Shown here one piece after another: positions 1-34,011 of a stretch of DNA of 34,011 nt. A program made the position numbers and the translations under genes. The stretch is from Candidatus Bipolaricaulota bacterium (GTDB lineage: Bacteria; Bipolaricaulota; Bipolaricaulia; UBA7950; UBA9294), in NCBI GenBank assembly GCA_030670905.1, contig DAOVAR010000005.1:1-34011 (forward strand), read 5' to 3'. Each line of letters opens with the position of its first letter. The first letter of the stretch is position 1. Under the pieces are notes generated by a model. That model saw only the letters and a list, made by a program, of their open reading frames with translations. It did not search any database and was not told the DNA's origin.

Positions 1-31
1 TACACACAGACCATGGGTTTAGGCGTAGATT

Positions 32-619
32 ATGGGAAAAACAGTGGCGATTTATGGGATATCAGAGGAAACGAGGCTGAAACTGAAGCTTTTGGCTGCT
101 GTTCATGGCAAAACCATAGCGGAAATAGTGGCAAACTTGATAGAAGATGCATGCGGAAGCGCGATACGGCTGACTGAACTCCTAGTGGATGGCTTCCCAT
201 CATTTCGTGACGAGGCTTGGTATAGAGGAGAAAAGATCGCATTTCATAAGCGGGCACAGATCCTGGCAAGTGACCTTTGCGCGAGCTTTCGCGGAAAATC
301 ATTTGGTGCGCTTAAGGAGATGGAAAAACTGACTGCTTTCGCTGATTACAGAGTTCCTCAAATCCTCCGCGATGAGGGAGTAATTGATTACTCGGAGACG
401 CTAGCGCGAATAGTTGATAGCAAAGAGTGGATTTGCGCAGGTTCGGTACACGAAGTGGAAATCCGAGCAGGGATGATTGTGGCAGTTGAACTGCTGCGTG
501 TCGCTCTGTTACGGCTAGGAAGAGTGCTCTTGTCAATAGAAATAGATTGGCTTCTGTGGAATATGGCGCAAGGCCGCGAAATGGCGCCACACCATAGAAC
601 GCTGACCACCTTCTACTGA
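32..619 (+). CDS. RHH domain fused to C-terminal half of a queuosine-salvage protein (DUF2419)
   Basis: Residues about 45-195 match the C-terminal half of the DUF2419 queuosine-salvage family, which hydrolyses queuosine nucleoside or its 5'-phosphate to release queuine. Visible family blocks are FPSFRDEAWYRG, FHKRAQIL, FADYRVPQIL, EVEIRA, IDWLLW and a C-terminal HHRTLTTFY. Family members are usually about 300 residues or more, so the N-terminal half is missing. In its place residues 1-40 (MGKTVAIYGISEETRLKLKL...) look like a CopG/Arc ribbon-helix-helix DNA-binding domain. In-frame stops at 20-22 and 26-28 fix the start near 32, so the missing half cannot lie just upstream in frame. The stop TGA shares a base with the tgt ATG, so the two are co-translated. 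Fold family is secure; activity of this short form is doubtful. It may be a decayed gene, a deletion fusion or an assembly join. Confidence 0.75.
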   Translation: MGKTVAIYGISEETRLKLKLLAAVHGKTIAEIVANLIEDACGSAIRLTELLVDGFPSFRDEAWYRGEKIAFHKRAQILASDLCASFRGKSFGALKEMEKLTAFADYRVPQILRDEGVIDYSETLARIVDSKEWICAGSVHEVEIRAGMIVAVELLRVALLRLGRVLLSIEIDWLLWNMAQGREMAPHHRTLTTFY

Positions 620-1860
620 TGAGCAATCTATTCAGAACGCAGAGCCGAGATCCAGGATCGTCAGCACGTACGGGGATACTAACAACAGCGCACGGACAAG
701 TAGCAACGCCAGCGTTTGTGGCCGTAGCCACGCAAGCAACGGTAAAAGCACTTGAGCCTCAAACACTAGTTGAACTTGGCGTACAGATCGTAATCGCTAA
801 CTCTTATCATCTACATCTACGCCCGGGTGAGAACATAATTGCCGGATTAGGTGGGCTACACGGTTTCTCAGGATGGGATGGACCGGTAATGACGGATTCT
901 GGCGGGTTTCAGGTATTCAGTCTTGGAGCGGGAAAGGAGCATGGTGTAGGCAAGATCGCGTCTATCTTCCCCGGAGGTGGTTCTTGCATACCAGCAGAAG
1001 GACACCAGGCAAGAAAATCTCTTGTTCGGCTAGACGAGGAAGGGGTTAGGTTCCGCTCTATCGTGGACGGGTCAGAACATTTCTTCTCGCCGGAAGCTGT
1101 AATCACACTACAACAAAAACTAGGCGCGGATATCGCGCTTGTTCTTGATGAATGCACGTCACCATTGCACTCCTATAGCTATACGAAAAGAGCTATGGAG
1201 CGAACGCACCGCTGGGCGAAACGTGGTTTAGAAGCATTCCGAGAAGGCGCCAAGGGCAAGATGTCCCCAAACCCTGGGCAAGTTCTGTATGGCATAGTAC
1301 AAGGGGGCGCGTACAAAGCTCTGCGGCAAGAAAGCGCCCAAAGAATAGAGGAGATAGGTTTTGAAGGGTTTGCTATTGGCGGTTCACTTGGTCGATCGAA
1401 GGAGGAAATGCATCTGGTTCTTGACTGGACGACACCATATCTTGGCGTGGAAAAACCGCGACACCTCCTAGGGATCGGAGAGATTGACGACATTTTTGCT
1501 GCTGTAGGGCGAGGGGTGGATACGTTTGATTGTGCTGCATCTACACGTATTGCGCGAAATGGCACCGTACTAGTAAAAGATGCACCTCGCCATCGGATCA
1601 ACTTGCGAAACGCGCGGTTCAAGTCCGATCCCAACCCAATAGCTAGCCATTGTGACTGCTTCGCGTGTCGCCATCACTCGCGTGCGTACTTGAGGCATTT
1701 ATGCCGTTCTGGCGAACTATCCTTTTACCGACTTGCCTCAGTGCATAACCTTCGATTCATCGTTTGTTTGATGAGTGATATTCGTGCAGCCATAACAGCG
1801 GGAAGATTCAACGAGTTGGAACAAGAATGGAAAACAGCAAGAAGGTATGGATCAGCGTAA
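619..1860 (+). CDS. tgt: tRNA-guanine transglycosylase (queuosine pathway)
   Basis: Exchanges guanine-34 in GUN-anticodon tRNAs for a 7-deazaguanine base. The 413-aa product shows TDSGGFQVF, the DECTSP block, the second conserved region LLGIGEIDDIF...DTFDC and the zinc site C-x-C-x2-C (CDCFAC) with a downstream His in the ASVHN segment. Length exceeds the roughly 375 aa of E. coli Tgt because of an extra segment after VFSLGAGKEHG. The substrate-pocket loop usually written GGLAVG in preQ1-using bacterial enzymes reads GGSLG here and is one residue shorter. With the adjacent DUF2419 gene this suggests use of salvaged queuine rather than preQ1; that is inference. ATG start overlaps the upstream stop (TGATG). 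Confidence 0.93.
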   Translation: MSNLFRTQSRDPGSSARTGILTTAHGQVATPAFVAVATQATVKALEPQTLVELGVQIVIANSYHLHLRPGENIIAGLGGLHGFSGWDGPVMTDSGGFQVFSLGAGKEHGVGKIASIFPGGGSCIPAEGHQARKSLVRLDEEGVRFRSIVDGSEHFFSPEAVITLQQKLGADIALVLDECTSPLHSYSYTKRAMERTHRWAKRGLEAFREGAKGKMSPNPGQVLYGIVQGGAYKALRQESAQRIEEIGFEGFAIGGSLGRSKEEMHLVLDWTTPYLGVEKPRHLLGIGEIDDIFAAVGRGVDTFDCAASTRIARNGTVLVKDAPRHRINLRNARFKSDPNPIASHCDCFACRHHSRAYLRHLCRSGELSFYRLASVHNLRFIVCLMSDIRAAITAGRFNELEQEWKTARRYGSA

Positions 1861-1869
1861 CATCAGGGC

Positions 1870-1929
1870 AAGGATTGTCACAGGAAGAAATGTATCGTAC
1901 TCTGATTTCTCTGAACGGTGACAATCCTT
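1870..1929. repeat. 12-bp perfect inverted repeat between convergent genes
   Basis: AAGGATTGTCAC at 1870-1881 is the exact reverse complement of 1918-1929, with a 36-nt spacer. It lies just after the tgt stop and just before the stop of the minus-strand RHH gene. It could be a bidirectional transcription stop, but there is no T-run and the loop is long. Confidence 0.4.
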
Positions 1930-1934
1930 AGAAT

Positions 1935-2105
1935 CTAAGCTTTTTCTTCCTTGGTAAGGTACTGCAGGATTGCATCAACGACTAGGTAGTTGATCGAACG
2001 ATCTCGCTTCTCGCTCAGCCGAATCAATCGCTCAACAGGATTCTGTTCCATCTTCTTCTGGGGAATGTAGATGGAGAGCTTATCCAAGATTTGCTTGTTA
2101 GCCAT
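1935..2105 (-). CDS. small ribbon-helix-helix regulator (56 aa)
   Basis: Below the ORF-track cutoff. The frame reads MANKQILDKLSIYIPQKK... and ends ...YLTKEEKA. A short beta-strand-like start (KLSIYIP) followed by two helices with SEKRDRSINYLVVDAI matches the CopG/Arc RHH fold, whose members bind DNA as dimers and often autoregulate. The start is supported by a strong ribosome site (GAGGAGG, a few bases upstream of ATG). A perfect TATAAT lies upstream, and the palindrome GAACATGTTC falls just downstream of it, a natural autoregulatory operator. No toxin partner is visible next to it. Role unknown beyond probable DNA binding. Confidence 0.8.
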   Translation of the reverse strand: MANKQILDKLSIYIPQKKMEQNPVERLIRLSEKRDRSINYLVVDAILQYLTKEEKA

Positions 2106-2164
2106 ATGCCGACCTCCTCTCTATAGTATTTCTTGAATCTTCTCTTATCTGTTCACTACTGAAC

Positions 2165-2184
2165 GAACATGTTCTTATATTATA
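2165..2184 (-). promoter_or_regulatory. -10 element and palindromic operator for the RHH gene
   Basis: On the minus strand TATAAT (2179-2184) is followed by the perfect 10-bp palindrome GAACATGTTC (2165-2174), which would cover the transcription start. No good -35 is seen. The GAAC-N2-GTTC spacing does not fit the Gram-positive LexA box, which needs four central bases. Confidence 0.5.
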
Positions 2185-2384
2185 AGTATTTGTCATCTTA
2201 ATTCTACCTTAAAAAGAGGACAACTATATGTAGATTTGAGCCAATATAGATATTGAGGGGTTCTTGATTTGGATTGGTCTAAGATACACTGGTTGCCACA
2301 TGGCCGGGCGCTTGAGTGATAGGTCATCCGTAAGGATAACACGGTTTTCTATTGACGCTATATCTCATCGGGTAAACCGGGATT

Positions 2385-2413
2385 TTGACCGAAATGTTAG
2401 TGGGCGATAGACT
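2385..2413 (+). promoter_or_regulatory. sigma70-like promoter for the cyclase gene
   Basis: TTGACC (2385-2390), a 17-bp spacer and TAGACT (2408-2413). The predicted start near 2420 leaves a leader of about 35 nt to the ribosome site AAAGGAG at 2441-2447. Confidence 0.5.
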
Positions 2414-2454
2414 GTGTGATGGAAGCTCATCAGATGTAAAAAAGGAGCGAGATT

Positions 2455-3117
2455 CTGCAAATAAGAGTTATTGACCTGACTCGCGAGATATATGATGGAA
2501 CAGAATCCTTTCCTGGAGATCGCGTTGGGATAGAAATCGAGCACTTAGCAACTGTGAAGACAGACGGGCATAACCTGTCTAGGATTACACGGCTTGACTG
2601 CCATTGTGGAACTCATATTGACAGCCCTCTTCACTTTGTGGATGAAGGCGACGATGTTGCTTCCATTCCGCTGGACATCGTACCCGCGGTTGTTATTAGT
2701 ACTCAGGAAAAGCGGATTGGGGTGAGAGTATTTCAAGATGCAGGCTCGCTTGCTGGCCGCGCTGTTCTCATTCATACTGGTTGGTGTAGCCGGGTCGGAA
2801 GTCCTGATTTCTACAAGGAGTTCCCATATCTAACTCGCGAAAGCGCGTCCTTGCTCGCTATCAGCGGTGCACGCATCGTTGGTCTTGATTCTCCGAGCCC
2901 TGATCCATCGGATTCAGTTGATTTCCCTGCCCACAGGATTCTGCTTGCTGAGGGGGTGCAGATTGTGGAGAGTCTTATCAACCTAGACCAGTTGTACGCA
3001 ACCGCAGGAACTCCCTTCTTTGCTGCCTTCCCCTTAAGAATAAGAGGATTGGAGGCGTCGCCTGTACGTGCTGTAGGCCTGGTCTTCCAATCAAGCGAGG
3101 GAAAGCCTTGTTGTTGA
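2455..3117 (+). CDS. cyclase family / kynurenine formamidase-like metal hydrolase
   Basis: The family hydrolyses amide or lactone-type bonds (N-formylkynurenine in the best-known members) using a metal held by H-x-GTH-x-D-x-x-x-H. Here the motif reads HCGTHIDSPLHF. The track starts at an internal GTG (2554), which would remove the typical N-terminus. Reading upstream in the same frame gives QIRVIDLTREIYDGTESFPGD, the expected family start. An in-frame TAA at 2437 limits the N-terminus. The only well-placed initiation codon is CTG at 2455, seven bases after AAAGGAG; ATT at 2452 is the alternative. That yields 220 aa, normal for the family. It is monocistronic. The substrate is not predictable, and no tryptophan-degradation genes are nearby. 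Confidence 0.82.
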   Translation: MQIRVIDLTREIYDGTESFPGDRVGIEIEHLATVKTDGHNLSRITRLDCHCGTHIDSPLHFVDEGDDVASIPLDIVPAVVISTQEKRIGVRVFQDAGSLAGRAVLIHTGWCSRVGSPDFYKEFPYLTRESASLLAISGARIVGLDSPSPDPSDSVDFPAHRILLAEGVQIVESLINLDQLYATAGTPFFAAFPLRIRGLEASPVRAVGLVFQSSEGKPCC

Positions 3118-3205
3118 GAGATATTGTGCAAGACCCAGAGGGAGTAGTGTCTTGAATAAGTTGGGTTGTGTTAGCGGTTGTGTCTGACCGTGATTTGGCA
3201 AAGGA

Positions 3206-3233
3206 GGCTAATGTAGGAGGCCTTGCATTAGCT
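3206..3233. terminator. hairpin between convergent genes
   Basis: GCTAATG (3207-3213) pairs with CATTAGC (3226-3232), flanked by a G-T pair. It lies between the cyclase stop and the minus-strand stop at 3247, so it may end transcription from both sides. No T-run. Confidence 0.35.
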
Positions 3234-3246
3234 CGAGGACAGCAGC

Positions 3247-3747
3247 CTATGAGGAGGTAATGATCAGTGTAACAGTCTTTATTGCTGGGTTAACTACACC
3301 GACAGTTGCCGCGGCACTGAGCGTGTAGGTGATTGTGAGTCCGTTCTGTGCCACCGAGTTTATGCATGTTACTACGTCAGCGGGAGTTGTTGTAAGGATG
3401 ACGTCGGTTGGTGGTGTGTCGGCCCCGGTGGGACCGGATAGTGTAATGCAGAGAGTGAGACCATCCGGCATATCTGAATCAAGCTGCGCAGTTATCTTCC
3501 TTGAATTGTTGCCTCCATTTGTTGTTATCGCGTATGTAGTGGAAGTGTCTGTAACAGATGTTGGCTCGGAGCCAGCCGTCGCTGTATTGATGATCAACGG
3601 CTGTGGAAAGCCAGAGACCGTGAGTTCATTGATTGCCGCTACTTCGTAGGTTAGCGTCTGAGTGGTCGTAGCAGCCGGCAAGGCCGCAAGAGCCAACAGG
3701 GCAACAAATGTTACTGTCATAAAGCCTGTAACGGATAGTTTCCGCAT
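3247..3747 (-). CDS. secreted beta-rich hypothetical protein
   Basis: 166 aa with a clear Sec signal peptide: MRKLSVTG, a hydrophobic stretch, then a likely Ala-x-Ala-type cleavage near ALPAATT. The mature part is Thr/Val/Ile-rich with alternating polar and hydrophobic residues, no charged clusters and two cysteines (LCITL, VTCIN), as in a small extracellular beta-sandwich. The end TVTLIITSS resembles the last strand of pilin-like or spore-coat-U-like domains, but no family can be assigned. Start is supported by AGAGGAGG just upstream of ATG. It lies convergent with the cyclase gene and divergent from the PKD lipoprotein, so it is probably its own transcription unit. Confidence 0.75.
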   Translation of the reverse strand: MRKLSVTGFMTVTFVALLALAALPAATTTQTLTYEVAAINELTVSGFPQPLIINTATAGSEPTSVTDTSTTYAITTNGGNNSRKITAQLDSDMPDGLTLCITLSGPTGADTPPTDVILTTTPADVVTCINSVAQNGLTITYTLSAAATVGVVNPAIKTVTLIITSS

Positions 3748-4204
3748 TCCGTTTACCTCCTCTGGTAATCAGAGCACCTTGTTTGCGGGATTGGGGTCTG
3801 CCATGTGAAACCCTCTACTTCGCACATCTGATCAAAGTTCCCTATCTTGTAGCGAGTTTTCTAGGTTGGATTGGTTTTGTGGACCAGGTCCGGTGTCTTG
3901 CTGTTGCGTGTTCCAAAACTGACTCATACAGTATTGATTATACGAGGCGCGGGATAGAAGAAGAATGGAGGGAAGATCTTTTGTCCGTTAAGGAGAGCTC
4001 GTATCTTACTCATGTGCATGGAAGAAACAAGAGACAGTGTTGGCACTAATGAGTAGCTGACGAGCACAAGAGCGCAAAGCCGTGAACGGTCAATCCGTTC
4101 ACTCAATTATTAATTGCCAAGGCAGCCAAAGAGCGAGGAGAATAGCGTTGGCTAGGGTCTTACACTACATAAAAAAAAAGAGTATGATAGAAAGGGTGAT
4201 AATG
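3748..4204. other. divergent intergenic region with two nested dyads
   Basis: No gene supported; the 88-aa track ORF at 3783 begins at TTG without a ribosome site and has no recognisable domain. The region holds the perfect inverted repeat GTGAACGG/CCGTTCAC (4082-4089 and 4095-4102) and directly after it CAATTATTAATTG (4104-4116), a palindrome around a central T. An A9 run follows at about 4171-4179. These could be regulator sites for the PKD lipoprotein gene. Confidence 0.4.
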
Positions 4205-5446
4205 ATGAGACTCAAGTACGCCGTGTCAGTAGTTATCCTCTTGTTGGCTATTCTAGTGTTGCTGGTTGGCTGCTCAAAGAACTCTCTCCCCGTGGCAAAT
4301 CTCACCACATCTTCTACGTCGGGTATAGCCCCAATAGAAATCTCATTTGATGCTTCCGCGTCTGTGGATGAGGATGGTTCCATCGTTAGTTACGAGTGGG
4401 ATTTTGGGGATGGAAGTTTTGCGGCAGATGAAAGAACTACTCACATGTACGATATCCCCGGTGTTTACACGGTTAGTCTTACCGTTACCGACAACAAGAA
4501 AGCAATGGTGTCCACAACTCAGACGATTACCATTACTGGGAATGCGGTCCCCGTAGCAGGATTTACCGCGACACCTACTCAGGGAGAAATTCCCCTAGAG
4601 GTGACCCTCGATGCTTCCGCGTCTGTGGATAAGGATGGTTCCATCGTTAGTTACGAGTGGGATTTTGGGGATGGAGAAAGTGAAGTTGGTGTTAAGGTCA
4701 GTCACACGTATCACGAAATAGGCGAATACACGGTGCGATTGACAGTAATCGATGACAGGAATGGCGCTGGAAGCGCCATTGAAACGATAGAGACCACTTA
4801 CACTTTACCTATAGCTATACTTACTGCTGTGCCTGTGTCAGGGATAGCCCCATTGAAAGTTGAGTTTGATGGTTCCGCCTCCTGGGACCCCTACGGCTAC
4901 ATCTCTAGTTTCCACTGGGATTTCGGTGACGGTGAGAGCGCGACAGGTGTTGGTGTAGTTCATACCTATAGGAATCCGGGAAACTACACTGTCCGGGTTA
5001 CGGTCATAGACGATAAAGGTAACGTGGAGACAGCCACAGAAAGCGTTAGGGTATCAAAGGCAGAAGTGAACGAAGTTGGCGAAGGCGTAGACAATGGCTA
5101 CGTTAGAGTGAGCCTTCGCGGAGTACGAGAAGGCAGGTCCAAAGAGGGGTGGTGTGAGCCAGACCCGGGGCGCATCTACGTGATAGCCGACCTGAACGTC
5201 GAGGCCTTGGAGGACAATCAGGATGTCTCCAGGTCCAACTTCAGGCTCATACAGAGCGATGGCAGCATCCAGAACGAGTATAGCATGGCAACATGTTCAT
5301 TGCTTCACGGTTTCGAAGATGGGGTTTTGGATGAAGGTCAATGGATAGATGGTGAGATCGCGTTTGAAGTCTGGCCAACGAGCTTTTACATTCTTGAATA
5401 CGAGAGTGATAAAGGGAGGATTCTCCGATTCCGATTCGAATTGTAA
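4205..5446 (+). CDS. lipoprotein with three PKD domains and a DUF4352-like C-terminal domain
   Basis: The track start (GTG 4082) is too early. MRLKYAVSVV... begins a lipoprotein signal peptide with lipobox LVGC (Cys23), and AAAGGG lies 8 nt upstream of ATG 4205; ATG 4202 is the alternative. The mature protein has three PKD beta-sandwich repeats (about residues 30-112, 114-198 and 200-283), each with the hallmark WDFGDG and a YTV-[SR]-[LV]-TV strand. A C-terminal domain follows (about 290-413: IYVIADLNVEAL, NFRLIQSDGS, GQWIDGEIAFEV) resembling DUF4352. It is expected to be anchored at the cell surface and to bind protein or carbohydrate partners. PKD1 and PKD2 share a nearly identical 66-nt stretch, a sign of recent duplication or conversion. 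No catalytic domain is seen. Confidence 0.85.
   Translation: MRLKYAVSVVILLLAILVLLVGCSKNSLPVANLTTSSTSGIAPIEISFDASASVDEDGSIVSYEWDFGDGSFAADERTTHMYDIPGVYTVSLTVTDNKKAMVSTTQTITITGNAVPVAGFTATPTQGEIPLEVTLDASASVDKDGSIVSYEWDFGDGESEVGVKVSHTYHEIGEYTVRLTVIDDRNGAGSAIETIETTYTLPIAILTAVPVSGIAPLKVEFDGSASWDPYGYISSFHWDFGDGESATGVGVVHTYRNPGNYTVRVTVIDDKGNVETATESVRVSKAEVNEVGEGVDNGYVRVSLRGVREGRSKEGWCEPDPGRIYVIADLNVEALEDNQDVSRSNFRLIQSDGSIQNEYSMATCSLLHGFEDGVLDEGQWIDGEIAFEVWPTSFYILEYESDKGRILRFRFEL
4349..4414 (+). repeat. 66-nt direct repeat, copy 1 (PKD1)
   Basis: Matches 4610-4675 at 65 of 66 bases (G4370 versus A4631). Encodes the DASASVD-E/K-DGSIVSYEWDFGDG block. Confidence 0.9.
4610..4675 (+). repeat. 66-nt direct repeat, copy 2 (PKD2)
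   Basis: Second copy of the repeat at 4349-4414, offset 261 nt (87 codons), one PKD unit. Confidence 0.9.
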
Positions 5447-5476
5447 GAATACGCCTCTTTTGACTGGCGGGGCTCC

Positions 5477-5495
5477 GGGCATTTAGTGAATGCCT
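5477..5495 (+). terminator. weak hairpin after the PKD gene
   Basis: GGCATT/AATGCC with a 5-nt loop about 30 nt after the stop codon. No T-run, so only a weak terminator candidate. Confidence 0.25.
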
Positions 5496-5537
5496 CTCAC
5501 ATGCGACAATCGACGCAACTTATTGTTAGCACATTAG

Positions 5538-5711
5538 ACGACACGAATTAAGAGAACGGATATTGTCTCGATTCCCGTTCGCTGGTGCATGCGTGTTTCA
5601 AGCGGGTCGATCAAGGAGCCGCTGTTGACCAAGGATGCCGCCGACAAGATCGAGATCATCACGAAACTCGTTAAGGAGAATGTTGATCTTAAGGCGGTCG
5701 AAGCGCTGTAA
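5538..5711 (+). pseudogene. coding-like remnant of unknown family
   Basis: Between an in-frame TAG (5535) and TAA (5709) the frame reads ...SGSIKEPLLTKDAADKIEIITK followed by a short charged helical tail ending AVEAL. It looks like the amphipathic C-terminus of a cytoplasmic enzyme, with GC-rich third codon positions (GCC GCC GAC AAG ATC) unlike its neighbours. It has no ribosome site and no recognisable N-terminal domain. ATG at 5589 would give a 40-aa peptide. Best read as the tail of a lost, possibly transferred gene; family unknown. Confidence 0.3.
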
Positions 5712-5774
5712 GCCTGGCGATCAAACACTTGGAAGGGCCGCTGCCGGGCGTTCTTCTCCATTATTTCTCACTCA

Positions 5775-5955
5775 GGGCCGCTCACCCTCGATGCAGGAAT
5801 GCTCCCTCGCCTTGAAAAACGGGTCGTATTCAATATGCTGCTGCGCAGCTTTCGCACGGGAAGTCGGTACACTCTGCGCAGAAGCGAAGGTGCTTCTCGC
5901 CACATCAGCAATTGAAGATGGCGCATCCCTGTTTTAAGATAACTATAGCATTGAG
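5775..5955 (-). pseudogene. decayed cysteine-rich DUF3795-like gene
   Basis: On the minus strand the frame reads QGCAIFNC, a TGA stop (5905-5907), CGEKHLRFCAECTDFPCES, then TGA at 5830-5832. The C-x2-C-x3-FPCE arrangement after a C-rich segment is the signature of DUF3795 zinc-binding proteins (typically ...C..C.DFPCEK). A neighbouring frame continues YDPFFKAREHSCIEGERP, so a frameshift as well as the stop codon interrupts it. The second stop and the shift argue against selenocysteine decoding. It sits downstream of, and on the same strand as, the radical SAM gene, whose partner it may once have been. Confidence 0.4.
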
Positions 5956-5986
5956 ACTTCTCCGACAATCTCGTTATAGGAATTCA

Positions 5987-6892
5987 TCATTTTTCTTCCA
6001 ATCCATATACCTGTCTGGGTGCAAGGTATTGTGGATAGCGATCTATCAGAGCTAAACGAGTGAGGTAACAGAAATGGCATTCATCGACATATTTGTCCTC
6101 ATGCTTAACACCGTATTCTTTAGCCAAGAGAGCAGGACCTCCCCTCACCAAAGGGCCACAGATGGGGTGGAGCTCTGCTTTATACTTCTTAACCAACATT
6201 GATAGAGGAGTCTCCCACATATTGCCAATACTCAATCCCTGACAGAGGTGCACATTGCCGTATGAATCTACGTGAACCCTTCCGGGATTTTCCAATTCTT
6301 CGTGTTGACATTCTGTGAGTCCTTCCCAGCCTCTTTTAGGGAGTGCCTTAGTCAACTTCTCAACAGCCCGCCCTTTGAACATTGCTCCACCGCCTATGAC
6401 GGGTACCCCTTTTTCGTGTTTAGGATCTGCAATTGCTTCAACTGTTGGTTCGTCAATGCAAATCGAGCTCACCGGCATATCAAGTCTTGTTGCTGCAGCT
6501 ACTGCTCGCTTGGCAGGACTCTCTTCTTCCTCATAATGAAATGAATCATCGCTTATACTTAGGCCCGAAATGTGTAATTCAGAAAGAGGTCTAAGCCAGA
6601 GTTCAGCATCTTCACTAGATGTTGCCATATACGCATTCGTTACCGCTCCAGTTCCGAAACCCATATTGCGAGCAAGTTTAACCCCCTCAAGCAGTAGGGG
6701 ATAGAAAAGTAATGGTTCACCACCTTCAAAAAATATCCATTCGATTGTTCCAATTTTGACAGCTTCCTGGAGAACCTTTCTGATCTGTCTTAAGGTGAAA
6801 GTCCCCTTTGCGTTCGGTCCGCAATACAAAAAACAATGGTCGCATTCAAGATTACAGGTATAGGTAAGAAGAAAATGTATTCCTGATAGCAT
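5987..6892 (-). CDS. orphan radical SAM protein with cysteine-containing C-terminal region
   Basis: Radical SAM fold: CNLECDHC gives the C-x3-C-x2-C 4Fe-4S cluster site in TYTCNLECDHCF, followed by FFEGGEP, the SAM-binding GGE motif. The C-terminal third carries more cysteines (TECQHEE, VHLCQGLS, PICGPL, DECHFCYL) in a SPASM/twitch-like layout, DSYGNVHLCQGLSIGN being typical of auxiliary-cluster domains. Such enzymes often modify peptides or cofactors, but no precursor peptide, maturase or transporter is adjacent. The track start (TTG 6907) lies on the ribosome site; ATG 6892, just after GAGGAGG, is preferred, giving 301 aa. Substrate unknown. Confidence 0.85.
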   Translation of the reverse strand: MLSGIHFLLTYTCNLECDHCFLYCGPNAKGTFTLRQIRKVLQEAVKIGTIEWIFFEGGEPLLFYPLLLEGVKLARNMGFGTGAVTNAYMATSSEDAELWLRPLSELHISGLSISDDSFHYEEEESPAKRAVAAATRLDMPVSSICIDEPTVEAIADPKHEKGVPVIGGGAMFKGRAVEKLTKALPKRGWEGLTECQHEELENPGRVHVDSYGNVHLCQGLSIGNMWETPLSMLVKKYKAELHPICGPLVRGGPALLAKEYGVKHEDKYVDECHFCYLTRLALIDRYPQYLAPRQVYGLEEK

Positions 6893-6934
6893 AATACACC
6901 TCCTCAAATACTGAGTTCATAGTATTGGGCCCCG

Positions 6935-6961
6935 TTACGAGGGCGCGTAGCGTCCTCGTAA
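6935..6961. repeat. strong 12-bp hairpin upstream of the radical SAM gene
   Basis: TTACGAGGGCGC (6935-6946) folds onto GCGTCCTCGTAA (6950-6961) with a GTA loop and one G-T pair. It lies about 45 nt upstream of the radical SAM start. No T-run. It may be a leader structure or a palindromic intergenic element. Confidence 0.55.
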
Positions 6962-7399
6962 GAATGATTATCGTGCGAATCTACACCTTAGCACCGACGA
7001 GCGCCGTTCGCGGCTACTAGTGTTCCCGACCATTCCAACCTTCCTTTTCTCATATTGACATTGCTATTAGTGCACGACATCGTACAAGCATGAAGTTGTG
7101 CGAGCAAGTTCATCGGGCCTGCCGAGCAAGGCACTACTCGCTATGGATAGAGGAGGCTTACGCGTGATGGAATAAACGTTACTGCGCCGCCAACAAGATT
7201 GAATTAGGAGTCGCGCTTTTCCATTGACGCGCTCGTTCCCGTGACTCGGCCAGCGTGTGTGGCCGAGCAGGATCATTGTGCGGTTGTCGATCATTTACGC
7301 GAAGGATCACTCTTGAAACAGGTGCAGAACGTCTGTTTCACGCGGCGGGTCTTTGATGCATTCACGCGGCCGGTCACCCATTACTGGTTACTGTCTTTC

Positions 7400-7430
7400 G
7401 ACTTTGGACGTTGGACATTGGACTTTGGAC
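7400..7430. repeat. GACTTTGGAC direct repeats
   Basis: GACTTTGGAC occurs at 7400-7409 and 7421-7430 with a related GTTGGACATTG between. It is followed by CTCTGCG repeats (7441-7466), a low-complexity arrangement. Confidence 0.5.
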
Positions 7431-7646
7431 CATGATCTTCCTCTGCGATTTCCGCGCCCTCTGCGGTAAAATGACTATGCTTTTGGCAGTAAGATGCCTG
7501 TGTTTTCTCTGTCCAATATCAGAACTAGTCGGGCACCCATTCATTTGCTCTATCCGCTGGAGAACAGGTCTGGAAAGACGTAAACCGTGTCAGAACCCTT
7601 TCAACCACGGGAAACAGAAAACCCGTCTACCCAGAGACTTACTCTG

Positions 7647-7662
7647 AAAAGACGGCTTGTCT
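7647..7662 (-). terminator. possible tmRNA terminator
   Basis: Minus strand reads AGACAAGCCGTCTTTT: a 4-bp stem followed by T4, about 10 nt after the tmRNA 3' end. The stem is short, so this is only a candidate. Confidence 0.35.
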
Positions 7663-7671
7663 ACGTGAGAC

Positions 7672-8029
7672 TGGTGGAGGTGGCGGGATTTGAACCCGCG
7701 TCCGAAGATAGCGCCACTTAGCATCTACAAGCTTAGAGTCGTATTTTAAGTTTGGTCAATACCCTCCTACGACCAGGATGATATCTACCTAGCTTCCGAA
7801 GATTCATCGTGTCCGCGGGAAGCACGGGACGCGATATACCCGCTTTTGTGACGCCTGATTGAAGCTTGCGGGCAGCTCCAGCAGACGGCCGCCTAGTTTA
7901 AACTATAGGCAGGAACAGAAAATGCGTAGTTGTTTTCCGCATTTAATTGTTTATTCGCTGGTTTTAGGAGATAGCGAATGCTCCGCTTGCAGCCTTGCTT
8001 TACTAACTCCGTCGAATCCATTCACCCCC
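7672..8029 (-). ncRNA. ssrA: transfer-messenger RNA (tmRNA)
   Basis: Releases stalled ribosomes and adds a degradation tag. The 5' end GGGGGTGAATGGATTCGACGG is the classic tmRNA start. The 3' end has a T-arm GCGGGTTCAAATCCCGC and an encoded CCA. The 5' GGGGGUG pairs over 7 bp with CACCUCC before ACCA. Pseudoknot PK1 is visible: GGAG/CTCC interleaved with ATTCGCT/AGCGAAT. Twelve nucleotides after it, as in E. coli, comes the resume codon in TTAAAT-GCG. The tag frame reads AENNYAFSVPAYSLN then TAG (7940 to 7893). The start is standard but the -SLN end is unusual; see findings. Total 358 nt. Confidence 0.96.
7893..7940 (-). other. ssrA: tmRNA tag reading frame
   Basis: GCG GAA AAC AAC TAC GCA ... 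AAC TAG, 15 residues plus stop. The frame is fixed by its distance from PK1 and by the conserved ENNYA start. The stop lies within the near-palindrome CCTATAGTTTAAACTAGG, which would form helix 5 with a bulged UA. Confidence 0.75.
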
Positions 8030-8048
8030 ATGTCAATGATCCAGTTTG

Positions 8049-8077
8049 ATTATACCTTTTTTCGCGGGGCTTGGCAA
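8049..8077 (-). promoter_or_regulatory. ssrA promoter
   Basis: Minus strand: TTGCCA (8077-8072), a 17-bp spacer and TATAAT (8054-8049). Predicted start is about 12 nt before the mature 5' end, leaving a short leader for RNase P to remove. Confidence 0.75.
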
Positions 8078-8085
8078 ACGGGTCA

Positions 8086-8091
8086 TATAAT
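8086..8091 (+). promoter_or_regulatory. -10 element for comEC
   Basis: TATAAT about 20 nt before the comEC ATG, giving a very short leader. No good -35; the expected position overlaps the ssrA promoter. Confidence 0.4.
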
Positions 8092-8111
8092 GTGTTATCA
8101 TGTAACTAGAG

Positions 8112-9671
8112 ATGAACTATGCATTAGTCATTATAACTATTGTATTTGCGAGTGGAATCGGACTAGGCATGATGCTTGAGTGCGCCCGCAGTTTGCCGTT
8201 TCTCTATTGGCTAGCAGTGGGAATGACAGTCTGCTGCATAATTCTGGCTCGTTGGAAGGGTTTTCTCGTGGTTGGTTCGCTTGTTGTGGTTGGGATCCTA
8301 GGATTGATGCGCTTCAGGGCCACAGAGCGATCGTTTGAAAGACTTTATGAACGAGCATCGCATCTTAATGAGGTCATTGGAACAGTTGTTTCGTATCCCA
8401 ACATAAGCGAGCAATACATTTCGTTCATATTCGATCCGGACAATATCCCAGCCAAGATCCGGGTAACATGGTTTGGAGAAGCGAAGCATCTAGCGGAACA
8501 AAGCATCTACTATGGTGATCGGCTTCGACTAATTGGGAGAACGAGCGTGCCGGACCAGTTTGCCGATTTCGATTATCGCGGTTACCTTGCCCGTCAAGGC
8601 ATCTTTGCGGTCATGACGATCAGTGAAGGTAAAGACAAAGTAACAAAATTGGGTGTGGGGAGAAGCTATCTATTACGTCTCGGCGATTTGCTTCGGCATC
8701 GTTTGTTGGCGCGGCTTGATCAAAGTCTCTCCCCAGCTGAGTCAAGTTTGGCGCACGGACTTCTGCTTGGAGATCGTACCGCCCTTGTTCCACAAATAGA
8801 AGAGAGCTTCCGCCAAACCGGATTGATGCATTTGCTTGCTGTTTCCGGCCTTCACCTTGGGATCTTCCTTGCCGGGCTGTGGTTTGTTCTGCGAACGCTG
8901 AGGTTGCGGCCAGCAGTAAGTTATCCCATTGTTGGGCTGGCTGTCGCCATAATTGTGTGGGTCATCGGCCCTCGCGTCAGTCTATTGCGCGCGGGTATCC
9001 TTTTTAGTTTTCTGGCTATGGGAAGTGTGCTTGCAGATTTCGGAATCATACTGCGGCGTTGGGTGAATCCGCTTCAAGGACTTGCCGCAGCCGCTCTAAT
9101 CATCCTTGGTTTCAGGCCCAATTCACTGTGGGATGCTGGTTTCCAACTAAGTTTTTCTGCTACCGCGTCAATTATCCTTGTCTGTAGCCCGAGATTTGGC
9201 TTACGAGACTGGACACATCGTGTAGCGGAACGTGTTCCGTTCTTCTCCAAACCGGTGAGCTATGTACTTACTCTTCTAGTTGTTTCGATAGCAGCTCAAG
9301 CTGGTACTACACCTTTTCTTGTGTATCACTTCGGCACGCTCTATCCGTTTGTCCTTATATCAAATCTTGTCGCCATTCCACTCGCCACTTGTGTGCTTTG
9401 GATAGGGCTTTCGTTTGGTATTCTTCTCTTGCCGCAACTGCTGTTACCAATAAGTAGAATGCTTCAATTTACTTTGGGCCTGCTAATTGCTGTGGTGGAC
9501 ATGCTTTCCCGCATTCCGTTAAGTGCTCTTGTCGTTCCTGCTTGGATGGGAGTGTGGCTGGGTGGGCTTGTGTTTTTCTTGTTCGAAGTGGCGGTCTACT
9601 CCTGTGATGAATTGTCTTCCACGCGGTACTCAACGTCAATTATCTCTTCCTTATTGGGCTTCGAGACGTGA
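8112..9671 (+). CDS. comEC: ComEC/Rec2-family DNA-uptake channel, membrane part only
   Basis: ComEC forms the inner-membrane channel through which one DNA strand enters during transformation. The 519-aa product has an N-terminal DUF4131-type region with PDQFADFDYRGYL, followed by the Competence domain with the hallmark GLMHLLAVSGLHLG and about ten hydrophobic segments to the C-terminus. The metallo-beta-lactamase domain of long ComEC proteins (700-800 aa) is absent; the frame ends after the membrane part. Many bacteria have such short forms, so this need not be a truncation. The gene has only a weak ribosome site before ATG 8112. dprA follows after fxsA on the same strand, consistent with a competence role. 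The last 76 nt overlap the fxsA 3' end on the other strand. Confidence 0.9.
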   Translation: MNYALVIITIVFASGIGLGMMLECARSLPFLYWLAVGMTVCCIILARWKGFLVVGSLVVVGILGLMRFRATERSFERLYERASHLNEVIGTVVSYPNISEQYISFIFDPDNIPAKIRVTWFGEAKHLAEQSIYYGDRLRLIGRTSVPDQFADFDYRGYLARQGIFAVMTISEGKDKVTKLGVGRSYLLRLGDLLRHRLLARLDQSLSPAESSLAHGLLLGDRTALVPQIEESFRQTGLMHLLAVSGLHLGIFLAGLWFVLRTLRLRPAVSYPIVGLAVAIIVWVIGPRVSLLRAGILFSFLAMGSVLADFGIILRRWVNPLQGLAAAALIILGFRPNSLWDAGFQLSFSATASIILVCSPRFGLRDWTHRVAERVPFFSKPVSYVLTLLVVSIAAQAGTTPFLVYHFGTLYPFVLISNLVAIPLATCVLWIGLSFGILLLPQLLLPISRMLQFTLGLLIAVVDMLSRIPLSALVVPAWMGVWLGGLVFFLFEVAVYSCDELSSTRYSTSIISSLLGFET

Positions 9672-9991
9672 ACTTGCTTGAGTCCGAGGCGCCAGAAAAG
9701 TAGCGTAATTCCGCAGGCATCGCTAAGGAGACCGGGAAGGATGAGAAGGACGCTAGCAAGAGGAAGGATGAGTTCGTGCTGCATGAGGACTGTCTTGAGC
9801 GAGAACTTTCCCTTCAGGAATAGCATGAGCATCATGGACAGAACAGGTCGTCGACTTAGCCTGATGATAACCAGTCCAAGAATAGCTGTAAGCAGGATTA
9901 TCCCCAGTACCGAACCACTGCCAACTGCTTGGGCAAGCTTGATAAGCGTGACAAGTTCGACACACGCAAAAAGAAATACGACTATTGGCAT
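9596..9991 (-). CDS. fxsA: FxsA family membrane protein
   Basis: FxsA proteins are small cytoplasmic-membrane proteins; in E. coli overproduction relieves F-plasmid exclusion of phage T7, and their normal role is unknown. The frame has four hydrophobic segments (IVVFLFACVEL, VLGIILLTAILGLVII, and two around LILPLASVLLILPGLLSDACG), the conserved LPG-LLSD block and a C-terminal IIDVEYRVED. The track start (GTG 10000) is replaced by ATG 9991, 6 nt after AAGGTG, giving 131 aa. It is transcribed opposite to comEC from its own promoter, and its 3' end runs 76 nt into comEC. Confidence 0.88.
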   Translation of the reverse strand: MPIVVFLFACVELVTLIKLAQAVGSGSVLGIILLTAILGLVIIRLSRRPVLSMMLMLFLKGKFSLKTVLMQHELILPLASVLLILPGLLSDACGITLLFWRLGLKQVHVSKPNKEEIIDVEYRVEDNSSQE

Positions 9992-10008
9992 CCTCTTCAC
10001 CTTGGACG

Positions 10009-10037
10009 ATCATAGCAGAAGAAACTATGGTTCACAA
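10009..10037 (-). promoter_or_regulatory. fxsA promoter
   Basis: Minus strand: TTGTGA (10037-10032), 17-bp spacer, TATGAT (10014-10009). The predicted leader is about 10 nt and contains the ribosome site. Confidence 0.55.
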
Positions 10038-10108
10038 GACGGGGGATTTGGAATAAGAGGGTATGAGAATGTTGTGTATATGTAGACATTCATCTAAGAT
10101 TCTAGGCA

Positions 10109-11206
10109 ATGAAAAGAACAGATTCTGAATACTTAGTTGGACTTAACCTAATTTCTGGACTTTCACCGCGAAGGCTAGTCACCCTTCTTGATCACTTCTC
10201 ATCTCCAGAAGAGATTTGGCTTGCCTCGGTCAAAGAGATCTCGAGTCTGCCTGGTTTTCATGGTGTGGCGAACGAGGTTGCCAGTGGACGTAGCGAAGAG
10301 AAGCTTGATAATGAGCTCGAGCTGGCAACAAAACTAGATCTAAGTATAACTACACTTATTGATCAAGATTACCCGGTATCTCTGCGTGAAATTGAGGTAC
10401 CACCAACCGTGCTCTATATGAAGGGACGCAAGAGCATCGATACTACCCGTACGATTGCCATTGTGGGAACACGGCGTAGCAGTGGGTATGGAAGAGCTAT
10501 TGGCAAGCGACTGGCGCGTGAATTGGGGGCTATTGGGCTTGTTGTTGTGAGTGGCCTAGCTGTAGGGATAGACACTGCAGTCCACCACGGCGCCCTGGAG
10601 GCGCAGGCACACACTGTTGCCGTTCTTGGTTCGGGGTTCAACCATATATATCCGGCAGCAAATGTAAGTCTGGCGGAGAGAATTGGCGAGACGGGAACAG
10701 TTGTGAGCGAGTATCCTGTGGATACCAAGCCAGCGAAGTGGACCTTCCCACAGCGCAATCGAGTACTTTCCGGTCTGTCGCGAGGAGTAGTGGTAGTAGA
10801 AGCTGGTGTGCGCAGCGGCGCTCTGATCACGGCGCGTTTCGCGCTAGAGCAGGGGCGTGAGGTACTTGCAGTACCTGGTAATTTGACTAGCACGTCGAGT
10901 GTTGGGTCAAATCGTCTAATCAAGGATGGGGCCAAGCTTGTGGAAACCGTGGATGATATTGTCCAGGAATTCCCTGATTTGTGTCGCCTAAATGAGAACT
11001 CGTTAGTAAAGAAAGGCAAAAGGATTTCACTTTCCGAGGCACAGCAGCGTGTTTACGACCTTGTCGGGGTTGAAGCGATGCACATTGACGATATCATTGA
11101 TCGAGGGAATCTTTCCCTGAGCGAGGCTTCGTATAGCCTTCTGGCGCTGCAAATGGAGAATCTGATCCAGGAAGTAGAGGGAAGGCGTTACATTAGAATT
11201 CGGTAG
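10109..11206 (+). CDS. dprA: DNA-processing protein DprA
   Basis: DprA binds incoming single-stranded DNA and loads RecA during transformation. Residues about 1-75 form a SAM/helix-hairpin-like N-terminus (LISGLSPRRLVTLLDHF). About 80-290 is the extended Rossmann domain with VGTRRSSGYG, VSGLAVGIDTAVHHGAL, VLGSGFNHIYPAAN, FPQRNRVLSGLS and VPGNLTSTSSVGSNRLI. About 300-365 is a winged-helix tail. The 365-aa length is typical. The ATG has only a weak ribosome site. It shares a divergent spacer with fxsA and is closely followed by ndk (14 nt). Confidence 0.95.
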   Translation: MKRTDSEYLVGLNLISGLSPRRLVTLLDHFSSPEEIWLASVKEISSLPGFHGVANEVASGRSEEKLDNELELATKLDLSITTLIDQDYPVSLREIEVPPTVLYMKGRKSIDTTRTIAIVGTRRSSGYGRAIGKRLARELGAIGLVVVSGLAVGIDTAVHHGALEAQAHTVAVLGSGFNHIYPAANVSLAERIGETGTVVSEYPVDTKPAKWTFPQRNRVLSGLSRGVVVVEAGVRSGALITARFALEQGREVLAVPGNLTSTSSVGSNRLIKDGAKLVETVDDIVQEFPDLCRLNENSLVKKGKRISLSEAQQRVYDLVGVEAMHIDDIIDRGNLSLSEASYSLLALQMENLIQEVEGRRYIRIR

Positions 11207-11220
11207 GAGGTACTAGCAAG

Positions 11221-11670
11221 ATGAATGCACAGCGTACGCTGGTTTTGTGCAAGCCAGATACCGTTCAAAGGCAACTTGTCGGAATGGTTATTTCGCGCTT
11301 GGAGGAAAAAGGGCTGAAAATTATCGGAATGAAAATGCTGCGTGTTGATGAGGATCTTGCGCGACAACAGTATCAGGAACATGTCGAGAAAGCATTCTTT
11401 TCTGATCTTATATCATTCATAACTGCTTCTCCTGTTGTGGCGATAGCTGTCGAGGGAAACAACGCAGTTGAGGTTGTGCGCCGGCTGATGGGTGCAACCA
11501 ATCCACAAGATGCTGCGGTAGGGACGATTCGGGGCGATTTTGGCCTTGATCTTACAAAGAATATGGTCCATGGCTCCGATTCGCTTGGTTCAGCCAAGCG
11601 TGAACTTGCCCTTTTCTTTTCCCAAGAGGAGTTGCAGGATTATTCCCTTGAGCTTGAGGCATGGCTGTAG
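11221..11670 (+). CDS. ndk: nucleoside diphosphate kinase
   Basis: Transfers the gamma-phosphate of ATP to NDPs through a phosphohistidine. Shows the TLVLCKPD start, the active-site segment NMVHGSDS with its catalytic His, the Kpn-loop region and the RGDFG block. 149 aa is slightly longer than the usual 135-145. TAGGAGG overlaps the dprA stop, so dprA and ndk are probably co-transcribed. valS follows after 37 nt. Confidence 0.97.
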   Translation: MNAQRTLVLCKPDTVQRQLVGMVISRLEEKGLKIIGMKMLRVDEDLARQQYQEHVEKAFFSDLISFITASPVVAIAVEGNNAVEVVRRLMGATNPQDAAVGTIRGDFGLDLTKNMVHGSDSLGSAKRELALFFSQEELQDYSLELEAWL

Positions 11671-11707
11671 ATTGACGAGCTGTAGTTAGTGAATTAGGGA
11701 GGAGTCG

Positions 11708-14326
11708 ATGGAGCTCTCCAGGCGCTATGATCCTACAGAGGTAGAAGAGAAGCTTTGCCGTTTCTGGGAAGAGGGAGGATTCTTTCACGCGGATGTAGAT
11801 TTAGCACAGCAGAAACGGTTCTCTATGGTGATTCCACCGCCAAATATTACCTCAGCGATGCACATAGGCAACGCCCTTCAATATACACTATACGATGTAA
11901 TAGTTCGCTACAAACGAATGGATGGTTATGTTACGTGCTGGTTTCCTGGCATGGACCACGCGGGGATTGCCACTCAGAATGTGGTGGAGCGTGAGCTGGC
12001 CAAGAAGGGAATCACCCGACATGATCTTGGTCGCGAGGAGTTTGTAAAACGCGTATGGGAATGGAAAGAGCGTTACGGTGGGCACATTCAACAACAGATG
12101 AGAGCGCTTGGTACTTCACCTGATTGGCGCCGAGAGCGATTTACTCTTGATGAAGGACTCTCCCGCGCTGTACGCGAGGTGTTTGTCCGCCTGTATGGAG
12201 AGAACAAGATCTATAGAGGAGAGCGGATGATCAACTGGTGCCCACGTTGTCAGACAGCTCTTTCTGATATTGAAGTAACACATTACGAAAAACCAGGGAA
12301 TCTTTACACGATCCGTTATCCATTGACTGAACCGGGCGAGGCAGTTGAGATTGCTACCACGCGACCGGAGACAATGCTTGGAGATACTGGCATAGCAGTT
12401 AACCCCAACGATCCCGTACATGCACGATTAATTGGAAAAACAGCTATCCTCCCCCTTTTGGGGCGCGAGCTCCCAATTGTTGCTTCTGAGGAGATCGACC
12501 CTCTGTTTGGAACAGGGATCCTTAAGCTGACACCTGGGCATGATCCAGTCGATTTCGAGATTGGCCGGGAGCACCATCTGCCATCAATAAACATACTGAA
12601 CAGTGATGGAACACTCAACGAGAATGCTGCTTCGTATGCAGGGCTTACTGTAAGCGAGGCACGAAAGTGTATCGTCAAGGCTCTACAGGAAGCTGGGCTG
12701 CTCGTAAAGGTGAAGCCATACCGGCACTCTGTCGGGCACTGCCAGCGTTGTGATACCCCGGTGGAGCCGCTGATTTCGAAGCAATGGTTTGTAAGGATGA
12801 AGGAACTTGCTGCCCCTGCAATCGCAGCTGTTGATTCTAATAAGGTAGAGTTTATCCCCAAGCGTTGGGAGAACGTGTACTTCGAATGGATGGAAAACAT
12901 AAAAGACTGGTGTATCTCCAGGCAGCTGTGGTGGGGTCACCAGATTCCAGTATGGTACTGCGAGAGTTGCGAAGAAACGATTGTCTCACGGGAGGATCCA
13001 ACCTGTTGTCCGAGATGCGAGAGCAAGAAGCTTGCGCAAGATCCAGATGTTCTGGATACATGGTTTAGTTCAGCCTTGTTTCCGTTCTCCGTCATGGGAT
13101 GGCCTGAAAAAACCCCTGAACTTGAGTATTTCTATCCGACCTCACTGTTGATCACGGGGTTCGATATCATCTTCTTCTGGGTGGCGCGCATGATTATGAT
13201 GGGAATTCACTTTGTTGACAAGGTTCCATTTCGTCAAGTGTACATTACACCCCTTGTCGAGGATGAGCACGGGATAAAGATGAGCTCATCCCGCGGAAAC
13301 ACGATTGATCCTTTGGAAGTGAAAAGGGTCTATGGGATGGATGCACTTCGCTTTACCCTGGCCCAATCTTCTTCCAAGGGACGCGGAATGCGACTAGAGG
13401 TACGCGATATTGAAGCAAGTAGAAATTTCTTGAACAAGATCTGGAACATGGCTCGGTTTGTTCTCATGAACTTGGATGATGAACGGCCGCAGTTGCCCGA
13501 AAGTGTGAATGAGCTTGAAGATCGCTTTCTTCTGTCTCGACTCGCTGAAACGATTCAACTGGTCCGCAATAACATCGAGTCATACAACTTCAATCTGGCG
13601 AGCGAGGAGTTATTTGCTTTCATTTGGCACGATTTCTGTGATTGGTATCTTGAGCTCGCAAAGGTAAGGCTTATGTCGCGCGAGGACCACGCGGTGAAGG
13701 CCGTCCTCTATCATGTTCTAAGAACAGTCGTGAAACTGTTGCATCCATTTGTTCCATTCATCAGTGAGGAGATCTGGCACGTTCTTGGCGAGAAACCTAG
13801 TTCTGTCTCCATTACATCATTCCCAAAGGCTACCGTGAGGGATGAGAATGCAGAGGCGGAGATGTCAGTTTTCAAAGAGCTTGTAAACGCTGCGCGGATG
13901 ATTCGATCTGAGCTAAACGTTCCGCAAAAGGCATCGATTGAAGTATTGATAAAGACTGATAGTGCCAAAGTAATAGATCTTGTCAATCAGAAGACGCGAG
14001 CTCTGTGTGCGCTTGTATGTGCCAGAGAAGTAAGGATTTCGGAGAATCTTGTACCACCCGCGGGAGCGGCACGGAAAGTCCTTTCAGTGGCGGAGGTGTT
14101 CATTCCACTAAAGGGATTGATTGATGTTGATGCGGAGCGCGCTCGCCTTAGCGAAGAAGTGGCACAGATGGTGGCTAGTCTTAAGAAGGTAGAGAGAAAC
14201 TTAGCAAATAAAACCTTCCTTGGGCAGGCGCCAGAAGTAGTGATTGCCAAGGAGCGCGCAAAGCAAGACGAATTCTCCTCTAGACTGAGCCGATTACGCG
14301 AGAACCTGACTGCAATAGGGCCTTAA
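11708..14326 (+). CDS. valS: valyl-tRNA synthetase
   Basis: Class Ia synthetase, 872 aa. Order: catalytic Rossmann half with PPPNITSAMHIGNAL, WFPGMDHAGIATQ and NWCPRCQTALSDIEV; CP1 editing domain with TTRPETMLGDT and LKLTPGHDPVDFEIG; a second half with a Cys4-type knuckle (CESCEE...CCPRCES), DVLDTWFSSALFPF and the signature KMSSSRGNTIDP; an anticodon helical domain; and a C-terminal coiled coil (SEEVAQMVASLKKVERNL). Both class I signatures deviate: HIGH is HIGN and KMSKS is KMSSS. A strong GGGAGGAG ribosome site precedes ATG. No T-box leader is seen in the 37-nt gap. folC begins 2 nt after the stop. Confidence 0.96.
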   Translation: MELSRRYDPTEVEEKLCRFWEEGGFFHADVDLAQQKRFSMVIPPPNITSAMHIGNALQYTLYDVIVRYKRMDGYVTCWFPGMDHAGIATQNVVERELAKKGITRHDLGREEFVKRVWEWKERYGGHIQQQMRALGTSPDWRRERFTLDEGLSRAVREVFVRLYGENKIYRGERMINWCPRCQTALSDIEVTHYEKPGNLYTIRYPLTEPGEAVEIATTRPETMLGDTGIAVNPNDPVHARLIGKTAILPLLGRELPIVASEEIDPLFGTGILKLTPGHDPVDFEIGREHHLPSINILNSDGTLNENAASYAGLTVSEARKCIVKALQEAGLLVKVKPYRHSVGHCQRCDTPVEPLISKQWFVRMKELAAPAIAAVDSNKVEFIPKRWENVYFEWMENIKDWCISRQLWWGHQIPVWYCESCEETIVSREDPTCCPRCESKKLAQDPDVLDTWFSSALFPFSVMGWPEKTPELEYFYPTSLLITGFDIIFFWVARMIMMGIHFVDKVPFRQVYITPLVEDEHGIKMSSSRGNTIDPLEVKRVYGMDALRFTLAQSSSKGRGMRLEVRDIEASRNFLNKIWNMARFVLMNLDDERPQLPESVNELEDRFLLSRLAETIQLVRNNIESYNFNLASEELFAFIWHDFCDWYLELAKVRLMSREDHAVKAVLYHVLRTVVKLLHPFVPFISEEIWHVLGEKPSSVSITSFPKATVRDENAEAEMSVFKELVNAARMIRSELNVPQKASIEVLIKTDSAKVIDLVNQKTRALCALVCAREVRISENLVPPAGAARKVLSVAEVFIPLKGLIDVDAERARLSEEVAQMVASLKKVERNLANKTFLGQAPEVVIAKERAKQDEFSSRLSRLRENLTAIGP

Positions 14327-14327
14327 G

Positions 14328-15608
14328 ATGGATTACATGAGTGCTCGCCAGATCCTGAAAAGCCTGCCTTCTCTTGAGGTCAAGCCAGGATTGGCTAGAA
14401 CTAAACAGCTTCTTGACGCTATTGGTCACCCAGAGAAGTCATTCCCAGCAGTCCACGTGGCGGGAACAAATGGGAAAGGGTCGGTGGTGGCAATGCTGGG
14501 AAGCGTTCTTGGCCGTGCTGGCTACCGAGTGGGGCGTTTTACCTCGCCTGATCTTGTTGATTTTCGTGATCGAATCGCGATCGATAATAAGTGGATTAGC
14601 AGGGAGGAATTAGCCACGATTGTGGAGCAATTGCACTCGCAATTGGCTGGGGAAGACTGTCCGACGTTATTTGAGGCGATGACAGCAATAGCTTTTGAAC
14701 ACTTCTCACGTAACAAGGTTGATATTGCTGTTGTTGAAGCCGGACTTGGCGGTCGATTTGATGCAACAAACGTCGTGGCTCCAATCCTTTGCATACTGAC
14801 TAATGTTGGCCGTGATCACCTCCAAGTATTGGGAAGCTCCCTACTGCGGATCGCTTGGGAGAAGGCCGGGATTGGAAAAGCTCAGGTTCCGTTTCTTGTT
14901 GGGAGGCTTCCCTCCGATGTTGAACAAGTTGTGATAGAAGAATGTCGACGGAGTGAAGCAGTGCTCATCCAGCTTAAGGAACCTGAGATAGAACGGATTG
15001 CCTTTGACTGGGAACATGTTAGCTATAAGATAGCTAAAGGGGACTTACCTAGAAGGATTGATTCCCCCCTCTTGGGTGGTTGCCAGCTGGAGAACCTGAG
15101 AATTACGTTGCAGGGGATTGAGCTTATGAGAAAGGGAGGCTTTGCTATTCCCAACACTGCCGTAGCTCGTGGATTGGCTGAGGTGCAGTGGCCTGGTCGA
15201 TTTGAGGTGATGCAGCGCGGTCCAACAATCGTTCTTGATGGGGCTCATAATCTTCCCGGAATACTCGCGCTGTGCGAGGATGTAAGGCGTTACGTGCCGG
15301 ACAAGAAACACCGCCACCTGCTGTTTGGCGTTCTTGCTGACAAAGAAGTGGTCCCTATTTGCACTACTCTGTTTCCCAGCTTTGAGACGGTTACCCTGAC
15401 CCAATCACATAGCGCCCGCGCAGCATCGGTAAAGGACCTGGCTAAGCTGACCTCTCCACTGAATTCTGTGGTCGTGGAGTCAGCAGATGTGGAGAATGGG
15501 GTGTCTGTGGCTTGCGCGTCGCTAGGCGAAGAAGATTTCCTTCTTATCGCCGGATCAATTACTATTATCCGTGAAGCGAGACCATGTTTCTTGGGGGGTT
15601 CTGTGTGA
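14328..15608 (+). CDS. folC: folylpolyglutamate synthase / dihydrofolate synthase
   Basis: Mur-ligase-type ATP-dependent enzyme adding glutamate to dihydropteroate or folates. The P-loop VAGTNGKGS is at residues 44-52, followed by GRFTSPDLVDFRDRI, EAGLGGRFDATN, LTNVGRDHLQVLG and, in the C-terminal domain, VLDGAHNL. 426 aa is a normal length. ATG lies 2 nt after the valS stop; Met4 is an alternative start. The 3' end overlaps the uppS start by 4 nt (GTGA), so folC-uppS-cdsA are translationally coupled. Confidence 0.95.
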   Translation: MDYMSARQILKSLPSLEVKPGLARTKQLLDAIGHPEKSFPAVHVAGTNGKGSVVAMLGSVLGRAGYRVGRFTSPDLVDFRDRIAIDNKWISREELATIVEQLHSQLAGEDCPTLFEAMTAIAFEHFSRNKVDIAVVEAGLGGRFDATNVVAPILCILTNVGRDHLQVLGSSLLRIAWEKAGIGKAQVPFLVGRLPSDVEQVVIEECRRSEAVLIQLKEPEIERIAFDWEHVSYKIAKGDLPRRIDSPLLGGCQLENLRITLQGIELMRKGGFAIPNTAVARGLAEVQWPGRFEVMQRGPTIVLDGAHNLPGILALCEDVRRYVPDKKHRHLLFGVLADKEVVPICTTLFPSFETVTLTQSHSARAASVKDLAKLTSPLNSVVVESADVENGVSVACASLGEEDFLLIAGSITIIREARPCFLGGSV

Positions 15609-16351
15609 TCGGGATTGAAGAGGTAAAAGCGCGAGAGCTTCCGCATCATGTGGCTATTATTATGGACGGAAACGGGCGCTGGGCCGAGCAGCGAGGACTT
15701 GTACGCACTGCCGGTCATCAAGCTGGCGCTCAAGCCGCTGAGCGCTTGATCCGCTTTGTGGGGAGGCAATTGGGGCTAAAACACCTAACCTTATTTGCTT
15801 TCTCTGTTGAGAACTGGAATCGCCCTCCCGCCGAAGTGGATTTCCTAATGGATCTTCTGGAGCAATTCATTGCAGAGAAGCTGCAGGAGTTCATTGGCGA
15901 AGGGGTTCGTCTTTGCGTATCCGGCGATGTGAAAGGACTTCCTGTTCGTGTACGAGAGACCATTGCTCGGGCGATTGGAGAGACAGCGAAGAATGATCGT
16001 CTGAATCTGAACATCGCTTTGAATTATGGTTCGAGACAGGAGATCCTTGGTGCCTGTCAAATGATTGCTCGGGCGGTACAGCTGGGAGAGCTTGATTTGA
16101 AGATGCTTGACTTAGAGGTATTCTCTAAATTCTTGTATACCAAGGACATTCCCGACCCTGACCTGATTATTCGCACAAGTGGTGAAATGCGGCTGTCCAA
16201 CTTCCTTCTCTGGCAAGCTGCATATTCAGAGCTCTACTTCACAGATACTCTGTGGCCGGATTTCGCTCCAGAGGAGCTGTTGAGCGCCATTGCTGCCTAT
16301 CAGGAGAGAGATCGTCGATTTGGTGCTGTGCCTGAGGGAAACGTAGTATGA
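15605..16351 (+). CDS. uppS: undecaprenyl diphosphate synthase (cis-prenyltransferase)
   Basis: Condenses isopentenyl diphosphate onto farnesyl diphosphate to make the C55 carrier for cell-wall synthesis. Motifs: IIMDGNGRWA (catalytic Asp and P-loop), FAFSVENWNRP, and RTSGEMRLSNFLLWQ with AYSELYF. The track start (ATG 15584) gives a 25-nt overlap with folC. GTG 15605 lies 6 nt after a G6 run and forms a GTGA overlap with the folC stop, giving 248 aa, matching the family; it is preferred. The stop TGA overlaps the cdsA ATG. Confidence 0.95.
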   Translation: MIGIEEVKARELPHHVAIIMDGNGRWAEQRGLVRTAGHQAGAQAAERLIRFVGRQLGLKHLTLFAFSVENWNRPPAEVDFLMDLLEQFIAEKLQEFIGEGVRLCVSGDVKGLPVRVRETIARAIGETAKNDRLNLNIALNYGSRQEILGACQMIARAVQLGELDLKMLDLEVFSKFLYTKDIPDPDLIIRTSGEMRLSNFLLWQAAYSELYFTDTLWPDFAPEELLSAIAAYQERDRRFGAVPEGNVV

Positions 16352-17181
16352 ACGTAGTCAAGCGAACTGTGAGTGGTGTTCTTGCTGGAGGAATCGTTTT
16401 TGCGATTCTGTACGCCGGGTCTCGATTTGACATTGAGTGGATCGTAGGAATCCTGATTCTCATCGTTGCGTATCCCGCTGGCGTAGAATACCTGCAATTA
16501 ATGAAGAAGATAGGGATCCCAGTAGCACGGCCAGAATTCCTGATCTGGATCCCGCTTCTCGTTTTTGGGTACGTTGCTCTAGACGGTCGTTACGGTGACG
16601 TGGTTCTTTTTTTGGCAATCAGTTACCAGGTGTTACGCTATCTGGGAGAGCTTCCGCATCGGACCGGCTTCATGCAGGCAATAGCCGGAGTATTCGGCCT
16701 GTTGTACATTCCCTGGTTGCTCAGTTTCTTTTATCTGATCTATAGCAATCTCGGTGTTTCATACACGCTTGTCCTCTTGCTCATGGTCTGGGGGTACGAT
16801 ACAGGTGCTTACGCATTGGGAAGCCTTATTGGTCGTCATCAAGCCTTTCCATATGTTAGTCCCGGAAAGTCGTGGGAGGGAGTGGCCGGAGGATTTGTTA
16901 TGACAGTTGTTGGAGCGCTGCTGGGTAGCTTCATTGCACTAGCTTGGGAGCCGGCTGCTTTTTGGATAGGGTTTCCCCATATCCTTGGCTTGTCGCTTAT
17001 TGTGGGAATGGCTGTCCAGCTTGGTGATGTTTTTGAGTCTAAGCTTAAGAGAGCAGCTGGGGAGAAGGATTCAGGAACCTTTCTTCCTGGGCATGGCGGC
17101 ACACTTGACCGAATTGATGGACTGTTGTTTGCTTTGCCTGTTTTCTTCTTCTATTACCACCATATTCTTCGCCTCATGTAA
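16348..17181 (+). CDS. cdsA: phosphatidate cytidylyltransferase
   Basis: Integral membrane enzyme making CDP-diacylglycerol from phosphatidate and CTP. 277 aa with about eight hydrophobic segments. The C-terminal signature is clear: GDVFESKLKRAAGEKDSGTF followed by PGHGGTLDRIDG, which carries the metal-binding Asp residues. ATGA overlap with uppS. The uppS-cdsA order is a very common bacterial envelope-lipid cluster. prsW follows after 49 nt. Confidence 0.95.
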   Translation: MNVVKRTVSGVLAGGIVFAILYAGSRFDIEWIVGILILIVAYPAGVEYLQLMKKIGIPVARPEFLIWIPLLVFGYVALDGRYGDVVLFLAISYQVLRYLGELPHRTGFMQAIAGVFGLLYIPWLLSFFYLIYSNLGVSYTLVLLLMVWGYDTGAYALGSLIGRHQAFPYVSPGKSWEGVAGGFVMTVVGALLGSFIALAWEPAAFWIGFPHILGLSLIVGMAVQLGDVFESKLKRAAGEKDSGTFLPGHGGTLDRIDGLLFALPVFFFYYHHILRLM

Positions 17182-17230
17182 ATAGAGCTGGTCTAGCTGA
17201 TGGCCACTAGTAGTTTGGGCGGAGGTCAGT

Positions 17231-18148
17231 TTGGGCTTATTTGTACAGTCAGTTTACCTTTCTGCCGGCCTGTCAGTTCTCTATGTTCTCGCGCTCTACT
17301 GCAGCAATCCATTTCGGCGGCTTCCATCTATTACCGTGATGCTGGTCTTTGTGTCTGGAATGTTTGCCGTAATCCTGGTTAATCTGATCAATGGTCTTGT
17401 TCCGTTGCCGCAAAGCACGGCTGCTTTTTCTAGGTACATAAGAGCGGGATTGCTTGAAGAGGGAGTCAAGTTTCTGCTAATGATAGCCACAATTTGGAGG
17501 TTCAGATTCTCCGATGTAGCTGAGCCAATGGATATCGCAATCTATTTTGGAATCCTGGGAGTTGGCTTTGGCGTATATGAGGATTTCAGTTATATCTTTC
17601 ATGGAAGCTACCCGCTATGGTTGGCGGATGAGATTGGTCGCTTACAGGAGGCGCTACGCTCGATTGTATTGGCGCGCGTTTTTCCCGGGCATATCTTGTT
17701 CAACGGGCTTGCTGGCTACCTTATTGGGAAAGCTCGTTTTTCTGCGAGGCCGCTGTTGCGACTTGCCTGGTTCTGCGGCGGATTCGTTCTTGCGGTGGTC
17801 CTGCATAGTCTGTTTAACGTAATTGCAGATGTGGGCGGGGAGATTCCCCTTCTCATATACATAGTTCTCCTTGTGGGGTTGTTTCTTGTATTTCGGCAGC
17901 TTGCCATAGTCCGATCTCCGTTTCGGGCACTGATCCTCATGATAAGTGAGAATGGGGAACAGGGATGGGATCATCCATGGCCGCCAATTAGGTACCTGTT
18001 TGCAGATGGGTTCGCCTGGCCCGGGAAGAGAAAAAGAGAAGTATTCCAAGTGTTTCCACTTGCCTTGTCGCTTATTATTCTGTATCCATTACTAGTGATG
18101 ATAGTCTACCTAGTGAATCGAGCGATTATGCAGTTTCTTTCAGTATAA
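17231..18148 (+). CDS. prsW: PrsW-family intramembrane protease
   Basis: PrsW proteins cleave within the membrane; the B. subtilis enzyme cuts the anti-sigma factor RsiW. The 305-aa frame has about eight hydrophobic segments with the conserved glutamate pair in LLEEGVKFL, GFGVYEDFSY, the histidine in FPGHILFNGLAG, and a final VLHSLFN. Only TTG 17231 is available as a start: an in-frame TGA lies at 17198 and GGAGG precedes by about five bases. About 50 C-terminal cytoplasmic residues follow (HPWPPIRYLF...), then a last hydrophobic segment. No sigma/anti-sigma pair is in this window, so its substrate is unknown. Confidence 0.88.
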   Translation: MGLFVQSVYLSAGLSVLYVLALYCSNPFRRLPSITVMLVFVSGMFAVILVNLINGLVPLPQSTAAFSRYIRAGLLEEGVKFLLMIATIWRFRFSDVAEPMDIAIYFGILGVGFGVYEDFSYIFHGSYPLWLADEIGRLQEALRSIVLARVFPGHILFNGLAGYLIGKARFSARPLLRLAWFCGGFVLAVVLHSLFNVIADVGGEIPLLIYIVLLVGLFLVFRQLAIVRSPFRALILMISENGEQGWDHPWPPIRYLFADGFAWPGKRKREVFQVFPLALSLIILYPLLVMIVYLVNRAIMQFLSV

Positions 18149-18154
18149 AATGTA

Positions 18155-18186
18155 AGGGCGACCAGGCCAGAATGCCTGATCGCCCT
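18155..18186 (+). terminator. hairpin terminator between prsW and scpB
   Basis: AGGGCGA...TCGCCCT with an inner CAGGC/GCCTG stem, 7 nt after the prsW stop. No plus-strand T-run, so strength is uncertain. It could serve both convergent operons. Confidence 0.45.
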
Positions 18187-18334
18187 CTCTCCGGGTGGTG
18201 AAAAAAGATGAGGGGGTCTTACGCCCTAACTAAGAGACTATAGCGACTCGGATGTAATTTGTCGGTAATGAGGATAACATCTTCCCTCGCTTTGCCGTTA
18301 TCTGGGATTGGCGTGGACAAGAAGCCCAGACACA

Positions 18335-18439
18335 CTAGACCAACTCGAATGCGCTGCTGTCTGTGCCACATTCGGGGCAAGTGCATTTGTCGGGAAGGTC
18401 ATCAGATTGTGTTCTTGGTTCTAGGCTACTGCCCGTCAT
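18335..18439 (-). CDS. possible 34-aa zinc-ribbon micro-ORF
   Basis: Starts inside the last codons of scpB in another frame (ATGACGGGCAG) and reads MTGSSLEPRTQSDDLPDK then CTCPECGTDSSAFELV. The C-x-C-x2-C cluster is typical of half a zinc ribbon. There is no ribosome site of its own; translation would need coupling to scpB. Too short for the track. It may equally be chance or the remnant of a longer zinc-ribbon protein. Confidence 0.25.
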   Translation of the reverse strand: MTGSSLEPRTQSDDLPDKCTCPECGTDSSAFELV

Positions 18440-18956
18440 TGGGTGACAAAGGGGTAGCAGCATGAAAGCGGAATTCCTCGGCGTTACTGAGATCGAAATA
18501 CTGCAAGAAGTTGTCAGTTACGTGCAGAAGGAGCGTGCGGCCTTGTTTATCGGCGCGAATAAGATCTCTATTGACCAGTTCTCGAACATGTTCGTAGGCC
18601 TTATTCCCACGTGCCTTTACTAGGTCAGACTGCGTCATAGGATGATTATAAGCGATCATTGCAAGGCTCCGTAGAATGGGTCGAGGAATATCCTGGTGGC
18701 GAGCAAGGTGGGCAACAGCATCGACATAGCCATGTTTCACGCGTAGTAGTGCTTTCTCTTCGTCTATTATCAACTCAATTCCGTGTGCATTAGGGCCGAG
18801 GTCATTTTGGAGTTCACTCAGCAGATCTCTAGTGCGGCGGGCGGAATCAGGGCCAAGAAGTTTTGCCAATTCTTTGACTGAAAGAGGCCTATCAGCAAGG
18901 AATAGGGCCGCCTCTAACAACCCTTTGTCATGCGGCCTCTGTGTATCTGAACTCAA
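18426..18956 (-). CDS. scpB: segregation and condensation protein B
   Basis: Kleisin-associated winged-helix protein of the bacterial SMC complex. 176 aa with two winged-helix domains: GLLEAALFLADRPLSVKELAKLLG near the N-terminus and ILRSLAMIAYNHPMTQSDLVKARG in the second, followed by RADKQGRTLLLHVTDNFLQYF, all characteristic. TTG start, 3 nt after the scpA stop, with AAGGAG overlapping that stop. Last gene of the smc-scpA-scpB operon. Confidence 0.93.
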   Translation of the reverse strand: MSSDTQRPHDKGLLEAALFLADRPLSVKELAKLLGPDSARRTRDLLSELQNDLGPNAHGIELIIDEEKALLRVKHGYVDAVAHLARHQDIPRPILRSLAMIAYNHPMTQSDLVKARGNKAYEHVRELVNRDLIRADKQGRTLLLHVTDNFLQYFDLSNAEEFRFHAATPLSPNDGQ

Positions 18957-18959
18957 AGC

Positions 18960-19679
18960 CTAGACTCCTTTCTCAATACTGATCAGAATGTCGCCGAGAA
19001 ACTCCTGTTGCTCACAAGAGACCTTTCCCTGGGCAATGAGATGCAGAACCTCGACGAATTTGCGTACCCTTTCTTCCTTATCTCCTTGTCTCAGCAAGCG
19101 GAAAAAGCTCAGAGTGTTTCTGCCTGAGAGCATTTGCTTAATAGTCGAGAAAAGGCCGTGCAGGCGCTCTGAGATATCCTCATCTTCAGCTTGAAGATAA
19201 CTAAGATCGTCTTCATCTTCTTCCCCTAGATGACGCTGTATTCGGCGACGTGTTACTTTCATTGCATAGGCAAGGGCAATCCGCAGGTCGGAAATGGTGA
19301 CGCGTCGTCGTGTGTAACGCTGCAACGGAAGGGAGAACTCTGGGGGTACGAGAGGTTCCTCCCATTCGCTTGCTGCTTCCTCGACTGCTTCTTCTAGTTC
19401 AGCAAGCAATTCATTTCGCTCTGTGGGGCGGCCCATTTCGAGAAGGATGTCTGACTTCATGCGCAGCAAGATTGAGCAAGTCAGAACCATTTGCCCTGAG
19501 ACTTCGTAGTGGAGTTGCCTTAGTGACGCGATATAAGAGCGATAGCGCTGAGCAAGCTTCGCTATGTCGATGCTCCATGGATCCATGTCCGCGGTCAAGC
19601 AGGCCAGGACCTCTTGCCAGCTCTTACCTGCCAGCTCATCAAGTGGGATCGTGGTGATTGATACTTGTTTCATCATCAT
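18960..19679 (-). CDS. scpA: segregation and condensation protein A (kleisin)
   Basis: Kleisin bridging the two SMC heads. 239 aa. N-terminal helices DPWSIDIAKLAQRY and a stretch around LTCSILLRMKSDILL are typical of ScpA. A strongly acidic middle (HLGEEDEDDLSYLQAEDED) links to a C-terminal winged helix (FVEVLHLIAQGKVSCEQQEFLGDI). Three consecutive ATG codons (MMMKQ) leave the exact start open. It lies 5 nt after the smc stop, so the two are co-translated. Confidence 0.92.
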   Translation of the reverse strand: MMMKQVSITTIPLDELAGKSWQEVLACLTADMDPWSIDIAKLAQRYRSYIASLRQLHYEVSGQMVLTCSILLRMKSDILLEMGRPTERNELLAELEEAVEEAASEWEEPLVPPEFSLPLQRYTRRRVTISDLRIALAYAMKVTRRRIQRHLGEEDEDDLSYLQAEDEDISERLHGLFSTIKQMLSGRNTLSFFRLLRQGDKEERVRKFVEVLHLIAQGKVSCEQQEFLGDILISIEKGV

Positions 19680-19684
19680 CGTTT

Positions 19685-22213
19685 TTAATTCAACTTAAGG
19701 GCCAAAATCTTTGAAACTCCATGCTTCATTGTTACTCCGTAGGCTCGGTCTGCATGGCGAATTGTTTCATTATTGTGTGAGACAATGATCACCTGGATAC
19801 GCTCGGCGTAGTATCGCAACATCCGCGCGAGTCGCGTGATGTTTACGAGATCTAGTGCGGCGTCGATCTCGTCCAGAATGAAGAGCGGCGCTTGCTGATA
19901 TTCCTGCAAGGCGAAGATGAACGCTGTCGCAACCAAGGTCTGTTCTCCGCCAGATAGTGAATCAATTAAGTGTGGTTCCTTGTCTGGTGGGTTTGCTTTG
20001 ATCAGGAGTCCCGACTTGATATTCTCTGGCTCTTCAAGTTCTAGTGACGCGGTGCCACCTTCGAACAACTCATGGAAGATACGTTCAAAATGCTCATTGA
20101 TCTGCGCCAGAGTGGAAAGGAAGAGCTCTTTCTTGCGCTGTTCAATCTGGCCGATGAGCATTTCTATCTCGTGTTTTTCAGTCTGAAGGGCGGTTACACG
20201 TTCGCTAAGTAGGTTGAATTCCTGTTCATAGGCTTTGCACTCGTCGATTGCCCGCATATTTATTGGTTCCAATCTGCGGAGGTCTTTCATATTCTTTTGG
20301 GCTAGTTGCTCCAGTTGTCTTAGGGAGTCATTGGCATAGTAAGAATCATCTTGTTCCTGTTTTCCAAAGGCTTCCAATTCTGCACGTGCCTGTGCTTCGT
20401 CGCGCTCGTAACGTGTAAGACCACGTCGCATGTTTTCCAACTGACGATACGTTTCTCGGCGCTTGTCGCGCAATGCGCGCAGATCGTCACTGCGTGTGGC
20501 TGTTTCGCCCTTTGCCAGGGTGGATTCTTGTTGCTGTCTGGAGAGTTCCTGCTCTTTGCGCTGGAGCTCGTCAGTCAGCTCCTCGATCTTCTCCTCTAGG
20601 TCGCTGATCTCTCTTCCTATCTTGGAAATTTGCTGACGCTTTCGTGCCGCATCAAAAGTTGAATCTGCGGGTACTCTTGTCCCTGGTCTCTCTTTCTTTG
20701 TGCCTATTCGGGAGCCACCAGTGAGCGCTCCTCCCTTACTCTGCAAGTCACCGTCCAGGGTTACTGCGCGTACTCCATCGATATCTCGTAGCGCTTCAAG
20801 GTTTTCACAGACTACTGTATCGTACAGTACATACTCAAGTGCACGGCGGTATTTGGGATCAAAATCAACGAGATTGATCGCGTAATCGATAAGTCCTGGT
20901 AGCTTAAGGGCATCGGCCGAGGCAAGGGTTTTAGGTCGTGTGACTAGCCTGCGTAATGGGAGGATGCGTACACGGCCAAGATGATTCTCCTTCAGATAGT
21001 TGATGCAGTTGATTGCTGTCTCACGTGAGTCAACAACGATGTCGTTCAGGTGACCCGCGGCTGCTGTCTGAAAAGGTATCTCGAAACCGGAATTGGGTGT
21101 TGCGATTGACGCAATGGTTCCGTAGACTCCGCTACGCTTTAGCTCAAGTATGGCTTGCACGGCACCACTGCGTTTAGCTGCTGTTTTGTTCCGTGCCTCT
21201 TCGGCGGCTTTGATTCGCGTTACTTCATCTATCATCTGGTGGAGATTGGCGGCTTGCTGGCGTTTGAGATCGATCTCCCCCTGCTTTCGTGAGATTTCCG
21301 ATCGCAGATGCTCAACTTCCTTGATCAGATCGATTCGTCCGTCGCTCTGCAGCCCTTCTCGAACGCTCTCAAGTTCCCATTCCTTATTCTCAATTTGGAG
21401 ATCAAGCTTCTCTACATCTTCCTGCAAGGTCCCTATGCGTCCTGAAAATTGAGCGCATTCCTTTTCGGAGAGAAGAAGTTTTTCCTCAGCTTTCTTTCGC
21501 TTCAAATGTCGGATGGATGCTTGTAAGCGATCCAGTTCTTGAGTCATGCGTTGATATTCCAGTGCCGCATCCCGTTCCCGTGAAAGAGAGAGTAATCGCT
21601 GCCGCCGTTCCGCCAAGATGATTCGGTGGGTATTTAGCTTAGATTTTACTTCCTTGAGTTCGACGATTGCCTTATTTCGTTTCTCGTCATAGGCGGCAAT
21701 ACCACAGATGTCATCGATGATTTGGCGACGTGTTGCCGCATTGTCTCTTATCACTTTGGTGAGTGCTCCCTGGGCGATCAGCTGCTGTCCATCGGGGTCT
21801 ATTTTTGCCTGTACCAATACTTGGTCAACCATTGCTCGCGAGCAAGGCTTACCCATGAAATAGTAGGAAGAAGAGCCATGACTGATACGACGACCGATAG
21901 TGATCTCTGGTGGGGAATCACCATTTGCAAGGAGCTGATCGAATAGATGATTGGTGTTGCTAAGATGAAGAATAACTTCGGCGGCTTGAGCAGGAGAGTA
22001 TTTCTCTCCACCATTGAAAATCAGGTGTTCCATTCTGTCGGATCGTAACTGTGAAGATCTCCTTCCCATAACGAAACTGATAGCGTCAAAGAGATTTGAT
22101 TTCCCAGCGCCGTTTTCTCCAATAATAGCGGTCAGACCGTCGAAGAATGGGACTACTGTCTTCTTGCGAAAGGATTTGAACCCCGTGAGAGCCACGCGAT
22201 TGATTCGTGTCAT
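19685..22213 (-). CDS. smc: short-armed SMC chromosome condensin ATPase
   Basis: SMC dimers use ATP to extrude DNA loops. N-terminal head: VALTGFKSFRKK, Walker A GENGAGKSN, FNGGEKYSPAQAAEV. Coiled coil 1 is only about 190 residues by hand count. The hinge begins near SGVYGTIASI and ends at SKGGALTGGSR. Coiled coil 2 follows, then the C-head with signature LSGGEQTL, Walker B LFILDEIDAALD and a switch His (VIIVSHN). Total 842 aa from ATG 22213, against about 1150-1190 for typical bacterial SMC; the loss is in both arms while head and hinge are intact. The track start adds 17 upstream residues that do not fit the family. First gene of the operon with scpA and scpB, so it is the true condensin and not a stray SbcC or RecN. 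Confidence 0.94.
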   Translation of the reverse strand: MTRINRVALTGFKSFRKKTVVPFFDGLTAIIGENGAGKSNLFDAISFVMGRRSSQLRSDRMEHLIFNGGEKYSPAQAAEVILHLSNTNHLFDQLLANGDSPPEITIGRRISHGSSSYYFMGKPCSRAMVDQVLVQAKIDPDGQQLIAQGALTKVIRDNAATRRQIIDDICGIAAYDEKRNKAIVELKEVKSKLNTHRIILAERRQRLLSLSRERDAALEYQRMTQELDRLQASIRHLKRKKAEEKLLLSEKECAQFSGRIGTLQEDVEKLDLQIENKEWELESVREGLQSDGRIDLIKEVEHLRSEISRKQGEIDLKRQQAANLHQMIDEVTRIKAAEEARNKTAAKRSGAVQAILELKRSGVYGTIASIATPNSGFEIPFQTAAAGHLNDIVVDSRETAINCINYLKENHLGRVRILPLRRLVTRPKTLASADALKLPGLIDYAINLVDFDPKYRRALEYVLYDTVVCENLEALRDIDGVRAVTLDGDLQSKGGALTGGSRIGTKKERPGTRVPADSTFDAARKRQQISKIGREISDLEEKIEELTDELQRKEQELSRQQQESTLAKGETATRSDDLRALRDKRRETYRQLENMRRGLTRYERDEAQARAELEAFGKQEQDDSYYANDSLRQLEQLAQKNMKDLRRLEPINMRAIDECKAYEQEFNLLSERVTALQTEKHEIEMLIGQIEQRKKELFLSTLAQINEHFERIFHELFEGGTASLELEEPENIKSGLLIKANPPDKEPHLIDSLSGGEQTLVATAFIFALQEYQQAPLFILDEIDAALDLVNITRLARMLRYYAERIQVIIVSHNNETIRHADRAYGVTMKHGVSKILALKLN

Positions 22214-22576
22214 CGCCCAACAATCCTTTTCTGCATGCTTGGTGAATAGGTTTGAGTGATACATTTGTGTGCCATGACCAGCTTACTCCATCCTTATACT
22301 AGTCGAAAACGCCGCAGCCGCTCTCGTAGATTGTTCATAGTGATTGTACTCCGAGTAGTCTACTGGCAAAGCTTCTGTTACACAACAAAGCATAGGACAA
22401 GAGCATCGCATTCCATACCCTGTGATGTTTCTTTCGTGGCCCAAATAATGAGGGACAACAACAAGAATCTCGCAGCGCACACATCACTGTTTCTCCTTGG
22501 TAGATACACTTATCCCACAAGGTTAATAGTAGAGATGTAGACACCACTCCAAAGGACGTGTAGACGGGGAGCACAG

Positions 22577-22741
22577 ATGTTTTGTCGCTTGTTCTTAGGA
22601 CGCGTGTCTGTTTGCGGCGTTGCGCGTTGGTGTGGAGAGGAGAAAGCTCATCTTGCCGCGCGCGGAAAGCTTGTTAATCCTCGCACAGGCAAGCGCCTGA
22701 AAAGGAGTCTGGGTCAACGTGGAACAGAAGAGCAGCGTTGA
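22577..22741 (+). CDS. possible 54-aa basic small protein
   Basis: Reads MFCRLFLGRVSVCGVARWCG... then KAHLAARGKLVNPRTGKRLK and a basic C-terminus. GGGGAG lies about 6 nt before ATG. Strongly basic, with three Cys in the first 20 residues; it could bind nucleic acid. No family recognised. It ends inside the hppA -35 region. It could also be part of an untranslated RNA. Confidence 0.3.
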   Translation: MFCRLFLGRVSVCGVARWCGEEKAHLAARGKLVNPRTGKRLKRSLGQRGTEEQR

Positions 22742-22766
22742 ATCAACCTAGGCCATGTAGTAGAAT
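22738..22766 (+). promoter_or_regulatory. hppA promoter
   Basis: TTGAAT (22738-22743), 17-bp spacer, TAGAAT (22761-22766). It gives a leader of about 80 nt. Confidence 0.5.
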
Positions 22767-22783
22767 GACTCAGTTTTTTCGTA

Positions 22784-22812
22784 CTAGGAATGGCTCTTTG
22801 TTAGAGACCTAG
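22784..22812 (+). promoter_or_regulatory. hairpin in the hppA leader
   Basis: CTAGG (22784-22788) pairs with CCTAG (22808-22812), enclosing CTCT/AGAG. It lies between the predicted transcription start and the ribosome site. Function unknown. Confidence 0.35.
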
Positions 22813-22854
22813 CAAATGAGAAACTCACTTTAAAAGAGAGGTGTGTGTAGTGAG

Positions 22855-25059
22855 ATGAGTGTTCTAATTGTCATACCGGCTGCAATATCGGTATTGGCGT
22901 TGGTGAGCGCGTTTTTGTTTAACCGCTCGGTGGTGGCAAAAGCGCAGGGTACTGACCGAATGAAAGAGGTGCAGGGGTATATTCGTTCAGGAGCGTTTAC
23001 CTTCATGCTGGAGGAGGCACGCGTAATGGGAATCACTATTCTCATTATTGGTGCCATATTGTGGGTGTTGTTCTATTGGGAGATTGCGGTAGCGTTTTGG
23101 ATTGGATCTATCCTTTCGATGGCTGCGGGATTCATTGGAATGAACGCAGCAACCCATGCCAACGCTCGTACAACGCATGCGGCGCGTACTTCGTTCAAAG
23201 AGGCGCTAAGTGTCGCATTCTCTGGTGGAAGTGTTATGGGGCTATCTGTAGCTGGATTAGCATTGGCCGGCCTTGTTATTGTTGTAGTTGTATTTAGAAA
23301 GTGGTATGACCCGGCCTCACTGCACATCGAGACGAGATACCTCTTTGGAGTGAGCTCGTTGGGAGTTAACTTCATTCGCGGAGCACTAATCGTTAGCGCC
23401 TACTCGATGGGAGCGTCGTTGGTTGCCCTATTTGACCGTGTTGGAGGCGGAATTTACACCAAAGCGGCTGATATGGCTGCTGACATGGTTGGGAAAGTGG
23501 AAATGCACATTCCCGAGGATGATCCCCGAAATCCGGCAACAATCGCCGATAATGTTGGTGACAACGTAGGCGATGTCGGAGGATTGGGAGCCGATCTTCT
23601 GGAATCATTCATTGGAGCTATCATCTCGGTGATCGTCATGGCCCTTTATATCTTTGTTGGGCGCGGTAATGAGAGTATTCAGGGACTCATTAGTCGTCTT
23701 GGGCTCAGTGCGGGCTTAAATGAGACAACGTACTGGTGGATCTTTATCGCTCCATTGATGATCGTTGCTGGGGGGTTGTTCTCGAGTTTGCTGGCGATGC
23801 TCTATATTCGATTCAGCAAACGCCAAGAAGGAATGCAGCAAGTGCTGATGAACGCGACGCGTTTGGCTGCAGTTATTACTAGTCTGACAACATTCCTTTT
23901 CTGCTGGCTATCGCCGCTAGGTTGGAATATTCTCGGCGAGGTAATGCTTGGACTTGGTGCCGGGATCGCAATTGGTTTCTTCTCCGAATACTTCACATCA
24001 ACTAGGTTCAAACCAACACGTGAGCTTGCGAGAATGAACCAAGACGGGCCCGCGGTAGGGGTTACTGAGGGAATGGCGCTTGGAATGATCAGTACCCTCC
24101 TTCCAGTGATCACTATTGCTACAGCTACAATACTTTCCTATCAGCTGGGTGGACTAGTTGGAGTGGCATTTACTGCGATGGGCATGCTATCGTTTGTTGC
24201 AATGACTGTTGCTGTAGACACCTATGGCCCAATAGCCGATAACGCGGGTGGGATTGCCACAATGGCTGAACTTCCATCCGAGGTTCGGGAACGAACGGAT
24301 GCACTGGACTCGATAGGAAATACAACAGCTGCAATTGGAAAAGGATTTGCCATCGGATCGGCCGCCTTTGCCTCATTGGGTCTAATTGCTGCATTTATGT
24401 GGTCAGCTATTGGCACCGCAGACAAAGTTGTTCAGCCACAGCTACCGATTGTGGGGCAGATAGCCGCTCAGTTTTCTCCATCCGGGAGTCCGATCGTGGT
24501 TGGAGCGTATGTTATCGCTGGCTTGATGCTTGGAGCAATGGTTCCATATGTATTCTCCGCTCTCCTTATTCGTGGAGTGAGCCGTACGTCTGCGATCCTT
24601 GTTGAGGAGATTCGGCGTCAGTTCAAGGAGAACCCAAAAATCATGAGCGGTGAAGCCATGGCTGACTACAAACGCTGCATTAGCATTACCGCGCACGGAG
24701 GACTCCATAAGATGTTCCTTCCGGCGGTAATCGCTATTCTAACTCCGGTTGTATTCGGCTTGATTTTTGGCCGCTATGCCCTTGGTGGGTTCTTAGTAGG
24801 CGCCCTTCTGTCGGCTATCCAGCTGGCTATTTTCTGCGGGAATTCTGGTGGTGCAATGGATAACGCCAAGAAGTATATTGAGGAGGGTCATTTCGGAGGC
24901 AAGAACTCCGAAGCGCATGCAGCGAGCGTCATTGGTGATACCGTTGGAGATCCATTGAAGGACACAGTCGGCCCATCACTTGACATCTTGATAAAGCTGA
25001 TGTCAGTAATCTCGCTTGTATTTGCTTCGCTGTTCCCGATTTTCCCTATCTTTGTGTAA
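22855..25059 (+). CDS. hppA: K+-dependent membrane pyrophosphatase (Na+ or H+ pump)
   Basis: Couples pyrophosphate hydrolysis to ion export. 734 aa from ATG 22855 (the track GTG 22843 sits on the GAGAGG ribosome site), with about 16 membrane segments. The substrate site shows KAADMAADMVGKVE, DDPRNPATIADNVGDNVGD and a C-terminal GDTVGDPLKDT with GGAMDNAKKY. GNTTAAIGKGFAIGSA carries the Ala typical of K+-dependent enzymes; K+-independent ones have Lys there. GADLLESFIG places the semi-conserved Glu as in Na+-pumping forms rather than the shifted Glu of plant H+ pumps. Na+ transport is therefore likely but inferred. Own promoter and strong terminator, so monocistronic. Confidence 0.96.
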   Translation: MSVLIVIPAAISVLALVSAFLFNRSVVAKAQGTDRMKEVQGYIRSGAFTFMLEEARVMGITILIIGAILWVLFYWEIAVAFWIGSILSMAAGFIGMNAATHANARTTHAARTSFKEALSVAFSGGSVMGLSVAGLALAGLVIVVVVFRKWYDPASLHIETRYLFGVSSLGVNFIRGALIVSAYSMGASLVALFDRVGGGIYTKAADMAADMVGKVEMHIPEDDPRNPATIADNVGDNVGDVGGLGADLLESFIGAIISVIVMALYIFVGRGNESIQGLISRLGLSAGLNETTYWWIFIAPLMIVAGGLFSSLLAMLYIRFSKRQEGMQQVLMNATRLAAVITSLTTFLFCWLSPLGWNILGEVMLGLGAGIAIGFFSEYFTSTRFKPTRELARMNQDGPAVGVTEGMALGMISTLLPVITIATATILSYQLGGLVGVAFTAMGMLSFVAMTVAVDTYGPIADNAGGIATMAELPSEVRERTDALDSIGNTTAAIGKGFAIGSAAFASLGLIAAFMWSAIGTADKVVQPQLPIVGQIAAQFSPSGSPIVVGAYVIAGLMLGAMVPYVFSALLIRGVSRTSAILVEEIRRQFKENPKIMSGEAMADYKRCISITAHGGLHKMFLPAVIAILTPVVFGLIFGRYALGGFLVGALLSAIQLAIFCGNSGGAMDNAKKYIEEGHFGGKNSEAHAASVIGDTVGDPLKDTVGPSLDILIKLMSVISLVFASLFPIFPIFV

Positions 25060-25089
25060 AACGCTTAGCAAGCATATGACGTAATAGTG

Positions 25090-25130
25090 GCGGGCTCTGC
25101 TCAGTAGTGGGCAGAGCCCGCTGTTTGTGT
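25090..25130 (+). terminator. hppA terminator
   Basis: Perfect 11-bp stem GCGGGCTCTGC/GCAGAGCCCGC with a 10-nt loop, followed by TGTTTGTGT. Starts 30 nt after the hppA stop. Confidence 0.8.
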
Positions 25131-25275
25131 AAGAGGTGAGGGAACGGCAATTGTGATCGTGGCGCGGCAGTGGAGCGAATGTGTGGCTCCAGGGTGGGTG
25201 ATAGCCGGAAATTGCTATCCCAGCAAGCTTTCTGTAACATCGTAGCAGTGAAGGTATCGCAAAAATGGAGTATTC

Positions 25276-25306
25276 TTGATTGTTGCCGGTGTAATCGTGC
25301 TATACT
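25276..25306 (+). promoter_or_regulatory. possible promoter for the hydrolase-rsmA pair
   Basis: TTGATT (25276-25281), 19-bp spacer, TATACT (25301-25306). The spacer is longer than ideal. The rest of 25131-25275 holds two small dyads (TGGAGC/GCTCCA and GATAGC/GCTATC) and no gene. Confidence 0.4.
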
Positions 25307-25366
25307 TTGCTATTAAGGTGTTCAGTCGGGAGGAGATTCTCACGCGCTGGAAGTAAGGAGGAAGAG

Positions 25367-27109
25367 ATGCTAGAAAAGGCAATCTTGATTGTGTTTGCGA
25401 TAATCGGCGCAAGCTTTCTCTATGGACTGGTCACGCCAACCCCCATAGCTGAGCCTATGCAAGCGCAGGAAGAACTGATCGACGCGGGCCGGTTTGTCGT
25501 TGAACAGGGGGGAAAACAACTACTTGAAGAGAGCTATACCTTGTTTTTTACTGCTGAAGAAGGATATATGCTCGTTTCTCAAACGAGGGCACCTGCGTTG
25601 GAAGATGGCGTTACGCTGGCACAACAGTACCAGCTCGACCCAGGGTTCACTCCAATTACATATCACGTTGCTGTTGATGCATCATCCGGCTTACAGATTG
25701 TCTCCGCGCAGTGGAGTAACCTTCTAGTTCACATGGAGATTCTGACCGGTGAAGGCGCTCGGTCAGGCAATGTTCTCCGAACGAGCAATGAAGTCATTCT
25801 CGATAACAACCTGATCAGTCAGTATGTTCTACTAATCCTAGCAATGAAGGCGGGTGAAATCGAACGCGATTTCACGGCCATTGTTCCACAGGCGCTGTCA
25901 TCCTTTGCCTCACACATGGAAGAACCAAGCATTATCAAGTTTACGTCTGGGGACGTCCAGTATGAAGGAGGGCTTTACAGGCTACACATTGGTGATCTGC
26001 TTGTATTGATTGTCATTCATGATGGCCGACTTGCAGGACTGAAAATCCCACGACAAAGAATCCACGCCTATAACTCTTCCCTTTTCCCAAAGGGAATATC
26101 ACTTGGCTTAGAGGGAATCGCGGACGCCATTCCAAGTGGTATAGAGGAGCAAGAGGTAACCTTTAATAGTAGTGGAATTACCCTCGCGGGAACGCTTACG
26201 GTTCCAGCGGGCGCATCCAAGCCTGTCCCCGCTGTCCTGTTTGTTCATGCCTCAGGTCCGGTTGATCGAGATGGGAATGTGGCTGGAGTAGAAACAGATA
26301 TATTCCGTGATCTAGCCCACTCGCTTTCGCAAGCAGGAATCGCGTCGTTGCGCTACGACAAACGCGGAACGGGTGAAAGTGAGGGTGTGTCTTCTGATAG
26401 TTCAATGAATGACTTGCTTACGGATGCGCGTATCGGTCTTTCCGCGTTGCAAGCATGTGAGAAGGTCGACGATCAGTCATGCTTTCTTATTGGCTATAGC
26501 GAAGGCGGAATCCTTGCTCCGATCATAGCTAGTGAGCGAGATGATTTGGCGGGGATTGTAATTATTGCTGGAGCGGCTCGTCCTCTAGATGTAATTATCC
26601 GCGAACAGGTGGAACGTCTCAATCGCAGTTCAGGAATGAGTGAGGAGCAACTTCAGAGAACGCGTGAGCAAGAGGACCAGTATCTGTCCTTTGTACGACT
26701 AAGTACAGGAGAATGGTCCAGGTACTCCTTTGGCGAACTCAAGGAAGTAATGCCATGGCTCACCGAAGAGAAATATGATGAGGTCACAGCGCCATCGCTC
26801 TCGTGGCTGCGTGAGCATTTCCAGCACGATCCCCTTGCTACGATCAGTCAGGTGAGCTGTCCGGTACTGATTATTCAAGGGGAAAAGGACTTACAGATAT
26901 CGGCAAGGGAAGCAAAGCTTCTCGCAGCGGGTCTAGCAGGAGGAGGGAATAGTGATGTAACACTTGACATCTTTCCTGACCTCAATCACCTTCTACGTTA
27001 TCACCCCGAGGAACCCAATTTGCTCAACCGTCATCTCGACTCGCCAATTGACCTTCGAGTGACTACAGCGATTACTACCTGGTTACTTGACCACAATGTA
27101 CCTCGCTGA
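25367..27109 (+). CDS. membrane-anchored alpha/beta hydrolase with a long N-terminal domain
   Basis: ATG 25367 follows AAGGAGG; the track adds 20 spurious residues. Residues about 5-22 form a signal or anchor helix (AILIVFAIIGASFLYGLV). About 30-260 is an extracytoplasmic beta-rich domain of no family I recognise. From about 265 a serine-aminopeptidase-like hydrolase begins: FVHASGPVDRDGN oxyanion region, LRYDKRGTGES, nucleophile in GYSEGG, acid in GEKDLQIS and His in DLNHLL. It probably acts outside the membrane on esters or peptides. Its stop lies 14 nt inside rsmA, so the two are coupled although functionally unrelated. Confidence 0.87.
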   Translation: MLEKAILIVFAIIGASFLYGLVTPTPIAEPMQAQEELIDAGRFVVEQGGKQLLEESYTLFFTAEEGYMLVSQTRAPALEDGVTLAQQYQLDPGFTPITYHVAVDASSGLQIVSAQWSNLLVHMEILTGEGARSGNVLRTSNEVILDNNLISQYVLLILAMKAGEIERDFTAIVPQALSSFASHMEEPSIIKFTSGDVQYEGGLYRLHIGDLLVLIVIHDGRLAGLKIPRQRIHAYNSSLFPKGISLGLEGIADAIPSGIEEQEVTFNSSGITLAGTLTVPAGASKPVPAVLFVHASGPVDRDGNVAGVETDIFRDLAHSLSQAGIASLRYDKRGTGESEGVSSDSSMNDLLTDARIGLSALQACEKVDDQSCFLIGYSEGGILAPIIASERDDLAGIVIIAGAARPLDVIIREQVERLNRSSGMSEEQLQRTREQEDQYLSFVRLSTGEWSRYSFGELKEVMPWLTEEKYDEVTAPSLSWLREHFQHDPLATISQVSCPVLIIQGEKDLQISAREAKLLAAGLAGGGNSDVTLDIFPDLNHLLRYHPEEPNLLNRHLDSPIDLRVTTAITTWLLDHNVPR

Positions 27110-27947
27110 TGTCGACTCACGCGAGGTAGTCTCATCGATACTCCGGAAGGCGAGGATTAGACCAAACAAACAGCTTGGGCAGAACTTCCTTGTCGATCGC
27201 TCGGTGGCTACGGCAATAATCGCTTGTGTCAAACAGCTTAATCCGCAAGAGATTCTTGAGATTGGCGTTGGTTTGGGAACAGTTACCGCGGAGCTTTCCA
27301 AGATTGTCAGGCACATTGTTGGTGTTGAGATTGATTCACGGCTGGCTAATCTGGCCAAAGCAAGGCTAGATGGGCTGAAAAACGTTGAAATCGAGTGTAA
27401 GAATATTCTTAGCTTCGATCTCCTCCGGTGTTTTGGGAACAGTAAGATTGTTGTGGTGGGGAATATTCCCTATCGTATTACTGCTCCCATCCTGAGGTAT
27501 CTTGTCAACAATCGACATTCCATCAGTGAAGTGGTCCTTCTAACACAGGCGGAAGTGGTCGAGAAAATTGCGAAAAGCCCAGGAAGGGATGGATCTGGGC
27601 TAGGTGTTCTTGTGCAAGCGTACGCAGATGTTGAGATAATCAAGCACGTATCCAAACGCTCTTTCTATCCTGTTCCGCAGGTCGATTCAGTTCTCTGGAA
27701 GCTCTCTTTTCTGGGAGAACCCCGATTTTCGTCTGCCCCCGAAAGGTTTTTTGACGTTGTGCAAACGATTTATGGCAAGCGGAGGAAGATGATCCGAGTT
27801 GCATTGCGAGATGTGCTAAACGCGGAACAGATAACGCTGGCGCTGGAGAAGGCTGAGATCGATCCATGCATTCGGGGAGAAACCTTGTCTTTTTTGGCGC
27901 TGGACCAGCTAGCGCTGGAACTAGGTAAGATACTTGAATACTCGTAG
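27096..27947 (+). CDS. rsmA: 16S rRNA (adenine-1518/1519) dimethyltransferase
   Basis: KsgA/RsmA dimethylates two adenines in the 3' hairpin of 16S rRNA during 30S maturation. Motifs: RPNKQLGQNFLVD, SAM-binding LEIGVGLGTVT, acidic VGVEID, and the catalytic VVGNIPYRITAPIL, with a C-terminal helical domain. 283 aa from ATG 27096; the track TTG 27087 is possible. It overlaps the hydrolase 3' end, without an obvious ribosome site. It converges on the DUF2207 gene, 38 nt away. Confidence 0.95.
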   Translation: MYLADVDSREVVSSILRKARIRPNKQLGQNFLVDRSVATAIIACVKQLNPQEILEIGVGLGTVTAELSKIVRHIVGVEIDSRLANLAKARLDGLKNVEIECKNILSFDLLRCFGNSKIVVVGNIPYRITAPILRYLVNNRHSISEVVLLTQAEVVEKIAKSPGRDGSGLGVLVQAYADVEIIKHVSKRSFYPVPQVDSVLWKLSFLGEPRFSSAPERFFDVVQTIYGKRRKMIRVALRDVLNAEQITLALEKAEIDPCIRGETLSFLALDQLALELGKILEYS

Positions 27948-27985
27948 GAGGAAAGCAGCCTAGGATTCAGGGCAACGTTGAGCGT

Positions 27986-29740
27986 TTACCAACCGCCCCC
28001 GCCCCCGCCACCAAATCCTCCGCCGGAAAATCCTCCACCGAATGAACTACTGCCACCCCAGGCAGAGTGTCCCCCTGAGTTTGCCCGTGGAGCTGAGACA
28101 AAAGTACGCTCCATCCCTGAGGAAATGTGCATCATCGATAACGCAAATAGATGCGCGCTGAAGACAGGGTTTACTCCAACGTACCACTCTGGGGGTTGTT
28201 CAAACATTCCCTCGAACTGCTTGGTCCAGATAGAAGTCAGGTTGAGAGCCATAGCGTAGGGAAGGAGTTTCTCGAATAGACTTGGGTTCTTCTTCGGCGC
28301 GTCATGAAACTCCATTTTCTCTACCTCGGCACGACCAATGTACTCAGAAAGACCTAGAAGATCCTGTAATACAGTAACACCCTTCCTTGTCTTCCGCGGC
28401 ATAATCGGAGAAAAGGCGAGGATAACCAGACCAGAGATAGCAACAGCCGCTCCCATGTACAAAGAGGAAAGAACAACAGCAACAGCAACTCCACCGAACA
28501 GAATCGTCATTCCGAAACCCATATATGAACGGCGTGTACGTTCCGGGTTGTGCGGGTAGTACCCCTTGGCGATAAGTCCGGCATACAGATCTGACTTGAT
28601 CTTTGGAAGGACCTTGTAGAACTGGTTTTCCAGTGTGGATAGGGTCCGCTCCTCTGAGTGAGTATCATCAAAAATGGTTGTAAGGAGAGTTTGTTCCACT
28701 TCAGACAACCTGGTATCCGCCTTTTTGAGCCTGATGAAGGTGTAGTCGAGTGGTGTGCCACGGCCAAATAACCCCTTTACCTTTGAAATAACTCCTAGTT
28801 CGTCCTCGGCAATCTCTTTAATCTTAAGGTATCCCTTTACTGCTAAGCCAACTACCATTGCTGAGATGTCGCGCAAGTCAGCGCGATCGTCAATCAATAC
28901 TCCAGCCTCACCAGCATGCATTCCGGGAGGCGGAGCAAAGCGTGGAGCAATGGTGGTTTTGACCGGATCTTTTCCCTTGACGGACCAGAGGAAGATCATT
29001 GCGATGAGGGTGACAAGCGGTAGGGCGGCGTACTTGTTTGCAGAGAGAAACCACAGGGTGCGTTGCCATGTTGTTGGTGGAAGTATCCCAACTGCTGTTC
29101 GCGGGATTGCAACATCAATTGTCAGTCCTTCGCCAGGAGAAAGATCTCCCGCTGTAAATAGGAAGCGACCTTGATCGTCTGACGTAGCTTGTTCCCCCCG
29201 CGTGTTGGCGCCATAGTAGCCAACATAAGAGGTGGTTGAGACTTGATCTAGCGGTACACCAGGGAGAAGCTGTACAGTAGCGCTAACACGATTGATAGGG
29301 ATGTCCCAGTCGTTTCCGGTAACATTCCAATAGAGCTGGATATAGTCTTCTTTGAACAAAAGTACGCGACTGACAGAGTAACAGATTGTGTACGTATGCG
29401 TGCCTGTGACTGTTACATTTGGGTCACCGATACGAATGAGCGTATTTCGTCCATGTCTCTGTGTGGTGTAATGTGCTTCTGCGGAATCGCTTTCGACTGA
29501 TGTAATGTTAAGACTAATGGTAAGGTTTTCTCCGGTTGGGCGACGGTAGGATATAGGAATCTCACGCTCTATCCCATGGTGAGGACTGTAGAAAACAACT
29601 GTGAGGGTTTCTTTGATGTTGAGCGTCCCTGTTTCGTCAAGCGCGATATCTGCATGGAAGTCCGTTATGCGTAGAGTTGCAGACCCGGTGACGAAAAGGG
29701 CACAAAGCAAAACGATGGAAACAAGCGTTTTGCGAATCAA
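27986..29740 (-). CDS. DUF2207 predicted membrane protein
   Basis: 584 aa. A Sec signal (KTLVSIVLLCALFVTGSA) is followed by an extracytoplasmic beta-rich region beginning ITDFHADIALDETGTLNIKE, typical of DUF2207, with HGIEREIPISY. A transmembrane helix (ALPLVTLIAMIFLWSV) and a cytoplasmic winged-helix-like part (DLRDISAMVVGLAVKGYLKI) come next. Two more helices follow (MTILFGGVAVAVVLSSLYMGAA region), and the protein ends in a glycine-rich tail finishing in GGGGGGGW. TTG start forms a TTGA overlap with the lemA stop. Function of the family is unknown; pairing with LemA is widespread. Confidence 0.9.
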   Translation of the reverse strand: MIRKTLVSIVLLCALFVTGSATLRITDFHADIALDETGTLNIKETLTVVFYSPHHGIEREIPISYRRPTGENLTISLNITSVESDSAEAHYTTQRHGRNTLIRIGDPNVTVTGTHTYTICYSVSRVLLFKEDYIQLYWNVTGNDWDIPINRVSATVQLLPGVPLDQVSTTSYVGYYGANTRGEQATSDDQGRFLFTAGDLSPGEGLTIDVAIPRTAVGILPPTTWQRTLWFLSANKYAALPLVTLIAMIFLWSVKGKDPVKTTIAPRFAPPPGMHAGEAGVLIDDRADLRDISAMVVGLAVKGYLKIKEIAEDELGVISKVKGLFGRGTPLDYTFIRLKKADTRLSEVEQTLLTTIFDDTHSEERTLSTLENQFYKVLPKIKSDLYAGLIAKGYYPHNPERTRRSYMGFGMTILFGGVAVAVVLSSLYMGAAVAISGLVILAFSPIMPRKTRKGVTVLQDLLGLSEYIGRAEVEKMEFHDAPKKNPSLFEKLLPYAMALNLTSIWTKQFEGMFEQPPEWYVGVNPVFSAHLFALSMMHISSGMERTFVSAPRANSGGHSAWGGSSSFGGGFSGGGFGGGGGGGW

Positions 29741-30291
29741 AATCTTGCCCTAGGGGCTTCTCTTTGTTCCTCGTTTGGCAGCATGTAGAACTCTCGTTTC
29801 TGGAAGTGAAACATGTTGGCGATAACGCTCTGAGGGAAAATACGAATGCGCGTGTTGAGATCACGCACTACTGCGTTGTAATACACACGTGAACGCTGAA
29901 CGGTATCTTCCACCTGCTCGAAGCTCCGTTGAAGCTCGAGGAAGTTCGCATTGGCTTTCAGGTCGGGATAGTTCTCTACCACGGCAAATAGCGACTTAAG
30001 AGTGTTCTTAAGGCCTTCTTCGGCAAGGGCTTGTTCCTTTGGAGAAGACGCATTTATCGCTTGTGTGCGAGCAATGGTTACTTGTTCAAATACTTTCTTT
30101 TCATGAGAGGCATAACCTTTTACTGTTTCTACTAGATTCGGGATTAGGTCGTAACGGCGCTTCAGCTGAACATCAATATCTTGCCATGATGCCTTAGCGC
30201 GCACCTGTAATTTGACGAGTCGGTTGTAGTTCATAATCGCCCATGCGGCAACAGCCACTGCAATCACTAAGATAACAAAGCCAGCGCTCAT
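29737..30291 (-). CDS. lemA: LemA family protein
   Basis: 184 aa. N-terminal membrane helix (FVILVIAVAVAAWAIM), then the conserved helical domain: NYNRLVKLQVRAKASWQDIDVQLKRR region, DLIPNLVETVKGYASHE, an ALAEEGL region, ENYPDLKANANFLELQ and the end segment YYNAVVRDLNTRI with FP-x-NMFHF. AAGGAGG lies just before ATG. Exact role unknown; the family is an envelope protein often next to DUF2207 genes, as here. Own promoter upstream. Confidence 0.95.
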   Translation of the reverse strand: MSAGFVILVIAVAVAAWAIMNYNRLVKLQVRAKASWQDIDVQLKRRYDLIPNLVETVKGYASHEKKVFEQVTIARTQAINASSPKEQALAEEGLKNTLKSLFAVVENYPDLKANANFLELQRSFEQVEDTVQRSRVYYNAVVRDLNTRIRIFPQSVIANMFHFQKREFYMLPNEEQREAPRARF

Positions 30292-30318
30292 ACTTCCTCC
30301 TTATGTAAACTTGGGATG

Positions 30319-30347
30319 ATTATACGCTGAACATGAGCATTGGCCAA
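30319..30347 (-). promoter_or_regulatory. lemA promoter
   Basis: Minus strand: TTGGCC (30347-30342), 17-bp spacer, TATAAT (30324-30319). Confidence 0.65.
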
Positions 30348-30391
30348 ACTAGAGGAGTAGGAAATTCGCTTTTCTTGTGGCTTGATTGCCG

Positions 30392-30420
30392 TTGCAAAAG
30401 GAAAATCACGCCGTTACAAT
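30392..30420 (+). promoter_or_regulatory. promoter of the aminotransferase-serA-DUF1015 operon
   Basis: TTGCAA (30392-30397), 17-bp spacer, TACAAT (30415-30420). Leader of about 30 nt to ATG 30456. Confidence 0.55.
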
Positions 30421-30455
30421 CTGTCTTACAGCCTTACTATTTCAAGGAGGGAATC

Positions 30456-31523
30456 ATGCATAAGCGGCTTTTTACACCTGGCCCAACTGAGGTCAGAGCC
30501 GACATCCTTAAGGAATTGTCAACTCCGCAAATTCATCATCGGTCTCCCGAATTCGGTGAGCTTTACGCTGGAATTCAAGCGAAATTGAAGCAACTCCTGT
30601 TTACGGAGAATCCCGTCTTCTTGTTCACTTGTTCATCGACTGGCGCGATGGAAGCGGCAGTGACGAATCTTGTTGGTAAACGCTGTCTCAATTTGGTGAA
30701 TGGTGCGTTCTCGAAGCGATGGTACGAAATCACAGAAGCAAATGCTGTTCCGTGTGATGCTTTTTCAATCGATTGGGACAAAGCGCTCAAGCCGGAAATG
30801 GTCGAGGAGCAACTAGAAACGGGCAAGTATGATGCTGTGACCTTGGTGTTGAATGAAACCTCCACAGGTCTCATGAACCCAATTGCCGACATTAGTGAGG
30901 TTGTCGCTCGTTATCCGGAGGTGTTTCTTCTTGTTGACGCGGTAAGTAGTATGGCAGGGGCAAAGATCGACACCGATGCCTGGAAGCTTGACTTTGTCCT
31001 CGCAGGTGTGCAGAAGGCATTTGCTCTTCCCGCGGGTCTTGCTGTAGCAGCCGTGAGTGAACGGGCGCTTGCCCGGTCAGAGCACGTTCCGCCACGCGGT
31101 TACTACTTCAGCCTGCCCAATATGTACAAGCAGCACAAGAAGAACCAAACTCCATCAACGCCAGCGATTCCACATATGTTTGCGCTGAACGCGCAACTTG
31201 GCAACATATTTGCCGAGGGTTTGGAGGAGCGATTTGCGCGTCACGAGAAAATGGCAGAAGTTGTGCAGAATTGGGCAAAGAGATACTTTGATATCTACCC
31301 CGAAGAAGGTTACTGGTCAAAAACACTTACCTGTATAAGAAATACACGCGGAATCTCCATCGGTGAGTTGATTAACAACCTAGCCAACAAATACAACCTT
31401 CGGATAGCGAATGGCTATGGCTCGATCAAGGAGAAAACATTTCGTATCGCCCATATGGGAGACACTCAGCTTGACGAAATTGAGGGCCTCCTAAAGGCGA
31501 TTGAGACGGTAGTTGAGCTGTAA
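30456..31523 (+). CDS. class V aminotransferase (serine-pyruvate / alanine-glyoxylate type)
   Basis: PLP enzyme, 355 aa from ATG 30456 after AAGGAGGG; the track adds 41 upstream residues with no homology. Motifs: FTPGPTEVRADIL, CSSTGAMEAAVTNL, LNETSTGLMNPI, LVDAVSSMAG (Asp contacting the PLP ring) and the Schiff-base lysine in GVQKAFALPAG. With serA directly downstream it could act as the phosphoserine aminotransferase of serine synthesis, although its sequence is of the AGAT/SPAT type and not SerC. Other reactions such as glyoxylate-serine exchange are possible. First gene of a tight three-gene operon. Confidence 0.93.
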   Translation: MHKRLFTPGPTEVRADILKELSTPQIHHRSPEFGELYAGIQAKLKQLLFTENPVFLFTCSSTGAMEAAVTNLVGKRCLNLVNGAFSKRWYEITEANAVPCDAFSIDWDKALKPEMVEEQLETGKYDAVTLVLNETSTGLMNPIADISEVVARYPEVFLLVDAVSSMAGAKIDTDAWKLDFVLAGVQKAFALPAGLAVAAVSERALARSEHVPPRGYYFSLPNMYKQHKKNQTPSTPAIPHMFALNAQLGNIFAEGLEERFARHEKMAEVVQNWAKRYFDIYPEEGYWSKTLTCIRNTRGISIGELINNLANKYNLRIANGYGSIKEKTFRIAHMGDTQLDEIEGLLKAIETVVEL

Positions 31524-31536
31524 GGAAGGAGGGAGA

Positions 31537-32457
31537 ATGGAATTAAGGGTGCTTGTGTCAGATCCGTTAGCTGATGACTCGGTTGCAGCAATGCGACAGG
31601 CTGGCCTTACTGTTGATGTGAAGACGAATCTTTCGCCAGATGAACTAGCCAAAGAGATCGCGAGCTATGACGCGATTGTCATTCGCGGCGCAACCAAACT
31701 ACGCGCTCCAATTATCGATGGCGCTAGCAATCTGCGGCTCATTGTCCGTGCCGGTGTTGGCATGGATAACATCGATGTAGAGTATGCAAGATCAAAACAC
31801 ATTGAGGTACGTAACACGCCGGCAGCAAGTTCAAGCTCTGTTGCAGAACTCGCCCTGGGTCACCTTCTTTCGCTAGCCCGCTACATTGGACGTGGCACAG
31901 TTTCCTTGAAGAACGGAAACTGGGAGAAAAAGACCCTGAAGGGCGTGGAGATTGAGGGAAAGACGCTTGGCATTATCGGGATCGGACGCATTGGACAATC
32001 GCTGGCCAAGAAGGCGAAAGCTTTGAACATGGAAGTAGTTGCGTTTGATAAGTTCATTAGCGAGAGCCCGCTACCTGAAGTGGTGACAATGGTTTCATTT
32101 GACAGATTACTCAAAGAAAGCGATTTCATCTCCCTGCATATTCCATTTGATCCCAAGGAAGGGGAAGTACTTGGAAGGGATGAATTTGCGCTGATGAAGA
32201 ATTCTGTGAGGATTATCAACTGTGCTCGAGGAGGAGTGATCGATGAGGTGGCGTTGGCTGACGCGTTGGCATCGGGGCAAGTAGCTTGCGCGGCTCTTGA
32301 CGTGTTCGCGACTGAGCCGCCAGATGTGAACGACGCGTTGTTCTCCCAACCGAACTTGTCCCTTACTCCACACATTGGAGCAGCCACTGTTGAGGCACAA
32401 GGGCGCGTAGGGAAAGAGGCGGCCGAGATCGTTATTAAATTCGCCAAATCCAATTAA
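31537..32457 (+). CDS. serA: D-3-phosphoglycerate dehydrogenase, short form
   Basis: Oxidises 3-phosphoglycerate to 3-phosphohydroxypyruvate, the first step of serine synthesis. 306 aa from ATG 31537 after AAGGAGG. NAD-binding GIIGIGRIGQSLAKKA with Asp in VVAFDKF; catalytic Arg in NCARGGVIDE, Glu in the FATEPPD region, and His in LTPHIGAATVEAQ. It ends right after the catalytic domain, so the C-terminal ACT regulatory domain (and serine feedback seen in E. coli) is absent. 13 nt after the aminotransferase, 10 nt before DUF1015. Confidence 0.93.
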   Translation: MELRVLVSDPLADDSVAAMRQAGLTVDVKTNLSPDELAKEIASYDAIVIRGATKLRAPIIDGASNLRLIVRAGVGMDNIDVEYARSKHIEVRNTPAASSSSVAELALGHLLSLARYIGRGTVSLKNGNWEKKTLKGVEIEGKTLGIIGIGRIGQSLAKKAKALNMEVVAFDKFISESPLPEVVTMVSFDRLLKESDFISLHIPFDPKEGEVLGRDEFALMKNSVRIINCARGGVIDEVALADALASGQVACAALDVFATEPPDVNDALFSQPNLSLTPHIGAATVEAQGRVGKEAAEIVIKFAKSN

Positions 32458-32467
32458 TGGGGGGGTT

Positions 32468-33757
32468 ATGTCAGAGATAATTCCATTTCGCGGTATTCGC
32501 TACAATAAGGACGAGATCGACGATTTGGCCACGGTTGTAACACAACCATACGATCGAATCGATGGGCCGATGCAGAAGGCATACTACGAGCGTAGCCCGT
32601 ACAACATCGTGCGCATCATAAAGGGCAAAGCGGCTCTGCGTGGTGATGTTTACAACGCCGCGGCTTCCTTTCTCTCGGATTGGCTAGATGATCGTATCCT
32701 GAGGCGTGACGAGACACCTTCGCTCTATGTCTATCACCAGGAATACACCTACGCCAATGAACGTTGTACTAGAAAAGGCTTTATCGCTTTGGGGAAGCTT
32801 GAGCCGGAACAGGTACACGCTCACGAGCGTACTCTAAGAGGGCCCAAAGAGGATCGACTGCAGCTGATGAGGGCCACAGAGGGAAATTTCGGTCAGATTT
32901 TCATGCTGTATTCCGATCCACAGCGCGCAGCAGACAAACAACTGGGCGCGGCAATCAATGAGAAGCCACCTGTAATATCGGTAAAAGATGACTTCGGAAA
33001 CCGACACAAGATATGGCAAGTCATGGACAAGACGGTGATTAACAAAGTCAAAGATGCTATGGCTGGCAAGGATCTGTACATCGCTGACGGGCATCATCGC
33101 TATGAAACGGCAGTCAATTTCATGCATGAGTGCAACAAGCGAGGATGGAAACCAACCGCGCCAGAGTCATTCGATTACCGCATGATGACTCTATTCAACA
33201 TCGATGAGCCAGGAATGACGATCCGACCAATTCATCGACTGATCCACGGTTTGCCAGATTTTGACCCGCAGTTGTTTCTTGCAGAGCTGAAAAACGATTT
33301 TGCCGTAAGGCGGTGTCTAACTCTAGCGGAAATGGAGACAGCGTTAAAGGTAGGACAAGACCTTCATACTTTTGGGTGCTACACCGGCGGAATCTTCAGC
33401 ACGCTCACTGCCCGTGATGAGAACTTGATCGATCGATTAGTTACAATCGAGCGATCGATGGATTGGAAACGCCTCGATGTCTCCATCTTGCACATCGCTA
33501 TTCTAGAGAGACACCTTGGGATTGATGCTGCAGCGCTTGAGGAGGAGCGAAACATCACCTATAGCCATGATGTGCTAGATGCTGTAAGTAGGGTCGATCA
33601 AGGGGATGAGCAGATCTTGTTCTGCCTAAACCCGACGAGCGCGGATGAAGTACGACGGGTGGCAGATCATGGAGAGAAAATGCCTCAAAAGTCAACCGAC
33701 TTCTACCCCAAGCTGTTGGCGGGTCTTGTTCTCAGCAGAATGGAAATAGAGAAATAG
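32468..33757 (+). CDS. DUF1015 family protein
   Basis: 429 aa. Conserved family blocks: IIPFRGIRYN, VVTQPYDRID, NIVRIIKGK, YVYHQEYT, HERTLRGPKEDRLQLM, YIADGHHRYETA and the end FYPKLLAGLV. The family is cytosolic and its role is not firmly established. It is commonly found beside serA-type genes, which suggests a part in serine or related hydroxy-acid metabolism; a serine-kinase role known in some archaeal relatives is one option. The ribosome site is GGGGGG before ATG 32468. Last gene of the operon. Confidence 0.92.
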   Translation: MSEIIPFRGIRYNKDEIDDLATVVTQPYDRIDGPMQKAYYERSPYNIVRIIKGKAALRGDVYNAAASFLSDWLDDRILRRDETPSLYVYHQEYTYANERCTRKGFIALGKLEPEQVHAHERTLRGPKEDRLQLMRATEGNFGQIFMLYSDPQRAADKQLGAAINEKPPVISVKDDFGNRHKIWQVMDKTVINKVKDAMAGKDLYIADGHHRYETAVNFMHECNKRGWKPTAPESFDYRMMTLFNIDEPGMTIRPIHRLIHGLPDFDPQLFLAELKNDFAVRRCLTLAEMETALKVGQDLHTFGCYTGGIFSTLTARDENLIDRLVTIERSMDWKRLDVSILHIAILERHLGIDAAALEEERNITYSHDVLDAVSRVDQGDEQILFCLNPTSADEVRRVADHGEKMPQKSTDFYPKLLAGLVLSRMEIEK

Positions 33758-33788
33758 GACAGGGTCCTGCTTGTGTAGTTGCGCTTAA

Positions 33789-33809
33789 CGTCGGACACAG
33801 GTTCCGACG
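33789..33809. terminator. hairpin after the DUF1015 operon
   Basis: CGTCGGA (33789-33795) pairs with TCCGACG (33803-33809), about 30 nt after the stop. No T-run. It resembles dispersed palindromic intergenic elements as much as a terminator. Confidence 0.4.
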
Positions 33810-33893
33810 CTACAGAGGGTCTACGTATTCTTGCAACGCTACTGGTCAGGGACTGGCTGGTCTTCGCAAGAGGGACAGATACTGTATTGATTG

Positions 33894-34011
33894 TCAAGCA
33901 GCCTCCTTAGCTGGGGAGCGGTAAAGCTGACCAGTCTTGTAGATAGCATGAGCAATCAGAAGGAGCTTCCTGGCTGCCGCGGTGCGAGCTACCTTCTCTG
34001 GTTTCCCTGCA
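33894..34011 (-). CDS. IS110-family transposase, C-terminal end (partial)
   Basis: Reading in from the right edge on the minus strand: AGKPEKVARTAAARKLLLIA then HAIYKTGQLYRSPAKEAA and TGA (33894-33896). The GKP-x-KVA-x-x-A-x-RKLL pattern is the characteristic C-terminal end of IS110/IS1111-type transposases, which use a DEDD catalytic domain and a bridge RNA. The catalytic parts lie outside the window. Whether the element is intact cannot be seen. Confidence 0.7.
   Translation of the reverse strand, partial: AGKPEKVARTAAARKLLLIAHAIYKTGQLYRSPAKEAA

Follow-up and report, generated by a model that had tools for sequence, protein, structure and literature searches.

The stretch of DNA analysed here (34,011 nucleotides from a Candidatus Bipolaricaulota bacterium, contig DAOVAR010000005.1, referred to as the window) includes a tmRNA gene whose tag ends in Ser-Leu-Asn. 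ClpX recognises the terminal Ala-Ala of ssrA tags and, to our knowledge, the -LAA end and ClpXP are regarded as a near-universal pair with one well-known exception, the Mollicutes, which are parasites with small genomes. The locus raises the question of whether its ending is a genuine feature of the lineage or the product of a damaged or misread gene and, if genuine, which protease would read it.

The tmRNA gene (ssrA; 7672..8029, minus strand) is a complete, one-piece gene with an encoded CCA, and ARAGORN and Rfam agree on its extent (8029..7672). The match to RF00023 runs over the full length of the model (positions 1-374) with a score of 186.6 bits (E 9.5e-75; gathering score 47), and no other match in the genome (1.16 Mb) exceeds the Rfam cut-off. 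The acceptor stem, GGGGGUG/CACCUCC (GGGGGUG ... CACCUCCACCA; read by eye), contains the G3-U70 pair and the CCA end that alanylation of the tRNA-like domain calls for, and alanylation and tagging are predicted. A gene for SmpB is found in the same genome (G000:C30:14594-15019; 176.6 bits to TIGR00086). Judged from its sequence, the window tmRNA is a normal, working gene with no sign of a dead gene. The RNA family, the Ala resume codon and the SmpB partner are shared with the canonical tmRNA (RF00023; E. coli tag AANDENYALAA), as are the start of the tag, A-[N/D/E]...YA-, and its length. However, Bipolaricaulota tags end in -[S/A][L/Y]N rather than in Ala-Ala, and ClpX is absent from the phylum (see below).

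The tag frame with its stop, AENNYAFSVPAYSLN*, is at 7893..7940 (minus strand). It was identified by ARAGORN, matches the frame of relatives, and had been read correctly at 7940-7893 in the initial annotation. The codons are GCG GAA AAC AAC TAC GCA TTT TCT GTT CCT GCC TAT AGT TTA AAC TAG, which encode AENNYAFSVPAYSLN. The resume codon, GCG (Ala; 7938..7940, minus strand), is of a type, GCG/GCC, that is found in 73/73 of the tags in the phylum that end in Asn. The conserved tag end, AGT TTA AAC TAG (Ser-Leu-Asn-stop; 7893..7904, minus strand), was defined from the sequence and its relatives. In the ViennaRNA fold, the tag end and stop codon lie in the helix 5 hairpin (7889..7912, minus strand), with 7 pairs and a ten-base loop predicted.

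Tags were taken from all above-cut-off tmRNAs in 100 Bipolaricaulota genomes, and wrong ARAGORN frames (e.g. those of L010, L016, L022, L026 and L028) were corrected manually, starting at the conserved resume codon. Among the 77 readable tmRNAs, 73 have a tag that ends in [Ser/Ala/Cys]-[Leu/Tyr/Val]-Asn, namely SLN (35), ALN (30), SYN (3), AYN (3), CLN (1) and CVN (1). The CVN copy (G028) looks degenerate, and without it the count is 72/76. The 73 tags span seven families (f1-f5, f7 and f8) and represent 37 distinct peptides, such as ADYAFAAPSLN, ADYATVPAYALN, ANNFAFATASLN and ANTTTATYAFAAPSYN. When the same pipeline was applied to an outgroup (Clostridia, Nitrospirae, Deltaproteobacteria and others that matched ValS), an -AA end was found in 25/25 readable tags and the phylum-type end in 0/25. 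The unusual Leu-Asn end is almost certainly real and common to almost the whole phylum.

The exceptions are found in families f6 and f9. Tags of f6 are 24-30 residues long and end in -GTLA, -GAFA or -APVG; those at L033, L041 and L042 (e.g. ANDKLATAFGGIGNATGEFSNSTVAAGTLA) are two to three times the usual tag length and have a hydrophobic or Gly end. The f9 tag ends in -SLS, and hand reading of L152 (G096) gives GNELAFAAPSLS, with a Gly resume codon and Ser replacing the terminal Asn. When a ValS tree is rooted on other bacteria, the first branch is f8, with the tag ANDFALAAPALN (-ALN), and the remaining families, including f6, group with 98 % SH-aLRT support (83 % for the root branch). As f8 branches first, the -LN end is probably ancestral in Bipolaricaulota and was probably lost in f6. 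Searches of open papers returned nothing relevant on these endings or on tmRNA in Bipolaricaulota; the tmRNA Website tag list lay outside this search and may list such tags.

The initial annotation had suggested that the copy is mutated or misread, with a TA inserted into a tag meant to end in -SVPA. The observation behind this proposal holds, in that deletion of one TA does give the perfect palindrome CCTAGTTTAAACTAGG and the -SVPA end, and the resulting hairpin is also stabler (-13.2 kcal/mol, vs -8.1 kcal/mol as found; ViennaRNA). However, three species of the same genus have a tag of equal frame and length. The sequence GCC TAT AGT TTA AAC TAG is identical in two of them (G002 and G003), and the third (G001) has GCA TCT AGT TTA AAC TAG, which is equal in length and differs from the window by TAT to TCT and GCC to GCA. 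As these changes are substitutions, they point to neither an indel nor a sequencing slip. Two of the three congeners are the independent public assemblies CSMAG_1235 and CSMAG_2486, Candidatus Bipolaricaulota MAGs whose ValS is, respectively, 94 % and 90 % identical to that of the window, and for which ARAGORN reports the tags AENNYAFSVPAYSLN and AEDNYAFSVPASSLN. Asn also follows a hydrophobic residue in every family other than f6 and f9. An insertion, assembly error or misreading can be practically dismissed: resume codon, frame and length all match in the ssrA genes of close relatives, and the altered tag is real.

A conserved tag end could also be the by-product of a conserved RNA, if the stop-codon loop (NAACUA) were kept for tmRNA folding or for contacts with SmpB or the ribosome and Leu-Asn had no role in degradation. 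The tag end does sit within helix 5, and the AACU core is almost unvarying, the Asn codon being AAC in 69 of the 73 tags and the first base of the stop codon always T. This near-invariance indicates that some of the constraint could act on the RNA loop. However, Leu is encoded by all six of its codons among the 73 tags, and is also swapped to Tyr (TAT) through three base changes. Ser moves between TCN and AGY, both AAC and AAT are found for Asn, and all three stop codons are in use (TAG 46, TAA 20, TGA 7). The use of six Leu codons, both Ser families and three stops argues that the peptide itself is conserved. Pairing and loop size vary among families, and f9 carries AGC (Ser) at the Asn position. 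Among the 60 different sequences, premature stops are found in 0/60 in the tag frame and in 48/60 and 11/60 in the other frames, and mean identity is 0.50 in frame vs 0.36 and 0.35 out of frame. Across the last three codons of these sequences, variation peaks at third positions, and the one-base codon neighbours found there are synonymous in 18 cases and non-synonymous in 4. We consider it unlikely that the RNA is what is conserved.

Bipolaricaulota lack ClpX. No match to TIGR00382 (ClpX) above the cut-off was found in 60 Bipolaricaulota genomes, 28 of which are at least 90 % complete; the same model detected ClpX in 10 of 14 controls, the 14 including four archaea. The ClpX zinc-binding domain (PF06689) was found in 0/100 genomes of the phylum vs 10/10 bacterial controls. 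SmpB is present in 28/28 of the near-complete genomes. In the genome of the window (G000) and in G036 and G039, tig is followed by clpP, and clpX is absent beyond clpP where the contig continues. A search for an unusual ClpX, as suggested in the initial annotation, led to rejection of that candidate, as the weak ClpX-like matches are FtsH and HslU, the latter scoring 583.8 bits to TIGR00390 in G000. The window tag, ending in Ser-Leu-Asn in a genome with no ClpX for reading it, is not a degron of the -LAA, ClpXP type. Family f6 is likewise without ClpX, yet has the -GTLA, -GAFA and -APVG ends; loss of ClpX thus permits a new end and does not dictate which.

The -[S/A]LN peptide kept phylum-wide and the missing ClpX support the other proposal of the initial annotation, namely that the degradation signal of this lineage is a different one. 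On this evidence, the tag probably carries, in -[Ser/Ala]-Leu-Asn, a C-terminal degradation signal that is specific to the lineage and read without ClpX (a probability of roughly 0.7). As ClpX is lost, stalled proteins are probably cleared by a different protease. A true ClpP (>170 bits) was found in 51/60 genomes (hand count) and also in G000, where clpP (L264) is cut by the contig end. ClpC with a ClpP-docking loop (LGF, VGF or IGF) is present in f1-f7, and the loop of the G000 ClpC (L271) is LGF. A second Clp ATPase, nearest to ClpB or ClpG, has no docking loop. The gene set of G000, with ClpP and a looped ClpC, is that expected for a degron read by ClpC-ClpP, and such reading is proposed here. 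A gene for a REP-associated tyrosine transposase adjoins clpC in G000 (L271:4801-5298).

Reading by HslUV or LonA has in its favour that HslV is above the cut-off in 52/60 genomes and that the Mollicutes tag is read by Lon (PMC9382460). The distribution of both is patchy, however. HslU is missing from genus g16 of f4, where the tag is still -ALN. LonA was detected in 9/60 genomes, limited to f3, f5, f7 and f8; it was not found in f1, f2, f4 or f6 among the 60 genomes, nor above the cut-off in G000. Neither can be the shared reader, and both were rejected as such; that one of them is the new reader is very unlikely. In g16, hslV without hslU, i.e. a peptidase subunit that lacks its usual ATPase partner, was observed at L262:2459-2992 (G036), and is followed by a putative threonyl-tRNA synthetase gene (by eye). 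In G000, FtsH is present together with a LonB/LonC-like S16 protease that retains its Ser and Lys motifs. This 802-residue protein (L272:7185-9593), which has an AAA_32 domain, is found in place of LonA. With HslU and LonA patchy, the candidates for a shared reader of the -LN end are ClpC-ClpP, FtsH and the LonB-like protease. Among these, ClpC-ClpP would be the most likely, as no other ClpP machine has a docking loop in all seven families examined for the loop, and we tentatively propose it as the main reader. FtsH or the LonB/LonC-like S16 protease would be possible readers in its place.

Trans-translation in this phylum may alternatively only free the ribosome, with a tag that is no longer a degradation signal and an end that drifts or serves solubility or stop-codon recognition. 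Rescue and tagging are separable functions in Helicobacter and others. The Asn end is polar, the readers named above are candidates by inference, and other proteins show no visible avoidance of -LN, although the few proteins counted give this comparison no power: 2 -LN C-termini were seen in 787 kb of G000 vs 1.8-2.5 expected, and 1 in 400 kb of G013 vs 0.4-0.5 expected. However, an unselected tag would not hold [S/A][L/Y]N in 37 peptides from seven families, and we regard loss of the degradation role as quite unlikely. An SMC-like protein encoded in the window (19685-22264) has the C-terminus -LALKLN, indicating that a normal protein tolerates -LN alone as its last two residues.

Because it is the terminal Ala-Ala that ClpX reads, the tag and its reader seem to have undergone a joint change, of a kind known from Mollicutes. 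Once ClpX was gone, the Ala-Ala end, which is what ClpX grips, would no longer be imposed on the tag. The tag would then come under selection from another AAA+ unfoldase, most likely ClpC, and its end would settle on [S/A]-[L/Y]-N. The fuller scenario, which we put at slightly less than even odds, is that ClpX was lost at or near the root of the phylum and that tmRNA quality control was rebuilt on a -[S/A]-[L/Y]-Asn degron, read by ClpC-ClpP, FtsH or the LonB-like protease via a pocket for the terminal Asn.

Two departures from the usual tag end have been described that resemble the one found here in part. Most tags end in LAA, and in Mollicutes without active ClpXP the end is NYAFA and Lon is the reader (PMC9382460). 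Bipolaricaulota and Mollicutes (Mesoplasma florum, NYAFA) thus share a changed tag end in a lineage without active ClpXP. However, the -FA end of Mollicutes is small and hydrophobic, whereas here the last residue is the polar Asn, and the lineage of the window is without LonA and has kept ClpP and ClpC. Neither feature of the Mollicutes type, the NYAFA end or LonA above the cut-off, is found in G000, where the tag ends in -SLN. Polar tag ends are rare, and Carsonella is the sole species described with a charged one (PMC4131195). Its tags end in Lys and also have a polar last residue, but belong to a decaying, strain-variable gene in the tiny genome of a symbiont, whereas here the tmRNA is intact and the tag end conserved across the free-living phylum.

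Bipolaricaulota are a free-living candidate phylum in which both halves of the pair are altered, the reader being gone and the tag end being different but strictly conserved. What sets the sequence of an ssrA degron becomes testable through comparison, with f6, which has no ClpX and another tag, as a natural contrast. An orthogonal pair of tag and protease would also serve synthetic biology.

Some further tmRNA loci were observed in the genomes searched. L055 (G022) and L056 (G028) are degenerate or partial tmRNA-like copies for which ARAGORN gives no call. A second, very different tmRNA with the tag ANDNASVLALVA is found in G059 (L054; G059:C123), the main tmRNA of which is of the -SLN type; the second copy may be contamination or a mobile element. 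The tmRNA coordinates in MAG Dive96_bin10.340, titled Neomarinimicrobiota, are those of the Bipolaricaulota genome G088, and the tag is ANYASVPAVALN. The two appear to be one genome, and the Neomarinimicrobiota title appears to be a mislabelling.
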